A stretch of 58,847 nucleotides of DNA from Frankiaceae bacterium. Lineage in GTDB: Bacteria > Actinomycetota > Actinomycetes > JAFAQI01. The DNA is taken from the NCBI GenBank assembly GCA_019239875.1, contig JAFAZI010000119.1, positions 1 to 58,847 on the forward strand. Reading direction: 5' to 3'. The position numbers were made by a program, and so were the translations under genes. This document shows, in pieces, positions 1-58,847 of this stretch; the stretch's first letter is position 1; the number at the start of each line of letters is the position of its first letter. The notes beneath the pieces were generated by a model that saw only the letters and a program-made list of their open reading frames with translations, was not told the origin of the DNA and did not search any database.

Positions 1-162
1 GTGTTCGACCGTGAGGGACCGACCCACGTGATCGCGGCACTTCTCGACGATGGCGCGCGCGGGCTGGTCCGCTCCGACGACGCCGACCTGATCGAGACCG
101 CGATGACGACGGGGCTCGGCGAGCTTCGCGGCCCGCTGCCGGGGGCAACGCCGATCGGCTGA
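1..162 (+). CDS. C-terminal fragment, possibly the accessory C-terminal domain of a thiolase-like acetyltransferase
   Basis: An open frame enters from the left edge and stops at TGA 160-162, giving about 53 residues (starting FDREGPTHVIAALLDDGARG). The pattern of a short acidic 'DREG' turn, a strand, then 'DDGARGLVRSDDADL' recalls the OB-like C-terminal domain added to some actinobacterial acetyl-CoA acetyltransferases, but the fragment is too short to be sure. Codon use is typical of the window. The 3' end faces the convergent response regulator gene 10 bases away. Confidence 0.4.
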   Translation: MFDREGPTHVIAALLDDGARGLVRSDDADLIETAMTTGLGELRGPLPGATPIG

Positions 163-171
163 CGGGGCGGA

Positions 172-843
172 TCAGGCCGGCTTGTTCAGTCCGTTCTCAT
201 AGACGAGGACGACCGCCTGCACCCTGTCCCGGAGGCCGAGCTTTCCGAGGATGCGGGTCACGTGGGTCTTGACGGTCGACTCAGACAGATGCAAGGAGGT
301 TGCGATCTCAGCGTTTGACAGGCCCCGGCCGACGGCCATGAGCACCTCGGTCTCACGGTCGGTCAGCGGGTCGAGGATCGGGTTGCGGTGAGGTGCTCCC
401 GTCCGCTCGTCAGAGCTCAGCTGCGTGGCGTATCGATCGAGCAGCGCACGCGTGATGCGCGGTGACACGACGGCGTCACCCGCCGCGATGGCGCGGATCG
501 CCGCCGTCAGCTCGGCGGGCGGCACGTCCTTCAACAGGAACCCGCTGGCCCCCGCCTGGAGCGCAGAGAAGGCGTACTCGTCGAGGTCGAACGTCGTCAG
601 GATCAGCACTCGCGACGCCGATCCGGACGCCACGATCTCTCGGGTCGCGGTCACCCCGTCCTTGCCAGGCATGCGCACGTCCATCAACACCACGTCCGGC
701 GCATGCTCGGCGACCACTCGCACCGCGTGGGATCCGTCACCGGCCTCGGCGACCACCCGGATGTCATCCGTCGCGTGCAAGATCATGCGAAAGCCGGTAC
801 GCAGCAACGGCTGATCGTCGACGACCACCACCGAAACCGTCAT
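172..843 (-). CDS. NarL/LuxR-family response regulator
   Basis: 223 residues. An N-terminal receiver domain carries the acidic pair D9-D10, phospho-acceptor D55 in 'LMDVRMPGKDG', T83 and K105. A C-terminal LuxR-type helix-turn-helix (about residues 158-215, 'LTDRETEVLMAVGRGLSNAE' followed by 'STVKTHV') binds DNA. Its start codon overlaps the stop of the histidine kinase gene by four bases (ATGA), so the two are translationally coupled and form one two-component system. Closest in style to DesR/LiaR-type regulators; the signal and regulon cannot be read from the sequence. Confidence 0.95.
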   Translation of the reverse strand: MTVSVVVVDDQPLLRTGFRMILHATDDIRVVAEAGDGSHAVRVVAEHAPDVVLMDVRMPGKDGVTATREIVASGSASRVLILTTFDLDEYAFSALQAGASGFLLKDVPPAELTAAIRAIAAGDAVVSPRITRALLDRYATQLSSDERTGAPHRNPILDPLTDRETEVLMAVGRGLSNAEIATSLHLSESTVKTHVTRILGKLGLRDRVQAVVLVYENGLNKPA

Positions 844-2045
844 GGCGAGCCGATCGGCAGGACGACTCGGACTCGCCAGCCACCGGACTCCTGCTGGCCG
901 GCAGTCACGGTCCCACCGAAGACGGCCACTCGTTCCGCGATGCCGTCGAGCCCACGACCGTGGGTGGTTGTCGCGGGCGCGGCACGGCCGTCGTCGACCA
1001 CGTCGATCGTGAGTCGTTCGGTCTCCCAGCCGAGCGCGACCTCCGCACGAGTGGCACCGGTGGCGTGCTTCACGACGTTGGTGAGGCTCTCCTGGATGAT
1101 TCGGTACGCCGACGCGTCCTCGCTCGGTGACAGCGACCCCGGCGTACCGGTCACCGAGATCACGACCTCGCGGCCGACCTTGCGGAGCCGCTCCGTCAGC
1201 TCGCCGAGCTGGTCGAGGCCGGGCTGCGGCGAAAGGTCGGAGCGGAAGTCGTCGTCGCGCAGGACACCGAGCAGCCGCCGCATCTCGGCGAGAGCACCGC
1301 GGCCGGTGGCGGAGACCGACTCCATCGCCTGTGCCGCCGCGCCCGGGTCCTGGGCGTTCGTCAGTGCCGCGCCGTCCGCGAGCGCGATCATCACCGAGAG
1401 ATTGTGGGCGACTATGTCATGCATCTCGCGGGCGATCCGGGTCCGCTCTCGTGTCGCCGCGAGCCGTGCCTCCTGGTCACGCTCGACCTCGAGCCGCGCG
1501 GCGCGGTCGACGACTGACTCCAAGTACGCGCGGCGCGCCCGAACGGTGGTCGCGAGGAACAGCGCTGCCACCACCATCGCTGTCAGGAAGACGAGGGAGT
1601 TCACCACGCGGTCGTCGACCGGCTGGAAGCGGACCGACGCCAGCACGACACCCACTTCAAGCGTTGCCGCGGCGGCGATCGTTCGCAGCCGTGTCTCGCG
1701 CTCGGCGACTGTGTACAGCGCGAGCAGAAGAGCGGCATCCGCCGTCAGCGACACGTCGGCGGCCCACTGGATCAGGCCGACCCCCGCGATCAGAACGAAC
1801 ACCGCGAACGGCTGACGTCGCCGGAACGCGAGGGGCAGCACGAGGGCCTGGTCGAGAGCCCACACCCACCATCGCGTCTCGTGCGGGATCAGGGGGATCG
1901 CCGTCGCGATGTCGAGCACGACGGCGATGACGAGGTCAGTCGCCAGCACCTGTGCGCCTGCGAACCGCCGCAACGCGAGGATCCAGCTCCACGGCGCCTC
2001 GAGCCAGAACTCGGACTCCTCGCGCCCGCCGAGCACAGCGGTCAC
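840..2045 (-). CDS. Membrane sensor histidine kinase (HisKA_3 type)
   Basis: 401 residues with a GTG start. Four or more hydrophobic segments lie in residues 30-170, followed by a coiled stretch and the dimerisation/phosphoacceptor motif 'REMHDIVAHNLSVMIALADG' with H209. The C-terminal ATPase domain shows an N box ('TNVVKHATGA'), a 'DVVDDGRA' G1 box and 'HGRGLDGIAERV' G2 box. It autophosphorylates and passes phosphate to the regulator encoded directly downstream with an ATGA overlap. No extracellular sensor domain is visible, so sensing is probably by the membrane segments. Upstream on the other strand lies the lysyl oxidase-like gene, possibly a target. Confidence 0.93.
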   Translation of the reverse strand: MTAVLGGREESEFWLEAPWSWILALRRFAGAQVLATDLVIAVVLDIATAIPLIPHETRWWVWALDQALVLPLAFRRRQPFAVFVLIAGVGLIQWAADVSLTADAALLLALYTVAERETRLRTIAAAATLEVGVVLASVRFQPVDDRVVNSLVFLTAMVVAALFLATTVRARRAYLESVVDRAARLEVERDQEARLAATRERTRIAREMHDIVAHNLSVMIALADGAALTNAQDPGAAAQAMESVSATGRGALAEMRRLLGVLRDDDFRSDLSPQPGLDQLGELTERLRKVGREVVISVTGTPGSLSPSEDASAYRIIQESLTNVVKHATGATRAEVALGWETERLTIDVVDDGRAAPATTTHGRGLDGIAERVAVFGGTVTAGQQESGGWRVRVVLPIGSP

Positions 2046-2176
2046 GTTTCGCTCCCCATCGCACCAATCACGCTAACGCCACCCACAAGACATGCCATCC
2101 TCCACAGATACGCCGCGAGGCAACCGATCGGTCCGCTCGTGCGTCAAAGTCGGGGACACCAATGGGAGGGACATCC

Positions 2177-3682
2177 GTGTTAACTGGCCGCACTCGACGA
2201 ATCGGCCTCGGCGCCGCCGTCGTCGTCACCGTCGCCACAGCCGTGGCGATTCCAGCCACCCGCGGCCATGCCGCACCGAAGACACCCAGCCTGCGCATGC
2301 TGACCGGCGCCCGTCATGTGGAAGTCGACCGCTACGGCGACGAGTGGGACCTCTACGTCCCTGAGTCCGTCTACTTGGAGGCGGTGAACGGCGCGTTCGA
2401 GGTCGACGCGACTCGGGTCAACGGCAAGGTGCAGCTCGAGCAGGTGATGCGTACCGGCTCGACCGTGAAGAAGCTGCGCACGATCAAGACACCGACCCCG
2501 GCGACGTTCGACGTCGGGCTGCCGCGCTTCTTCCGGGTCACGGTCACCGACGACAACGGCGACGTGGTCACCAGCTCCCACGCCGACTTCTGCCCGTTCA
2601 ACGACTACGACTCGCAGCGGGTGAGCCCCAACAGCCCCGACAACCCGACGTACCCGTCGACCTGTGGTGACCAGCTGACGCACGCCACGGTCTGGGGGAT
2701 CGACCAAGGCTGGGCCGACCCGCCCTTCTTCCAGCTGTCGGCCTCGCCGGAGTCGATGCCGGACGGCACCTACACGATGACGGTCGGCGTCAACCCGTCG
2801 TACGCGAAACAGTTCGGCGTGCCCGCCGCGAACCGGTCGACGACGGTGAAGATCGACGTCGTCACCTACTCCGGATGCACTGACTTCTGCGCCGCCGAGC
2901 GTCGTGCCCGCGCGCGCGTGCACGGCCCGACCCGGCAGGTTCGGATTCGGCAGGCGCAGGCACCTCGCGGCACATACCGTCCAACCTCGAACGCCTCCCA
3001 CGGGCTCCCGGATCTGGTCGCTCTTCCGGCCCACGGGATGTCCACCAGCCACCGGAGCAACAGCACGGGGGACAAGGACTTCCTGAACTTCGGCGCAACG
3101 ATCTGGAACGCCGGTCCAGGCACGTTCGACGTCGAGGGCTTCCGCCGCAACGGGAAGCCGAAGATGGACGCCCGGCAGTACATCTACGACGGCAAGCACT
3201 CCGTCCGTTCGATCAAGATCGGCACGTTCGAGTTCGACAACCGGGTCGGCCATCACCACTGGCACCTCGAAGACGTCGCGCAGTACGACCTGCTCGATGC
3301 CCAGCAGAACCGTGTCGTCCTGTCCGGCAAGCAGTCCTTCTGTCTCGCGCCGACCGACCCCATCGACCTCACCCGTCCCGGCGCGTTGTGGTCACCGGAG
3401 AGCATCGGGCTGGGAAGCGCGTGCCCCAGCGACCAGTCGCTGTGGCTGCGGGAGACGCTGCCGGTGGGCTGGGGTGACACCTACGTCCAGCAGAAGGGCG
3501 GCCAGGCGTTCAACATCACGGACCTGCCCAATGGTCGCTACGTCATCCGGGTCTCGACCAACCCCCGCGGCAAGATCCACGAGATCACCCGTAAGAACAA
3601 CACGGCGTTGCTCGCGGTCGACCTCGGTGGCACCCCGGGTGCGCGCACCGTGACCCGGGTCGGGATCGTCCAGCCGAAGTAG
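2177..3682 (+). CDS. Secreted lysyl oxidase-like copper protein with an internal duplication
   Basis: About 501 residues. I chose GTG 2177 because GGGAGGG (2164-2170) sits upstream at good spacing; an in-frame ATG lies at 2162. A signal peptide (residues 1-33, RTRRIGLGAAVVV, cleavage near GHAA) implies export. The C-terminal half (about 275-490) has a lysyl oxidase-like core, with the putative copper motif HHHWHLEDVAQYDLLD at residues 359-374. The family oxidises lysine side chains to aldehydes. The N-terminal half (about 90-215) repeats the same pattern (strand, 'SHADFC', 'YTMTVGVNP') but lacks the His cluster, so it looks like a degenerate copy. It is divergent from the two-component system. 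Confidence 0.85.
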   Translation: MLTGRTRRIGLGAAVVVTVATAVAIPATRGHAAPKTPSLRMLTGARHVEVDRYGDEWDLYVPESVYLEAVNGAFEVDATRVNGKVQLEQVMRTGSTVKKLRTIKTPTPATFDVGLPRFFRVTVTDDNGDVVTSSHADFCPFNDYDSQRVSPNSPDNPTYPSTCGDQLTHATVWGIDQGWADPPFFQLSASPESMPDGTYTMTVGVNPSYAKQFGVPAANRSTTVKIDVVTYSGCTDFCAAERRARARVHGPTRQVRIRQAQAPRGTYRPTSNASHGLPDLVALPAHGMSTSHRSNSTGDKDFLNFGATIWNAGPGTFDVEGFRRNGKPKMDARQYIYDGKHSVRSIKIGTFEFDNRVGHHHWHLEDVAQYDLLDAQQNRVVLSGKQSFCLAPTDPIDLTRPGALWSPESIGLGSACPSDQSLWLRETLPVGWGDTYVQQKGGQAFNITDLPNGRYVIRVSTNPRGKIHEITRKNNTALLAVDLGGTPGARTVTRVGIVQPK

Positions 3683-3694
3683 AACCACCCGTGG

Positions 3695-3747
3695 GCGACT
3701 CGGGCTCGGAGCCTCATAGGCTCGACGCGTGCCCGAGCCCGAGTCGC
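3695..3747. repeat. 15-bp inverted repeat enclosing the nth start codon
   Basis: Arms GCGACTCGGGCTCGG (3695-3709) and CCGAGCCCGAGTCGC (3733-3747) are perfect reverse complements separated by 23 bases. A competing inner hairpin GAGCCT-CAT-AGGCTC sits at 3709-3723. It may end transcription of the lysyl oxidase gene, since it begins 13 bases after that stop, but the right arm is already nth coding sequence. Confidence 0.7.
3717..3722 (+). promoter_or_regulatory. Putative -10 box of a leaderless nth transcript
   Basis: TAGGCT fits the actinobacterial TAnnnT -10 and lies six bases before GTG 3729, where no Shine-Dalgarno sequence exists. This spacing predicts transcription starting at or next to the start codon. 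Confidence 0.45.
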
Positions 3748-4457
3748 GTACCGCGTTGGTACGACGCGCGCGCCGGATCGACAAGGTGCTCGCTGAGCTC
3801 TATCCCGACGCGCATGTCGAGCTGAACCACACCTCGCCGCTCGAGCTGCTGGTCGCGACCGTCCTCGCTGCGCAGAACACCGACAAGAAGATCAACACGC
3901 TGACGCCGGCGCTTTTCGCCAGATACCGAACCGCCGCCGACTATGCCGGTGCGGACCGCGAGGAACTCGAGGACATGGTTCGCCAGTCGGGGTTCTTTCG
4001 GGCGAAGGCGAACAGCTTGATGATGATCGGGCAGGCCCTCGTCGAGCGGTATGACGGCGAGGTGCCCACGACCCTCAAGGACCTGGTGACGCTGCCCGGT
4101 GTCGGCCGCAAGACGGCGAACGTGGTTCTCGGTAATGCCCTCGGCGTACCGGGTGTCGTGGTCGACACGCACGTCTTCCGGCTGGCGCACCGGTTCGGAT
4201 GGACTGCGCAGAAGGATGCGGACAAGGTCGAGGCCGACCTGTCCGGGATCTTCGAGAAGAAGTCGTGGACGCCGATGTCAAACCGGGTGACGTGGCACGG
4301 GCGCCGCATCTGCGACGCGAAGAAGCCCGCCTGCGGGATCTGCCCGCTGACGAAGCTCTGCCCGTCCTACGGAATCGGGCTCACCGACCCGGTACCGGCG
4401 GAGAAGGTCGTGCGCCGACTCGCCGAGCTCGGCGGCTGGGAGCCACCGCTGCGCTGA
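3729..4457 (+). CDS. nth: Endonuclease III (DNA glycosylase/AP lyase)
   Basis: 242 residues. Base-excision repair enzyme that removes oxidised pyrimidines and cuts at abasic sites. The helix-hairpin-helix 'LPGVGRKTANVVLG' carries the catalytic Lys, followed by 'GVVVDTHVFRLAHR' with the catalytic Asp. The C-terminal [4Fe-4S] loop has the canonical spacing C-x6-C-x2-C-x5-C ('CDAKKPACGICPLTKLC'). Length is slightly above the E. coli enzyme because of N- and C-terminal extensions. GTG 3729 is the annotated start; homology with E. coli Nth begins around residue 10, so a TTG near 3756 is an alternative. The downstream SDR converges on it with a 4-base gap. Confidence 0.97.
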   Translation: MPEPESRTALVRRARRIDKVLAELYPDAHVELNHTSPLELLVATVLAAQNTDKKINTLTPALFARYRTAADYAGADREELEDMVRQSGFFRAKANSLMMIGQALVERYDGEVPTTLKDLVTLPGVGRKTANVVLGNALGVPGVVVDTHVFRLAHRFGWTAQKDADKVEADLSGIFEKKSWTPMSNRVTWHGRRICDAKKPACGICPLTKLCPSYGIGLTDPVPAEKVVRRLAELGGWEPPLR

Positions 4458-4461
4458 CCCA

Positions 4462-5226
4462 TCAACCCTCCTGCTCGGTGGGACGGACGAGGATCTCGTT
4501 GATCGCCACGCGTCGGTTGCTGGTGACGATGTACGCGATGGCGTCTGCGATGTCATCGGCCAGGAGGCGCTCGATGCCTTCGAACCGCTTGGCCAGCTGC
4601 GCCATCACTTCCGGCCGCACGTGCGAGGCGAGCTCGGTGCTGGTCGCTCCGGGCTCGACCAGGCTGACCCGAACATGCCGGGTGTTGACCTCCTGGCGCA
4701 GCGAGTCCGAAAACGCACCGATCCCGAACTTGGTCAGGTTGTAGACACCCGAGCCGACGCGCGTGACCCGGCCAGCGACCGAGCTGACGTTGACGACGTC
4801 AGCCACTCGGCGCGGCTCACGTTGGGCCGCGTCGAGCAGGTGGGGCAGTGCCGCGTGCGTCGTGTAAAGCAGACCCTGGACGTTGAGCGCGATCATCCGC
4901 TCCCACTCGTCGACCGGCGCGCCCACGACTGGCCCGAGCAGCATGACGCCGGCGTTGTTGATCACGGTGTCGAGTCGTCCGAGGTCCGACACCGTCCGCT
5001 CGACCGCTGCCACCGCTTGCGCCTGCTCCGTGATGTCGGAGTCGATCACGAGCGCCCGGCCACCCGCCGACATGATCTCGCTCGCGAGTGCCTCGAGCCG
5101 GTCCCGGCGTCTGGCAACGAGGGCGACCGCCGCGCCTTCGATCGCGAGGCGGCGAGCGGTCGCCTCACCGATCCCGCTGCTGGCCCCGGTCACGAGGGCG
5201 ACGGTTCCGTCGAGTCGATCTGCCAT
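4462..5226 (-). CDS. Short-chain dehydrogenase/reductase (classical SDR)
   Basis: 254 residues, single Rossmann domain. Dinucleotide-binding motif TGASSGIG near residue 14, 'NNAG' near residue 90, catalytic Ser in 'NVSSVAGR' and the YxxxK pair in 'VYNLTKFGIGAF'. 'ARRRDR' after the second strand suggests NADP(H) preference. It belongs to the YdfG/serine-dehydrogenase-like group by look; the substrate cannot be assigned. Monocistronic by appearance, converging with nth. Confidence 0.92.
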   Translation of the reverse strand: MADRLDGTVALVTGASSGIGEATARRLAIEGAAVALVARRRDRLEALASEIMSAGGRALVIDSDITEQAQAVAAVERTVSDLGRLDTVINNAGVMLLGPVVGAPVDEWERMIALNVQGLLYTTHAALPHLLDAAQREPRRVADVVNVSSVAGRVTRVGSGVYNLTKFGIGAFSDSLRQEVNTRHVRVSLVEPGATSTELASHVRPEVMAQLAKRFEGIERLLADDIADAIAYIVTSNRRVAINEILVRPTEQEG

Positions 5227-5288
5227 GACTCATTCGTACTCCGTCCCAGCCGCCGAGTCCTAGCGGAGGCTGACGGCGCGACGTCCAG

Positions 5289-5954
5289 TCAGCTGGTCGG
5301 CGTGCCCCATGGGGCGGTGGCGAGGTGTTCGTCGAGCGGGCCGCCCGGCTTGCAGTCGAGCGTGCGGTACGTCGCCGGCATCCTCGGATAGTCGATCTGC
5401 CAGTAGGTCCGGGCCAGGTCCATCGCCGCGGACGGGCTGGCGCCGAGCAGCTCGGCGGTCTGGGCGTCGCGTTGCATGGCAGCGCACTCAGCGTCGGCCT
5501 CGCTCGTGATCCCGCGCATGTGCATCGACTCGTGGGTGAGCACGTGAACGGCGACCACCTGATCCGGGTTCGGGTGCTGCTTGTCAGATTTCAGGTACGA
5601 CTTCAGATCACCGCACTGCTCGCGCTTGATGAACGTCTGGTGCTCGGGCACACCGTCCTTGCCCCAGCGAACGAAGCCGAGGTCACCATCGAGCTGCGTG
5701 AAGGTCTGCCCGAAGGTCTGGCAGTGCACCCGCGCGGGCTCGCCCACGAGCTGGCTGGCAACGGCCGACAATCGGGTCTCCTCCTGATGCCGCAGGTACG
5801 ACGGGATCGCCGCCCCCATCGCGACCAGGCCGAGCAGACCGATCGACAGGTACGGGAACGGACGCTCCCGTCCGAACGTGTCGCGCTGATGCGTCAGCCA
5901 CCGGACGCTGAGCGCCGCGGCAGCCACAACCAACGCGAGCGCGATGACGACCAC
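5289..5954 (-). CDS. Membrane-anchored protein with an HExxH motif (putative metallopeptidase)
   Basis: 221 residues, GTG start. Two N-terminal hydrophobic segments (about residues 2-18 and 34-54, 'YLSIGLLGLVAMGAAIPSYL') precede a soluble domain of about 165 residues. That domain contains 'THESMHMRGITSEADAECAA': HESMH is an HExxH zinc motif and the Glu of 'SEADAEC' could be the third ligand. I do not recognise the family. The protein may be a compact membrane-tethered metallopeptidase or a degenerate relative. A paired Cys near 'VHCQTFGQ' and 'EQCGDLK' suggests an extracytoplasmic disulfide. Confidence 0.75.
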   Translation of the reverse strand: MVVIALALVVAAAALSVRWLTHQRDTFGRERPFPYLSIGLLGLVAMGAAIPSYLRHQEETRLSAVASQLVGEPARVHCQTFGQTFTQLDGDLGFVRWGKDGVPEHQTFIKREQCGDLKSYLKSDKQHPNPDQVVAVHVLTHESMHMRGITSEADAECAAMQRDAQTAELLGASPSAAMDLARTYWQIDYPRMPATYRTLDCKPGGPLDEHLATAPWGTPTS

Positions 5955-5992
5955 TCATCAGTTATCGGCCGGACCACGCCGGACCTGACGGG

Positions 5993-7189
5993 CTACTCGA
6001 TGGTGCAGCTGTCAGTGCATGTGCTTCGGTCGACCGCCGTCGGCGGGCCGGCTGAGTTGGTGATCGTGTTGTCCCGAATCAGGACGTGGTCAGCCCCCCG
6101 CACCTGCAGCCCGGCTCGCACATTGTTCGGGCTGCCCGCCGGGTTCGAGCCTCGATCCTGGCCGGCGTCCTGGATCCGATTCCCAGTGACGGTGATGTAG
6201 CTCGAGTGGCCGGCCGGGTTGGTGCCGAGGTCGGAGGTCTTGTCGTCGTACACGATCAGGATGCCGTCGCCGGCCGTGCGGTCGATGAGGTTGTTGGTGA
6301 TGGTGACTCGTACGGCGGAGATGATCGCGATACCGCGGCCGAGCATCAAACCGTTGGGATCTGCCGGCCAGCCATGAATGGTGTTGTTGCTGATCACGAA
6401 GTCGCTCGGTCTCGACACGACCGGCGCCTGGCTCGCGGTGGCCGCGCCGTTGACAGCGATCGCGTCGTCCCCCACGTTGCTGATCCGGTTGGCCGTCACC
6501 TGGATGTTCGCCGGCCCCGCGAAGTTGTTGTAGAAGCCGGTGATGCCGTCACGGCCGGTGTTGTGCACGAAGTTCTGAGTGATGACGCCGTTGCTGGAGT
6601 TCAGGTAGTCGATCCCGATCGACGGGACGTTTCGGACCTCGACGTTGCGGATGGTGAATCCGCGGACGTTCAGGAAGCGGACGCCTGGGGCCTGTCCGTT
6701 GGGATGCAGCTTGCTCAGTCCTGTTGGACGGCCGGTGGTCGGCCCGTCAACCGTGAGGTTGGTCAGGGTCACTCCTGCCACCGGCGAGTTCGGGCTGCCC
6801 TGTGCTTGCAGGAACGCCGGACCGCGGGAGTTGGCGCCGCGCTGATCGACCCAGGTGAAGTGCAGTACCGACCGCGCGCCGAAGCCGGTGAGCGTCACAC
6901 CTGACGGGATGTTGAGCGTCCGGCCGACGACGTATGTCCGGCAGCCCAGCGTCAACGGCACGTGTCTCGACCCGGCCGAGTTCAAGGCCCGTTGCAGTGC
7001 CAGCGCATCGTCGGTTGTGCCGTCCCCCCTTGCGCCGAACTCCGAAGGGGTGAGCCTGCCGTCGAGCCGGCACGCTGCGGTGCCAGATCGGGTCGATGTA
7101 CCGCCGCGCTGCAACAGCACGAGGGTGGCGACGAGCGCGGCCAGCAGCACGAGCACGACGGCCCACCTCGGAACGCGTGTGTCAGGCAC
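5993..7189 (-). CDS. Exported right-handed beta-helix protein (pectate lyase-like fold)
   Basis: 398 residues. One N-terminal membrane segment or uncleaved signal (about residues 9-27, 'WAVVLVLLAALVATLVLL') is followed by the capping motif 'SEFGARGDGTTDDALALQRA', typical of pectate-lyase/GH28-superfamily beta-helices. Repeated coils follow, rich in 'ITNN', 'VTGNRI' and 'ISNNTIHG' asparagine-ladder turns, ending in 'CTDSCTIE'. It is probably a polysaccharide-binding or -cleaving surface protein; no specific catalytic triad is visible. GTG 7189 is preceded by GAGGAG at 5-base spacing. The 31-bp repeat array lies in its upstream region. Confidence 0.85.
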   Translation of the reverse strand: MPDTRVPRWAVVLVLLAALVATLVLLQRGGTSTRSGTAACRLDGRLTPSEFGARGDGTTDDALALQRALNSAGSRHVPLTLGCRTYVVGRTLNIPSGVTLTGFGARSVLHFTWVDQRGANSRGPAFLQAQGSPNSPVAGVTLTNLTVDGPTTGRPTGLSKLHPNGQAPGVRFLNVRGFTIRNVEVRNVPSIGIDYLNSSNGVITQNFVHNTGRDGITGFYNNFAGPANIQVTANRISNVGDDAIAVNGAATASQAPVVSRPSDFVISNNTIHGWPADPNGLMLGRGIAIISAVRVTITNNLIDRTAGDGILIVYDDKTSDLGTNPAGHSSYITVTGNRIQDAGQDRGSNPAGSPNNVRAGLQVRGADHVLIRDNTITNSAGPPTAVDRSTCTDSCTIE

Positions 7190-7317
7190 CGTGCTCCTCG
7201 GTAGTGGTCCGTCAACTCAGTCGATCGCCGCACGGCTCCACTGTTGCGAGCGCAGCGTGGGTTCAGCATCGTTCATGCCTGCTCGCCCACTGCGCCAAAC
7301 GAACCGACACCTCACGC

Positions 7318-7493
7318 ACGCATGGCCCACCGCTGCGCACGTGGGGACGCGCATGGCCCACCGCTGCCCACGTGGGGATGCGCATGGCCCACCGCTGCCC
7401 GAGTTGGGAAGCGCATGGCCCACCGCTGCCCGAGTTGGGAAGCGTATGGCCCACCGCTGCCCGAGTTCGGAAGCGCATGGCCCACCGCTGCCG
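7318..7493. repeat. Tandem array, six 31-bp units
   Basis: Units start at 7318, 7349, 7380, 7411, 7442 and 7473; the last is partial. Every unit carries the core CATGGCCCACCGCTGC (TATGG in unit 5). Units 3 and 4 are identical. The variable part is a small palindrome-like block: CCCACGTGGGG in unit 2, CCCGAGTTGGG in units 3-4. A period of 31 bases is three helical turns and not a multiple of three, so the array is not coding. It lies between the 3' end of tRNA-Ser and the beta-helix gene start. The rest of 7190-7317 shows no gene. Confidence 0.95.
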
Positions 7494-7529
7494 GTCCGGA
7501 CTATTCCGATGTCCTGAGACATCACACAG

Positions 7530-7618
7530 CGGAGGGCGTGGGATTCGAACCCACGATGCGAGTCACCCCGCATAGCGGTTTTCAAGACCGCCGCCATAGG
7601 CCACTAGGCGAGCCCTCC
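7530..7618 (-). tRNA. tRNA-Ser (anticodon TGA)
   Basis: On the minus strand the acceptor GGAGGGC (7618-7612) pairs with GCCCTCC (7537-7531), with discriminator G at 7530. The anticodon stem-loop GCGGT-CTTGAAA-ACCGC gives anticodon TGA. A long variable arm (ATGCGGGGTGACTCGCAT) and T arm GTGGG-TTCGAAT-CCCAC fit a class II serine tRNA. No CCA is encoded. Confidence 0.97.
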
Positions 7619-7656
7619 GCGCTCAACGGTACGGGAACGCGGCGACGTGATCCGGC

Positions 7657-7878
7657 TCAGGCGGCTGCTGGGCAGCGCCGCAACGCCTTGCCGTCTGCGG
7701 TCCGGAACGCGGTGTGCTCCGACTCCACGTGTCCGCAGTGCGGACACGGCGGATCGGGGTCAAACGGCTTGACCGGTTTGCTCGAGTCCCCGACCTGGGC
7801 TGGCCCGAAGACTCGGAAACACCAACGGTTCCAGCGTCTGAGTGCTCGACCTGGTTGCCGAGAAGGCTGCGTTGCCAT
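7657..7878 (-). CDS. Small putative zinc-ribbon protein
   Basis: 73 residues with ATG at 7878 and AGGAAG about 7 bases upstream. The C-terminal half reads 'PPCPHCGHVESEHTAFRTAD' followed by 'GKALRRCPAAA', a CPxCG knuckle, a SEHT motif and a later Cys, resembling a small zinc-binding ribbon. The N-terminus is basic and Trp-rich ('RRWNRWCFRVFG'). I do not know the family. It probably shares a transcription direction with, but not the mRNA of, the SDR upstream, because a hairpin separates them. Confidence 0.6.
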   Translation of the reverse strand: MATQPSRQPGRALRRWNRWCFRVFGPAQVGDSSKPVKPFDPDPPCPHCGHVESEHTAFRTADGKALRRCPAAA

Positions 7879-7901
7879 CGACTTCTTCCTGCTTTACCGC
7901 G

Positions 7902-7923
7902 GCGCGACGTCGAACCGTCGCGC
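7902..7923 (-). terminator. Hairpin downstream of the SDR gene
   Basis: GCGCGACG (7902-7909), loop TCGAAC, CGTCGCGC (7916-7923): an 8-bp perfect stem 60 bases past the SDR stop and ahead of the small zinc-ribbon gene. No T-tract follows, as is common for actinobacterial terminators. Confidence 0.5.
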
Positions 7924-7982
7924 TCCCTCCGTACAACCGGTTGCGCAGGCTGGCCATTCCACCGGGTCGGGGGCCGGTCAGG

Positions 7983-8879
7983 TCATGCCGCGACTATCCA
8001 CCGGCCGGTCTCCTCCCACAGCCGCGCTGCCACCTCAACGTCCGTCGCCTCCGGACTCGGCGTCGTCAGGGCGCAGTCGCGGTAGTACCCGGACGGCAGG
8101 CTCGGGGCGGTCGCGCAATGGATCGAGGTCTGCGCGCCATCACGTGGGGAGACGAGGATTCGTCGCTCCAGCGGCGCGAAGAGTCGTCGTACGCCGGTGA
8201 GCAGCCGGTGTCCCTCCAGACCGCGATCGGCGATGTTCGTGTACACCGATCCCGGATGAACGGCGTACGCCGACAGGCCTTCGGCGGCGTAGCGGCGGTC
8301 GAGCTCGGTCATCGCGTGCACGAGAGCCAGCTTCGACAACCCGTAGGCATCCCACGAGTTGTACGGCGTCAGCGGGTTGAACAGGAACTCGTTGCGACCG
8401 CGCTCGTGGAGCTTGGACACCACGGTGACGACTCGCGCATCGCCGGTCCTGCCGGCGGCGCGGGCGAGCGCCGGGAGCAAGCCGTGGGTGAGCTGCATCG
8501 TCCCCAGGTAATTGGTCCGCCAGTGGATCTCATGCCCGTCGGCTGTGCGGAGCGGCTCGTGCCAGCTGGATCGCAGGTCGAGATGGATGCCCGCGTTGTT
8601 GACGAGTACGTCGAGGCCCGCCGCACCGGAGCGGTCGTCGTACCAGTCGCCGAACGCCGCGACGGAGTCACGGTCGGTGAGGTCGAGCGAGCGGCCGACG
8701 ACGTCGTCACCGATTGCCCGAGCAGCCGCGTCGGGGTCGGTCCTGGTCGTGACGACGACATCGGCGCCCCACTCACGCAGGACCCTGGCGGTTGCGGCAC
8801 CCAGCGAGCCAGGGCTCGCGCCGGTGACGACGACCCGCCGTCCGCTCAGGCCCACCGGCGTTGCCTGACGCGAGGTCAA
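7983..8879 (-). CDS. Short-chain dehydrogenase/reductase (retinol dehydrogenase/WWOX-like)
   Basis: 298 residues. Rossmann motif 'VVTGASPGSLGAATARVL' (with an insertion in the Gly loop, TGASPGSLG), 'DVLVNNAGIH' and 'WDAYGLSKLALVH' for the YxxxK pair. The layout with 'YAVHPGSVYTNI' is typical of the RDH/oxidoreductase-like SDR subgroup acting on lipophilic alcohols or ketones. The longest frame starts with TTG 8879, which has a weak ribosome site; GTG at codon 9 (VGLSGRR) is a plausible alternative. Confidence 0.88.
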   Translation of the reverse strand: MTSRQATPVGLSGRRVVVTGASPGSLGAATARVLREWGADVVVTTRTDPDAAARAIGDDVVGRSLDLTDRDSVAAFGDWYDDRSGAAGLDVLVNNAGIHLDLRSSWHEPLRTADGHEIHWRTNYLGTMQLTHGLLPALARAAGRTGDARVVTVVSKLHERGRNEFLFNPLTPYNSWDAYGLSKLALVHAMTELDRRYAAEGLSAYAVHPGSVYTNIADRGLEGHRLLTGVRRLFAPLERRILVSPRDGAQTSIHCATAPSLPSGYYRDCALTTPSPEATDVEVAARLWEETGRWIVAA

Positions 8880-8990
8880 TCGCTGCGACCCATGTCTTGT
8901 CCCCCGTCGCTACAAGGATGATCATGAACGTAGTCCAGGCGACCTGATGCCGCCCGACCGGCGGATTCAGTGTGAAGGGTGGGGGACGGA

Positions 8991-9770
8991 GTGGGAATCG
9001 CGCGACGAGGCACGCTCCTGGGATGGTCGGTCACTGCGACCTTGATCGTGGCAGGCTCGGTGGTGGCTGTGGCCCAGCCAGCCCACGCGGAGGGCGGCGG
9101 CACGGTCAAGCTGACGGCGCGCTGCGCATCCGACGGCTCACCGGATGGCTACGCCAAGCTGGAGGAGCACTTCACGGGCCTGACGCCCGGCCAGCCGCAG
9201 TACAGCGTTGTCGGGACCCGGGACGTGTCAGGCGGCTCCGACACATGGTCGGACGGAAATGGCTGGTACCCCGAGGCGGACGGGTCCTACGACACACCGG
9301 AGGACTACTACGTCGCGCTGTTCGTGACGTCGGTCGACAGAGACTTCAAGGCTGGCCAGGTCTACCACTGGCAGCTCTCGAAGACCTACGGCGTCACCAC
9401 CGTCGTGCAGTCCGGCGACGTCACCGTGGGCGGCCCGAACTGCGTCAAGCACGGCAAGCCGAAGCCGGCCAAGCTCGGCAATGCGCCGAACAAGGTCACG
9501 GTCGACCACCACGGAAAGTTCGCCTACGACTTCAAGGCGACGCCATCCCTCACCGGAACGGTCTCGGTGTCGAAGGGTGCGTCGACCTGGGCGAGCAAGG
9601 ACTTCGCAGTCCCGGACAGCGGCAAGGTGCACGTCAAGCTGGCGTTGACTCACAAGGCGTTCAAGAAGCTCAAGCAGGCCGGCAAGGTCACGACCGACGT
9701 CCTCGTCCGACTGGTGAACGGCTCCAAGCACAGCGACGCCCACGCGACCTTGATCTTGAAGGCGCCATAG
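8991..9770 (+). CDS. Secreted protein of unknown function
   Basis: About 259 residues from GTG 8991, preceded by a GGGGGA tract; an in-frame GTG at 8979 has AAGG too close. A clear signal peptide ends at 'AQPAHA'. The mature protein has two parts: residues about 35-145, with two Cys and many Tyr/Trp, and a C-terminal beta-rich part with 'SLTGTVSVSKGASTWASKDF' and 'KVHVKLALTHKAFKKLKQAG', resembling Ig-like modules of actinobacterial surface proteins. No catalytic motif is seen. Confidence 0.8.
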   Translation: MGIARRGTLLGWSVTATLIVAGSVVAVAQPAHAEGGGTVKLTARCASDGSPDGYAKLEEHFTGLTPGQPQYSVVGTRDVSGGSDTWSDGNGWYPEADGSYDTPEDYYVALFVTSVDRDFKAGQVYHWQLSKTYGVTTVVQSGDVTVGGPNCVKHGKPKPAKLGNAPNKVTVDHHGKFAYDFKATPSLTGTVSVSKGASTWASKDFAVPDSGKVHVKLALTHKAFKKLKQAGKVTTDVLVRLVNGSKHSDAHATLILKAP

Positions 9771-9821
9771 CGGCGGTCGAAACCACCTACCCGGCCGCGG
9801 TCGCGCAGGCATAGTGGCGGG

Positions 9822-10676
9822 ATGGCGCCCTGGCTCACCCTGCTGACCCGACTGGCAGCAGCCGTCCCCTTGGCGGTCAGCGCCACGACCTGCGCCGCTC
9901 CGCACGTCGTGACGCACCCGCATGCACCGCACGCAAGCAGCACGCCGAGCCACCACAAACTGTTTCGAGGGGCTGACATCTCGTGGCCGAACTGCCCGAA
10001 GGGCACCGGGATCAAGCATCGCCACGGGAAGAACGAGCCGATGCCCGAACGGAACGCTCGCTTCGTCATCGTCGGTGTCACCAACGGTCCCGGCTTCCAT
10101 CCGAACCCGTGCCTGTCCGGTGAGCTGCGCTGGGTAGCCCTCCACCATCGCTGGCTGGGGGGCTACGCGATGACGACGTACCCCACCACCGCCGACATCG
10201 CCGCCTACGGCAGCAAGGGACCGTACGACGACACCACCGCGACGGGACGGCTGCGCAACACCGCCCGCGCCGAGGCGACATTCAACATCAACACGATCGC
10301 GCGCCACAAGATGGACGTGCCGATGCTCTGGGTGGACGTCGAGCCCTACCCGTTCTGGCCGTGGAGCTCAAGCCACCGCGCCAACCGGGCGGTCGTCCGG
10401 GCGGTGATCAAGCGCTACCGGGCGGCCGGCCACACCGTCGGGATCTACACGTATCTGAACGGGTGGCACGAGGTGGTCGGCAACTGGCGGCTGCCGCACG
10501 TCCCCGCGTGGTCGACCGCAGGGCAAGGCACCAGGAAGCAGGCCAAGCGGATGTGCACTCGCGGGCCGTCAGGCGGCCCGACGTGGGTCACGCAGTGGTA
10601 CACCCTGCATCAGGACTTCGACCTGTTGTGCCGCGCCGCCCCCGCCAAGTCGGAGGTCCTCACGGCTCCTTCCTGA
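9822..10676 (+). CDS. Secreted GH25-like/DUF1906-like TIM-barrel protein
   Basis: 284 residues. An N-terminal signal or lipoprotein-like segment ends at 'SATTCAAPH', followed by a His/Pro-rich linker. The domain begins 'LFRGADISWPNCPKG' and continues with 'RFVIVGVTNG', 'VPMLWVDVEPYPFW', 'GHTVGIYTYLNGWHEVVG' and 'WVTQWYT'. These are strand ends of GH25-type or Rv2525c-like barrels; 'WVDVEP' would supply the acidic residues of a muramidase site. Peptidoglycan as substrate is an inference. The downstream SDR gene begins about 40 bases later. Confidence 0.75.
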   Translation: MAPWLTLLTRLAAAVPLAVSATTCAAPHVVTHPHAPHASSTPSHHKLFRGADISWPNCPKGTGIKHRHGKNEPMPERNARFVIVGVTNGPGFHPNPCLSGELRWVALHHRWLGGYAMTTYPTTADIAAYGSKGPYDDTTATGRLRNTARAEATFNINTIARHKMDVPMLWVDVEPYPFWPWSSSHRANRAVVRAVIKRYRAAGHTVGIYTYLNGWHEVVGNWRLPHVPAWSTAGQGTRKQAKRMCTRGPSGGPTWVTQWYTLHQDFDLLCRAAPAKSEVLTAPS

Positions 10677-10717
10677 CGCCATGAGAGGTTCGCGGGAAAC
10701 CGAGGACAGGGGTGGCG

Positions 10718-11554
10718 ATGGCGAAGCGTCCGGCTGGCGGACTCGAAGGCAAAGCGGCGCTGATCAGTGGCGGGGGCACCGGGATCGGATGGGCCTGTGC
10801 GCAAGCGCTGATCGCCGACGGAGCGGCGGTCACGATCTGCGGCCGTACCGAGGCGACGTTGCAGGACGGCGTGGCCCGACTCGAGCAGGCAGCCGCCCTC
10901 GGCGGAACCGCGTCGTACGTCGTCGCGGACGTGACGGCAGAGGCCGACGTCATCACAGCCGTCGAAGCAGCGTCAGCTGGCGGCGCCTTGGACATCGTGG
11001 TCGCGAACGCGGGTGGCGGCGGCGGCCTCGGGCCGGTTCACACGCAGGACCTCGCCGACTTCACCCGCGTGCTGCACCTCAATGTCCTCGGCACCATGCT
11101 CCTCGCGAAGCACGCCGTGCCGCACCTGGTGGCAAGCCGCGGGTGCTTCACGGCGATCTCCTCCATCGCGGGCCACCTGACGCACCGCTGGTTCGGCGCG
11201 TACCCGGTGGCGAAGGCCGGCCTTGAAGAGCTGGTCCGCAATGCGGCCGACGAGTACGGTCCGGCCGGGGTTCGGTTCAACGCCGTGCGGCCCGGGTTCA
11301 CCGCGACCGAGCTGATGGAGGGCGTGCCGCGCGACAGTCCGGTGTTCGGCTCGTATCTGGACAACACTCCGCTGGCCGGCGTGGGCGAGCCGGCGGATGT
11401 CGGCCACCTGGTGCGGTTCCTGTCCGGCGACGAGGCGCGATGGATCACCGGGCAGATCATCAACGTCGACGGCGGGCACGCGCTGCGCCGTGGTCCGGAT
11501 TACTCGATGTTCGCCGGGGTAAGCGATGACAACCCAACGTTCGGCCTGACCTGA
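10718..11554 (+). CDS. Short-chain dehydrogenase/reductase (FabG-like)
   Basis: 278 residues from ATG 10718, preceded by AGGGG; GTG 10712, preceded by GAGG, is also possible. Motifs: 'ALISGGGTGIGWACAQAL', 'DIVVANAGGGGG', Ser in 'TAISSIAGHLT', 'YPVAKAGLEEL', and the terminal 'WITGQIINVDGGHALRRG' typical of classical SDRs. The C-terminus 'DYSMFAGVSDDNP' is specific to a subgroup often found with actinobacterial lipid or steroid catabolism genes; none of those lie beside it here. Confidence 0.92.
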   Translation: MAKRPAGGLEGKAALISGGGTGIGWACAQALIADGAAVTICGRTEATLQDGVARLEQAAALGGTASYVVADVTAEADVITAVEAASAGGALDIVVANAGGGGGLGPVHTQDLADFTRVLHLNVLGTMLLAKHAVPHLVASRGCFTAISSIAGHLTHRWFGAYPVAKAGLEELVRNAADEYGPAGVRFNAVRPGFTATELMEGVPRDSPVFGSYLDNTPLAGVGEPADVGHLVRFLSGDEARWITGQIINVDGGHALRRGPDYSMFAGVSDDNPTFGLT

Positions 11555-11577
11555 GGACCCCCGAAAATCTTTCTCCA

Positions 11578-11591
11578 GTGACGCTTGTCAC
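11578..11591. promoter_or_regulatory. Inverted repeat GTGAC-N4-GTCAC ahead of the M36 protease
   Basis: GTGACGCTTGTCAC lies 84 bases before the protease start in the only intergenic space upstream of it. Perfect 5-bp arms suit a dimeric regulator. A related arrangement with longer arms precedes the small exported protein gene at 15390. Confidence 0.35.
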
Positions 11592-11674
11592 GCAGCGTTT
11601 ACCTGTGCCGGGCAGGAGTACCCGCTGGTAGCGCGAAGTCAGCGCCACCCAAGAAGCTCGTTAAGGACACCAAC

Positions 11675-14600
11675 ATGCGCGTAACCCGCCTCACCGCCTT
11701 CGGAGCCTCATCCCTGACGGTCATCGCCATGAGTGCGACCGGCATTGCCGGACTCGCCGGCACTCCCGCCGCGGCCGCGAGCCACAAGCTCCTGCACGTC
11801 GCGAGTGGCGACCCTACGCCGTTCCTCGGCGGCCAGCCGGCCATCAAGGACTTCGACGTCCGAGCTGCCGTCGCGCCGAGCGCGACGGTCAAGCGTGCCG
11901 TCGCCTCGCTCGGTCGCTCGATCAACGTCTCGTACAACCAGTTCGGTACGCCGAGCACGCTCACCCGCGCCAACGGCTGGCTCGCCACCGGCCTGCACGG
12001 CAGCGCCGTGACGGTTGCCCGATCCTGGCTGTCCAGCCATCGTGGGATGTACGGCCTGTCGCCGGCCGACCTGCACCACCTGCAGCTGGTGAACAACCAG
12101 CACCTCGCCCACAGCCCCGCGCGAGCGGTGCTGTTCCGGCAGACCTTCGGCAAGTACAACGCCGGAAACGACGGCCTGGTGACCGTCGGCGTCCGCGGCG
12201 GCAACATCGCGAGTGTGACCTCGTCGCTGGTCGGCGGAGCCCAGCTCAACGCGACCAAGCCCACGCTGTCGCCGCTGCAAGCGATCTTCGCCGCAGCGCG
12301 CAACGACGGGCTCAAGGTCACTGCCGACAAGCTCTCGCTGGCGCCGAAGGATCACACGACCTTCACGAACGCGCGGATCAAGGGGATCGAGGGGACGCAG
12401 CGGACCCGGCTCGTCGCCCTGCCGACCGTGCACGGCGCGAGGCTCGCCTTCGAGACCGACATCAACGCGCTCGGTCCCAACCCCCTGGCAACGATCTCGT
12501 TCGTCGACGCGCTCTCCGGCAAGGTCCTCGTCCGCCACAACGTCGTGTTCACGCTGTCCGACGGCGCTGCGACACCGCAGGCGGCAACCGTCAGCGACCA
12601 GGCGGCGGCGGGCTCGGCCCCGGCCGCGAAGAAGGCGGGCCCGGTGGAGTTCGACGGAACCTTCTCGCCCACCGCATGCGGTCCGAAGGTCAAGCTCGTC
12701 GTGCCCCCCGGTTCAGTTGCGCTCGACGCCGTCGCGAACGCCGACAACCCCATCGACGACATCGCGCTGAACCTCTACCGAGGCAACGGTGTGGTCGGCT
12801 CGGCCGACCTCGTCGGACCGGAGGTGGTGACCGCGACGCTGTCCCCGAAAGCGAAGAAGGGTGACAAGTTCTTCGCCCAGGTGTGCCCCTCCGTGGCGCC
12901 GGTCGAGCCGATCGTCGCGCCGTACACGTTCCACGGTGTCTACGTCACGAGCACAGCGCACGCGTCCACGTCGCAGCTCAACGTGGCGTACCCGCCGCAG
13001 TGGAAGTACTACCCGGACACCCCGAAGCTCGGACCCGACAACGACACCCGCACCCTCACCTGCTGGACGCGCAACAAGCACAACCCAGCCGTGACCAAGA
13101 GCGTCAAGCACTGCCAGCAGAACGCTGCGAACCGAGCGTCCCGCGTGCCGTGGGACGTCCTCCCGAACCTGGGAGTCCCGACCTTCAGCACGCAGGGCAA
13201 CAACGCGAACGAGGCGCAGGCGTGGTTCGGCTCGACGCTGACCCCCGGTGAGTTCATCCACCCGTTCGATTCCAACCGCCAGTACACCTTCCCCTTCACG
13301 GACGAGTGGTACAAGTCCAAGTGCAACCCGACGCCCGGCCCGAATCGCTGGGACGTGGACGCGGCAGCGACGAACCTGTTCGTCGGCCACAACCTGTTCC
13401 ACGACTTCTCCTACCGGCTCGGTTACACCGAGAAGAACTACAACAACCAGGTCGACAACTTCGGGCTGACCGGTCCGGCGGTGCAGAACGACCCGGAGAT
13501 CGGCGACATCCAGTCCGGCGCCGTGTCCAACGCGCCCATCTCTGTGGTGGGCGGGGTGACCGGCGAGTCGCTGCCGGTCGAGGGCCGCGACAACGCCAAC
13601 CAGGTCGCCGAGCAGGACGGCGTGCCAGGTATCACCAACCAGTACCTCTTCCAGCCACTGGCCGGCATCATCTATCCGCCGTGCCACGACGGTGACTACG
13701 ACATGGGCATCTACGGCCACGAGTACACCCACGAGATCAGCAACCGCCTGATCGCCGGCCCGGACACCGGTATCGGCGGCGCGCAGGGTGGGTCGATGGG
13801 TGAGTCGTGGAGCGACCTCGACGCGCTGGAGTTCCTGAACGTCATGGGCTACGCCGGAAAGCGCGGCGAGCGCAAGGACAGCCTCGCGGCGTACGCGACC
13901 GGGAACCGCAAGACAGGAATCCGGGATTTCCACCTGTCGGGCAGCCCGCTCAACTACAGCGACATGGGCTTCGACACGACCGGTCCAGAGGTGCACGCCG
14001 ACGGTGAGATCTGGAACGCCATCCAGTGGTACGTGCGTCACGCGTTGATCAAGAAGTACAACAAGCAGTTCCCCGCGTCGAACGCCCGGCTCCAGAAGGC
14101 CTGCGCACTCGGCCACTTCCCCAACCGGACCCGCGCACCTGGGTTCTTCGGTTGCCCCGGTAACCGACGCTGGATCCAGTACATGTACGACGCGCTGCTG
14201 CTGCAGGCCAACGGCAACCCGACGATGATCGACATGAAGAACACGACTCTTGCCGCCGACCGGTTGCGGACCAAGGGGATGGATCATCGCGTGCTCGCGG
14301 ACTCGTTCGCGCACGGCGGGCTCGGCCAGGACGCGCACTCACGCGGCGGCGAGGACACCGACCCGCGTGGTGGGTTCGCTTCTGCGGTCAAGAAGGACAA
14401 CGCCCACGTGAAGTTCGTGGTCCGCGATGCGAAGACCAACAAGCCGGTCAAGGCACTGGTCTACGTCGGGAAGTTCGAGGCGCGCGTCACGCCGTACGCA
14501 TCGACCTTCCACAACAAGAAGAAGGGCCCGAAGGCGTCGCACAAGATGGTGCGCGGCCACTACCACTTCCTGGTACAGGCGAAGGGGTACGGCGAGCGTC

Positions 14601-15253
14601 GCTTCGGTGCGAAGTACAAGCCCGGCAAGCACTACACGCAGATCGTGCGGGTCGAGCGCAACTTCGCGTCCAAGCACAGCGGAGCGACCATCGATGGTTC
14701 GGCTGGCAGCGTTCGTAACGCGGACCTGATCGACGACACGGAGAACACCGACTCGGGGTTCGATGCGGGCGCCGGTCCGATCGCCGGGAAGGCCTGGACC
14801 GTGAAGCTGCACGGAAAGCACCGGATCTCGAGCGTGCGGGTCAGCGCGGAGCACCGGCCGGCGATCGACGACACCGACCCGACCGACTTCCAGGCACGGA
14901 TCTCCGACCTGCGGTCGTTCACCATCCAGGTGTCGAAGGACGGCGAGCACTTCAAGACCGTGAAGTTCAGTGGCAAGCGATTCTTCCCGGGTCGCCTGCC
15001 TCGCACGGTCGTGCCCAACGAGATCCTGCGCTCGTTGCACTTCAAGACGGTCAAGGCTCGTTACCTTCGCCTCGTCGTGAAGACCAACCAGTGCACCGGG
15101 TTCAAGCCGTTCCAGGGCGATACGGACAACGACCCGATCAACAACCCGGACTGCCTGGCCACGGACCTCGCACACAAGGTCACAGCGTCGGAGTTCCAGG
15201 CCTACGGTCCGGACCACAAGAAGGCAACGGTGCAGAGGGTGCGAAAGCACTAA
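11675..15253 (+). CDS. Secreted M36 (fungalysin) metallopeptidase with C-terminal discoidin-like domain
   Basis: 1192 residues from ATG 11675 (AAGGA at 11663). A signal peptide is followed by a fungalysin/thermolysin-type propeptide (about 60-330). The M36 catalytic domain carries the zinc motif HEYTH at residues 682-686 with 'GESWSDLDALEF' about 25 residues on for the third ligand. After it come a Lys/His-rich linker and a C-terminal domain ('SVRVSAEHRP', 'SFTIQVSKDGEHFKTVKFSG', 'ARYLRLVVKTNQCTG') with the pattern of F5/8-type carbohydrate-binding modules. It is an extracellular endoprotease; the extra module probably tethers it to a surface or polymer. A strong hairpin ends the transcript. 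Confidence 0.95.
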   Translation: MRVTRLTAFGASSLTVIAMSATGIAGLAGTPAAAASHKLLHVASGDPTPFLGGQPAIKDFDVRAAVAPSATVKRAVASLGRSINVSYNQFGTPSTLTRANGWLATGLHGSAVTVARSWLSSHRGMYGLSPADLHHLQLVNNQHLAHSPARAVLFRQTFGKYNAGNDGLVTVGVRGGNIASVTSSLVGGAQLNATKPTLSPLQAIFAAARNDGLKVTADKLSLAPKDHTTFTNARIKGIEGTQRTRLVALPTVHGARLAFETDINALGPNPLATISFVDALSGKVLVRHNVVFTLSDGAATPQAATVSDQAAAGSAPAAKKAGPVEFDGTFSPTACGPKVKLVVPPGSVALDAVANADNPIDDIALNLYRGNGVVGSADLVGPEVVTATLSPKAKKGDKFFAQVCPSVAPVEPIVAPYTFHGVYVTSTAHASTSQLNVAYPPQWKYYPDTPKLGPDNDTRTLTCWTRNKHNPAVTKSVKHCQQNAANRASRVPWDVLPNLGVPTFSTQGNNANEAQAWFGSTLTPGEFIHPFDSNRQYTFPFTDEWYKSKCNPTPGPNRWDVDAAATNLFVGHNLFHDFSYRLGYTEKNYNNQVDNFGLTGPAVQNDPEIGDIQSGAVSNAPISVVGGVTGESLPVEGRDNANQVAEQDGVPGITNQYLFQPLAGIIYPPCHDGDYDMGIYGHEYTHEISNRLIAGPDTGIGGAQGGSMGESWSDLDALEFLNVMGYAGKRGERKDSLAAYATGNRKTGIRDFHLSGSPLNYSDMGFDTTGPEVHADGEIWNAIQWYVRHALIKKYNKQFPASNARLQKACALGHFPNRTRAPGFFGCPGNRRWIQYMYDALLLQANGNPTMIDMKNTTLAADRLRTKGMDHRVLADSFAHGGLGQDAHSRGGEDTDPRGGFASAVKKDNAHVKFVVRDAKTNKPVKALVYVGKFEARVTPYASTFHNKKKGPKASHKMVRGHYHFLVQAKGYGERRFGAKYKPGKHYTQIVRVERNFASKHSGATIDGSAGSVRNADLIDDTENTDSGFDAGAGPIAGKAWTVKLHGKHRISSVRVSAEHRPAIDDTDPTDFQARISDLRSFTIQVSKDGEHFKTVKFSGKRFFPGRLPRTVVPNEILRSLHFKTVKARYLRLVVKTNQCTGFKPFQGDTDNDPINNPDCLATDLAHKVTASEFQAYGPDHKKATVQRVRKH

Positions 15254-15273
15254 CCCGCCGTCTGACCGCGACC

Positions 15274-15313
15274 TGACGACGCCACGCCGATGCACCTCGG
15301 CGTGGCGTCGTCA
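15274..15313 (+). terminator. Strong hairpin terminator of the M36 gene
   Basis: A 17-bp perfect stem: TGACGACGCCACGCCGA (15274-15290), loop TGCACC, TCGGCGTGGCGTCGTCA (15297-15313). It begins 20 bases after the stop codon. No long T run follows. Confidence 0.85.
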
Positions 15314-15389
15314 CATCGCGGTTAATCCTCATTTCGGACTATCCAATTCGGCGTACAGCGTCAGTACGTTCGGATGAGAATCGGTTCGA

Positions 15390-15409
15390 GTGACACAACG
15401 AGGTGTCAC
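15390..15409. promoter_or_regulatory. Inverted repeat GTGACAC-N6-GTGTCAC, candidate operator
   Basis: Perfect 7-bp arms at 15390-15396 and 15403-15409, 16 bases upstream of the start codon at 15425 and just before the ribosome site. The position suggests repression of the small exported protein. It does not match the actinobacterial Crp consensus TGTGA-N6-TCACA. Confidence 0.4.
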
Positions 15410-15424
15410 AGCATCGGAGGAACA

Positions 15425-15874
15425 ATGCGCATCAGCAAGGCACTGGCGATCGGCGGCACCGCGGTCGCCCTGACGGGAGCCGTCGCGCTTCCCGCGGCAG
15501 CCGTGAACCACCACCCAGCGTCCAAGGGCACCTTCAAGTCATCGGTCTCACCGAACCCGGTGAGCCCGGGTCAGACCTTGACTCTCAAGGCCCATGGTGC
15601 AAAGAAGAAGACCAACTACACCTGCGTTCTGATCATCAGCCATGGCAAGAACTACGCCATCGGTCACATCCTGGGTGCCAAGACCTCGAACAAGCACGGC
15701 AAGTTCAAGTGCACGACCACGTTCGCGGCGTACTCCGGCACGGACCAGAAGGGCGTCACCCGTCACTGCCCGACGACGAAGAAGGACCGCAAGGCTGGCT
15801 TCAGCTGCGGCTTCGCGGCCTCGACGACCGACCAGAAGTCGAACACCGTTTCCTACTTCAAGGCGACGAAGTAA
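15425..15874 (+). CDS. Small secreted Ig-like Cys-rich protein
   Basis: 149 residues; ATG 15425 follows GGAGG. Signal peptide 'MRISKALAIGGTAVALTGAV' ends near 'LPAAA'. The mature 120 residues open with 'SSVSPNPVSPGQTLTLKAHG', the first strands of an Ig-like fold, and contain four Cys ('YTCVLII', 'FKCTTTF', 'RHCPTTK', 'FSCGFAA') that could form two disulfides. Very Lys/Thr/Ser rich. No enzyme motif; probably a structural or binding surface protein. It is bracketed by two terminators, so it is monocistronic. Confidence 0.8.
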   Translation: MRISKALAIGGTAVALTGAVALPAAAVNHHPASKGTFKSSVSPNPVSPGQTLTLKAHGAKKKTNYTCVLIISHGKNYAIGHILGAKTSNKHGKFKCTTTFAAYSGTDQKGVTRHCPTTKKDRKAGFSCGFAASTTDQKSNTVSYFKATK

Positions 15875-15899
15875 CCGCTGGCATACGCATCACCTCGAC

Positions 15900-15935
15900 C
15901 ACCCCGGTTCGGCGGATCACCGCCGGGCCGGGGTG
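15900..15935. terminator. Bidirectional hairpin between convergent genes
   Basis: 16-bp stem with two G-U pairs: CACCCCGGTTCGGCGG (15900-15915), loop ATCA, CCGCCGGGCCGGGGTG (15920-15935). It lies between the convergent stops at 15874 and 15944 and can serve both. Confidence 0.85.
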
Positions 15936-15943
15936 ACGTCGTT

Positions 15944-16474
15944 TCAGGCCGCCCATTCCGTCTCGAGCAGTCCCAGGATCACCTCGTCCACGAACTCGCC
16001 GGCGAGCATCGCCGAGGACCGAAGCGTCGCCTCCATCCGGAAGCCGACCTTCTCCGCAGCACGGATCATCGCGATGTTGTCGGCCAGCGTGTCGACCTGT
16101 AGCCGGTGCAGGCCCAGGGCTTCGAACCCTTGCTGGCACAGCACCCGCACCACGTCGGCGCCGTACCCACCACCGCGCACCGAGGGGATCAGCGACAGCC
16201 CGACGTGCGCGACGCGGTTGTATCGATCGATCCCCCAGAGCAGCGCATCGCCGATCAGTTCGTCCGTGTCCAGGGTCACGACGGAGTAGATCTCGACTCG
16301 CTCGTCCGGCTCCCCGACTGCGTACGGCGAGGCCTCGGTGGCCAGGTCGATCGGACGCCAGGGTGTCGAGTGCGCCCTCGACCAGGTCGCTTCGTCCTCG
16401 TAGAGCTCGCGGTGCAGGATCGCGACGTCCGTATCGACTCGCGGACGCAGTCCGACGATCGATCCCCGCAACAT
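15944..16474 (-). CDS. GNAT N-acetyltransferase (RimJ/RimL-like)
   Basis: About 176 residues from ATG 16474, preceded by AGGGGAC; the longer frame upstream is antisense to the next gene. Begins 'MLRGSIVGLRPRVDTDVAIL', as RimJ/RimL-type acetyltransferases do. Motif A of GNAT is 'LSLIPSVRGGGYGADVVRVL' (acetyl-CoA pyrophosphate loop), followed by 'LGLHRLQVDTLADNIAMIRA' and 'KVGFRMEATLRSS'. The acceptor (a protein N-terminus, small amine or antibiotic) is unknown. Only 36 bases separate it from the divergent peptidase gene, so the promoters must overlap. Confidence 0.9.
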   Translation of the reverse strand: MLRGSIVGLRPRVDTDVAILHRELYEDEATWSRAHSTPWRPIDLATEASPYAVGEPDERVEIYSVVTLDTDELIGDALLWGIDRYNRVAHVGLSLIPSVRGGGYGADVVRVLCQQGFEALGLHRLQVDTLADNIAMIRAAEKVGFRMEATLRSSAMLAGEFVDEVILGLLETEWAA

Positions 16475-16510
16475 TGACGTCCCCTGTGGTGGCTGTGATG
16501 AGAATGCGGC

Positions 16511-18547
16511 GTGCATCGTCTCACCGGGCCACTCGCGGCCACCGCAGCTCTGCTCCTCGTCACAACCGGCGCCGTCTCCACCAGTCACGCCGCGACCAAG
16601 CCCGTCACGCTGCACGTCGGCTCGCTCACGCTGCACAAGTGCCGGATCGAGGAACGAACGGTCGCCGCTTACTGCGGCTCGATCCAAGTCCCGTTGAACT
16701 ACAACTCCCGGCGCGACGGGACGATCACCGTCGGGTTCGGTTGGCTCCCGGCGACCGCTGCGACCGCTGCGACCGCCGCGTTCGCGCCGGCGCCGACGCT
16801 GGTCGCCGAGGAGGGTGGCCCTGGCTACCCGGCGAGCGGCTCAGCCGGTGACTACCAGGTCATCCTCGGCAAGGCCTACCTGCGCACCCACAACATGCTG
16901 GTCGTGGACGAGCGAGGCACCGGGTTGTCATCGCTGATCGACTGCCAGCCGCTCCAGACCTCGGCAGCCACGCGCGGCACCCCGGCGCTGCGGCATGCCG
17001 TCCGCGCCTGCGGCCGATCCCTCAACCACACCTTCCGCCGGACCGGCGGGGGTCACTTCGTCCACGCCTCCGACCTGTTCACGACCGCCAACAGCACGCG
17101 CGACATGGCACGCGTCCTCAACGCGCTCGGGCTCGAGACGGTGGACCTGTACGGCGACTCCTACGGCACCTACTTCGCGCAGTCCTTCATGTCGCACTTC
17201 CCGCAGCGGCTGCACGCCGTCGCGCTCGACTCCGCATACGAAGCACGCGGGCTCGACCCCTGGTATCGCACGACCGTCCAGACCGCCCGGCACGCGTTCG
17301 TCCGTGCCTGCGCGCGCAGTGCCGCCTGTGCCCATGCGACCAGTCCGCGCCATGCCTGGCGGCGCATCGCCAGGCTGGCTCGCTCGCTTCGCCGGCACCC
17401 GATTGCCGGCCGCGCACCAGGCCTGGACAACAAGCTTGGGCCGGTCCGCGTCGACATCCACGCTCTGGTCAACATCGTCAACGACGCTGGCTACGACTAC
17501 GACCCGAACCGCCAGCTCGATGCGGCCGCGCGGGCATACCTCACGCACGGTGACCGGCGGCCACTCCTTCGGCTCTACGCACAGGACAAGGGATACGACT
17601 ATGGCGGTGCCGACACCCCGGCGACGTACTTCTCCAACGGTCAGTACTTCGCGATCAGCTGCAGCGACTACCCGCAGCTGTTCGACATGCGCGACCCGAG
17701 CAAGCAGCGACGACGCGAGTTCCGGGCCAACGTCCGCCGCTATCCCGCCCATGCCTTCGCGCCGTTCACGGTCAAGGAGTGGACGAACGTCGACCCGTTC
17801 ATCGAGCCGTACCACATCTGCACGTCGTGGCCGCGCCGCGTTCATCGGGCCGACCCGCCCGTCGTACCCCACACACCGCTGGACGCCACGCACGTACCGG
17901 TGCTCATCCTGAACGGCGATCTCGACTCGCTCACCCCAGCCGCCGGAGGAGCGCACATCCATCGCCAGATCGGTGGCGTGGACTCGCGCCACATCATCGC
18001 CGTCAACACGGTGCATCTCGTCGCCGTCGACAACCCTCACCACTGCGGCGAGAGCATCATCCGCGCCTACCTGACGGATCCGTCGACGCTGCAGACGCTC
18101 GACGCGTCGTGCGCAACGCGAATCCCCGCAGTCCGCACACTTGGCGCGTTTCCCCAGACCTTCGCGGAGGTGACACCTGTGCGTGGTGGCGTCCCGAAGC
18201 AGGTACGCCGGCTGGCGGCCGTCGCGCTGGCGGCGGCGGGCGACGCCGTCCATCGCTTCGCCTACGTCAACGGCAACCGGGACCGCGGCTTGCGTGGCGG
18301 GCGGATTCGCTACCACCGAACGAAGGACCACTTCTTCGAGGTCGCGCACCTCGTCGACGTCAGGTGGACGAGGGACACCACCGTCAACGGGCACGTCTCG
18401 TGGCACTCGTCGCAGCACGCGGCGGGCCAGCTCTCCGTGCATCGCAGTGGCCACCGGCCGGTCAAGCTCGGGGTGATCTGGAAAGGACGTCGGGCGATCT
18501 TCTTCCGGCACGATCACGTCACGTCGATGCGGGCGCCGGCGCCGTAG
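16511..18547 (+). CDS. Secreted TAP-like alpha/beta-hydrolase peptidase
   Basis: 678 residues, GTG start. Signal peptide to about residue 28 (TSHAA). Alpha/beta-hydrolase core with oxyanion region 'EEGGPGYPASG', nucleophile elbow 'LYGDSYGTYFAQS' (S217), acid in 'ILNGDLDSLTP' and His in 'AVNTVHLVAVDNPHHC'. The TAP-like C-terminal segment places it with actinobacterial tripeptidyl aminopeptidases (SlpD/E, Hip1-like). About 120 further residues ('TPVRGGVPKQVRRLAAVALA' onward) are extra and of unknown role. A 9-bp triplicated repeat at about 16750-16778 encodes Ala-Thr-Ala runs. Confidence 0.9.
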   Translation: MHRLTGPLAATAALLLVTTGAVSTSHAATKPVTLHVGSLTLHKCRIEERTVAAYCGSIQVPLNYNSRRDGTITVGFGWLPATAATAATAAFAPAPTLVAEEGGPGYPASGSAGDYQVILGKAYLRTHNMLVVDERGTGLSSLIDCQPLQTSAATRGTPALRHAVRACGRSLNHTFRRTGGGHFVHASDLFTTANSTRDMARVLNALGLETVDLYGDSYGTYFAQSFMSHFPQRLHAVALDSAYEARGLDPWYRTTVQTARHAFVRACARSAACAHATSPRHAWRRIARLARSLRRHPIAGRAPGLDNKLGPVRVDIHALVNIVNDAGYDYDPNRQLDAAARAYLTHGDRRPLLRLYAQDKGYDYGGADTPATYFSNGQYFAISCSDYPQLFDMRDPSKQRRREFRANVRRYPAHAFAPFTVKEWTNVDPFIEPYHICTSWPRRVHRADPPVVPHTPLDATHVPVLILNGDLDSLTPAAGGAHIHRQIGGVDSRHIIAVNTVHLVAVDNPHHCGESIIRAYLTDPSTLQTLDASCATRIPAVRTLGAFPQTFAEVTPVRGGVPKQVRRLAAVALAAAGDAVHRFAYVNGNRDRGLRGGRIRYHRTKDHFFEVAHLVDVRWTRDTTVNGHVSWHSSQHAAGQLSVHRSGHRPVKLGVIWKGRRAIFFRHDHVTSMRAPAP

Positions 18548-18600
18548 ACATTCCTACCCCGCCTTGCCGCCGCGACCTGCTTCGCGAGAGCCTTGCGGCC

Positions 18601-19536
18601 ATGCCCCTCGACCCACAGATCGACAGCATCCTGAAGCTGATGCAACAGGCCGGCGGCGGCCAGATGTCCGCCGGCACCCCGCAGCAGGCTCGGCAGTTCT
18701 TCGACCTCGCGACAGTCACCATGCGCGATCCATCGACGCTGGCGTCGGTGGGGTCGGTCGAGGATCGGACGATCCCGGGGCCGGCGGGCGACATCCCGAT
18801 CCGCATCTACCGCCCGGATGGCGACGGCCCCTCGCCGACGATGGCGTTCTTCCACGGCGGCGGGTTCGTCATCGGCAGCATCGAGACCCACGACGACCAT
18901 GCCCGCCGGCTCTGCCACGACCTCGACATGGTGGTCGTCAGCGTCGACTACCGCCTGGCACCGGAGCACAAGTTCCCGGCCGCCTTCGAGGACTGCCTGG
19001 CGGCCACGAGATGGGTCGCCGAGAACATCGACACCCTCGGCGGTGACCCCGACAAGATCGTCGTCGGTGGCGACAGCGCGGGCGGCAACCTGTCAGCGGC
19101 GGTGGCCCTCGCGACGGTCGAGTCGGGCCCCCGGCTCGCTGCGCAGTTCCTGATCTATCCCGGGGTCGACTTCGACCCAGACGCGGAATACGCGTCGCGG
19201 GTGGAGAACGCCGAAGGCTACTTCCTCACCGCCGACGACATGATCTGGTTCGGCGATCACTACATCGACGAGGCGGACCGGCGTGACATCCGGGCCTCCA
19301 CGATCCTCGGCAACCTGGCAGGCGCGCCGCCAGCAGTCATCGGCACCGCGGAGTTCGACCCGCTGCGTGATGAGGGTGAGGCCTACGCGAAGGCGCTCGC
19401 GGACGCTGGTGTCGAAGTGCGCCTGCAGCGGTACGACGGTCTGATCCACGGCTTCTACGGGATGGGTCCGTTCAGCGCGGCGGCCGATGCCGCCATCAGC
19501 GACATGAACAACTCCTTGAAGGAACTGCTGGCCTGA
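18601..19536 (+). CDS. HSL-family (GDXG) esterase/lipase
   Basis: 311 residues from ATG 18601. Cytoplasmic alpha/beta-hydrolase with the oxyanion-hole motif 'FFHGGGFVIGS', nucleophile 'GGDSAGGNLSAAVALA' (S159), acid in 'TAEFDPLRDEG' and His in 'GLIHGFYGM', the hallmarks of hormone-sensitive-lipase-like carboxylesterases that cleave short acyl esters. It shares direction with the quinone oxidoreductase 5 bases downstream, so the two are likely one operon running into the sigma factor gene. Confidence 0.95.
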   Translation: MPLDPQIDSILKLMQQAGGGQMSAGTPQQARQFFDLATVTMRDPSTLASVGSVEDRTIPGPAGDIPIRIYRPDGDGPSPTMAFFHGGGFVIGSIETHDDHARRLCHDLDMVVVSVDYRLAPEHKFPAAFEDCLAATRWVAENIDTLGGDPDKIVVGGDSAGGNLSAAVALATVESGPRLAAQFLIYPGVDFDPDAEYASRVENAEGYFLTADDMIWFGDHYIDEADRRDIRASTILGNLAGAPPAVIGTAEFDPLRDEGEAYAKALADAGVEVRLQRYDGLIHGFYGMGPFSAAADAAISDMNNSLKELLA

Positions 19537-19541
19537 GTTCC

Positions 19542-20522
19542 ATGCATGCCGTCACCTGTGCCGGGCCAGGGGATCTCGACGTGCTGCAGTGGGCGGAGGT
19601 CGCCGACCCGGAACCCGGCGTCGGGGAAGTGCTGATCGAGGTCGTCGCGAGCGCTGTCAACCGCGCCGATCTGCTCCAGCGGATGGGGTTCTATCCGCCG
19701 CCACCCGGCATCACCGAGACCCTCGGGCTCGAATGCAGCGGTCGCGTGTCCGCTGTCGGCGCCGGCGTCAGCGGCTGGCGAATCGGCGACGAGGTCTGCG
19801 CGTTGCTGGCCGGCGGTGGCCAGGCCGAGCGGGCCGTCGCGCCGGCCGGGCAGTGCATGCCGGTCCCCGCCGGCGTCGACCTCCTCACCGCGGGCGGACT
19901 GCCCGAGGTCGCCTGCACCGTGTGGTCGAACCTGGTCGGCGTCGCCAGACTGAGCGCTGGCGAGGTCGTGCTGGTTCACGGCGGCGCCAGCGGCATCGGG
20001 ACCATGGCGATCCAGGTGGCGAAGGCGCTCGGCGCGACGGTCGCGGTCACCGCGGGAAGCGATGCCAAGCTCGAGCGCTGCCGCGACCTCGGAGCGGACC
20101 ACACGATCAACTACAAGAGCGAGGACTTCGTCGAGTCGGTCCGTGCGGCTACCGGCGGTCACGGTGCCGACGTGATCCTCGACATCATGGGTGCGGCCTA
20201 CCTGGAGCGCAACGTCGAGCTCCTAGCGACGAACGGTCGCCTGGTCTGCATCGGACTTCAGGGTGGCACCCGTGGCGAGCTCGATCTCGGCGCGATGCTG
20301 TCAAAGCGCGCCAGCGTGCACGCGACGTCGCTTCGCCATCGTCCGCTCGGCGAGAAGGCCGAGATCTGCCGGGCGACCGTCGACGGGTTGTGGCCCCTGA
20401 TCGAAGACGGCCGGGTGCGCCCCGTCATCGCCGCGTCGTACCCCATGGACCAGGTCGCGGCGGCTCACGCACTGGTCGCCGACAGCGGGCACATCGGAAA
20501 AGTCTTGCTGACCGTGCCATGA
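19542..20522 (+). CDS. NAD(P)H-quinone oxidoreductase (PIG3-type MDR)
   Basis: 326 residues. Zinc-free medium-chain reductase: N-terminal GroES-like domain with 'SAVNRADLLQRMGFYPPPPG' and 'LGLECSGRVSAVGAGVSGW', then a Rossmann domain with 'VLVHGGASGIGTMAIQVAKA' and 'AGSDAKLERCRDLGADHTIN', matching the TP53I3/PIG3 quinone oxidoreductase group. It reduces quinones with NADPH. Its stop codon overlaps the sigma-factor start codon (ATGA at 20519-20522), coupling a redox enzyme with a sigma factor. Confidence 0.94.
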   Translation: MHAVTCAGPGDLDVLQWAEVADPEPGVGEVLIEVVASAVNRADLLQRMGFYPPPPGITETLGLECSGRVSAVGAGVSGWRIGDEVCALLAGGGQAERAVAPAGQCMPVPAGVDLLTAGGLPEVACTVWSNLVGVARLSAGEVVLVHGGASGIGTMAIQVAKALGATVAVTAGSDAKLERCRDLGADHTINYKSEDFVESVRAATGGHGADVILDIMGAAYLERNVELLATNGRLVCIGLQGGTRGELDLGAMLSKRASVHATSLRHRPLGEKAEICRATVDGLWPLIEDGRVRPVIAASYPMDQVAAAHALVADSGHIGKVLLTVP

Positions 20523-21067
20523 CGCTGCCTGACCAACCGAACGCGGTCGCCGGTCGTCTCTCCAGCGTGGACCTGGCCATGGTTGGCGCCTGGGAGGGTG
20601 CAGGGGTGGAGACGGCACAGCCCGTCGACGCGCTGTTCCGACTTCACTATGCGCCGCTCGCAGGCTGGTGCCGGCGAATGTTGAACGACGACGAGGCAGC
20701 GCACGACATCGCTTCGGAAGCATTCGTCCGGCTCATGGGCCGGTGGAGCGCGGTCACTGATCCGCGCGCGTACCTCTACACCACCGCCCTCAACCTGATC
20801 CGCGACCGGTGGCGCAAGAGCGAGCGGGAGCGCGCGGCGCTACGTAAGACCGTGACGACCTTGGCGACGATGGCCGCTCCGGCGCCTGAGCTCCGAATGC
20901 TGGTCGAGGGGCTGCCAAAACGACTGCAGCAAGTAGTGGTGCTCCACTACTTCGCCGACATGTCGGTCGACGCCGTGGCAAAGGCGCTCGGTGTCGCACC
21001 GGGCACGGTGAAGCGAGATCTGTACGACGCCCGGGCCAAGCTTCAGCTCCTCCTGGCGGACACGTGA
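20519..21067 (+). CDS. ECF-type RNA polymerase sigma factor
   Basis: 182 residues from the ATG that overlaps the previous stop. A second start, GTG 20606, has a strong GGGAGGG ribosome site 7 bases upstream and gives a 153-residue protein of more typical ECF length. Sigma region 2 is 'LFRLHYAPLAGWCRRMLNDD' to 'DPRAYLYTTALNLIRDRWRK'; region 4 is 'LPKRLQQVVVLHYFADMSVD' with the recognition helix 'GVAPGTVKRDLYDARAKL'. No region 3, as expected for ECF factors. The next gene starts in a GTGA overlap and is the likely anti-sigma partner. Confidence 0.93.
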   Translation: MTLPDQPNAVAGRLSSVDLAMVGAWEGAGVETAQPVDALFRLHYAPLAGWCRRMLNDDEAAHDIASEAFVRLMGRWSAVTDPRAYLYTTALNLIRDRWRKSERERAALRKTVTTLATMAAPAPELRMLVEGLPKRLQQVVVLHYFADMSVDAVAKALGVAPGTVKRDLYDARAKLQLLLADT

Positions 21068-22389
21068 ACACCCCCCGCGACGACCGTCGCGAGCAGCTCG
21101 AAGCGCTGTTGCGTGAGCCGGCGCCTACCCTCGCGCCGCGCGACGGGATGTGGGAGGCGATCAGTCGCCGGGCCAGACGGCGCCGGATCGCGAAGGCGGC
21201 GCTGAGCGTCGCGGCGGGAGTGATCGTCGTCGCCGGCGCGGTGCCTGCGGTGATCGCGGTGCGGCACTCGGCCGACAGCGACGCGCGCCTCACCTTCGGC
21301 GGCGGTCGGCACGACCCCACCAGGCCGCCGACAGCCGCCACGTCGTCGATCCCGACCCCGCTGCCGACGGCCGGGACACTCAACGGCTTCTACCCGGAGT
21401 CCGTCTCCTTCGTCTCGCAACAGCAAGGCTTCCTCTACGGGTCGATCGGTTCGTCGTCCGACGCCGTGATCGCCGAGACGGTTGACGGCGGGCTGCATTG
21501 GATCCGTCGCCCGGCCCCGCCGGTCGAGGACGCCTTTGTCGGCTCGAACGGCCGCGGCATCGGCCAGATCCGGTTCTCCACCGATGGGACGGGGTTCCTG
21601 TTCGGGTCGTCGTACTGGATCAGCCGAGACCACGGGTCGACCTGGACGAAGCAACCCTTCCACGGTTACATCGACGCGCTGGAAACCCGCGACCACGAGG
21701 TGTGGGCGCTCGCCCGTCCTGGGCTGAACTCGACCAAGGTCTCGCTGTACACAGCGACGACGTCCGACCCGACGCTGCGACGGGTTCGCGGCGTGCCGAC
21801 GATGACCGCCCTCCCTGGCATTCCCTCGGAGGCCGGCGAAGCATCGCTTGCCGTCAGTGGCGAGCCCAACGGCGTGGCCCGAGTCGTCGTCATCGTGGGT
21901 GAGCGTGACTTCTGGATCTCGCCCAACGGCACGAAGTGGGTTCGTGGCCACAACCCCTGTCCGGTCACGGGCCTCCGCTCGACCCTCGTCGCGATCTCCG
22001 GTGAACGCGACGTCATCGCGGCTTGTGGCTACACCGCCCGGCAAAGCGGTCAGTCCAAGCGCATCTTCACGTCGGTCAACAGTGGTCACAAATGGAAGGC
22101 GACCAAGGCCGACCCCGCGCGAGCCGGATTCCTGGAGACGCTCACTGCCGGGACCGCTACCTCCGCGATGCTCGGGACGTCGCGTGGCGGCGCTCAGCTC
22201 ACGGCCGATGGCGGAAAGTCCTGGTCGACGGTGACGAACGCCGACGGCTTCAAGCTGAGCTTCGTCGGTTACATCGACACCGCGCACATCGTCGCGGCCG
22301 CGAACCGGGACAGCAGCAAAGGTGCAGCGTTCGCGACGAGCACCGATGGCGGCGACACCTGGACCGTGACGCGCTTTCCTGCCGAGTGA
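21064..22389 (+). CDS. Single-pass membrane protein with extracytoplasmic BNR/propeller domain, probable anti-sigma partner
   Basis: 441 residues, start overlapping the sigma stop (GTGA). About 45 cytoplasmic residues ('EQLEALLREPAPTLAPRDGM', 'WEAISRRARRRRIAK') precede one membrane helix (about 48-66). A Pro/Thr linker leads into about 330 residues of repeated beta sheets with Asp-box-like turns: 'VDGGLHWIRRP', 'SRDHGSTWTKQPF', 'VNSGHKWKATK', 'TADGGKSWSTV', 'STDGGDTWTVTRF'. Such BNR repeats build a six- or seven-bladed propeller. Position and topology suggest a sensor that holds the sigma factor at the membrane; the anti-sigma role is inference. Confidence 0.82.
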   Translation: MNTPRDDRREQLEALLREPAPTLAPRDGMWEAISRRARRRRIAKAALSVAAGVIVVAGAVPAVIAVRHSADSDARLTFGGGRHDPTRPPTAATSSIPTPLPTAGTLNGFYPESVSFVSQQQGFLYGSIGSSSDAVIAETVDGGLHWIRRPAPPVEDAFVGSNGRGIGQIRFSTDGTGFLFGSSYWISRDHGSTWTKQPFHGYIDALETRDHEVWALARPGLNSTKVSLYTATTSDPTLRRVRGVPTMTALPGIPSEAGEASLAVSGEPNGVARVVVIVGERDFWISPNGTKWVRGHNPCPVTGLRSTLVAISGERDVIAACGYTARQSGQSKRIFTSVNSGHKWKATKADPARAGFLETLTAGTATSAMLGTSRGGAQLTADGGKSWSTVTNADGFKLSFVGYIDTAHIVAAANRDSSKGAAFATSTDGGDTWTVTRFPAE

Positions 22390-22399
22390 GCCGGCCGGG

Positions 22400-24562
22400 T
22401 CAGCGGTGAGCGCGGCCCGGCTTACGCAGCTCGACGGTGACGCTGGACGGGTGCCGGTGGTTGGTCTGGACGTTGTAGACGCCGCCCGTGAGCTTCGCCA
22501 ACTGGCTCGGTAGCGGAGTGAGGTGGGGCGTGTCCGACGTCGACAGCGTCAGCCGCAGCGAGTCACCCTTCGGGATCGTCGCGAGCGTCGGGAAGATCTC
22601 GATGTTGTAGGCCGTGTTGGCCATCGGCTTCACAGCATGCTGTGAAGCGCGTGTGTAGCGGTGGTACGGCAGGATCGTCCTGCCGTGCGAGTGCCAGCTG
22701 CGTCGCGCGACCTGCTTGCGCAGCGACCCCAGCAGCGCCCCTTCGGAGATCGGGTACGCCGCCCCGCCCGGCGTCACGATCTCGACCTCCGCGACCCACT
22801 GCGTCTCACTGGTCGTGGCGTTCGCGATGATGCGTGCGCTGATCGGTCCGGCCAGCGTCCTGGCCCTTTTTAACGGTCGGCTGGTGTAGCGGATCAACGA
22901 CGGTCCCTCAGGCGTGGTGGAGTCGTCGTCCGCGCAGGCCGCCTTCAGCCCGGACATGTGAGACGGGATCGAGACACCACCCATCGCCCACTGGTCGATC
23001 GGCCGTCCGCACGGACTGCCCGACGAGCTCCAGGCCAGGACGTCGCTACCGGCAGCCGACCGCGGCTTGTTCCTGCGCAGCGAGTCATCGTTGTGGAGGT
23101 AGAAGCGGTGCGGCATGGCGTGGCGGAACGGGAAGTTCGTGGTCTCGCGGAACTTGCCGGTGCCGAGGTCGTAGTAGTGCAACGGCCGCCTCGCGTGCGC
23201 CATCCCGGTGTGCTTGTGCTTCAGCCAGGTGTCGAACCATTCGAGCTCGAGCTTGTCGACGCCCACACTCGACCCGTTGAGGTGCTCCCACGGACCGTCG
23301 ATGAGCTGGTAGCGGCCGGTCACCTTCTGATGCGGTCGCATCGGCGCATTCAGCGGCCGATGCGCCCACGCGTTCTGCAACGCGGCGTAGTCGAGCGGCT
23401 CGCCGTGTTGGAAGATGTCGAACTCGCCCCCGACCATGAACGCCGGGATGCGGTTGCGGGCGATCCGCTTGAGCATGGTCTCCGGCGCTCGCGCTCGCCA
23501 GTACTTCTCGTCGTACGCCTCGGGTCCGCCGGCAAGGATCTTCGTCGTGATGCCGGCGTGATACTTGGCCAACCCGTTGGCGTGGTCGGCCTCGATCGCG
23601 ACCAGGTCGGCGAGCAGCTCGGCGTCGGTCGTGGTGTCCCGCAACGGGTTGAACGCGTTGAGCGTTCCGGTCAGCCCGAGGTAGGTCTCGCTGAACTCGA
23701 AGTCGAGCAGGCCGCCCATGAACGCCGTGTCGCGGTAGGAGTCGTTCGCCGGGACGAGGGGGAAGATCGCCTTCAGCGGTGAGTGCTTGTGCACGGTCCC
23801 GGCGAGCAACATCTGGTCGATGCCGAGGTACGACGGGCCGTAGGTCCCGACCCGACCGTTGGAGTGCTTCAGATGCGCCGCCCAGTGCAGGAGCTTCACC
23901 GCGTCACGTTGTTGGATCGGGTCGAACAGACCCCAGCTGCCGTTCGAGCTGCCGGTGCCGCGCACGTCCTCGACGATGTTGATGTAGCCGCGCTGGACGA
24001 GGTAGTTGTTGGCGCCACCTGTGACGCTGCCGCCGCCGGACTTCTGAGCGCTGCCCGGCGCGCTCGAGCCACCGGACCCCTTGCCGTACGGCGTCATGGT
24101 CATCACGACGGGGAACTTGCCCTTGGCGAACTTGCCGTGCTTGTCGGTCGGGTAGATCTCGTTGACACGGATCGTCGTACCGCCCGCGCCCTTGACCTTC
24201 AGCTGGTTACGGGACGCCGTGCCGTAGATCGCCTTGCCGGGGCGCCACCGGTGCTTGGCGCTGGTCGCGCGAACGACGGCCTTGGGCAATGACGGGGTGA
24301 GACTGACCAGACTGCTCTTGGCCGTGAGCACCTTCGGGTCGCCGCGGTCGCTGGGTGCCGCGCCGGCTGCGGCGGCCGTGACGCCGCTCGATGCTGCGGT
24401 GAGGACACCGCCCACCGACAACACCACGGCAATGGCGCCGGCGGACAGGGTTCGGCGGCGCGCGGTCGTGCCGCGTCGGCGCGAGGACGTGCCGCGTCGG
24501 CGCGAGGACGTGCCGGGGCGATGCGACGTATTGCAGGCGCGGCGCGACGTCTGGGGGCTCAC
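22400..24562 (-). CDS. Exported CocE/NonD-family S15 hydrolase (Xaa-Pro dipeptidyl-peptidase-like)
   Basis: About 720 residues from GTG 24562; the longer upstream frame would run through an intergenic palindrome. The N-terminus has a duplicated 'RGTSSRR' stretch (21-bp repeat) and then 'ARRRTLSAGAIAVVLSVGG', a possible Tat signal. The S15 domain shows 'VVMTMTPYGKGSGG', 'DVRGTGSSNGSWG' and the nucleophile elbow 'GTYGPSYLGIDQM'. 'GGEFDIF' and 'GPWEHLNG' would supply Asp and His. The C-terminal beta domain ends 'VYNVQTNHRHPSSVTVELRK'. Substrate may be a peptide or an ester/amide, as with cocaine esterase relatives. Confidence 0.9.
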   Translation of the reverse strand: MSPQTSRRACNTSHRPGTSSRRRGTSSRRRGTTARRRTLSAGAIAVVLSVGGVLTAASSGVTAAAAGAAPSDRGDPKVLTAKSSLVSLTPSLPKAVVRATSAKHRWRPGKAIYGTASRNQLKVKGAGGTTIRVNEIYPTDKHGKFAKGKFPVVMTMTPYGKGSGGSSAPGSAQKSGGGSVTGGANNYLVQRGYINIVEDVRGTGSSNGSWGLFDPIQQRDAVKLLHWAAHLKHSNGRVGTYGPSYLGIDQMLLAGTVHKHSPLKAIFPLVPANDSYRDTAFMGGLLDFEFSETYLGLTGTLNAFNPLRDTTTDAELLADLVAIEADHANGLAKYHAGITTKILAGGPEAYDEKYWRARAPETMLKRIARNRIPAFMVGGEFDIFQHGEPLDYAALQNAWAHRPLNAPMRPHQKVTGRYQLIDGPWEHLNGSSVGVDKLELEWFDTWLKHKHTGMAHARRPLHYYDLGTGKFRETTNFPFRHAMPHRFYLHNDDSLRRNKPRSAAGSDVLAWSSSGSPCGRPIDQWAMGGVSIPSHMSGLKAACADDDSTTPEGPSLIRYTSRPLKRARTLAGPISARIIANATTSETQWVAEVEIVTPGGAAYPISEGALLGSLRKQVARRSWHSHGRTILPYHRYTRASQHAVKPMANTAYNIEIFPTLATIPKGDSLRLTLSTSDTPHLTPLPSQLAKLTGGVYNVQTNHRHPSSVTVELRKPGRAHR
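24468..24509. repeat. Two 21-bp direct repeats in the S15 leader
   Basis: Two perfect copies (24468-24488 and 24489-24509) plus a broken third encode a repeated Arg-rich RGTSSRR segment before the signal peptide. In-frame slippage product. Confidence 0.85.
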
Positions 24563-24610
24563 GTCTAAAGTTTCGCGCTCGGCGGCCGCGTTCCTCCAGC
24601 CGCCCCCCTT

Positions 24611-24676
24611 TCGCCCAACCGTCTCGAATCGTTGGTTTGGACGCACTCGAACCAACGATTTGAGACGGTTGGGCGA
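24611..24676. repeat. 27-bp inverted repeat between yjbQ and the S15 hydrolase
   Basis: Arms 24611-24637 and 24650-24676 are complementary over 27 positions with one G-U pair and a 12-base loop. The outer ends read TCGCCCAACC / GGTTGGGCGA. The element starts 7 bases past the yjbQ stop on the minus strand and ends 49 bases before the hydrolase start. It could terminate yjbQ, but it is far longer than a usual terminator and no T-tract follows. Confidence 0.9.
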
Positions 24677-24682
24677 TAACGG

Positions 24683-25087
24683 CTAGCCGGTCAGGAAGGT
24701 CAGGCGGACTGTGCGAGTCGGGTTGTCACCGTTCGGATCGACCAGGCAGATCGACTGCCAGGTCCCGAGTCCGAGTCGGCCCTCGATGACGGGGATTGCG
24801 ATCGACGGCGCGATGTACGCCGGGAGCACGTGGTCGCGGCCGTGCCCGGGTGAGCCGTGACGATGCCGCCAGCGGTCGTCGGTCGGCAGCAGGTCGTCGA
24901 GCGACGCGAGGAGATCGTCGTCACTGCCCGAGCCCGTCTCGATGATCGCGACACCGGCAGTCGCATGCGGCACGAACACGTTGAGCAGGCCATCTCCCAA
25001 CTCCGCCACGAACGCGGCGCACTTCGCTGAAAGATCCACGACCGCGGGCCGGTTGCCGGAGTGAACCTCGAACGTCGTCGTCTTCAC
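24683..25087 (-). CDS. YjbQ/UPF0047 family protein
   Basis: 134 residues from GTG 25087 (AGGATG upstream); the upstream in-frame extension is non-coding in character. The family shows secondary thiamine-phosphate synthase activity in some members, but its true role is debated. Conserved features: 'LLNVFVPHATAGVAIIETG' and 'HRHGSPGHGRDHVLPAYIAP', whose histidines line the proposed active site, then 'GRLGLGTWQSICLVDPNG'. Length matches the family (about 135-140). It stands alone, followed by the long palindrome. Confidence 0.93.
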   Translation of the reverse strand: MKTTTFEVHSGNRPAVVDLSAKCAAFVAELGDGLLNVFVPHATAGVAIIETGSGSDDDLLASLDDLLPTDDRWRHRHGSPGHGRDHVLPAYIAPSIAIPVIEGRLGLGTWQSICLVDPNGDNPTRTVRLTFLTG

Positions 25088-25140
25088 GCGACCATCCTGC
25101 CCACATCGGTCGCCCCCACATCTGCCGCGGCGATCGCCAC

Positions 25141-25195
25141 GATCTTGACGCTCGTGGTCCCTGCGAGCTCGCCAGACACGACAACCGTCAAGATC
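25141..25195. repeat. 55-nt hairpin element, copy A
   Basis: GATCTTGACG (25141-25150) pairs with CGTCAAGATC (25186-25195), a 10-bp perfect stem. The whole 55-nt block aligns without gaps to copy B at 53509-53563, about 38 of 55 bases identical by my count. It sits in the 197-base gap upstream of the acyl-CoA dehydrogenase. A 57-codon frame (GTG near 25061) crosses it but overlaps yjbQ antisense. Confidence 0.6.
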
Positions 25196-25285
25196 ACGGA
25201 CCGGGAGACGGCCCTCACCGATGACCGGGCTTGACCGATCAGGATGCGGGGTAATACTCACCGGTAACTACGCGAGGGAGTTGCC

Positions 25286-27169
25286 GTGAGTCAGTCCTCC
25301 GGAAACCAGGTCTCCGAGAAGCAGGCCCGCCAGGTCGCCGAAGCCGCCCGCGAGAGCGAATGGACGTTGCCGAGCTTCGGCAAGGAGCTGTTCCTCGGCA
25401 ACTTCCGGCTCGACCTGATCCATCCGCAGCCGGAGCTGTCGAAGGAAGCCACCGAGAAGGGCGAGGCGTTCCTCGCCGAGCTCCGCGCCTTCCTCGAGAA
25501 CAAGGTCGATCCACTCGCGATCGAGCGCGACGCCAAGATCCCGGACGACGTGGTCGAAGGGCTCAAGCAGATCGGTGCCCTCGGGATGAAGATCCCGACG
25601 GAGTACGGCGGGCTGGGACTCTCGCAGGTGTACTACAACAAAGCGCTCGCGCTCTCCGGGCTGTGGCACAGCTCGTTGTCGACGCTGCTGTCCGCCCACC
25701 AGTCGATCGGGCTGCCGCAGCCGTTGATGCTGTTCGGGTCGGAGGAGCAGAAGAAGGAGTGGCTGCCGAAGGTCGCGCGCACCCACATCAGCGCATTCCT
25801 GCTCACCGAGCCCGACGTCGGCTCCGACCCGGCGCGGCTGGCGGTCACCGCAACGCCCAGCGAGGACGGCTCGACGTACACGATCAACGGGACGAAGCTG
25901 TGGGCGACCAACGGTGCGTTCGCCGACGTCGTGATCGTCATGGCGATGGTGCCGAAGAGTGAGGGCCACCGCGGCGGGATCACCGCGTTCATCGTCCCGT
26001 GCGACACGCCGGGGATGTCGGTCACGCACCGCAACGCGTTCATGGGCCTTCGCGGTATCGAGAACTCCGTCACCGTCTTCGACAACGTCGTCATCCCCGC
26101 GTCCAACGTGGTCGGCAAGGAAGGCATCGGTCTCAAGATCGCGCTGACGACCCTGAACACCGGGCGGCTCGCCCTCCCTGCGATCTGCGCAAGCACGACG
26201 AAGTACTGCCTGAAGATCGTGCGCGAGTGGGGAAATCAACGGGTGCAGTGGGGCATCCCCGTCGGGAAGCATGACGCGGTCGCACAGAAGATCTCGATGA
26301 TCGCGGGTACGTCGTTCGGCCTCGAGGCGATGCTCGACGTGTCCAGCCGGCTGGCCGACGAGAAGCGCAACGACATCCGGATCGAAGCCGCCCTCGCCAA
26401 GCTCTACGGCTCGGAGATGGCGTGGCTCGCCTGCGACGAGATGATCCAGGTGCGCGGCGGCCGAGGTTATGAGACTGCAGAGTCGCTGAAGGCGCGCGGC
26501 GAGAAGCCGGTCCCGGCGGAGCAGCTGCTGCGAGATGCGCGCATCAACCGCATCTTCGAAGGATCCACCGAGATCATGCATCTGCTGATCGCGCGGGAGG
26601 CGGTCGACCAGCACCTGCAGATTGCCGGCGACATCATCGAGCCGGATGTACCGATCGCCGACAAGGCGAAGACCGCTGCCAAGGCGGGCGGCTTCTACGC
26701 CCGTTGGCTTCCCAAGCTCGCCACCGGCAAGGGCACGATGCCGACGTCGTACGCCGAGTTCGGAGATCTCGCGGAGCACCTGCGCTTCGCGGAACGGAAC
26801 TCGCGAAAGCTGGCGCGCTCGACGTTCTACGGCATGAGCCGTTGGCAGGGTGCGCTGGAGAAGAAGCAGTCCTTCCTCGGCCGGATCGTCGACATTGGCG
26901 CGGAGCTGTACGCGATCGCATGCGCCTGCGTCTACGCGCAGACGCTCGCCAAGGAGGACCCCGCGAACGCGGCGCAGTACGTCGAGCTCGCTGACCTGTT
27001 CTGCAACCAGGCGCGTCGTCGCACCGACCGGCTGCTGCACGACCTGTGGTTCAACGACGATGCCGAGAACTACGACGCGGCCATGAAGATCCTCGACGGT
27101 CGGTACACGGCGTTCGAGCGAGACCTGATCGATCCTGCCGGTGAGGGTCCGCTGCTGCCTCAGGCCTGA
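25286..27169 (+). CDS. Long acyl-CoA dehydrogenase (VLCAD/ACAD9-like length)
   Basis: 627 residues from GTG 25286, with GGGAG upstream. FAD-dependent enzyme for the first step of fatty-acid beta-oxidation. N-terminal helical domain, then the beta domain with 'FLLTEPDVGSDPARLAVTAT' (substrate/FAD loop) and 'TINGTKLWATNGAFADVVIV', then the C-terminal helical domain with 'RINRIFEGSTEIMHLLIARE', whose Glu is the catalytic base. About 180 further residues past that motif make it longer than the 380-residue short-chain forms and like VLCAD-type or actinobacterial long FadE proteins. Its stop overlaps the convergent GNAT gene. Confidence 0.95.
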   Translation: MSQSSGNQVSEKQARQVAEAARESEWTLPSFGKELFLGNFRLDLIHPQPELSKEATEKGEAFLAELRAFLENKVDPLAIERDAKIPDDVVEGLKQIGALGMKIPTEYGGLGLSQVYYNKALALSGLWHSSLSTLLSAHQSIGLPQPLMLFGSEEQKKEWLPKVARTHISAFLLTEPDVGSDPARLAVTATPSEDGSTYTINGTKLWATNGAFADVVIVMAMVPKSEGHRGGITAFIVPCDTPGMSVTHRNAFMGLRGIENSVTVFDNVVIPASNVVGKEGIGLKIALTTLNTGRLALPAICASTTKYCLKIVREWGNQRVQWGIPVGKHDAVAQKISMIAGTSFGLEAMLDVSSRLADEKRNDIRIEAALAKLYGSEMAWLACDEMIQVRGGRGYETAESLKARGEKPVPAEQLLRDARINRIFEGSTEIMHLLIAREAVDQHLQIAGDIIEPDVPIADKAKTAAKAGGFYARWLPKLATGKGTMPTSYAEFGDLAEHLRFAERNSRKLARSTFYGMSRWQGALEKKQSFLGRIVDIGAELYAIACACVYAQTLAKEDPANAAQYVELADLFCNQARRRTDRLLHDLWFNDDAENYDAAMKILDGRYTAFERDLIDPAGEGPLLPQA

Positions 27170-28074
27170 GCGGCGGGCGTCACCGCCGGGAACTCGTGCG
27201 AATCCCACTGGGAGAGCACGCTCATGCCAACCGACTCGTAGAGCCGGACCGCGCCGGTCGGGTTGGCGCTGTCGACGAACAGCGCCGCTCGCGGCAGGCC
27301 ACGTCTGGTGAACTCGGCGAAGGCGGTCCGCAGCAGGTCGCGGCCGAGCCCGCGGCCGCGGTACGGGCGTCGCACTCCGAGCGTTGCGACGAAGCCCTCC
27401 CCGTCGCTACCGGCGCCGATCAACGCCGCCGCTGGCTCTCCCGCCACGTCTACGAGCCAGATCAGGGACGGGTCGAAGCTCTCCCGATCGCGGAGGTGGC
27501 GGACCCATTCGCCGTACTCCGTCTTGGCCGGCTCCCAGTGGTCCTGGAACGCCTCAGTCACGACGGCATGCACCTGGCGCAGGTCGGCATCCGTGTCCGA
27601 CACCCTGCGGGCCGACGCGTCGCCCGACCACTCGACCGGGTCCGTCGGCCCGGGCAGCTCGACCGCCATCTTGTAGAAGTAGCGCACGACCTGCGCCCCA
27701 TGCGAGCGGAGGACGGCGGACTTCTCGGCCGCTGTCGCATTGACGAACACCTGCAGCTTGCGCCCCGCCGGGTCCGTGGCCTGCGCCCGCAGCAGCTGCT
27801 CGATCAGCGGTACGGCGATCTGTGGATCCAATCCAGGCCGGACGAAGAACTCGCCGGACTGGCTCGGTCGTGCCGGGTTCCGTTCGATCCAGACCAGAGC
27901 CTGATAGGTGCCGGCATCGTCGACGAGCGCCCATGCCCCCGAGCCGTCGGCGGCCAGCCCGGCGCGAACGTCGTCCCGCGTCAAATCCACCTCGCCGCTG
28001 TCGGCGATGTCGCAGACGCTGGTGAGGGCGTGGATTTGATCCAGGTCCGCCAGGCCGACCTCTTGCACCCTCAT
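27160..28074 (-). CDS. Double-domain GNAT acetyltransferase
   Basis: 304 residues with two GNAT folds in tandem. The C-terminal domain has a clear acetyl-CoA loop 'VRRPYRGRGLGRDLLRTAFA' and 'ALFVDSANPTGAVRLYESVG'; the N-terminal domain is degenerate. This architecture is shared with mycothiol synthase MshD, but the acceptor here is unknown. Its start overlaps the stop of a paralogous GNAT gene (ATGA, 28071-28074), so both are made together. The last ten bases overlap the acyl-CoA dehydrogenase stop inside the palindrome CTCAGGCCTGAG. Confidence 0.9.
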   Translation of the reverse strand: MRVQEVGLADLDQIHALTSVCDIADSGEVDLTRDDVRAGLAADGSGAWALVDDAGTYQALVWIERNPARPSQSGEFFVRPGLDPQIAVPLIEQLLRAQATDPAGRKLQVFVNATAAEKSAVLRSHGAQVVRYFYKMAVELPGPTDPVEWSGDASARRVSDTDADLRQVHAVVTEAFQDHWEPAKTEYGEWVRHLRDRESFDPSLIWLVDVAGEPAAALIGAGSDGEGFVATLGVRRPYRGRGLGRDLLRTAFAEFTRRGLPRAALFVDSANPTGAVRLYESVGMSVLSQWDSHEFPAVTPAAQA

Positions 28075-28982
28075 CGCAACGGGTCCAGCTCATACCGCAT
28101 GCCGTTGCGATGCATCGCCATCCCGACCGACTCGTACAGCGCGAGCGCATTGGGGTTTGCCGCGTCCACCCCCAGCGTCACTCGCGTGACCCCGCGCCGC
28201 TCGAACTCGGCGAACGTGGTCAGCAGCAAGGCACGGGCGAGGCCGCGACCGCGGAACTGTCGCAGCGTGCCGAGCGTGTCGACATGGCCGTGGTTCGGCA
28301 GCGTCCCGCTGTAGACGGCAGCGGCCGGCTCGCCGTCGACGGTGGCGAGCCAGAACAGCGAGAGGTCCGGGCAGAACCCCGAGACGACGCTGTGGTGCCA
28401 GGCGTCGTACGCCGTCGCCTCGTGCCCGAAGTGGTCGGTGAACGCGGTGTCCACGATGCGATGGACGGTGCGGAGGTCGGCCTCCGAGTCGTCGATCCCG
28501 CGGATCTCGACCCCTGGGCCGAGATCGGGCACCGGAGGCCGCGGTGTCTGAGTGAAGTCGACGAGCATCCGGTAGTAACGCCGGATCACCCGACCACCAG
28601 CTGCTTCGAGGAGTCCGATCTTGGCGTCTTCTCGGCTGTCGGTGAACACCCAGAGCTTTCGGTCCGGTGCGACGGCCGCCGCTTGCTGACGGAGCCAGTC
28701 CAGCAGCGCGCCCGCCACCTCAGGCGCGGCTTCCCGGCGTACGACGACATCACCCCAGACGGTCTCGTGCCCGTCGAAGTACTCCACCCACGCATAACCC
28801 GCGAGCCCACCCGTCGGCCGGTCGATGCCGACCGTGGTCATCGTCGGTGAGCTGAGATCCGCTGCGATCTCCTCGTGCGTCGTGTTGGGCTCGCCCACCT
28901 CGGCGAGGTCGCGCGCTAGGCACAGATCCAGCAACGCGTCGCCGTCGGGCGGCGAGAGCGGTCGAATGGCGGCGGTCAGCAC
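28071..28982 (-). CDS. Double-domain GNAT acetyltransferase (paralogue)
   Basis: About 303 residues from GTG 28982; the longer frame upstream runs antisense through bpa and is discarded. Two GNAT-like domains; the C-terminal one has 'LRQFRGRGLARALLLTTFAE' and 'VTLGVDAANPNALALYESVG'. It shares layout and motifs with the downstream partner ('YYRMLVDF', 'ALYESVGM'), indicating tandem duplication. Divergent from bpa with a 60-base gap. Confidence 0.9.
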   Translation of the reverse strand: MLTAAIRPLSPPDGDALLDLCLARDLAEVGEPNTTHEEIAADLSSPTMTTVGIDRPTGGLAGYAWVEYFDGHETVWGDVVVRREAAPEVAGALLDWLRQQAAAVAPDRKLWVFTDSREDAKIGLLEAAGGRVIRRYYRMLVDFTQTPRPPVPDLGPGVEIRGIDDSEADLRTVHRIVDTAFTDHFGHEATAYDAWHHSVVSGFCPDLSLFWLATVDGEPAAAVYSGTLPNHGHVDTLGTLRQFRGRGLARALLLTTFAEFERRGVTRVTLGVDAANPNALALYESVGMAMHRNGMRYELDPLR

Positions 28983-29042
28983 TCCGACAGGGTTCCTTAC
29001 CCTGGGGCGGGTAGCCACTGGGTTTCTGGAGACGATGAACTG

Positions 29043-29579
29043 ATGACCGCACCGACCGAGCACCCCGAGCCGTTCCGCGTCGTCACGGTCGGCCCTGACG
29101 GGTCGCCGATCGAGGACGACCAGAACCTCCCCGCGACCGAGGCCTCCAACGGCAACGACGAGATGGTCGCCGAGATGGTCGAACAGCCCGCGAAGGTGAT
29201 GCGGATCGGTTCGATGATCAAGCAGCTCCTCGAGGAGGTCCGTGCCGCTCCGCTGGACGACGCGAGCCGCAAGCGACTTCGCGAGATCCACCAGAGCTCG
29301 ATCGAGGAGCTTGCCTCCGGCCTCGCCCCGGACCTTCGGGACGAGCTCGCGCGGCTCAGCCTGCCGTTCACCGGCGACGAGATCCCCTCCGATGCTGAGC
29401 TGCGGATCGCGCAGGCGCAGCTCGTCGGCTGGCTCGAGGGCCTGTTTCACGGCATCCAGGCGACGCTGTTTGCGCAACAGATGGCCGCCCGCGCGCAACT
29501 CGAGGAGATGCGGCAGCGCGCGCTGCCGCCCGGCGGCCAGGGCCAAGCAGGGGGTCCCGGGTCCGGCTTGTATCTCTGA
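29043..29579 (+). CDS. bpa: Bacterial proteasome activator Bpa/PafE
   Basis: 178 residues, ATG start with TGGAG upstream. The helical core ('MRIGSMIKQLLEEVRAAPLD' to 'FHGIQATLFAQQMAARAQLE') builds the dodecameric ring known for Mycobacterium Bpa. The last residues 'GSGLYL' give the hydrophobic-Tyr-X motif that docks into the 20S proteasome and opens its gate, allowing ATP-independent degradation of unfolded proteins. Acidic N-terminus and Gly/Gln-rich tail before the motif are typical. Its presence implies a prcBA proteasome elsewhere in this genome. Confidence 0.96.
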   Translation: MTAPTEHPEPFRVVTVGPDGSPIEDDQNLPATEASNGNDEMVAEMVEQPAKVMRIGSMIKQLLEEVRAAPLDDASRKRLREIHQSSIEELASGLAPDLRDELARLSLPFTGDEIPSDAELRIAQAQLVGWLEGLFHGIQATLFAQQMAARAQLEEMRQRALPPGGQGQAGGPGSGLYL

Positions 29580-29635
29580 GGAGAATCAGACTTTCGGACG
29601 ACGCATCAACGACTGCGGTACGGCAGACTCTTCTG

Positions 29636-30616
29636 ATGCCTTATGCCCTGCTTGGAATGACGCACGCCGACGCGTGGAGCGCCCATACCGCGACGATGAG
29701 CGCCCAGCTCCCGATGTCGTTCTTCCAGGCGATCGTCATCGGTCTGATGCAGGGCGTGACCGAGCTGTTCCCGGTGTCGAGCCTGGGCCACTCGGTCCTG
29801 ATCCCGAACTGGATCGGCGGCAGTTGGGCCTCGCTCGTCGGGAACGAGTCGACCGCCGAGTCGCCGTACCTCGCGTTCATCGTCGTGCTGCACGTCGCCA
29901 CCGCGCTGGCGCTGCTGCTGTTCTTCTGGCGCGAGTGGATCGCGATCATCCATGGCCTGTTCCGATCGATCGCACGACGGAAGATCGAAACCGTGCACGA
30001 GCGGATGGCCTGGCTACTCGTCATCTCGACGATCCCGGCTGGCATCACCGGCCTGCTGCTCGAACACACGCTCCGCACCATCTTCGCGAAGCCGCTCGCC
30101 GCAGCGATCTTCCTCACGGTGAACAGCTTCATCCTCTTCGGCGGCGAGAAGCTCCGAGTGCGCGCCTACGCGGCCGGCGGACGTGAGGCATCCCACGACG
30201 GCGGCGACGCCTCCGGTGAGGAGCTCGATGCTGCCGTGGTCGAGCGCGTGCGACCAGGAGACGCCGCGTGGATCGGGCTCGCCCAGGTCGGCGCGCTGTT
30301 CGCCGGCGTCAGCCGATCCGGCATCACGATGGTGGCGGGACTGGCCCGCGGCCTCGATCACGAGCAGGCGGTGCGATTCACGTTCCTGCTCGCGACCCCG
30401 ATCATCTTCGCCGCGGGCGTCCTCAAGATCCCGGACTTCACAGGGACGCTCGGCGAAGGGATCCGGCTACAGGCACTCGCCGGTGCCGGTGCCGCGTTCG
30501 TCGGAGCGTTGTTCGCCACGACGTTCCTCACCAGGTACTTCCGGTCCAACAAGCTGACGCCGTTCGCGATCTACTGCTTTCTCTTCGGCGTCGCGTCGAT
30601 CATTCGGTTCGCCTGA
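29636..30616 (+). CDS. uppP: Undecaprenyl-diphosphatase
   Basis: 326 residues. Polytopic membrane enzyme that recycles undecaprenyl diphosphate to the monophosphate for peptidoglycan and glycan synthesis. The two active-site regions are visible: 'GLMQGVTELFPVSSLGHSVL' (Glu-rich region) and 'ALFAGVSRSGITMVAGLARG'. A cytoplasmic insert of about 35 residues (AAGGREASHDGGDASGEELD) is longer than in E. coli BacA. The start is uncertain: ATG 29636 gives about 26 extra residues before MSFFQAIVIGL, and no ribosome site is evident for either. Confidence 0.95.
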   Translation: MPYALLGMTHADAWSAHTATMSAQLPMSFFQAIVIGLMQGVTELFPVSSLGHSVLIPNWIGGSWASLVGNESTAESPYLAFIVVLHVATALALLLFFWREWIAIIHGLFRSIARRKIETVHERMAWLLVISTIPAGITGLLLEHTLRTIFAKPLAAAIFLTVNSFILFGGEKLRVRAYAAGGREASHDGGDASGEELDAAVVERVRPGDAAWIGLAQVGALFAGVSRSGITMVAGLARGLDHEQAVRFTFLLATPIIFAAGVLKIPDFTGTLGEGIRLQALAGAGAAFVGALFATTFLTRYFRSNKLTPFAIYCFLFGVASIIRFA

Positions 30617-30622
30617 CGCCGG

Positions 30623-32029
30623 TCAGTCGCCGTGGTGGCCGTGCCACTCATGTCCCGGCGGAATGTGCTTTTCCGGCTTCGGCGCCTTCTCGTGACCTGG
30701 CGGCTCGTGATGAACCGGCGCCACGTGATGGACCGGCGTCGGGGCTGCGACAGTCAGCGTGACGGTCGAGCCTCGCTGCAGCCGACCGGTCGGTGAGATG
30801 CCGACGACGACCGCACCCGGCTGCACGCCGGTCCCAGTGGCAAGCGGCAGGAAGCCGTGGCGGATCAGCCGCTGCGCCGCTGCGGCGTACGTCGTGCCGA
30901 TGTAACGACTCGCATGCACGGCGACCAGTTTCGGCGCGGCGGGCTTCGTCTTCGCGACGGTTGACGCCGTCTGCTTCGGGTGAGGGTGGTGCGTGGCGGC
31001 GCTGGAACTGCCGTCCGTCGCCAGTCCGATCAGAGTCGCGAGACCGATCACGGCGACGGTGATCCCGCCAACGATCGCGACCCGGCGCCACTCCAGCCAG
31101 GCCGGAACCCCAACGCCGGACGCGAGCGGGAGGTCCGTGGTGAGGTCGGCCGGTTCGAGGTCTGGGCCGGGGATGACGGCGGTGACCGGACCGGACGGGG
31201 CCGGCGCGCCGGCCGCCAGCTCACCGGCCACGCGGGCGACATCCGCGGCGGCGGGGCGCTGCGCCGGATCCTTGGCGAGACACGCCTCGATCAGGGAGGC
31301 GAGGGCGAGAGGGGTTTCGGCCGGCAGCGGCGGGGGCTCCTGATCGCGATGGGCCAACGCGGTCGCGACCTCGGTGTCGCAGTCGAACGGCGGTCGGCCG
31401 GCTACGCAGTGGTAGGCGACCACGCCGAGTGAGTAGACGTCGCTTGCCGCGGCGGCGGGCTGTCCCGCGACCTGCTCCGGCGAGATGTATCGCGCGGTCC
31501 CGACCAGGTGTCCGGTGGCCGTGAGCGCCGCTGCGTCCGCCGCGCGGGCGATGCCGAAGTCGAGGACGGTGATCCGGCCGCTCTGGTCGCGCATGAGATT
31601 CGCCGGCTTGATGTCACGGTGGACGACGCCGCGCTCGTGGGCGGTCGCGAGCGCCTCGCCGACCTGCGACAGAAGCTGCATGACGTCCTCAGCAGGCAGC
31701 GGCCCACTGGCCATCACCTCGTCGAGGGACTGACCCGCGACCAGCTCCATGCTGATGTAGGAGAGCTGCTCACCGTCGTCGCCGGTCGCGGAGCCGACGT
31801 CGTACACATCGACGACGTGCGGGTTGTCCACGGATGCTGCGGCTCGTGCCTCGGCGAGGAGCCGTTGGTGAAACACCGGGTCCGCGGCGTACTCCGGCTT
31901 GACGAGTTTGGTGGCAACCTTGCGATTGAGAGCCTGGTCGTCCGCGATCCAGACCTCACCCATGCCCCCGATGGCAACACGTGAAATCAGGCGGTACCGG
32001 CTCGCAATCAACGAGCCCGATCGGTACAT
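30623..32029 (-). CDS. Membrane Ser/Thr protein kinase with one PASTA domain and a His-rich tail
   Basis: 468 residues, ATG with AGGGGA upstream. Kinase domain 10-275: Gly loop 'VAIGGMGEVW', ATP Lys K41 in 'VATKLVK', 'VVHRDIKPANLM' catalytic loop, 'VLDFGIAR' DFG motif and 'TARYISPEQ'. One membrane helix at about 316-335 and one extracytoplasmic PASTA repeat (about 365-430), which in PknB-type kinases senses peptidoglycan. The tail is unusual: His/Pro-rich, with 'HHVAPVHHEPPGHEK' and ending 'PPGHEWHGHHGD', a likely metal-binding stretch. It is not the pknA/pknB of the fhaA-pstP cluster. Confidence 0.94.
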   Translation of the reverse strand: MYRSGSLIASRYRLISRVAIGGMGEVWIADDQALNRKVATKLVKPEYAADPVFHQRLLAEARAAASVDNPHVVDVYDVGSATGDDGEQLSYISMELVAGQSLDEVMASGPLPAEDVMQLLSQVGEALATAHERGVVHRDIKPANLMRDQSGRITVLDFGIARAADAAALTATGHLVGTARYISPEQVAGQPAAAASDVYSLGVVAYHCVAGRPPFDCDTEVATALAHRDQEPPPLPAETPLALASLIEACLAKDPAQRPAAADVARVAGELAAGAPAPSGPVTAVIPGPDLEPADLTTDLPLASGVGVPAWLEWRRVAIVGGITVAVIGLATLIGLATDGSSSAATHHPHPKQTASTVAKTKPAAPKLVAVHASRYIGTTYAAAAQRLIRHGFLPLATGTGVQPGAVVVGISPTGRLQRGSTVTLTVAAPTPVHHVAPVHHEPPGHEKAPKPEKHIPPGHEWHGHHGD

Positions 32030-32104
32030 GGCGTCCCCTTATGCGGCCAATTGACCTTGGGTCCATACCCCGGGAGAGGCCCGGTCACGCGCCGAACCGA
32101 CTTC

Positions 32105-32905
32105 TCAGGCCGGTGCGAACCACCGCTCGAGCACCTGGGCGACGCCGTCCTCGTCGTTCGACGCGGTGACCTCGTCAGCGACGGCCAGCACGTCGGGATG
32201 CGCGTTGGCGACACCGACCCCCAGTCCGGCCCACTGGATCATCTCGATGTCGTTGGGCATGTCGCCGAATGCGACCACGTCTCGCGCCGACAGGCCGCGC
32301 TCGCTGACGAGCTCCGCGAGGGTGGCCGCCTTGGTGATGCCGACGGCACTCACCTCGAGCAATCCGTCGATGGACGAGTGCGTCAGGTTGGCCACGTCTG
32401 CGCCGAGCACCTCGCGGGCCAGGGCCAGCAGCTCGTCCGAGGAGATGCCTTCGACGCGGGCGAGCAGCTTCGACATCGGTGATGCCATCAGGTCGTCGAT
32501 CTCGCCCACGCGGGTGTTGGGTTCGGGGGTCCAGCGCGGGTGGTACGACGACTCGTGCGCGAACTTCCCGTCGACCCGCTCGATCGCGAAGCCGATGCCA
32601 GGGACGCCGGCGCGCAGCGCCGCGACAACCTCGCGCACGACGTGAGCGTCAATGGGGTGCGACCCGATGACGGTCTCCGTCGTCAGGTCGTACACCAAGG
32701 CGCCGTTCGCACAGATCGCCAGGCCGTGATGGCCGGTCGCGTCAGCGATCCCGCCGAGCCAGCGGGGTGGCCGGCCAGTCACGATGACGACCAGCGCGCC
32801 GTCATCGGCAGCGGCGGTGAGCGCCGTACGCGTCCGGTCGGAGATGGTTCCGTCGCTTCGAATCACCGTGCCGTCGAGGTCGGTCGCGACCACGCGGGGC
32901 GTCAC
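32105..32905 (-). CDS. HAD-superfamily phosphatase (Cof/SupH type)
   Basis: About 266 residues from GTG 32905, 7 bases after the serS stop, so cotranscribed with serS. Motif I 'VVATDLDGTVI', motif II 'VIVTGRPPRW', motif III Lys in 'AVGITKAATLAELV' and motif IV 'VVAFGDMPNDIEMI'. The large cap between motifs II and III makes it class IIB (Cof-like), which dephosphorylate sugar phosphates or flavin/pyridoxal phosphates. Specific substrate not inferable. Confidence 0.92.
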   Translation of the reverse strand: MTPRVVATDLDGTVIRSDGTISDRTRTALTAAADDGALVVIVTGRPPRWLGGIADATGHHGLAICANGALVYDLTTETVIGSHPIDAHVVREVVAALRAGVPGIGFAIERVDGKFAHESSYHPRWTPEPNTRVGEIDDLMASPMSKLLARVEGISSDELLALAREVLGADVANLTHSSIDGLLEVSAVGITKAATLAELVSERGLSARDVVAFGDMPNDIEMIQWAGLGVGVANAHPDVLAVADEVTASNDEDGVAQVLERWFAPA

Positions 32906-32912
32906 GCCAGGG

Positions 32913-34175
32913 TCACGCGGGCTCGAGCACGTCGCGGCCACCCAGGTGTGGGCGGAGGGCCACGGGAACATGCACCGAGCCGTCGGCCTGCTGATGCACC
33001 TCGAGCAGGCAGGCAATCGTGCGCGCGATCGCGCACAGGGTCCCGTTCAGCGTTGCGACCGGGGCCGGGCCGCTGTCAGTCCGGTAGCGCACGGCGAGGC
33101 GACGCGACTGGAACGTCGCGCAGTTCGACGTGGAGGTCAGCTCTCGATAGCGGCCCTGCGAGGGAAACCAGGCCTCGCAGTCGAACTTGCGGGCGGCACT
33201 CGCGCCAAGATCGCCGGTGGCGATGTCGAGGACCTGGAACGGCAGCTCGAGCTTGGTGAGAAAGGCCTTCTCCCACTCAAGGAGCCGCAGGTGCTCAGCC
33301 CTCGCCGCCTCAGGCGGCACGAACGAGAACATCTCGACCTTGTCGAACCAGTGCACCCGGATGATGCCTTTGGTGTCCTGGCCGTACGACCCTGCCTCGC
33401 GGCGGAAGCAGGACGAGAACCCGGCATAGCGCAGCGGCAGCGACGCCGAGTCGAGCACCTCGTTCGAGTGCATCGCCGCGAGCGCGACCTCACTGGTGCC
33501 GACCAGGTAGAGGTCGTCGCCCTCCAGCCGGTAGACCTCAGGTGCGTGGGCGCCCAGGAAGCCGGTGCCCTCCATCGCCTCCGGGCGGACGAGGGCCGGT
33601 GCGACGACCGGGATGAAGCCCGCGGCGACCGCCTGCTCCATCGCGAGGTTCACCAACGCGAATTCGAGCAGCGCACCCACGCCGGTGAGGAAGTAGAACC
33701 GCGCGCCGCTGACCTTGGCGCCTCGCTCAAGATCGATGGCCCGAAGCGCCGTACCGATCGCGACGTGGTCCTTGACCTCGAAGTCGTATGCAGGGACCTC
33801 GCCGACGGTCTCGATCACGACCGAGTCGGGCTCGCCGCCGACCGGCGCCTCCGGCTCGACCAGGTTCGCGATCGCGTAGGCGGCTCGGTGCAGGGCGGCT
33901 TCGGCTTCGGCTTGTTCGGCCTCCGCCGCCTTGACGTCCTCCTTGAGCTGCTTGGCTCGCTCGATCATCGCGGGCCGCTCGTCGGCCGATGCGGACTGGA
34001 TGGCTTTGCTTGCCGCGTTGGACTCGGCACGGAGTGTGTCTGCGCGGGTCACCGCGGCCCGGCGCCGCTCATCGGCAGCGAGAGCGCGGTCCACCGTCTC
34101 GGCGTCCTCGCCACGCGCGCGCTGGCTGCTTCGAAACTCATCCGGCGCGTCTCGAAGCGCTCGCAGGTCGATCAC
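32913..34175 (-). CDS. serS: Seryl-tRNA synthetase
   Basis: 420 residues from GTG 34175 ('[14 protein letters not shown]'), the normal length; the extra upstream frame is not conserved. The N-terminal coiled-coil arm (about 30-105, Ala/Glu-rich heptads) grips tRNA-Ser. Class II motif 2 is '[20 protein letters not shown]', followed by '[14 protein letters not shown]'; motif 3 is '[20 protein letters not shown]', a close variant of the usual NGxxxAxxRxxxxxLE. The matching tRNA-Ser(TGA) gene is at 7.5 kb. First gene of an operon with the HAD phosphatase. Confidence 0.97.
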
Positions 34176-34330
34176 GTTGCGCAGGTTAGTAGTCGCGCCG
34201 GTCGGACTCCTAGTCGAAATCCCGTCGGCGGCACCGAGGAGCACGGTCGGCCGGGCAGAAATTCTGATGGTGAATTGATCTGCGATGTCCCTCGACTAAC
34301 CCATCCAAAATGGGGCATTCTGATGTGTAC

Positions 34331-34360
34331 AGGACCCCCGCGGCTGGGCGCGGGGGTCCT
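34331..34360. terminator. Hairpin terminator downstream of pheA
   Basis: 12-bp perfect stem AGGACCCCCGCG (34331-34342), loop GCTGGG, CGCGGGGGTCCT (34349-34360), 42 bases past the pheA stop on the minus strand and ahead of serS. The remainder of 34176-34401 shows no gene and holds the serS promoter region. Confidence 0.85.
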
Positions 34361-34401
34361 GCTGTCGTCCGGGGTGGTGGCAGCGACCTGTCAGGCTGCA
34401 G

Positions 34402-35337
34402 CTAGGAGGGTTGCCCGCGGCGCAACGAGTCGACCCATGCCGACGCGTCCGCGAAGTCGCCGTCGGCCGTCCCTCGCCGCACGGTCGGCGCGCTGCCGTC
34501 CGCCGTCGGGTAGGACCCGAGGAACCGTACGTCGGCACAGATCCGACGAAGCGCCGCGAGGGCCTCCGCGACGCGTGCCTGCCCGATGTGCCCTTCGGCA
34601 TCCATCGAGAAGCAGTAGCGGCCGAGCCCCACGCCGGTCGGACGCGACTCGATCCGGGTGAGGTTGACCCCGCGAACGGCGAGCTCGGTCAAGATCTCCA
34701 GCAGGGCCCCTGGATGGTCGTCGGCGATGAACGCGACGAAAGTCGAACGGTCCGCCCCCGTCGCCGGCGGCGGCGGTCCCGGTGGCCCGACGAGCACGAA
34801 GCGCGTCACAGCGCCTGGCGTGTCCGCGATGTCGTCGGCGAGAACGTCGAGACGGTACTTCTCAGCTGCCAACGGCGCGGCGACCGCGGCGTCGGCCTCG
34901 CCTGCCGCCACTGCGCGCGCGCCGTCCGCGGTGCTCGACGCGGCGATGAACTTGGCGGCCGGCAAGGCAGACCGGAGCCAGTTGCGCACCTGGGCCTCGG
35001 CATGCGGGATCGTCGTGACGGTGCTGACATCGGCCAGCGTCGTGCCCGCCTGCACCAGCAGCGCGAATGACACGGTCAGCTGGACCTCGCGAACGATCTG
35101 CAGGAGGTCGCCGGTGGCCAGCTCGTCGAGGGTCTCCGACACCGAGCCCTCGACAGAGTTCTCCAGGGGCACGAGGGCCGCGGCGACCTCGCCGCGTCGT
35201 ACCGCGTCGAGTGCGTCAGCGACCGACACGCACGGCACCCGCTCCACACCCTGGGCGGCCGGCAGCGATCGGAGTGCAGCCTCTGAGAACGTGCCCTCAG
35301 GACCGAGGTAGGCGTAACGCGCCGGCGGCGTCCCCAC
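34402..35337 (-). CDS. pheA: Prephenate dehydratase
   Basis: 311 residues from GTG 35337. Converts prephenate to phenylpyruvate in phenylalanine synthesis. Catalytic domain: 'YAYLGPEGTFSEAALRSL', 'AALVPLENSVEGSVSETLDE' and the active-site 'GAVTRFVLVG' (TRF). Regulatory ACT domain: 'FIADDHPGALLEILTELAVR' and 'NLTRIESRPT' (ESRP motif binding Phe). No chorismate mutase domain, as in mycobacteria. A terminator follows it. Confidence 0.97.
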   Translation of the reverse strand: MGTPPARYAYLGPEGTFSEAALRSLPAAQGVERVPCVSVADALDAVRRGEVAAALVPLENSVEGSVSETLDELATGDLLQIVREVQLTVSFALLVQAGTTLADVSTVTTIPHAEAQVRNWLRSALPAAKFIAASSTADGARAVAAGEADAAVAAPLAAEKYRLDVLADDIADTPGAVTRFVLVGPPGPPPPATGADRSTFVAFIADDHPGALLEILTELAVRGVNLTRIESRPTGVGLGRYCFSMDAEGHIGQARVAEALAALRRICADVRFLGSYPTADGSAPTVRRGTADGDFADASAWVDSLRRGQPS

Positions 35338-35356
35338 GGCTGACCCCGGCCGCCGC

Positions 35357-35857
35357 TTAGGCCTTGACCCGGCGACCGAGGGCGAGCGCGATCGCCTCCG
35401 ACTCTTCCGGCGACAGCGACTGGTCACTCGTGCCCTGCTTCACGCCCTTGGCGTACGCGCGAGCTTCGGTGCGTCCGTTGATCGAGGTGATGACGAGACC
35501 GTCCCCGGAGTCGTCGAGCAGCGCCGCGGTGAACGACATCCGCCCGCCCATGTCCCCGAACGCGTCGTACCGAACCACCGCCACGTGCCGGAGCGCGTCC
35601 GCGAGCTCGTTGCGCGCGATGTCGAGCTCACCCTTCGCGCGGGCGAGCTCGTTGCGCAGCGCCTGGGTCTCCGCACTCCCCCGGTTCAGCGCCTCGAGCA
35701 CGCTTTCGGGGCCGCCCGGCCCGTCCAGCAGGCGCATCCCACGCCGAAGCCGCCGGACCCGGAGATTCGCGACGACGCCCGAGATCAACGCGAGGATCGC
35801 TGCACCTGATGCGCCGAGGGTGATCTCGTCGAGGAGCGGACGGTCGAGGGGCAGCAC
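35357..35857 (-). CDS. DUF4446 family membrane-anchored protein
   Basis: About 166 residues from GTG 35857; the longer frame would overlap larB. One membrane helix near the N-terminus ('LGASGAAILALISGVVANL'), a coiled coil of about 40 residues ('ETQALRNELARAKGELDIAR'), then the conserved domain 'VVRYDAFGDMGGRMSFTAAL' with 'DGLVITSINGRTEARAYAKG' and 'LSPEESEAIALAL'. Function of the family is unknown. It lies 19 bases upstream of pheA on the same strand, so they may be cotranscribed. Confidence 0.88.
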   Translation of the reverse strand: MLPLDRPLLDEITLGASGAAILALISGVVANLRVRRLRRGMRLLDGPGGPESVLEALNRGSAETQALRNELARAKGELDIARNELADALRHVAVVRYDAFGDMGGRMSFTAALLDDSGDGLVITSINGRTEARAYAKGVKQGTSDQSLSPEESEAIALALGRRVKA

Positions 35858-35928
35858 GGGATCAGAGCGTAGTGCCTGTCGGCGGGTGCCCGAGTCGTCC
35901 TCCAGTACGACGAAATCGCTGCGAGCAC

Positions 35929-35934
35929 TAACCT
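35929..35934 (+). promoter_or_regulatory. Putative -10 box of leaderless larB
   Basis: TAACCT fits TAnnnT and lies seven bases before GTG 35942; no ribosome site is present. Predicts a leaderless larB-larC-Gdt1 transcript. Confidence 0.4.
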
Positions 35935-35941
35935 CGCTGAC

Positions 35942-36760
35942 GTGGATGCCGACGAGCTGCGCAGCCTGCTCGACGGGGTCGCGTCGGGGGCGACGTCGGT
36001 CGATGCGGCCGCCCGCGCGCTGTCGGCGGCGCCCTTGTCCGGATTCCTGGATCTCGGTTTTGCGAAGCTCGATCACCATCGCGGCATGCGCACCGGCGAT
36101 CCGGAGGTCGTGTACGCCGCAGGGAAGACCGACGACCAGGTGATCGCACTGCTCACCGCCCTGCGCGAGGCGCCGGGCGAGCGGCCCGCGATGGCGACGC
36201 GGCTCACGCCGTCACAGGTGGTGCGAGCTCGCGAGGCGTTTCCCGGCGCCACCGTGGACGAGGCGGCCGGGTGCATCGTCATCGGTGAGTTCCCGACGCC
36301 CCGCGGTGAGGTCGTCGTGCTGTCGGCGGGCACGAGCGACGAGCGGGTTGCGGCCGAAGCCGCACTCGTGGCTCGGGCGTTCGGCGCCGGCGTTCGCCGT
36401 GTCACCGACGTGGGTGTGGCCGGAATCCATCGGCTGCTCGCGGAACGCGACGGCCTGACCGAAGCCGACTGTCTCGTGGTCGTCGCCGGGATGGAAGGCG
36501 CCCTCCCGAGCGTCGTCGGTGGCTTGGTCGGCACGCCGATCGTCGCCGTGCCGACGAGCGTCGGTTACGGCGCGTCGTTCGGCGGCATCGCGGCGTTGTT
36601 GGGGATGCTCAACTCCTGCGCACCCGGGGTCACGGTCGTCAACATCGACAACGGTTTCGGCGCGGGGGTGTTCGCGGCGCGGGTGGCTCGGCGCAGCACG
36701 CCACGAACGACGACAGACACCGCGGCGGGATCGGCGACGGCGCACCTCGGCGGTACCTGA
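35942..36760 (+). CDS. larB: Nickel-pincer cofactor synthesis carboxylase/hydrolase LarB
   Basis: 272 residues. LarB converts nicotinic acid adenine dinucleotide into pyridinium-3,5-biscarboxylate mononucleotide, the first step toward the nickel-pincer cofactor of lactate racemase-type enzymes. Family features: 'FAKLDHHRGMRTGDPEVVYA' and 'GKTDDQVIALL' near the N-terminus, then a PurE-like domain with 'GTSDERVAAEAALVARAFGA', 'VVVAGMEGALPSVVGGLV' and 'TSVGYGASFGGIAALLGMLN'. The stop overlaps the larC start by one base (TGATG). No larA or larE lies in the window. Confidence 0.95.
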   Translation: MDADELRSLLDGVASGATSVDAAARALSAAPLSGFLDLGFAKLDHHRGMRTGDPEVVYAAGKTDDQVIALLTALREAPGERPAMATRLTPSQVVRAREAFPGATVDEAAGCIVIGEFPTPRGEVVVLSAGTSDERVAAEAALVARAFGAGVRRVTDVGVAGIHRLLAERDGLTEADCLVVVAGMEGALPSVVGGLVGTPIVAVPTSVGYGASFGGIAALLGMLNSCAPGVTVVNIDNGFGAGVFAARVARRSTPRTTTDTAAGSATAHLGGT

Positions 36761-37941
36761 TGAGTCGGGTCGGCTGGCTCGACTGCTCCAGTGGGGTCAG
36801 CGGCGACATGCTGCTCGGCGCCCTCGACGCGGTCGCGGCATTGGCGGCGATGCCAGCCTTGCTGGCCTCACTGACGGACCTCGGCGTCGGGTGCGCGGCA
36901 ATGCCGACGACCCGCAACGGAATCGCCGCAACGGCGTACCGGGTGACCGCGGCCGAGGACCAGCCGCACCGCACGCTCGGAGACGTGCTCACGATCATCG
37001 ACCGTGCAGCGGTGCCCGAGCCGGTGAAGGAGCGCGCAGCTCGGGTCTTCCGACGCCTCGCCGAGGTCGAAGCCGGCGTCCACGGCACTGAACCGGACGA
37101 GGTGCATTTTCACGAAGTCGGCGCGGTGGACTCCATCGTCGACATCCTCGGCGCGTGCTTGGGCTTTCACGCTCTGGAGCTCGATCGGCTCGTGGCGTCA
37201 CCCGTCGCCCTCGGCGGCGGTACGACGGAGTCGTTGCACGGCACGCTGCCCGTGCCAACCCCTGCCGCCGTCGGGTTGCTGGCGGGATCCGCCCTCACCG
37301 CCCACGGCGGCCCCGTCGACGTCGAGCTGGCAACGCCGACCGGGATCGCCCTGCTTGCCGAGTGGGTGACGAGCAGCGGACCGATGCCGGCCATGACGGT
37401 CGCCGCTATCGGCGTCGGGGCCGGCGGCCGTGACCTGCCGGACCGAGCCAACGTCGTCCGCCTGGTCGTCGGCGCTGCGGCCGATGCCGGTTCGGCTGCC
37501 GGCTGGCACACGATCGAGGCGAACGTCGACGACCTCGATCCGCGGCTGTGGCCGATCGTCATCGACAAGCTGCTCGCCGCGGGTGCAGCGGATGCCTGGC
37601 TCACGCCCATCCTGATGAAGAAGGGCCGCCCGGCGCACACGGTCAGCGTCCTGGTCGGTCCTGACGCGAGCGAAGCGGTCCGCCAGGTCCTGGTCGCCGA
37701 GACCTCCACGATCGGCGTCCGATCGGCCCCGGTCGACAAGCACGCCCTCGAACGTTCGTGGGTGACGGTCGACATCGATGGGGAGAAGGTTCGTGTGAAG
37801 CTCGCCCACGACGCCGGCGTGCGTACCAACCTCTCGCCCGAGTTCGAGGACGTGGCGGCAGCGGCCGCCGCACTTGGCCGCCCCGCCAAGGAGATCCTGG
37901 CGCGGGCGACCGCCGCCGCGCTGTCATCCCTCGAGGGCTGA
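36760..37941 (+). CDS. larC: Nickel-insertion protein LarC
   Basis: 393 residues. LarC inserts nickel into the sulfurated pincer precursor in a CTP-dependent reaction. It opens 'VGWLDCSSGVSGDMLLGALD', contains the His-rich 'DEVHFHEVGAVDSIVDILGA', 'LASP'-type 'DRLVASPVALGGGTTESLHG' and 'TPTGIALLAEW', and a C-terminal domain with 'VDDLDPRLWPIVIDKLLAAG' and 'KKGRPAHTVSVLV'. In some lactobacilli the gene is split by a programmed frameshift; here it is one continuous frame. Its stop overlaps the start of the Gdt1 gene by one base. Confidence 0.95.
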   Translation: MSRVGWLDCSSGVSGDMLLGALDAVAALAAMPALLASLTDLGVGCAAMPTTRNGIAATAYRVTAAEDQPHRTLGDVLTIIDRAAVPEPVKERAARVFRRLAEVEAGVHGTEPDEVHFHEVGAVDSIVDILGACLGFHALELDRLVASPVALGGGTTESLHGTLPVPTPAAVGLLAGSALTAHGGPVDVELATPTGIALLAEWVTSSGPMPAMTVAAIGVGAGGRDLPDRANVVRLVVGAAADAGSAAGWHTIEANVDDLDPRLWPIVIDKLLAAGAADAWLTPILMKKGRPAHTVSVLVGPDASEAVRQVLVAETSTIGVRSAPVDKHALERSWVTVDIDGEKVRVKLAHDAGVRTNLSPEFEDVAAAAAALGRPAKEILARATAAALSSLEG

Positions 37942-38549
37942 TGCACTCGCTCACCATCGCGGTGACCGTCTTCGCGCTGATCGTGCCGGCGGAGCTGCCG
38001 GACAAGACCTTCGTCGCGACCCTGGTGCTCGCGACCCGGTTCCGTGGACTCCCCGTCCTGATCGGTGCCACGGCCGGTTTCGTCGTACAGGCCGGCATCG
38101 CAGTCGGCGCCGGCAGCGCGCTCGCCCTGCTGCCCACGACTCCGGTGAAGGCCGTGAGTGCCGCGATCTTCGCGCTCGGCGCCGTGCTGATGCTGCGCCC
38201 GCTCGAGAGTCCCGCTGAGGAGGAACGCGAGGTCGAGGCCGAGCTCGCGGACGTCCCCGCGGAGCCAAGCACGTGGCGGGTGATCCTCACCAGCTTCCTG
38301 GTGCTGTTCCTCGCCGAGTGGGGTGACCTCACCCAGCTGCTGACCGCCTCACTGTCGGCGAAGTATCACGCGCCGCTTGCCGTCTTCGCGGGGTCGGCGC
38401 TCGGCCTGTCGACGGTGGGGGCGCTCGGCGTCGTCGGCGGAAAAGCACTGCTGCGGGTGATCCCGATGGTCTGGGTACGGCGGATCGCGGCGGCGGCGTT
38501 CCTCGTCGTCGCCGTGGTCACCGCCCTACAGGCGGCCCGCGTTCTCTGA
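37941..38549 (+). CDS. GDT1/TMEM165 (UPF0016) family cation transporter
   Basis: 202 residues; ATG 37941 shares a base with the larC stop. About six membrane helices in two halves, each with the family signature: 'IVPAELPDKTFVATLVLATR' in the first and 'LFLAEWGDLTQLLTASLSAK' in the second (ExGD(K/R)(T/S) variants: ELPDKT and EWGDLT). A short acidic cytoplasmic loop (ESPAEEEREVEAELADVPAE) joins the halves. Family members exchange Mn2+ or Ca2+ for protons. Its tight coupling to larBC suggests a link to metal supply or efflux during nickel-cofactor synthesis; that link is inference. Confidence 0.92.
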   Translation: MHSLTIAVTVFALIVPAELPDKTFVATLVLATRFRGLPVLIGATAGFVVQAGIAVGAGSALALLPTTPVKAVSAAIFALGAVLMLRPLESPAEEEREVEAELADVPAEPSTWRVILTSFLVLFLAEWGDLTQLLTASLSAKYHAPLAVFAGSALGLSTVGALGVVGGKALLRVIPMVWVRRIAAAAFLVVAVVTALQAARVL

Positions 38550-38574
38550 CAGCAGCGCGCCGACTGCGGGCCGG

Positions 38575-39165
38575 CTACCGCGACTGGATCGGTGCGAGGA
38601 AGGTCACCGAACCGAGCAGGTGACCGTTCACGTCGTGGACTGGCGCCGCCGACGTGTCGAGCGTCACGACCGTCCCGTCCTCGTGCCGGACCCGCATCAA
38701 GCTGCGACCCAGCCCCGGCCCGTCGAGCACCACGAGCGGGGTGATTCGCGGCGCGTACTCCGGATGAGTCGCGCCGGTCTCCAGGTCCACCAAGTTGATC
38801 ACCTCAAGGATGTGTCGGCCGATGACCGCGACGTCGCCGCAACCGAGCAGCTCGACCGCCGCTATGGAGATGCTGATGACGACGCCGTTGAGGTCGAGGA
38901 CGAAGCAGGCGTCGTGCGCGGCCGCAACCGCGGCGCTCCACCGGCTCAGCGGGGTGGCCGTGCTCAGTCGCTCAGGGGCGGCCACATCAACGATCCGACG
39001 ACCCAGGCCCGAGTCCTGCGCACCGTCCAGGTCGGCAGGCGCCGCAGCAGCCGAGGCAGCCGTGGTCGACGCGGCAGCCGGAGGCTGCGGGTCGGCGACG
39101 GGCGCCGGCGGGGCGTCTGGTTGAGCGAGGTGCTCAAGACGCAGGATCAGGCTGGGCAAAACCAT
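38575..39165 (-). CDS. PAS-domain protein
   Basis: About 196 residues from ATG 39165 (GGGGGA upstream); a 218-residue reading from 39231 is possible. Residues 20-55 form a Pro/Ala-rich linker. A single PAS fold follows: 'AAHDACFVLDLNGVVISISI', 'AAVELLGCGDVAVIGRHILE', 'MRVRHEDGTVVTLDTSAAPV', 'NGHLLGSVTFLAP'. No output domain is attached, so it would act through a partner or be a stand-alone ligand or redox sensor. The 262-base region upstream is less GC-rich and contains the direct repeat GGCCTACA (23-base period) but no gene. Confidence 0.8.
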   Translation of the reverse strand: MVLPSLILRLEHLAQPDAPPAPVADPQPPAAASTTAASAAAAPADLDGAQDSGLGRRIVDVAAPERLSTATPLSRWSAAVAAAHDACFVLDLNGVVISISIAAVELLGCGDVAVIGRHILEVINLVDLETGATHPEYAPRITPLVVLDGPGLGRSLMRVRHEDGTVVTLDTSAAPVHDVNGHLLGSVTFLAPIQSR

Positions 39166-39427
39166 GGTCCCCCGCTCGATACGGCAGGGATGACTGAACT
39201 CCCCGGCAACTGACTGGGCAATCAGTCGCATAAACCATGATGCCCGGATTTCAACCGGTATGCCACCGACGTTCGGAGCCTCACTGTAGGCCCGATTGCT
39301 AGCGTTTTGTAGGCCAATTGGCGCAATTTGCCCGATTCCAGTAACCGGCTGTCGACGCGGAGTAGCCGCGCGAGTCGTCCGACCGTCACGTAGCCCTGAC
39401 CACGCCTGCTTCGGACAACTTGCTGGT

Positions 39428-40324
39428 CTAGCTCCGCTGCGTCATCGAGAACCGCAGCCGACGCATCGGGTTCTCGACCTCGGCCGCAATGCCCGACTCG
39501 TCGAACAGCGTGGCGGCGGCGGAGACGAACTGTGACGGCTCCCACCGCCGGCCGCCGTTGCTGATGAACGAGACCGAGGTGTACGGCTGGTAGATCTCGA
39601 CCGCGTCGCCTTGCACGCCGAAGACCTTGCCCGAGATGTGCGACGCGGCGTCGCTGCACAGATAGGTGACGAACGGAGCCACGTTGTCGGGGTGCCAGAA
39701 GTCGAACTCGGACTCGTCACGCTCGATCTCGCCGTACGCCCCTTCGGTCATCCTCGTGCGCGCCGCGGGAGCGATCGCGTTGCAGGTCACGTCGTACCGC
39801 TTCATCTCCAGCGCCACGATCGTCGAGAACGTCGCGATCCCGGCCTTTGCGGCGCCGTAGTTGGACTGACCGAAGTTGCCGAGCAGCCCGGACGTCGACG
39901 CCGTGCAGACGATGTGGCCGGGCCGGCTGTTGTCCTTCCAGTAGGCGCATGCGGCCTGGGTCATCGCGTAGTGACCGCGAAGGTGTACGGCGACGACCGC
40001 GTCCCACTCGTCCGCCGTCATCTTCACCAGCGTCCGATCGCGCAGGATGCCGGCGTTGTTCACCAGCGCGTCGAGGTGCCCGAACTCCTCGACAGCGGTC
40101 TGCACCAAGGAGGCGGCCACGTCGGTGTCGCTGCAGTCACCGATCCCGGCCGTCGCCGAGCCGCCGGCTTCGCGAATCTCGTCGACGACCGCCTGCGCGG
40201 CGGCTTCGTCGACCTCCCCGACCACGACCGCCGCGCCCTCGCGCGCGAGCTCGATCGCCTCGCCCCGCCCGATTCCGCGACCCGCACCCGTGACGATCGC
40301 AACCTTGTCGTCCATGAGACCCAT
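39428..40324 (-). CDS. Short-chain dehydrogenase/reductase (multifunctional-protein-like SDR)
   Basis: 298 residues from ATG 40324 (or 40315); the 426-residue frame upstream is antisense to arcA. Motifs: '[20 protein letters not shown]', '[20 protein letters not shown]', Ser in '[20 protein letters not shown]' and YGAAK. '[10 protein letters not shown]' and '[11 protein letters not shown]' are typical of the (3R)-hydroxyacyl-CoA dehydrogenase part of peroxisomal-type MFE-2 and related actinobacterial SDRs, so a role in acyl-CoA or steroid oxidation is plausible. Confidence 0.92.
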
Positions 40325-40371
40325 GGGGCCACATTCAAACCGATCGGCACGATCCGCCGACGGTCGGGTTC

Positions 40372-40377
40372 TAGGCT
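40372..40377 (+). promoter_or_regulatory. Putative -10 box of leaderless arcA
   Basis: TAGGCT, identical to the box before nth, lies seven bases upstream of ATG 40385, with no ribosome site between. Confidence 0.45.
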
Positions 40378-40384
40378 GCGGGAC

Positions 40385-41584
40385 ATGGCGGAGCCGAAGC
40401 ACGGCGTCGACAGCGAGGTCGGTCGGCTGCGCACGGTCCTGCTCCACCGTCCAGGCCCGGAGCTGGCTCGGCTGACCCCGCGCAACTCCGCCGATCTGCT
40501 CTTCGACGGCATCCCGTGGGTGGAGCGAGCGCAGCAGGAGCACGACGAGTTCGCGGCGGCGCTGCGCGAGCACGACGTCGAGGTGCTGATCCTCCGCGAC
40601 CTGCTGACCGAGACGTTGGCCGTCGATGCCGCCCGCGAGGAGGTCACGGCCAGGACGCTGTCCGACCAGCGACTGGGCGGCGAGCTCCGCGGGATAGTCG
40701 CCGCGCACCTGTCAGGACTGCGGCCGGCCGAGCTCGCCGAGGTCTGCATGGCCGGAATCACCAACGACGAGCTCGCCGGCGGCCGCGGCATCGTCGCGAA
40801 GCTGATGGGGCCGCACGAGTTCATCGTGCCGCCCCTGCCCAACCTGCTGTTCACGCGCGACTCGTCGGTGTGGGTCGGCTCCCACGTGGCGGTGACCAGC
40901 CCCAGCATGCCTGCCCGGCGGCGCGAGACCTGGCTGACCGGCGCGATCTACCGGCACCATCCGCGGTTCGCGGGGACCCCCAACATCTACTCCCACACCG
41001 ACGAGTGGCTGGAGGGCGGCGACGTCCTGCTGCTTGCCGCCGGCGTGATCGCGGTCGGTGTCGGACAGCGGACTCGCGCCGCGGCGGTGGAGACGCTTGC
41101 GGTTCGGGCGTTCGCCGCGGGTCTGGCGCACACGGTCCTCGTCGTACCGATCGCGCAGGAGCGGGCAACGATGCACCTGGACACCGTGTGCACGATGGTC
41201 GACGTCGACGCCGTCGTGATGTACCCAGCAGTCGCGGACAGCCTCGAGGCGCTGGTGGTGTCGCGCAACGACGATGGCTCGCACTCCGTCAGCGACCTGC
41301 AGCCATTCGTCCCGGCGGCGGCGAAGGCGATGGGTATCGACGTGCTCCGCGTCATCGACACCGGACTCGATCCCGTGACCGCCGAACGCGAGCAGTGGGA
41401 CGACGGCAACAACACCCTGGCGATCGCGCCGCGCCTCGCCGTCGCCTACGAGCGCAACGTCAAGACCAATGCACGGCTCGAGGCGGCAGGGATCGAGGTC
41501 GTCAGCATCCCCGGGAGCGAGCTCGGCAGCGGCCGGGGCGGACCCCGGTGCATGTCATGCCCGATCCGCCGCGACACCCTGTAG
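40385..41584 (+). CDS. arcA: Arginine deiminase
   Basis: 399 residues from ATG 40385. Hydrolyses arginine to citrulline and ammonia. Typical opening '[20 protein letters not shown]', then '[20 protein letters not shown]', '[20 protein letters not shown]', '[20 protein letters not shown]' and the nucleophile Cys (about C389) in '[17 protein letters not shown]'. The catalytic Asp, Glu, His and Cys set is complete. No arcB, arcC or arcD lies beside it, so it is not the classical fermentative operon. Its 3' end overlaps the convergent phosphodiesterase gene by 30 bases. Confidence 0.96.
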
Positions 41585-42400
41585 CTCGTCGAGGACGGCG
41601 AGGACCGCCGCCGGCTGGTTGGTGATCAGGACGTCGACCCCGAGCTCGACCATGCGGGCCACGTCATCGGGCTCGTCGACGGTCCAGACGTGGACCTCGT
41701 AGCCGTTGCGGTGCGCCCGTTCGACGTACGACGGAAACGCGGTCACTCCCTCAACCGATGGCCCGGCGATCGACGCACTGGGCGAGATGCTGCCGTCGCG
41801 ATGGCGCAGCGCCACCCGGCGCATGAGGTGGACGGTCGGGAGCTCCGGTGCGAGCTGCTTGACCCGGCGCAGGCCCGACGGCGCGAAGCTCATCACCTGG
41901 ACCCGGTCCTTGCCGTTGCCGTCCGCCGTCGCGAGGCCGAACCGCTGGAGCAACGACACCAGCGTCGTCTCGACCAGGCCGGCGTAGCGAGTCGGATGCT
42001 TGGTCTCGATCGCGAGGCGCACCGGCCGGTCGACCTCGGCGACCGCCTCGAGCAGCCGCTCCAAGGTGAGGACGCTGGTGCGGTCGTAGTCCGGCGCCTC
42101 CCAGTTCGCCGTGAGCAGCGGGTCCTCCTCGCCGTGTCCGTTCGCCTCACGGTGCCATCTGCCGAAGTCCAGCTCGGAGAGCTCCGCCAGCTCCAGGGTC
42201 GAGACCACCCCCCGCCCGGTCGAGGTCCGGTTCACCGTGCGGTCGTGCACGCAGACCAACACGCCGTCGCGGGTCAGCCGGACGTCGCACTCCAAGCCGT
42301 CCGCGCCGTCATCGAGCGCACGGCGGTACGCCGCGAGCGTGTGCTCGGCTTCCACGGACGAGGCGCCCCGGTGGGCCATCACGGCCGGCCGCGCGTGCAC
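41555..42400 (-). CDS. Glycerophosphodiester phosphodiesterase
   Basis: 281 residues. Hydrolyses glycerophosphodiesters to glycerol 3-phosphate and an alcohol. TIM-barrel GDPD motifs: '[20 protein letters not shown]' (HRG), '[20 protein letters not shown]' (ECDV and metal-binding HD), '[12 protein letters not shown]' and '[15 protein letters not shown]'. No signal peptide, so cytoplasmic. The longest frame starts with GTG 42400; ATG in 'VMAHRG' is another option. Convergent with arcA. Confidence 0.94.
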
Positions 42401-42425
42401 AAGATCACTGTGCCACGCCGCAGCG

Positions 42426-42887
42426 TCACGGCGTGTGAGGCGCGACCTCCACCCGGTCGAGCAGATCGTGCAGCCGTTCCATGCCGAGCCCGACCGCGAA
42501 CCAGACGGGTGCGTACGCCGGACGCACCAGGCCGCGCCAATGCGCGGGCACCGGCTTCACTCCCCGAGCCCGCGAGTAGTCCCACGGCACCTCGCCGGTC
42601 AGCCCGCGAAGCACCTCACCGCTCGCCGCCTCCACCGCGTAGATCCCGGCGGTCCAGGCCAGACCGCGCTGCCACCACGGCCAGCCGGCCGCGCGGGCTG
42701 CCGTGTCCGCCGGCTCGAACAGCACCGCGGCGACCCCGTAGATCGGCAGCATCCAGGCATACGTGTGTCCGGTCAGCCGCCAGTTCTTGTCACGCCCTCG
42801 GCTGCGGATCGACGTCGACACGATCTCGCTGCACCACCCCGCGAGGCCGTATGCGACGAACCGCTGCGGGCGGGTGAGCCGACTCAC
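42426..42887 (-). CDS. TMEM229-like/DUF1113-like membrane protein in a thiamine-regulated operon
   Basis: 153 residues. GTG 42887 overlaps the transporter stop (GTGA at 42884-42887), so translation is coupled. Sequence: 'RFVAYGLAGWCSEIVSTSIR', 'WRLTGHTYAWMLPIYGVAAV', an amphipathic 'WWQRGLAWTAGIYAVEAASG', then 'VPWDYSRARGVKPVPAHWRG' and 'YAPVWFAVGLGMERLHDLLD'. The order (YG..G...E, SxW/YAW..PIYG, EfxxG, PWDYS, APxWF) matches TMEM229 and bacterial DUF1113 proteins. Four membrane segments. Function unknown; TPP control suggests a role with the transporter. Confidence 0.8.
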   Translation of the reverse strand: MSRLTRPQRFVAYGLAGWCSEIVSTSIRSRGRDKNWRLTGHTYAWMLPIYGVAAVLFEPADTAARAAGWPWWQRGLAWTAGIYAVEAASGEVLRGLTGEVPWDYSRARGVKPVPAHWRGLVRPAYAPVWFAVGLGMERLHDLLDRVEVAPHTP

Positions 42888-44230
42888 GCCTGCGGCACTT
42901 TCCGAGTTGCGATCACGATGGGAACCGTAGCGACCGCGGCAACGACGAACGACATCAGCGACGCGCTCATCCAGGTCGCGGGGGTGAAATGGACCCATCG
43001 GCCGGCGTGGCCCCACATTCGCGCCCACCAGCCGATCAGGCCCGGGTTGATCAGCTGGTACGCCGCAAACCCGAGCACCCACGGCAGCAGCATCAACGGC
43101 CGTGGGGGCGCGTAGGCCCTCACGTCAGCGGTGTACCCGCGTCGCGTTCCGAAGTAGTCGACGAGGAAGACGGCGGTCAGTGGCACGAGCACGGAGCCGA
43201 GCAGGTAGAGGAAGTTCTTGTAGTTGTCGATGTTGAGGACCAGCGCGCCGAACGTCGCGAGACCGCACATCCCGACCGCGAGCAGCCGGCGGTCCACCCG
43301 CGGCCAGACGTTCTGCAGGGAGACGACCGCCGAGTAGCCGTCGGCGAAGGACTCGTCCAGCTCACGAAACACCAGCACGCCGAACGCAAGCGAGCCGACC
43401 GGCGCCGCCATCAGGGCGGCGAACATCGCACGGTTGTCGCCGGTCGGCTGGTGGACGATCGTGGCGATGGCCAGGAGGCCGAGCAGATAGCCCGCGACCT
43501 GGGTGATCGTGTAGCCGACGAGAGCACCGCCGAAGGCACTTCGCGAGCTACGGGAGTGGCGGCTGTAGTCCGCTGCCAGTGGTGCCCACGAGACCGCGAC
43601 GGCGATCGTCACATCGGTCGCCAGCCAGAAGCCCGACCAGGTCCCATGTGTCAGCGACGGTTTCGGATGCCGGGCAAGTTCGATGAATAGGTACGCCGTC
43701 GCGACGACGGTCGCCGCGAGCGCGTACCGCCGCAGCACCCGCACCGCACCGAGCGGCCGGACGGTCATAACGCCAGTGAGCACGCCGGCGATCACGACGT
43801 ACGGCCACCGGTGGGCGTGCCAGGGGAACAGCTGTTGCGCCGCCGAGGCGATGACGACGATCTCGAACACCGTCCAGCCGAGCAGCTGCAGGACGTTGAC
43901 GGCGGTCGGGAGGTAGGACAGCCGCCGGCCGAACAGGCCGCGCATCAGGACCATCGCGGGCGCTCCGGTCTGCGCACCGGCGACCGCGGCCGCCGCGATC
44001 ATGAGCGCGCCGATCACGGTTCCGACGAGCACGGACGCTGCAGCCGCGGCGAACGAGATCCGTCCGGTCACCGGCACGAGCACGAACGCCGCGGCGGCTG
44101 GGGCGAGCAGCGAGACCCCGAGGTTCCCCCACAGCCCGAGCTGGTCGAGCCAGCCGAGCACTCGGGGGGCGGGCTCCTCGAGCGTCAGCGGCGCCTCGCC
44201 GCGGGGGGTCGTCGTCACTGTCGCCGTCAT
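42884..44230 (-). CDS. cytX: NCS1-family transporter, probable thiamine-precursor (HMP) permease
   Basis: 448 residues, ATG 44230. About twelve membrane helices; NCS1 (cytosine/allantoin permease) pattern such as 'LGVSLLAPAAAAFVLVP', 'GAQTGAPAMVLMRGLFGRRL', 'VNVLQLLGWTVFEIVVIASA', 'VSWAPLAADYSRHSRSSRSA' and 'NIDNYKNFLYLLGSVLVPL'. Genes of this type under TPP riboswitches are named CytX and are predicted to import hydroxymethylpyrimidine. The TPP riboswitch ends within 10 bases of the start codon, which strongly supports a thiamine-related substrate. Cotranscribed with the TMEM229-like gene. Confidence 0.92.
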   Translation of the reverse strand: MTATVTTTPRGEAPLTLEEPAPRVLGWLDQLGLWGNLGVSLLAPAAAAFVLVPVTGRISFAAAAASVLVGTVIGALMIAAAAVAGAQTGAPAMVLMRGLFGRRLSYLPTAVNVLQLLGWTVFEIVVIASAAQQLFPWHAHRWPYVVIAGVLTGVMTVRPLGAVRVLRRYALAATVVATAYLFIELARHPKPSLTHGTWSGFWLATDVTIAVAVSWAPLAADYSRHSRSSRSAFGGALVGYTITQVAGYLLGLLAIATIVHQPTGDNRAMFAALMAAPVGSLAFGVLVFRELDESFADGYSAVVSLQNVWPRVDRRLLAVGMCGLATFGALVLNIDNYKNFLYLLGSVLVPLTAVFLVDYFGTRRGYTADVRAYAPPRPLMLLPWVLGFAAYQLINPGLIGWWARMWGHAGRWVHFTPATWMSASLMSFVVAAVATVPIVIATRKVPQA

Positions 44231-44236
44231 CGCCCA

Positions 44237-44322
44237 CTCCCTACGCCGGCATTACCCGGATCAGGTCTGGCGGTCGGTGGCCGGTAGCCACCCTCTCAGT
44301 CCGTGCATTCGGACTCCCGCGT
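44237..44322 (-). promoter_or_regulatory. TPP (THI-box) riboswitch
   Basis: Read on the minus strand it contains the conserved CTGAGAGGGT and, further on, ACCTGATCCGGGTAATGCCG followed by GCGTAGGGAG. GGGAG at its 3' end sits 7-8 bases before ATG 44230 and doubles as the ribosome site, so TPP binding should block translation initiation rather than end transcription. Confidence 0.97.
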
Positions 44323-44336
44323 GTCTTCGGCGAGCG

Positions 44337-44342
44337 TACGCT
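44337..44342 (+). promoter_or_regulatory. Putative -10 box of leaderless CAP-protein gene
   Basis: TACGCT lies six bases before ATG 44349, with no ribosome site. It starts 15 bases beyond the 5' end of the divergent TPP riboswitch, so the two promoters overlap. Confidence 0.4.
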
Positions 44343-44348
44343 CACCCA

Positions 44349-44852
44349 ATGCGCATGCTTCGCCGCGGTCTGATCGCCACCGTCCTCGTTGCCGGACTTG
44401 CCGTCGCCACAGCGACACCAACGGCGGCGACGCCACATCCCGGCCACGGCGTCAAGGTTCGATCCTTCGATCAGCAGCTGCTCAAGAAGGTCAACCACGC
44501 TCGCAAGGCGCACCACCTCGCCGCCTACACGTTCAGCCCGACGCTATGGAAGATCGCCCACAGCTGGGCGAAGCACCTGGCCGCCGACGGCGCCCTGTCG
44601 CACCGGGCAAACCTGACGACGGTCGTGCAGCAGAAGTGTTCGAAGCATTCGAAGGCCGGCGAGAACGTGGCGTTCGTCTCAGGCGGTACCGGCCAGCTCA
44701 AGGCGCTGTATCACCAGTACGTCGCGGACAAGGCGCATCGCGCCAACGTCTTCAGTGACACCTTCACCCACATCGGCATCGCCTCGATCAAGAAGACCGT
44801 CGGCGGCCAGGTCCAGGAGTGGAGCGTCATGGACCTCGCCACGCGCTGCTGA
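44349..44852 (+). CDS. Secreted CAP-domain protein (SCP/PR1, YkwD-like), copy 1
   Basis: 167 residues from ATG 44349. Signal peptide 'MRMLRRGLIATVLVAGLAVA' ends near 'TPTAA'. CAP fold: 'DQQLLKKVNHARKAHHLAAY', 'LWKIAHSWAKHLAADGALSH' (first His), 'AGENVAFVSGG' (Glu), 'VADKAHRANVFSDTFTHIGI' (His), 'EWSVMDLATRC'. Two Cys could form a disulfide. Bacterial CAP proteins bind lipids or act at the cell wall. A paralogue lies 1.5 kb downstream at 45890. Confidence 0.93.
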   Translation: MRMLRRGLIATVLVAGLAVATATPTAATPHPGHGVKVRSFDQQLLKKVNHARKAHHLAAYTFSPTLWKIAHSWAKHLAADGALSHRANLTTVVQQKCSKHSKAGENVAFVSGGTGQLKALYHQYVADKAHRANVFSDTFTHIGIASIKKTVGGQVQEWSVMDLATRC

Positions 44853-44886
44853 GCGTGGCGGACCTCGTGGGGTCCAAGCGGCGTCG

Positions 44887-45747
44887 CTACTTGAGCAGCT
44901 TCGACATCCGGCGGTCAGCCAGCGGCTTGCCGCCGGTCTGGCAGGTCGCGCAGTAGTCCAAGGCCGAGGTCGCGAAGGACACCTGGCGGACGACGTCGCC
45001 GCACACCGGGCACTTCTGGCCGGCTCGGCCGTGCACCCGCATCGACAGCTTCTTCTCCGCCTTCAGCTCGCCGGCGTTGAGGCCCTTGGCGCGTTCGACC
45101 GCCTCGGACATCGTGGTGCGCAGCGCGTCGTACAGGACCTCGACCTCCGCCTCCGTGAGCGAGGAGGCGAGCTTGAACGGCGACATCTTAGCCACGTGCA
45201 GGATCTCGTCGGAGTAAGCGTTTCCGATCCCCGCGATCACGCTCTGGTCGCGCAGCACTCCCTTGATCTGGGCACGATTTCCGGAGAGCAACTCCGCGAA
45301 CGTGGCAAGGCTGAAGGCGTCGGTCAGCGGCTCCGGACCTAGCCGCACGATGCCGGGCACGTCGTGCGGGGACCGTACGACGTACACCGCGAGCCGCTTC
45401 TGCGTCCCAGCCTCGGTCAGGTCGAATCCGGCGCCGTTGTCCAGATGCACCCGAAGGGCGATGGGGTTCTTGCCCGGCTTCGGTGGTGCCGGCGGCAGCG
45501 ACTCCCGCCAGTGCAGCCACCCCGCGCGTGACAGGTGAGTGATCAGGTGCAGGCCATCGACGTCAAGATCGATGAACTTGCCGTGACGAGACGCGCCGGT
45601 GACGGTCAGTCCGGCCAGGCTGGAGATCGGCGGGTCGAACGTCTTGACCACCGCGATCGAGGCGACGTCCACGCGCGCCACGACGCGGCCGACCGCCCGG
45701 TCGACGAGGAAGTCGACCAGCGCCTCCACCTCCGGCAGCTCGGGCAT
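44887..45747 (-). CDS. Formamidopyrimidine/endonuclease VIII-type DNA glycosylase
   Basis: 286 residues. N-terminal catalytic 'MPELPEVEALVDFLVDRAVG' (Pro nucleophile after Met removal, then Glu). The HhH domain contains 'QSVIAGIGNAYSDEILHVAK' and the C-terminal zinc finger is 'CPVCGDVVRQVSFATSALDY' followed by 'CATCQTGGKPL' (C-x2-C...C-x2-C). Removes oxidised bases and cleaves abasic sites. The finger lacks the usual 'GRxTxYCP' consensus of MutM, so it is one of the divergent actinobacterial Fpg/Nei paralogues. It sits between two secreted CAP genes. Confidence 0.93.
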   Translation of the reverse strand: MPELPEVEALVDFLVDRAVGRVVARVDVASIAVVKTFDPPISSLAGLTVTGASRHGKFIDLDVDGLHLITHLSRAGWLHWRESLPPAPPKPGKNPIALRVHLDNGAGFDLTEAGTQKRLAVYVVRSPHDVPGIVRLGPEPLTDAFSLATFAELLSGNRAQIKGVLRDQSVIAGIGNAYSDEILHVAKMSPFKLASSLTEAEVEVLYDALRTTMSEAVERAKGLNAGELKAEKKLSMRVHGRAGQKCPVCGDVVRQVSFATSALDYCATCQTGGKPLADRRMSKLLK

Positions 45748-45889
45748 TCGTCCAGTTTGCCCGGCTATCGCTCGATTGGGCGCAGGTACCGGCGCCCGCG
45801 ATCACCCGATCGGAGCAGTCGCCGATCCGGCCAACTGGCCGATGACAGACAGGTATCGCCCCTCGCCCCACGTGAAAAGAGCCTGCTCG

Positions 45890-46396
45890 ATGAAAGCCCG
45901 ACTCCTTGGTGCCGCGCTCGCCGCGGCTGCCAGCGTGTCGATGGCGGCCGCCGTCGCCCCATCCGGTGCCGCAGCAGCCGGCAAGCATCCCGCCGCGGCG
46001 TCGTACGCCCGGTCATACGACGCGCACCTGCTGGCGCACAGCAACACGGTCCGGTCGTCGAGGCACACCCACGACTACGTAATGAACCACAAGCTGTGGG
46101 TCATCGCACATGCTTGGGCCAAGCACCTGGCAAAGACCGGCACGCTCGCGCACAACCCACGCCTGTCCCAGCGGATCAGCAAGGTGTGCCCGCACTGGAC
46201 CGCGATCGGTGAGAACGTCGGGATGGTCACAGGCACTGACGCCAACACGCTGTTTCAGGCCTATATGCGCAGCCCCGAGCACCGCGCGAACATCCTGAGT
46301 CGGCACTACCGCCAGGTCGGCATCGCGACGGTGAAGACCACGGTCAACGGCCAGGTCGTCCAGTGGGACGTCATGGACTTCGGGAACCACTGCTAG
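45890..46396 (+). CDS. Secreted CAP-domain protein, copy 2
   Basis: 168 residues from ATG 45890. Signal peptide 'MKARLLGAALAAAASVSMAA' ends near 'SGAAAA'. CAP motifs parallel copy 1: 'LWVIAHAWAKHLAKTGTLAH' (His), 'WTAIGENVGMVTGTD' (Glu), 'YMRSPEHRANILSRHYRQVG' (His) and 'QWDVMDFGNHC' at the end. The two proteins share spacing and C-terminal Cys, so they arose by duplication, now separated by the Fpg/Nei gene on the other strand. Confidence 0.93.
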   Translation: MKARLLGAALAAAASVSMAAAVAPSGAAAAGKHPAAASYARSYDAHLLAHSNTVRSSRHTHDYVMNHKLWVIAHAWAKHLAKTGTLAHNPRLSQRISKVCPHWTAIGENVGMVTGTDANTLFQAYMRSPEHRANILSRHYRQVGIATVKTTVNGQVVQWDVMDFGNHC

Positions 46397-46424
46397 CCGG
46401 ATCGGCCCGTTCACCGGACGGCGA

Positions 46425-46430
46425 TATGCT
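46425..46430 (+). promoter_or_regulatory. Putative -10 box of the polymerase gene
   Basis: TATGCT lies nine bases before GTG 46440. A start at +7 would leave a leader of about two bases. Confidence 0.35.
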
Positions 46431-46439
46431 GCCCGGACC

Positions 46440-47816
46440 GTGCAACTTCTCGCCTATGTCGCATTCATGGGGCTCCTCGCGTGGTTCGCGATGGGGCTGG
46501 GTCGCGGTCGCGACCACCTGCTGATCTTCTTCGCCGCCACCGCCTTCCTGTTCTACGGCTTCCGCGCGACGTTGTTCGTCGCCGGTATGGACACCCCGGA
46601 GCCGGGGCAGTTCTTCGTGAAGGACATCCCCCACACGCTTGCGGTGACCCTCGGGACCTTTGTGGTCTTCCTCGGCGCCGCTGCGATCGCATTCCGCACG
46701 TGGTTCTCACTCGACGGACTGAAGCTCCCGGTCTTCCGCCGCGACGAGCCAGACCCCAGACGAATGCTCAGGTGCACGGTCGCGCTGACGGCACTGGGGT
46801 CGGTGGTCACGTTCGCGTTGCTGTACCACTTCGGCTCTCCCGGCGAGATCGTCCGAGCCGCCAAGCTCAGCCACGGCCTGGCCGGGCTGTATGTGTTCAA
46901 GCAGTTCGCGGCACTCGGCGCGATCGTCGCCGCTGCCACGGTGATCGACGCGCGGCGGCTGCGCGCCAGCCGCAACATCGTGACCGCCGGTCTGGTCTGC
47001 ATGGCAGCGGACTGCTACTACGTCTACCTCTGGGGGACTCGCACCATCGCGGTGATCTCGATCGCGATCGTCGTCATCGGCTGGCGGCGCCCGCAGCTGG
47101 TCGCCGCGGAGCAGGCTGGTGACGCGCCGCGGCTCGCGAAGCCGCGACGATCGGTGTTCCGTTACATCGTCGCGGGACTGCTCGTCCTCATCGTCGCGAT
47201 GGCGCTGCGAGCCACGCGTGAAGGCACGCTCAACCACGGCCGTGACATCGCGGCCGAGAACGCGAACATCTGGCGGCGGATGTCGCTGTCGCTCAACGCC
47301 ACCTACCTCGACGCCTCCATGCTCGCCGTCCAGGACCAGGACCGGAACTATCACTACCCCCGAGGGGCTGACTTCGTCTCCGGCGCCAAGTCCGTGGTGC
47401 CCGGGTTCATCTGGCACGGCAAGGACACCCAGACCTCCGGGGCGCGGTTCCGCCACATCTACCAGCCGGCGATCGTCAACGGCTGGCCGGTCGGGGCACC
47501 CACCGCGTGGCAGCTGAACTTCGGCCCGCTTGGCTTGCTGCTCGGCGGCTATCTGAGCGGCATGGCGCTCGCCGCGCTCGCCCGAAGTCGACAACGCTGT
47601 GCAACCAGCGGGTTCAACCTCGCCGTCTCAATGGTGACCGCGACCGTGGTGCTCCAGATGGGGCTCAATCCAGACACGCCGCAGCGCGTGATCCTGTGGT
47701 GGGTGCCGCTGGTGATCGTTGGACGATTGATGGGCGCGCCGCCATCTCGTCAGATCACGCCGAGCATCATCCCGAGCACGCGCCAAGTGACCGCCCGCGC
47801 GGCCGCGTCGGTCTGA
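46440..47816 (+). CDS. Polytopic membrane protein, probable Wzy-like glycan polymerase
   Basis: 458 residues with about ten to eleven membrane helices and a large extracytoplasmic loop near residues 265-350 ('LNATYLDASMLAVQDQDRNY', 'SGAKSVVPGFIWHG', 'HIYQPAIVNGWPVGAPTAWQ'). This organisation and 'LYVFKQFAALGAIVAA' / 'WGTRTIAVISIAIVVIGWRR' are typical of oligosaccharide repeat-unit polymerases (O-antigen polymerase family), which are poorly conserved in sequence. Its neighbours (glycosyltransferases, sulfotransferases, flippase) support this. The stop lies in a 14-bp palindrome shared with the convergent glycosyltransferase gene. Confidence 0.75.
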   Translation: MQLLAYVAFMGLLAWFAMGLGRGRDHLLIFFAATAFLFYGFRATLFVAGMDTPEPGQFFVKDIPHTLAVTLGTFVVFLGAAAIAFRTWFSLDGLKLPVFRRDEPDPRRMLRCTVALTALGSVVTFALLYHFGSPGEIVRAAKLSHGLAGLYVFKQFAALGAIVAAATVIDARRLRASRNIVTAGLVCMAADCYYVYLWGTRTIAVISIAIVVIGWRRPQLVAAEQAGDAPRLAKPRRSVFRYIVAGLLVLIVAMALRATREGTLNHGRDIAAENANIWRRMSLSLNATYLDASMLAVQDQDRNYHYPRGADFVSGAKSVVPGFIWHGKDTQTSGARFRHIYQPAIVNGWPVGAPTAWQLNFGPLGLLLGGYLSGMALAALARSRQRCATSGFNLAVSMVTATVVLQMGLNPDTPQRVILWWVPLVIVGRLMGAPPSRQITPSIIPSTRQVTARAAASV

Positions 47817-47822
47817 GTCGAC

Positions 47823-48941
47823 TCAGATCGAGTCGAGGAAGTCCCGGATCCGAGCTGAGAACGACCGCAGGTCGTACGCGCCAGCGGCCCGAGAGATCTC
47901 GTCGTGGTTCCAGTTCATCTGCTCCGACTGGCTCATGGCAGTGCGGAGCGAGTCAGCCGACTGGTCACCGAAGAAGATGCACGTCTCGTTCTCGAGCAGC
48001 GAGATCGTGGCGCCGCCGGCCCGGAAGGCGATCGTCGGCGTGCCGCACGCCATGGCTTCCAGCGGCACCAACCCGAAATCGTCTTCGCTGGTGAACAGCA
48101 CGGCCTGCGCGCTTTGGTAGAGGTGACGCAGCTGGTCGCTGTCCTGCCAGCCGACGAAACGCACGTTCGGCGGGGCGATCGCCTCCATGCGAGCGCGGTC
48201 ACGACCGTCGCCTGCCACGACCAGCTGGTGATCGGTCCCGCGGACCGCTTCGATCGCTAGGTCGAGCCGCTTGTACGGCTCGGCGATCCGACCGACCCAC
48301 AGGAAGTAGTCCTGCCGCTTCTCCGGCGAGCGGTAGAAGCGATGGGTGTCGACCGGCGGCGGGATGATCGCGGAAGCGTCCACGCCATAGCACTCGAAGA
48401 TCCGGTCCCGCACGATCGAGTTCGTGGCGATGTAGTGATCCGCCGCACGCGCAGCTTGCCGGTCGCGGCGGCGCAAGTAGCCGCGCGACAACGTCAGTCC
48501 GAGCTGGAGGTGCGGGCGCACGCTGTTGGCGTACATCGCCTTCCCGCTCCACACCTGGCGCAGCGGCGAGTGGCAGTACACGACCAGCTTTCCGGTGCAC
48601 CGGACATGATGGGCGAACGCGTACGACGACACCAGCACATTGCCCTCGATCGGGGGCAGGTTCGAGACCATCCGGGGCAGGGCCGGAGCGAGGTGCCGGT
48701 AGGTGTCGGGGCGAATCAGCGACTTCGACAGCAGCGTGGTCGTGTGGACCGGGAAGCCGACGTCGCGCATCGCCTCATCGGATCCCCCGAGCACGGCGAC
48801 CGGTGAGCCGGGAAGGGAGTCCGTGGCGAGCGCGGCGACGACGCGCTCGGCGCCACCGCCAGTGAACGCGAAGTCGTGCAGGATCGTCCAGGGTTCCTTC
48901 GTCGCCCGAGTGAGATCGCTCGCGATCGCAGTCGACGTCAT
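47823..48941 (-). CDS. GT4-family glycosyltransferase
   Basis: 372 residues. Retaining GT-B glycosyltransferase: N-terminal 'ILHDFAFTGGGAERVVAALA' (acceptor side, GGGAE loop), 'LVVYCHSPLRQVWSG', then 'YFLWVGRIAEPYKRLDLAIE' and 'QLVVAGDGRDRARMEAIAPP', and the sugar-nucleotide motif 'TSEDDFGLVPLEAMACGTPT' with a complete E-x7-E. It likely transfers a hexose to a lipid-linked glycan at the inner face of the membrane. It converges on the polymerase gene. Confidence 0.92.
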   Translation of the reverse strand: MTSTAIASDLTRATKEPWTILHDFAFTGGGAERVVAALATDSLPGSPVAVLGGSDEAMRDVGFPVHTTTLLSKSLIRPDTYRHLAPALPRMVSNLPPIEGNVLVSSYAFAHHVRCTGKLVVYCHSPLRQVWSGKAMYANSVRPHLQLGLTLSRGYLRRRDRQAARAADHYIATNSIVRDRIFECYGVDASAIIPPPVDTHRFYRSPEKRQDYFLWVGRIAEPYKRLDLAIEAVRGTDHQLVVAGDGRDRARMEAIAPPNVRFVGWQDSDQLRHLYQSAQAVLFTSEDDFGLVPLEAMACGTPTIAFRAGGATISLLENETCIFFGDQSADSLRTAMSQSEQMNWNHDEISRAAGAYDLRSFSARIRDFLDSI

Positions 48942-49209
48942 CGCGCTCCCGTCACCCCCCGCCCTCGGTCATCGCTCGACACTTTCGCCAGCGACCTGCT
49001 CGACCCCTGCAACTCGCAGAATCGCCGCGACTGATCATATTCGACCTGATAACCGTCCGCTTACTCCACGCAAATCGATCCAGCGCCCGGCCAGGAGGCG
49101 GGCACGAAACCACATTGCGACATGAAAGCATCTTTTGCGCCCAAGTACGCTGTGGTGGGCACGCCGACCGAGAATCGAGAGCCAGCCGTCCAGTGACTGG
49201 AGCGTCAAC

Positions 49210-50115
49210 ATGACTTCCGGCGTGCCCGACTTCATCGTCGCCGGTACCGCGCGCAGCGGCACGACCGCCGTCGCGGACACCTTGCGCGACCATCCCGAGG
49301 TCTTCGTCACGACACCGAAGGAACCGCACTACCTCGGGCTCGGCCGGCGCGCTCCGGCGTACACCGGACCTGGCGACGCCGAGACCATCAACCGTGCCGT
49401 CGTGGTCGAGGAGGCCGATTACCTGCGGCTGTTCGAGCCTGCCCAACCCGGTCAGATCCGGGGTGACGGCTCCTCGTCCAGCCTGTACTTCCATGAAGCG
49501 GCTATCCCCGTGCTCCAGCGGCTGAACCCTGATGTCAAGGTCGTCATCCTGCTGCGCGAGCCGCTGGCCCGCGCGTACTCCGCGTACCAGTACCAGCAGA
49601 TGCGCGGCTTCGAGACGGCAACCTTCGCCGAGGCCTTGGCGGCGGAGGACCAGCGCATCGCCGACGGCTGGCACCACATCTGGCACTACCGCCGCATGGG
49701 CGAGTACACGCCTTCGGTCAAGGCCTACCTCGACGCGTTCGGCCGAGAGCAGGTCGGGGTGTGGTTCTACGACGACATCGAGCGCGACGCCGGGGCGGTG
49801 CTGCGTGACGTGCTCGCCCACATCGGTGCGACTCCCGATGCCACCGACCGCGAGGCGTTGCGGCGGATCAACGTCTCGGGCGAGGCACGCAGCGAGCTGA
49901 TGCAGCGCGGGATCCACGCGCTGACCCGTCAGGTGGCGGTCCGCGAGGCCATCAAGAAGGTCCTGCCGTATCGGGCGCGAGAGGCGATCCGCCGGCTCAA
50001 CCTCAAACCGACCGGCCTGCCGACGGACGTCGGCGCTGAGCTGCGCGAGAGCCTGCGCCCGGACGCTGTCGCGCTCGAGGAACTTCTCGGCCGGCCAGTG
50101 CCGTGGCGGTCGTGA
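49210..50115 (+). CDS. PAPS-dependent sulfotransferase 1
   Basis: 301 residues from ATG 49210 (GGAG seven bases upstream). 5'-phosphosulfate loop 'FIVAGTARSGTTAVADTLRD', 3'-phosphate motif 'KVVILLREPLARAYSAYQYQ' and 'LYFHEAAIPVLQRLNPD' before it. This is the Sulfotransfer-type fold acting on carbohydrate or lipid hydroxyls. The 267 bases before it (48942-49208) are AT-richer than the rest and presumably hold the promoter of the four-gene run sulfotransferase-GT4-sulfotransferase-flippase. Confidence 0.93.
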   Translation: MTSGVPDFIVAGTARSGTTAVADTLRDHPEVFVTTPKEPHYLGLGRRAPAYTGPGDAETINRAVVVEEADYLRLFEPAQPGQIRGDGSSSSLYFHEAAIPVLQRLNPDVKVVILLREPLARAYSAYQYQQMRGFETATFAEALAAEDQRIADGWHHIWHYRRMGEYTPSVKAYLDAFGREQVGVWFYDDIERDAGAVLRDVLAHIGATPDATDREALRRINVSGEARSELMQRGIHALTRQVAVREAIKKVLPYRAREAIRRLNLKPTGLPTDVGAELRESLRPDAVALEELLGRPVPWRS

Positions 50116-51281
50116 GCGCAGCCCGCCGAGTCCTCCAGGTTCACAACGGGCAGCTCACCCGTGGCGGTTCGGACACCGTCATTGCTCACGAGGCTCACCT
50201 GCTGCGCTCCGCCGGTCTCGAGGTCGAGCAGTACATCCTCCCCGCCACCGCCTCGCCCGGGCTAGCCGGCGCGATCAAGCCGACGTACAACCGCGCCGCG
50301 ATGAAGGCGGTCGCAGACCGGATCGCAGCGGTACGCCCTGATGTCGTCCACGTCCACACGCCGTTCCCGTTGCTGTCGCCGTGGGTGTTTCGCACTGCAA
50401 GGAGCGGGGGGTGCGCAACGGTCGGGACCTTGCATTCCTACCGCTACTCGTGCATCGCGGCGACCGCGATCCGCGACGGCGCGGAGTGCACCGACTGCTT
50501 CGGTCGCACCGTCAAGTGGCCGGGGGTGGTCCATCGCTGCTACCACGACAGCGCAGCAGCAAGCGGCGCCCTGACCCTCAGCCTCGGCGTGCACAAGGGG
50601 CTCGGCACGTTTCGGCACCACGTCGACCGGTTCATCGCGCTGAGTGACTTCGCCCGCGCCGCCGCCATTCGTGACGGCCTCCCTGCGGCGAAGGTCGTGG
50701 TGAAGCCGAACAGCGTCCCCGATCCGCAGCCAGATCTCGGCGTCGTCGGCGACGGCGTGCTCTTCATGGGTCGGCTGGTCCCGCAGAAGGGCGTCGGCCA
50801 CCTGCTCGAGGCGTGGCGCAGGGCTGGTGACACGCTGCCGCCACTCGTGATCGCGGGGGACGGGCCGATGCGGGCGGAGGTCGAGGCAGCCGCCGCGACC
50901 GTCAACATCAGCTTCCTCGGTTGGCTGGAGGAGTCCGACCTTGAAGCCCACCTCGCGCGGTGCCGCCTCGTGGTGGTGCCGTCACTGTGGCAGGAGGGTG
51001 GCCAGCCGCTGACCATGATCCGCGCCCTCGCGGCCGGCCGGCGAAGCGTGGTCCCCGACCTCGCGAACTTCGGCGGCCCGCACGTCGACAGTGGAGCGGT
51101 GCGTACCTATGCGACTGGCGACGCAGACTCGCTCGCGGCCGCGGTGCGCGAGGCCTACGACGGCGCCGGCGATCGATCGATCCGTGAGGCCGCCCGCAGC
51201 GCATACGCGGCGGCGTACTCCGATCCCGCCAACCAGCAGGCCTTGCTTCGCGTCTACGCCGACGCGCTCGGTCAACGGTGA
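50112..51281 (+). CDS. GT4-family glycosyltransferase
   Basis: 389 residues from GTG 50112, which overlaps the sulfotransferase stop (GTGA); GTG 50103 is an alternative. N-terminal domain 'VLQVHNGQLTRGGSDTVIAH', 'VHVHTPFPLLSPWVFRTARS', a Cys-rich insert 'CIAATAIRDGAECTDCFGRT', then 'VLFMGRLVPQKGVGHLLEAW' and 'LVIAGDGPMRAEVEAA'. The nucleotide-sugar site reads 'SLWQEGGQPLTMIRALAAGR': the first Glu of E-x7-E is present but the second position is not Glu, so donor binding may differ. Middle gene of the sulfotransferase operon. Confidence 0.9.
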   Translation: MSAARRVLQVHNGQLTRGGSDTVIAHEAHLLRSAGLEVEQYILPATASPGLAGAIKPTYNRAAMKAVADRIAAVRPDVVHVHTPFPLLSPWVFRTARSGGCATVGTLHSYRYSCIAATAIRDGAECTDCFGRTVKWPGVVHRCYHDSAAASGALTLSLGVHKGLGTFRHHVDRFIALSDFARAAAIRDGLPAAKVVVKPNSVPDPQPDLGVVGDGVLFMGRLVPQKGVGHLLEAWRRAGDTLPPLVIAGDGPMRAEVEAAAATVNISFLGWLEESDLEAHLARCRLVVVPSLWQEGGQPLTMIRALAAGRRSVVPDLANFGGPHVDSGAVRTYATGDADSLAAAVREAYDGAGDRSIREAARSAYAAAYSDPANQQALLRVYADALGQR

Positions 51282-51333
51282 GCCGGACCGTCGCCGATAC
51301 GATCAGCCCCACGCCGCAGGAAGGGAACGAGCC

Positions 51334-52182
51334 GTGACGCGGTTTCGAGTCCCCGACGTCGTCGTCGCCGGCGCCCAGAAGGCCGGAACGACGGGCCTGT
51401 TCCGAAGCCTCGGCGCTGCGCCAGGAGTCGCGACCCCGACCGCGCAGGAAGCGATGTTCCTGCACCGCGACCAACCCTGGAACGACTGGTGCGAGGAGTA
51501 CGTCGGCGAAGCCTTCCCGCCTGACCACCTGATCGCGATCAAGCTCGCCACCCTGATCTACTTCCCGGACTCGATCGAGCGGCTCCGGAGGCTCAATCCG
51601 AGCGCGAAGCTGCTCGTCGTCCTTCGCCATCCGGTCGACCGGATGGTGAGCCTGCACCAGTTCCTGACCGCGATCGGCATCGAACGACGACCGCTCGCGG
51701 ACGCCCTGGCGGCCGACGACCTGATGCCGGGCAGCGGATACCGGCTTGCGACCTACAGCGGCGGCAGCCGATACGCCGACGCGCTGCAGAGCCTCAGCCA
51801 GACGGTCTCCGCCGGGCAGGTCCTGGTGCAGTCCCAGCACGACGTCATGACCGCGGAGGGACTTGCCGACGTCGCCCGATTCGTCGGCCTTCCGGCAGCC
51901 ATCCCGCTGGTACGCGCCAACGAGTCCGGCGCACCACGCTCGGCTGCGCTCGGTCGCGTGCTGCAGAATCCGCGCGTCAAAGCGGCAGTCAGAACCGTCA
52001 TCCCCGCCGAACGGCGACAGCGAGGACGCACCCTCGTCCGCCGGCTGAACACCGGGAGCAAGCCGGCGACGGCCGGTCTGGTGCCTCCCGACCTGCGCGC
52101 CCGGCTGCTCGAGCGTCACGCGGTCGATGTCGACGCTGCCGAGGTCGCGCTGGGCCGAGCGCTGCCGGAGTGGCGCGCGTGA
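51334..52182 (+). CDS. PAPS-dependent sulfotransferase 2
   Basis: 282 residues from GTG 51334 (AAGGGAA upstream). 5'-phosphosulfate loop 'VVVAGAQKAGTTGLFRSLGA', then 'SAKLLVVLRHPVDRMVSLHQ' for the 3'-phosphate and 'DVARFVGLPAAIPLVRANES' near the C-terminus. It is only distantly similar to sulfotransferase 1, so the two probably modify different positions. Its stop overlaps the flippase start (GTGA). Confidence 0.92.
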   Translation: MTRFRVPDVVVAGAQKAGTTGLFRSLGAAPGVATPTAQEAMFLHRDQPWNDWCEEYVGEAFPPDHLIAIKLATLIYFPDSIERLRRLNPSAKLLVVLRHPVDRMVSLHQFLTAIGIERRPLADALAADDLMPGSGYRLATYSGGSRYADALQSLSQTVSAGQVLVQSQHDVMTAEGLADVARFVGLPAAIPLVRANESGAPRSAALGRVLQNPRVKAAVRTVIPAERRQRGRTLVRRLNTGSKPATAGLVPPDLRARLLERHAVDVDAAEVALGRALPEWRA

Positions 52183-53468
52183 ATCGACCGCGCGGCCCGT
52201 TTCGGCAGCGTGAGCTCCGGGCGCGAACCCGCATCGTCCTGACGGCGGCGGACCAGTTCATCAGCAGCTTGCAGAACTTCGCGCTGGTGATCTTGACCGC
52301 GCGCGCCGTGAGTGCGCGCGAGTTCGGCGCGTTCGCGTTGGTGAACGTCATCGTGATCCTGCTGGTCGGCCTGGTCCGAGCCGGGATCGGCGAGCCGATC
52401 CTGCTCGGCTACAGCGCTCGTACCGCTTCGGAGATTCGTCGAGTCGCGCCGATCGGCATGACCCTCACACTGGCCACCGGGCTGCTGATCGGGGGGCTCA
52501 CTTGTGGCATCGCCATGATCGTGCCGGACCCGCTGCACCAACCGCTGCTGGCGATGGGCGTGTGCGTCCCGGGACTCGTGCTCCTGGACTTCCAGCGGTT
52601 CCTCGCGATCGCCTGGAAGCGTCCGGTCACCCTGGTCGGGCTCGACTCAGCCTGGGTCGTCGTGTGGATCGTGGTGCTGGTCGTCGCGAAGCCGACAACC
52701 GCGTACGGCGAGATCCTCGCCTGGGGCCTCTCGGGCAGCGCTGTCGCCGTGGTGATGACCGGGGCCAAACCCATCGAGCTGGCCTCGCTGGCTCGCGCGT
52801 CGCGGGCCTGGTGGCGGGACCTGCGCCGAAGCGCGACATCGCTGGTCGCCGAGTTCGTCACGCTGAACTCCTCCAACCAGGTCTCGACGCTGCTGGTCAC
52901 CGGTTTCCTCGGGTACACCGCGACCGGTGGGCTGCGGGCGGCGCAGAACCTGCTCAGCCCGGTGTCGACGATCGGCAACGCCATGCGGATCGCGGTCGTA
53001 CCGGAAGTGATCCGAGCCGGCGGCAGCACCACGAAACGCGGCGCCAGGGTGCTGCTCGGCGGAACACTCGCGGCGGCGCTGATCGCGGGCGGCGCGTCAG
53101 CGGCGTTCCTGAGCCTGCCGGCCAGCGCGGGGCGCCAGCTGCTCGGTGCGACGTGGCACAACGCTCATCCCTTGTTGCTCGCGAGCGGGATCCGCGGCGT
53201 CTTCTTCGCCCTGACCTTACGCGGCACCATGGCGCTTCGCGCTGATCTGCGCCTGCCCACCCTCGCGTGGACCCGCGGCGTCTCGGCCGTCGTTCTCACG
53301 GTGGTGGTGGCAGCGTTCGCTGCGACCACAGACGTCAGAACGACAGCATGGGCGTTCGTCGGCTTCGCGGTGTTCCAGTGGCTGCTGTTCGAGGCCGCGG
53401 CTCGACGGCCGGCCCGCTCCACCGATGACGACCCGGCCCGACCAACCAGGCATGCGGCGCGCGGCTGA
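52179..53468 (+). CDS. Wzx-like polysaccharide flippase (MOP superfamily)
   Basis: 429 residues from GTG 52179 in a GTGA overlap. About twelve membrane helices. N-terminal 'TAADQFISSLQNFALVILTA' and 'ARAVSAREFGAFALVNVIVI' match the start of Wzx/RfbX-type exporters ('D...S..NF...ia.ar.l...eFG.f.l'), and 'GFLGYTATGGLRAAQNLLSP' is the typical mid-protein loop. It would flip the undecaprenyl-linked, possibly sulfated repeat unit outward for the polymerase at 46.4 kb. The gene ends the operon. Confidence 0.85.
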   Translation: MNRPRGPFRQRELRARTRIVLTAADQFISSLQNFALVILTARAVSAREFGAFALVNVIVILLVGLVRAGIGEPILLGYSARTASEIRRVAPIGMTLTLATGLLIGGLTCGIAMIVPDPLHQPLLAMGVCVPGLVLLDFQRFLAIAWKRPVTLVGLDSAWVVVWIVVLVVAKPTTAYGEILAWGLSGSAVAVVMTGAKPIELASLARASRAWWRDLRRSATSLVAEFVTLNSSNQVSTLLVTGFLGYTATGGLRAAQNLLSPVSTIGNAMRIAVVPEVIRAGGSTTKRGARVLLGGTLAAALIAGGASAAFLSLPASAGRQLLGATWHNAHPLLLASGIRGVFFALTLRGTMALRADLRLPTLAWTRGVSAVVLTVVVAAFAATTDVRTTAWAFVGFAVFQWLLFEAAARRPARSTDDDPARPTRHAARG

Positions 53469-53508
53469 TCCTCCGCTCGCGTTCCCTCTACGGCCTGGTC
53501 GGCTCGAT

Positions 53509-53563
53509 GATCTTGACGCTTGTGGTCTTTCGCGCTCCTGCAAGCACGACAAGCGTCGAGGTC
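53509..53563. repeat. 55-nt hairpin element, copy B
   Basis: Gap-free counterpart of 25141-25195. Arms GATCTTGACGCTTGT (53509-53523) and ACAAGCGTCGAGGTC (53549-53563) form a 15-bp stem with two G-U pairs around a 25-base loop. Sits in the 253-base gap 53469-53721 after the flippase gene. An in-frame ATG at 53507 opens a 110-codon reading frame (MILTLVVFRAPASTT...) that overlaps the next gene; it may be a decayed exported protein. Confidence 0.55.
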
Positions 53564-53721
53564 GCGCGAGTTGACGTTGGGATCAGCGGAACCGCTAGCC
53601 GATCGGCAGGTGGCCATCACCTCCGGCTGCCGCGTCGCACCGTCTACGTGCAGCGCACACGTCATCCACAAGTTGCCGATTACCCCTGGCGCGAGGGCGA
53701 TCCACGGCCGATCGTGTCCGG

Positions 53722-54099
53722 ATGGAGCAACCGTCGTTCGAGAACCTGCTCGGGATCCTGCAGGACCACTTCAATCCGCGGGAGGAGGGCTGGCTCTGGG
53801 TCGCCACATTCATGGACGGCGCTGAGGGCGGCGTCGTGAACCAGATCGAAGGCGACTACGGCGAACCGATCAGGATGGCCGACAGCCTCGCCTACATCAT
53901 CAACGGCTGCGGTGCCGACCGCGCCCACCTCGCGCTGTGTCGACGTGGGGGCCGGCCGCGAGAAGTCGATCGCGAGTTCTGGCGACGCCTACGCGATCAG
54001 ATCGACGCCGACGTGCTGCAGGACATGATCGTGTTCGACCGGCGCGGGACCTGGTCGATGCGCGGCGAGGACGAAGGAGCCGACGCATTCGCGGTCTGA
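53722..54099 (+). CDS. Small conserved-looking protein, possibly JAB/RadC-like
   Basis: 125 residues from ATG 53722. Sequence 'SFENLLGILQDHFNPREEGW', 'LWVATFMDGAEGGVVNQIEG', 'AHLALCRRGGRPREVDREFW', 'ADVLQDMIVFDRRGTWSMRG'. The strand 'AHLALCRRGGRPREVDREFW' followed by 'DMIVFDRRGTWSM' resembles small actinobacterial JAB-like proteins, but I cannot see an intact metal-binding motif. Codon use fits a real gene. Function unknown. Confidence 0.65.
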   Translation: MEQPSFENLLGILQDHFNPREEGWLWVATFMDGAEGGVVNQIEGDYGEPIRMADSLAYIINGCGADRAHLALCRRGGRPREVDREFWRRLRDQIDADVLQDMIVFDRRGTWSMRGEDEGADAFAV

Positions 54100-54192
54100 A
54101 CGAGTTCACCCGCGACATCCCTTGACGGATGGCGCCGACTGATCGAGCGTGCTCTGTGGTGGCCCAGCCCATGGGCCGTAGCAGGGGGCACT

Positions 54193-56199
54193 GTGACGAG
54201 GCAACGACGACGGCGCCTCGTCGGCGTTGCCAGGTGCAGCGTGATCGCACTCGCCGCAGCCTCTCTGGTCAGCCTGGCACCGTCGGCGCACGCCGCGACA
54301 ACGGGAACCGTCGCGACCTGGGGTGCCAACGACATGGGTCAGCTCGGCATTGGAACGGCAGGTGGTCGCACGGTGCCAGGCCCGGGTCCGGCGGACCCGG
54401 GCATCACCGCGATCGCCGGCGGACGCGAGCACGTGCTGGCATTGCGAGCGGACGGCTCGGTGCTCGCCTGGGGTCGCAACGACTACGGCCAGGTCGGCGA
54501 CGGAACGAAGACGAACCGCACCACGCCCGTCGTCGTGACGCCGCTGCCCGCCGCGACGCAGGTGTTCACCGGGCACTACCACTCGATGGCGCTGACGGCG
54601 AGCGGCGCGATCTACGCCTGGGGCAACAACAACGTCGGGCAGCTCGGCCTCGGTGACAAGACCGGTCGCACCCGCCCGGTGCAGGTGCCGGTGGGCGCTC
54701 CGATCGCGAGCGCCGACGGCGGCGAAGGACACACGATCGCGCTGGCCACAGACGGGACCGTCTGGACCTGGGGCAACAACGCGTACGGCGAGATCGGCGA
54801 CGGCACCACAACGCTGCGGACGACCCCGGTCCACGTGAGCGGGTTGAGCGACGTCGTGTTCGTGGCCGCGGCACGTGACTCCAGCTACGCGATCACCTCG
54901 ACCGGCGCGCTGTACTCCTGGGGCCTCAACGACTCCGGGCAGCTCGGTCTGGGCGACACGACGAATCGCACCCGCCCGACCCTCGTCGCGATTCCGCCGG
55001 TGCGATCGATCAGCGCCGGCGCCTTCCACGCGATCGCGGTGCTGACCGATGGGACGGTCCGCGGCTGGGGCTACAACGCGTACGGCAACGTCGGCGACGG
55101 CACGACGGCGAAGCGGCTCTCGCCCGTCATCGTGAAGGGGCTGTCCAACGCGACGTACGTCGAAACCGGCCGTGACACGAGCTTCGTCACCACCGCCGAC
55201 GGCGTCCTCCATGCCTGGGGCCGCAACGATGTCGGACAGCTCGGCGACGGGTCGACGACCAACCGACCTGCACCGGTCACCGTCCCGGGGATCACCGGGG
55301 TGACCCAGCTCGGCGCCGGACGCGACTACGCCGCGGCGTTCGTGCCGGGCGCGCCGGACATCCAGCCACCGACGGTGCCCGGCACCCCATCGGCGGTCAG
55401 CTCCTCACCCGGCACGGTGACCGTGAGCTGGCCCGCATCCACCGACGACCGGGCCACGACACTCACGTACTCGGTGTTCCGCGATGGCGGTGCCCAGGCG
55501 GTGGGGGCGGTGAGCAGCGCGTCGACCGGCACCGTGTCGTTCACCGACACCGGACTCGTAGGCGGCAGCACGCACACCTACCAGATCAGTGCGAGTGACG
55601 GCGCCAACTCGAGCGGATTGAGTGACGTCTCCAACCAGGTGACCGTGCAGGCGGGCCCGCCGACCGTCTTCAGCGACGACTTCACGGGCGGTCTCGCTGG
55701 CTGGTCCTCGACGAATCTGACGGTCGACCAGACGACGTTCCCGCCGGCCGGCTCGCCGCCGAGCATCCGCGGCTCGACCAGCGCCGCCCCGCAGTGGGCG
55801 ACCCACTCGCTCGGTGGCTCCTACCCGTCGTTGTGCGCGCAGGCGGACGTCGACCTGACCTCGAACTCCACGCCCGGAGTCCTGTTGCGGTTCCGTTCGC
55901 CATCCGCCGGCGTCGCACGGGTCTATCTGACCGCTGCTCACCTCTTGGCGCTGCGAGCCGACGGGTCGGGACAGACCTTCGTGTCCGCCACCCCACTGCC
56001 CGCGGGGGCATGGCACCGCGTGCAGCTGTGCTCGACGGTCGGCACCGCGGGAGCGCTGTCCGCGTCGCTCGACGGCACGCAGGTCATCAGCGCCACGTCG
56101 TCGACCGGAACTGCCCCGATATCGCTGCTACAGGTCGGCGACAACACGAACGTCACGATGACGGTGAACTACGACAACGTGGCAGTCGCCACCAACTGA
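54193..56199 (+). CDS. Secreted seven-bladed RCC1-repeat protein with FnIII and C-terminal beta domain
   Basis: 668 residues, GTG 54193 with AGGGGG upstream. Signal peptide to 'PSAHA' (about residue 34). Seven RCC1 blades follow, each with a WGxNxxGQLGxG-type motif: 'WGANDMGQLGIG', 'WGRNDYGQVGDG', 'WGNNNVGQLGLG', 'WGNNAYGEIGDG', 'WGLNDSGQLGLG', 'WGYNAYGNVGDG', 'WGRNDVGQLGDG'. Then one fibronectin type III domain (about 395-492) and a LamG/concanavalin-like domain of about 170 residues ('VFSDDFTGGLAGWSSTNLTV' onward). It is a surface-exposed binding protein; ligand unknown. Confidence 0.92.
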   Translation: MTRQRRRRLVGVARCSVIALAAASLVSLAPSAHAATTGTVATWGANDMGQLGIGTAGGRTVPGPGPADPGITAIAGGREHVLALRADGSVLAWGRNDYGQVGDGTKTNRTTPVVVTPLPAATQVFTGHYHSMALTASGAIYAWGNNNVGQLGLGDKTGRTRPVQVPVGAPIASADGGEGHTIALATDGTVWTWGNNAYGEIGDGTTTLRTTPVHVSGLSDVVFVAAARDSSYAITSTGALYSWGLNDSGQLGLGDTTNRTRPTLVAIPPVRSISAGAFHAIAVLTDGTVRGWGYNAYGNVGDGTTAKRLSPVIVKGLSNATYVETGRDTSFVTTADGVLHAWGRNDVGQLGDGSTTNRPAPVTVPGITGVTQLGAGRDYAAAFVPGAPDIQPPTVPGTPSAVSSSPGTVTVSWPASTDDRATTLTYSVFRDGGAQAVGAVSSASTGTVSFTDTGLVGGSTHTYQISASDGANSSGLSDVSNQVTVQAGPPTVFSDDFTGGLAGWSSTNLTVDQTTFPPAGSPPSIRGSTSAAPQWATHSLGGSYPSLCAQADVDLTSNSTPGVLLRFRSPSAGVARVYLTAAHLLALRADGSGQTFVSATPLPAGAWHRVQLCSTVGTAGALSASLDGTQVISATSSTGTAPISLLQVGDNTNVTMTVNYDNVAVATN

Positions 56200-56286
56200 T
56201 GCGACCTGTCCATCGGCGGCTGGGTAATGAGTAGTTAGCGCCGTCCCCACGGCATTGGCTACTCACGACCCGAAGGAGTAGATGAG

Positions 56287-56369
56287 TGGGCGAGGGGGGA
56301 GTTGAACCCCCACGTCCTTACGGACACACGGACCTGAACCGTGCGCGTCTGCCATTCCGCCACTCGCCC
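56287..56369 (-). tRNA. tRNA-Leu (anticodon CAG)
   Basis: On the minus strand acceptor GGGCGAG (56369-56363) pairs with CTCGCCC (56294-56288); discriminator A at 56287. Anticodon arm CACGG-TTCAGGT-CCGTG gives CAG. Long variable arm (TGTCCGTAAGGACG) and T arm GGGGG-TTCAACT-CCCCC are those of a leucine tRNA. No encoded CCA. It is divergent from fhaA, as leuT is in mycobacteria. Confidence 0.97.
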
Positions 56370-56452
56370 GAGCGGACGCTCACGCTAGCACGCAGGGTTT
56401 GCTCAGCCGGCCCAGATACGATCACCTTCAGAGCGCAGAAAGGACCACTTTC

Positions 56453-57190
56453 GTGGGTGTCCTGCAAGCCTTCGAACGGCGTCTCGGCGGTCTCGTCGAG
56501 GGCGCGTTCGCCAAGGTGTTCAAAGGCGATGTCCAACCGGCCGAGATCGCGGCCGCACTGCAACGTGAGGCCGACACGCGCAAGAACATCGTCGGCCAGG
56601 ACCGCGTCCTCGTCCCCAACGAGTACGTCGTCGACCTCAGTGAGCACGACTACGCCCGAATCGAAGAATGGGCCGACCCGCTGGGGGAAGAACTCGCCAC
56701 GATGGTGCGAGAGCATGCGGCGGAGTCGGGTTACTCCTTCGTCGGCCCGGTGACGGTCGGCTTCGAGCAGAAGCCGACCGTCGGCACCGGCGTGTTCAAG
56801 ATCCACAGCCGCGTCGCCGCCCCCGAAGGCCAGGCCGCGGTGCCGGTTCCGGCGACGAGCCCGGGCCCGCGTCCGGCACCCGCCGGGACCCTGCCGCGCC
56901 GGCCGCGGCTGATCGTGTCGACCGGTGCCGAGGAGTCGGCGTACTTCCTGTCCCACCCGGTCACGATGATCGGCCGAGCGGCCGAATCCGACGTCCGCCT
57001 CGACGATTCCGGTGTCTCCCGCCGGCATGCGGAGCTTCGCTACGCCAACAGGCAGGTCGAGCTGGTCGACCTCGGCTCGACCAATGGCGTCACCGTGAAC
57101 GGGACCCCCGCTGCTCGCGCCATGCTGCAGGACGGGGACCGCATCGACATCGGGGCGACACCGATCATCTTCCGCCTCGACGAGGACTGA
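56453..57190 (+). CDS. fhaA: FHA-domain protein FhaA (DUF3662 plus FHA)
   Basis: 245 residues from GTG 56453, with AAAGGA nine bases upstream and a TACGAT -10-like box at 56416. N-terminal DUF3662 domain (1-115): 'VLQAFERRLGGLVEGAFAKV', 'DVQPAEIAAALQREADTRKN'. A Pro/Ala linker leads to the FHA domain (about 160-240): 'MIGRAAESDVRLDDSGVSRR' and 'HAELRYANRQVELVDLGSTN', which bind phosphothreonine. FhaA links PknB signalling to cell-wall lipid-II export. The linker is shorter than in M. tuberculosis FhaA. First gene of the signalling operon. Confidence 0.96.
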   Translation: MGVLQAFERRLGGLVEGAFAKVFKGDVQPAEIAAALQREADTRKNIVGQDRVLVPNEYVVDLSEHDYARIEEWADPLGEELATMVREHAAESGYSFVGPVTVGFEQKPTVGTGVFKIHSRVAAPEGQAAVPVPATSPGPRPAPAGTLPRRPRLIVSTGAEESAYFLSHPVTMIGRAAESDVRLDDSGVSRRHAELRYANRQVELVDLGSTNGVTVNGTPAARAMLQDGDRIDIGATPIIFRLDED

Positions 57191-57197
57191 CCGACTC

Positions 57198-57698
57198 GTG
57201 CCGGTCGCGGTTGTCTTCCTGCTTCGCGCAGTCGTCCTCGTGCTGCTATGGGGCTTCGTCGTCGCTGCCGTCGTGGCGGTCCGGCACGACGTGTTCGGCA
57301 CCCGACCGTCGAAGACACCGCCGCTGATCACACCTCCGGCGCCCAAACGGACACCGGAGGCCGCGAAGCCAGCGCCGCCGGTCAAGACCCCGCGACGCCG
57401 GAAGTCCGTCGCGGCCACTCAAGTGGTGATCGTCGAAGGTCCGGCGAGTGGCACGTCGGTCGCCCTGTCCTCGTTGCCGATCACGATCGGCCGCGCCTCG
57501 AGCTCGACGATCGTGCTGGCCGACGACGTGGTCTCCAACCAGCACGCGCGCCTGATCCCGCGCGGCGACCAGTGGTTGATCGAGGACCTCGGCTCGACGA
57601 ACGGCACCTTCGTCGGCGGCAGCAAGGTCACGGCCCCCGTCGTCGTACCGGTCGGCGGCCGCTTCTCGATCGGGCGCAACGTGCTGGAGATCCGATGA
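57198..57698 (+). CDS. fhaB: Membrane-anchored FHA protein FhaB/FipA
   Basis: 166 residues. N-terminal membrane helix ('VVFLLRAVVLVLLWGFVVAA'), a Pro/Lys-rich linker, and an FHA domain at about 80-160: 'ITIGRASSSTIVLADDVVSN', 'QHARLIPRGDQWLIEDLGST' and 'NGTFVGG'. FipA binds phosphorylated partners of PknA/PknB and is needed for normal division in mycobacteria. Its stop overlaps the pstP start (ATGA, 57695-57698). Confidence 0.95.
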   Translation: MPVAVVFLLRAVVLVLLWGFVVAAVVAVRHDVFGTRPSKTPPLITPPAPKRTPEAAKPAPPVKTPRRRKSVAATQVVIVEGPASGTSVALSSLPITIGRASSSTIVLADDVVSNQHARLIPRGDQWLIEDLGSTNGTFVGGSKVTAPVVVPVGGRFSIGRNVLEIR

Positions 57699-58847
57699 GC
57701 CTCCACCTGCGGGTCGGCGGGCGCAGCGATGTCGGCATGCAACGCCAGGACAACCAGGACTCGATGTACGCCGGGCCGCAGCTGGTCGCTGTTGCCGACG
57801 GCGTCGGCGGCGCCGCGCGCGGTGACGTCGCCAGCCGCCTGACGATCACCGCGATGATGCCGCTCGACACCTCGGTCATCGACGACCCCCGGCACGCCCT
57901 CCAGTCAGCAGCGGACGACGCGGACACCTCGATCCGCGAGACCGTCTCGACCCACAACTCGATGGCCGGCATGAGTACGACGCTCACCGCGCTGCTCGCC
58001 GCGGGTGACGAGCTGACCCTCGCGCACATCGGTGACTCGCGCGCGTACCGGCTGCGCGGCGGCCGGCTCGAGCAGCTCACCCGTGACCACACCCTGGTCC
58101 AGGCCCTCATCGACGACGGGCAGATCACCGAGGAAGAGGCGCTGACCCACCCCCGGCGCTCCTGGATCATGCGAGCGCTCGACGGCCGCGGCAGCCCCGA
58201 GATCGACCTGACAGCGCTCGACCTCGAGGCTGGTGACCGTTACCTCGTGTGCAGCGACGGGCTGTCGAGCTACGTCGACGAACGCGAGATCGCGGCCGCG
58301 CTGGCCGCTGACGATCCGCAAGTTGCCGCCGACCGGCTGGTCGATCTCGCGCTGCGCGCCGGCGGCTCCGACAACATCACGTGCATCGTCGCGGACCCGG
58401 TCGACGGCGACGGAGACGGCGACGCGGCCTCCCAGGACGCGATCATCGGCGGCGCGATCGCGGAGGCGGAGCCCCCGGAGCTGGACCCGGCGCCAGCCGC
58501 CGCGACCGTTGCCGATGCGCCGCGCCAACGCCATCGTGCCCCCGGCCGGAGCGTCGGCCGGCGCCTCGCGGTGGTCGCCTGCATCGTCGTCATCCTGGTC
58601 GCAGCCGCCATCGCCGCCACGGCCGTCTACATCAACCACCAGTGGTACATCGCTGCGTCCGGCGGCAAGGTCGCGGTCTACCAGGGAGTCCACGGCACCG
58701 CTGCCGGCATCAAGCTCTCCCACGTCCATCGCCTCACGAACATCCCGGTGACCGCGCTCCCCGACGACGACCGCGGCAACCTCACCAACCGAATCGAGAC
58801 CTCGGGGGGCGAGTCGGGGGCCGACACCGTTGTCGCGAACCTGCGCG
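57695..58847 (+). CDS. pstP: PP2C-type Ser/Thr phosphatase PstP, truncated at the right edge
   Basis: 384 residues visible, ATG 57695, no stop before the window ends. Catalytic domain (1-235) with all metal-binding motifs: 'VGMQRQDNQDSMY', 'VAVADGVGGAARGD', 'AGMSTTLTALL', 'LAHIGDSRAYRLRGG', 'YLVCSDGLSSYV', 'GSDNITCIVAD'. A linker of about 60 residues, one membrane helix (about 291-312, 'LAVVACIVVILVAAAIAATA') and an extracytoplasmic domain ('WYIAASGGKVAVYQGVHGTA'). It dephosphorylates PknA/PknB and their targets. rodA, pbpA, pknA and pknB would be expected next. Confidence 0.97.
   Translation, partial: MSLHLRVGGRSDVGMQRQDNQDSMYAGPQLVAVADGVGGAARGDVASRLTITAMMPLDTSVIDDPRHALQSAADDADTSIRETVSTHNSMAGMSTTLTALLAAGDELTLAHIGDSRAYRLRGGRLEQLTRDHTLVQALIDDGQITEEEALTHPRRSWIMRALDGRGSPEIDLTALDLEAGDRYLVCSDGLSSYVDEREIAAALAADDPQVAADRLVDLALRAGGSDNITCIVADPVDGDGDGDAASQDAIIGGAIAEAEPPELDPAPAAATVADAPRQRHRAPGRSVGRRLAVVACIVVILVAAAIAATAVYINHQWYIAASGGKVAVYQGVHGTAAGIKLSHVHRLTNIPVTALPDDDRGNLTNRIETSGGESGADTVVANLR

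Follow-up and report, generated by a model that had tools for sequence, protein, structure and literature searches.

To our knowledge, sulfated polysaccharides have been seen as almost confined to animals, algae and cyanobacteria. For the xss cluster of Synechocystis PCC 6803 there is genetic proof that it makes the sulfated exopolysaccharide synechan, disruption of XssA suppressing both synechan accumulation and bloom formation (PMC8205485). In the capsule locus of Cobetia marina KMM 1449, sulfate has been shown chemically (PMC11766843). For an actinomycete, Actinoplanes missouriensis, a paper of June 2026 put forward the wps-1 cluster, with its two sulfotransferases, as a candidate locus for a sulfated exopolysaccharide (PMC13390465).

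The locus described here lies in a stretch of 58,847 nucleotides (the window), this being an entire contig of a 4.15-Mb, 206-contig genome. Its six genes, encoding a Wzy-like polymerase, a Wzx-like flippase, two GT4 glycosyltransferases and two PAPS-dependent sulfotransferases (ST1 and ST2), were all found where an earlier note, made from the sequence alone, had placed them, between positions 46440 and 53468 (Table 1). The note was also correct in taking the source to be an actinomycete, since a sulfotransferase from another member of the same taxonomic family is identical to one from a metagenome-assembled genome named "Frankiales bacterium". On gene identities, motifs, the co-inheritance of polymerase and sulfotransferases, and the presence of PAPS and primer genes, all read from sequence, the locus probably serves as an accessory module for making a surface or extracellular polysaccharide that bears sulfate, by the Wzx/Wzy-dependent route.

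Table 1. The six genes of the locus, with gene starts refined for all six (positions in the window).
Feature	Coordinates	Strand	Evidence
Wzy-like polymerase, 458 aa	46440..47816	+	At least 7 predicted membrane helices; relatives
GT4-A glycosyltransferase	47823..48941	-	PF00534 4.3e-21, PF13692 6.4e-21
ST1, PAPS-dependent sulfotransferase, heparan-sulfate-sulfotransferase-like type	49210..50115	+	Pfam, PDB, motifs, tree
GT4-B glycosyltransferase	50112..51281	+	PF13692 1.6e-19; GTGA overlap with ST1
ST2, second PAPS-dependent sulfotransferase	51334..52182	+	Pfam, PDB, tree
Wzx-like flippase, 429 aa	52179..53468	+	Homologs; GTGA overlap with ST2

The resemblance to wps-1 is clear in outline: both come from an actinomycete, both unite Wzx, Wzy and a pair of sulfotransferases in one cluster, and for both a sulfated polysaccharide is predicted; an adjoining APS kinase-family gene is also listed among the likenesses of wps-1. 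However, the window locus lacks the GT2, GT26, GH26, methyltransferase, kinase-like protein and Wzz of wps-1, and identity of the two clusters was therefore rejected. The combination typical of wps-1 (GT26, GH26, kinase-like protein and Wzz, with two sulfotransferases) is instead found on two other contigs. C100 (15559-21510; L010) has Wzz, Wzy_C, an unassigned protein of 390 aa where the kinase-like gene would be, a sulfotransferase and the start of a GH26-like gene, and C83 (L014) has the end of a GH26-like gene, a flippase-like gene, GT26, a sulfotransferase and GT2. To judge from the gene set, these are probably the wps-1 counterpart of this genome, split by a contig break within the GH26-like gene. 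A similar set is present in one piece (L118) in a relative from the family. By gene content the window locus is thus the second two-sulfotransferase locus of its genome, and of a different type. The view of the earlier note that sulfated polysaccharides are little known in Gram-positive bacteria needs correction: wps-1 is a two-sulfotransferase Wzx/Wzy candidate with a probable counterpart in this very genome, and, being already published, it means that the idea of a sulfated glycan is not new in actinomycetes.

The xss cluster likewise combines Wzx/Wzy with two sulfotransferases, and ST1 and ST2 are distantly like XssA (3e-12 and 5e-13). It differs in having eight glycosyltransferases, its own primer, regulators and outer-membrane export, and neither Wzy nor Wzx of the window shows detectable similarity to XssF/XssH. 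The Cobetia marina locus resembles the genome studied here in having PAPS genes (cysQ included) and a sulfotransferase inside a surface-polysaccharide cluster, but it is ABC-transporter dependent and Gram-negative.

The genes ST1, GT4-B, ST2 and Wzx form one unit, because there are two GTGA overlaps (50112-50115, ST1/GT4-B, and 52179-52182, ST2/Wzx) and a gap between GT4-B and ST2 of only 52 bp, which carries a GGAAGGG-like ribosome site. This bears out the four-gene coupling claimed before. The Wzy gene is upstream of the unit, on the same strand but separate from it, and GT4-A sits between Wzy and ST1, convergent with Wzy; being on the minus strand, it rules out a single operon of all six genes. 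That Wzy and GT4-A are outside the four-gene unit is a point the note did not make.

Alone, the Wzy sequence matches no Pfam or NCBIfam model, and as a single query against 395 genomes of the class it gave one marginal match. A tblastn search against plasmids gave just two matches, each covering >80% of Wzy, these being from Pontibrevibacter (annotated as an O-antigen polymerase) and Leisingera (hypothetical), with BLASTP values of 5e-33 and 4e-34. The plasmid homologs were needed to build a profile, and the profile from these three sequences retrieved further relatives in the phylum. The resulting family has a conserved motif block, HGADF...NGWP...W..NFG..G..LG..LSG, and five of its ten members match PF14296 (O-ag_pol_Wzy), weakly and below the cut-off. 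By homology, the protein is therefore a predicted Wzy-type polymerase, belonging to a rare polymerase family that is linked to sulfotransferases, and this is the new element of the present analysis.

The Wzx-like protein is the predicted flippase, on homology and context. Alone it finds no Pfam model at E<=0.1 (PF13440 at 0.22), but in its homolog set PF13440 is found in 7 of 16 (best 4.2e-5) and PF01943 in two. Relatives are present in 76 of the 395 genomes of the class and often adjoin Wzz/BY-kinase-like proteins. PDB sequence searches with Wzy and Wzx, singly and as profiles, gave no matches, and AlphaFold models from single sequences were too poor for use; with pLDDT of only 45 (Wzy) and 43 (Wzx), no fold search was made. 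Both GT4 enzymes have strong Pfam support, and the closest relative found for GT4-B (39%) is in a locus of the Wzy family, L154.

In this superfamily sequence hardly separates polymerases from ligases, and it is conceivable that the Wzy-like protein is a ligase of the O-antigen-ligase type. The module would then sulfate and export a short glycan that is not polymerised, or decorate an existing wall polymer (teichoic-acid-like) or a glycolipid. The locus has only two glycosyltransferases and no Wzz or primer, and a ligase-type gene would suit attachment to a Gram-positive wall. Against this, relatives carry the annotation O-antigen polymerase or fit PF14296, which is matched by five members and the ligase model by one, and several adjoin Wzz/BY-kinase chain-length genes and primers. 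We therefore consider a ligase unlikely, and a polymerase the better reading.

The strongest case for a sulfated glycan comes from outside the window, from the neighbourhoods of the polymerase relatives. Apart from the window, nine Wzy-family loci were found at E<=1e-10, in Actinomycetota and on the two Rhodobacterales plasmids. All nine contain a sulfotransferase, and seven contain two or more. By comparison, of 36 control neighbourhoods of window-Wzx homologs (flippase loci), three contain a sulfotransferase and none contains two. The Fisher values (2.5e-7 for at least one sulfotransferase and 8e-7 for at least two) are indicative only, because loci and controls are neither phylogenetically independent nor matched. 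The chromosomal loci L141, L142, L143 and L144 have two or three sulfotransferases each, confirmed by Pfam. A second search in another order, made as a fresh test, found one each in L154 and L155 and two in L156, and a more remote Wzy relative, L158, also has two. The sulfotransferase profile used for counting contained sequences from some of the test loci, the identity of which rests on Pfam, while those of L154-L156 and L158 rest on the profile and pairwise similarity only. The remote relatives L145, L146 and L157 have no sulfotransferase in their loci, so sulfation is not a requirement of the polymerase fold as such. In L158 (7963-11037) there is also a 1025-aa protein that is similar to the window Wzx and is matched by the Wzy profile, an apparent flippase-polymerase fusion, adjoining the two sulfotransferase-like genes.

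The plasmid loci (Pontibrevibacter NZ_CP049814 and Leisingera NZ_CP083559) have, next to the homologous polymerase, two sulfotransferases, two GT4s and a flippase-like gene, and the Leisingera locus, like the window, has a GT4 in convergent orientation to the polymerase. They differ in that both have a primer and a BY-kinase, and Leisingera also a Wza-like exporter. A one-to-one six-gene cassette common to the window and Rhodobacterales was considered and rejected: only Wzy matches end to end, the sulfotransferases and GT4s being distant relatives, alike at family level only. Co-inheritance of the flippase was also rejected, the window Wzx having no detectable match in the loci of the closest Wzy relatives, both plasmids included (L141, L142, L154, L155, L128 and L129).

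Pfam supports both sulfotransferases, ST1 more strongly than ST2. ST1 matches PF00685 (1.8e-11) and also PF13469; ST2 matches PF13469 (6e-6) and PF00685 (7.7e-5), with scores only slightly over the curated cut-offs. In the PDB, both match the bacterial sulfotransferase 3rnl (1e-44 for ST1 and 3e-14 for ST2), and they also match heparan sulfate 3-O-sulfotransferases (3A1 at 4e-5 for ST1, and 5 at 9e-7 for ST2). ST1 has the motifs GxxRSGTT and LREPxxRAxSAY and a catalytic-type Glu, and in an alignment G12, G17, T18, T19, E38, R116 and S124 are invariant in ST1, ST2 and relatives, so that both have the predicted 5' and 3' PAPS-binding motifs and catalytic-type Glu. By sequence they are nearest to carbohydrate sulfotransferases of the heparan-sulfate type.

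A contig scan with the sulfotransferase alignment yielded only five loci. In the tree, ST1 falls in a group made up solely of sulfotransferases from Wzy-family loci (L141b, L142a, L154 and L155; support 95/90), while ST2 pairs with L142b, the second sulfotransferase of locus L142 (support 95/94). Relatives of ST1 from Wzy-family loci reach 43% identity, as against 34% for the best found by ST1 search in the taxonomic family. Since their sisters in the tree lie in Wzy-family loci, Wzy, ST1 and ST2 behave like a unit that is inherited together. Tentatively, one may go further and suggest a previously undescribed Wzy family specialised for sulfated repeat units, moving with its sulfotransferases among bacteria as far apart as several actinobacterial lineages and, on plasmids, Rhodobacterales, which would make sulfated polysaccharides widespread and predictable from sequence in Gram-positive actinobacteria; we regard this as possible, at somewhat less than an even chance. 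With a polymerase family as marker of sulfated-glycan loci, producers could be found from sequence, there would be bacterial sources of heparin-like polymers, and the occurrence of sulfated polysaccharides in actinomycetes, as yet predicted for Actinoplanes, could be put to the test in several lineages.

Bacterial proteins of PF00685/PF13469 may also act on a small molecule or lipid, as do mycobacterial Stf0/Stf3 and rhizobial NodH, and ST1 and ST2 might merely be neighbours of glycan genes; another sulfotransferase of the genome, on contig C3 beside menB, suggests a menaquinone substrate. We consider this very unlikely for ST1 and ST2, given that ST1, GT4-B, ST2 and Wzx overlap or nearly do so, that both sulfotransferases have their sisters in the Wzy loci of other taxonomic families, and that neither groups with the menB-linked enzymes. 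The C3 gene (28587-29489; L013, L049) is a PF00685 sulfotransferase conserved in the family beside a menB-like gene (also L023, L031, L026 and L033), with a gene resembling hotdog thioesterases and, in L033, one resembling cytochrome P450; it is possibly a sulfated menaquinone locus like M. tuberculosis stf3/cyp128. A different sulfotransferase (L009, 10942-12972; L022, L083) forms a divergent pair with a conserved protein (about 310 aa), both in members of the family and in a Frankiales metagenome-assembled genome.

Returning to the sulfated polysaccharide, the other functions needed are found elsewhere in the genome. A search for PAPS synthesis genes, proposed in the earlier note, found the single APS kinase of the genome (1.8e-56) and a CysD-family protein (PF01507) on contig C13, where genes read as cysD, cysN and cysQ lie about 2 kb from the kinase (CysN and CysQ-like from gene calls only), so PAPS can be made. 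This part of C13 (L018, L019, L012) is a large surface-glycan cluster, which also has glycosyltransferases, a PF02397 primer, a BY-kinase-like protein, Rml-like genes, an ABC exporter and a sulfotransferase. Contig C198 has a cysH-type gene and a sulfite-reductase-like gene. As the note had also said, there is no priming transferase in the window, and two PF02397 and two PF00953 proteins are on other contigs. Similarly, a Wzz/BY-kinase co-polymerase is absent from the locus but present on C13 and C100.

For the substrate, the sequence of events, the sulfation of the product and the choice of primer, we infer the following. The primer, either PF02397 (on C13 or C122) or WecA-like PF00953, would be encoded outside the locus and would start the repeat unit on undecaprenyl phosphate, and GT4-A and GT4-B would add sugars to give a short repeat unit. 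On the cytoplasmic side, ST1 and ST2 would then sulfate it at two different positions or on two different sugars, with PAPS as donor; PAPS would be supplied by CysD-CysN-CysC and PAP cleared by CysQ, all of them encoded on C13. The Wzx-like protein would flip the sulfated unit and the Wzy-like protein polymerise it outside, with chain length probably set by a Wzz/BY-kinase encoded elsewhere, for example on C13. Counted against this are that Wzy and Wzx are below Pfam cut-offs when searched alone and gave poor AlphaFold models, that the locus has no primer or Wzz, that GT4-A is outside the operon, that ST2 is barely above cut-offs, that the control loci are phylogenetically unmatched, and that three remote Wzy relatives lack a sulfotransferase. 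A sulfated Wzx/Wzy glycan, as first proposed, nevertheless remains the best reading, strengthened by Wzy-sulfotransferase co-inheritance, the PAPS genes and the primers on other contigs; what has fallen away is the single operon and the lack of precedent.

The interval between conserved Fpg/CAP-type genes and FhaA holds different genes in relatives, and Wzy was not found in the other 12 genomes of the order, which is poorly sampled (13 genomes); these two observations fit an acquired accessory locus. They would also suit a horizontally acquired gene set that is non-functional or decaying, but with six intact frames, precise overlaps, kept motifs and a composition close to that of the host (codon GC3 of 0.84-0.88, like or slightly lower than the 0.84-0.90 of the rest of the contig) this can hardly be entertained. 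Immediately before the locus (44349-46396), the Fpg gene lies between two related genes for secreted CAP-domain proteins. On the other side, before fhaA (53722-56199), come a small protein with no Pfam match and a secreted RCC1-repeat protein, the latter being 69% identical to its counterpart in the relative L173.
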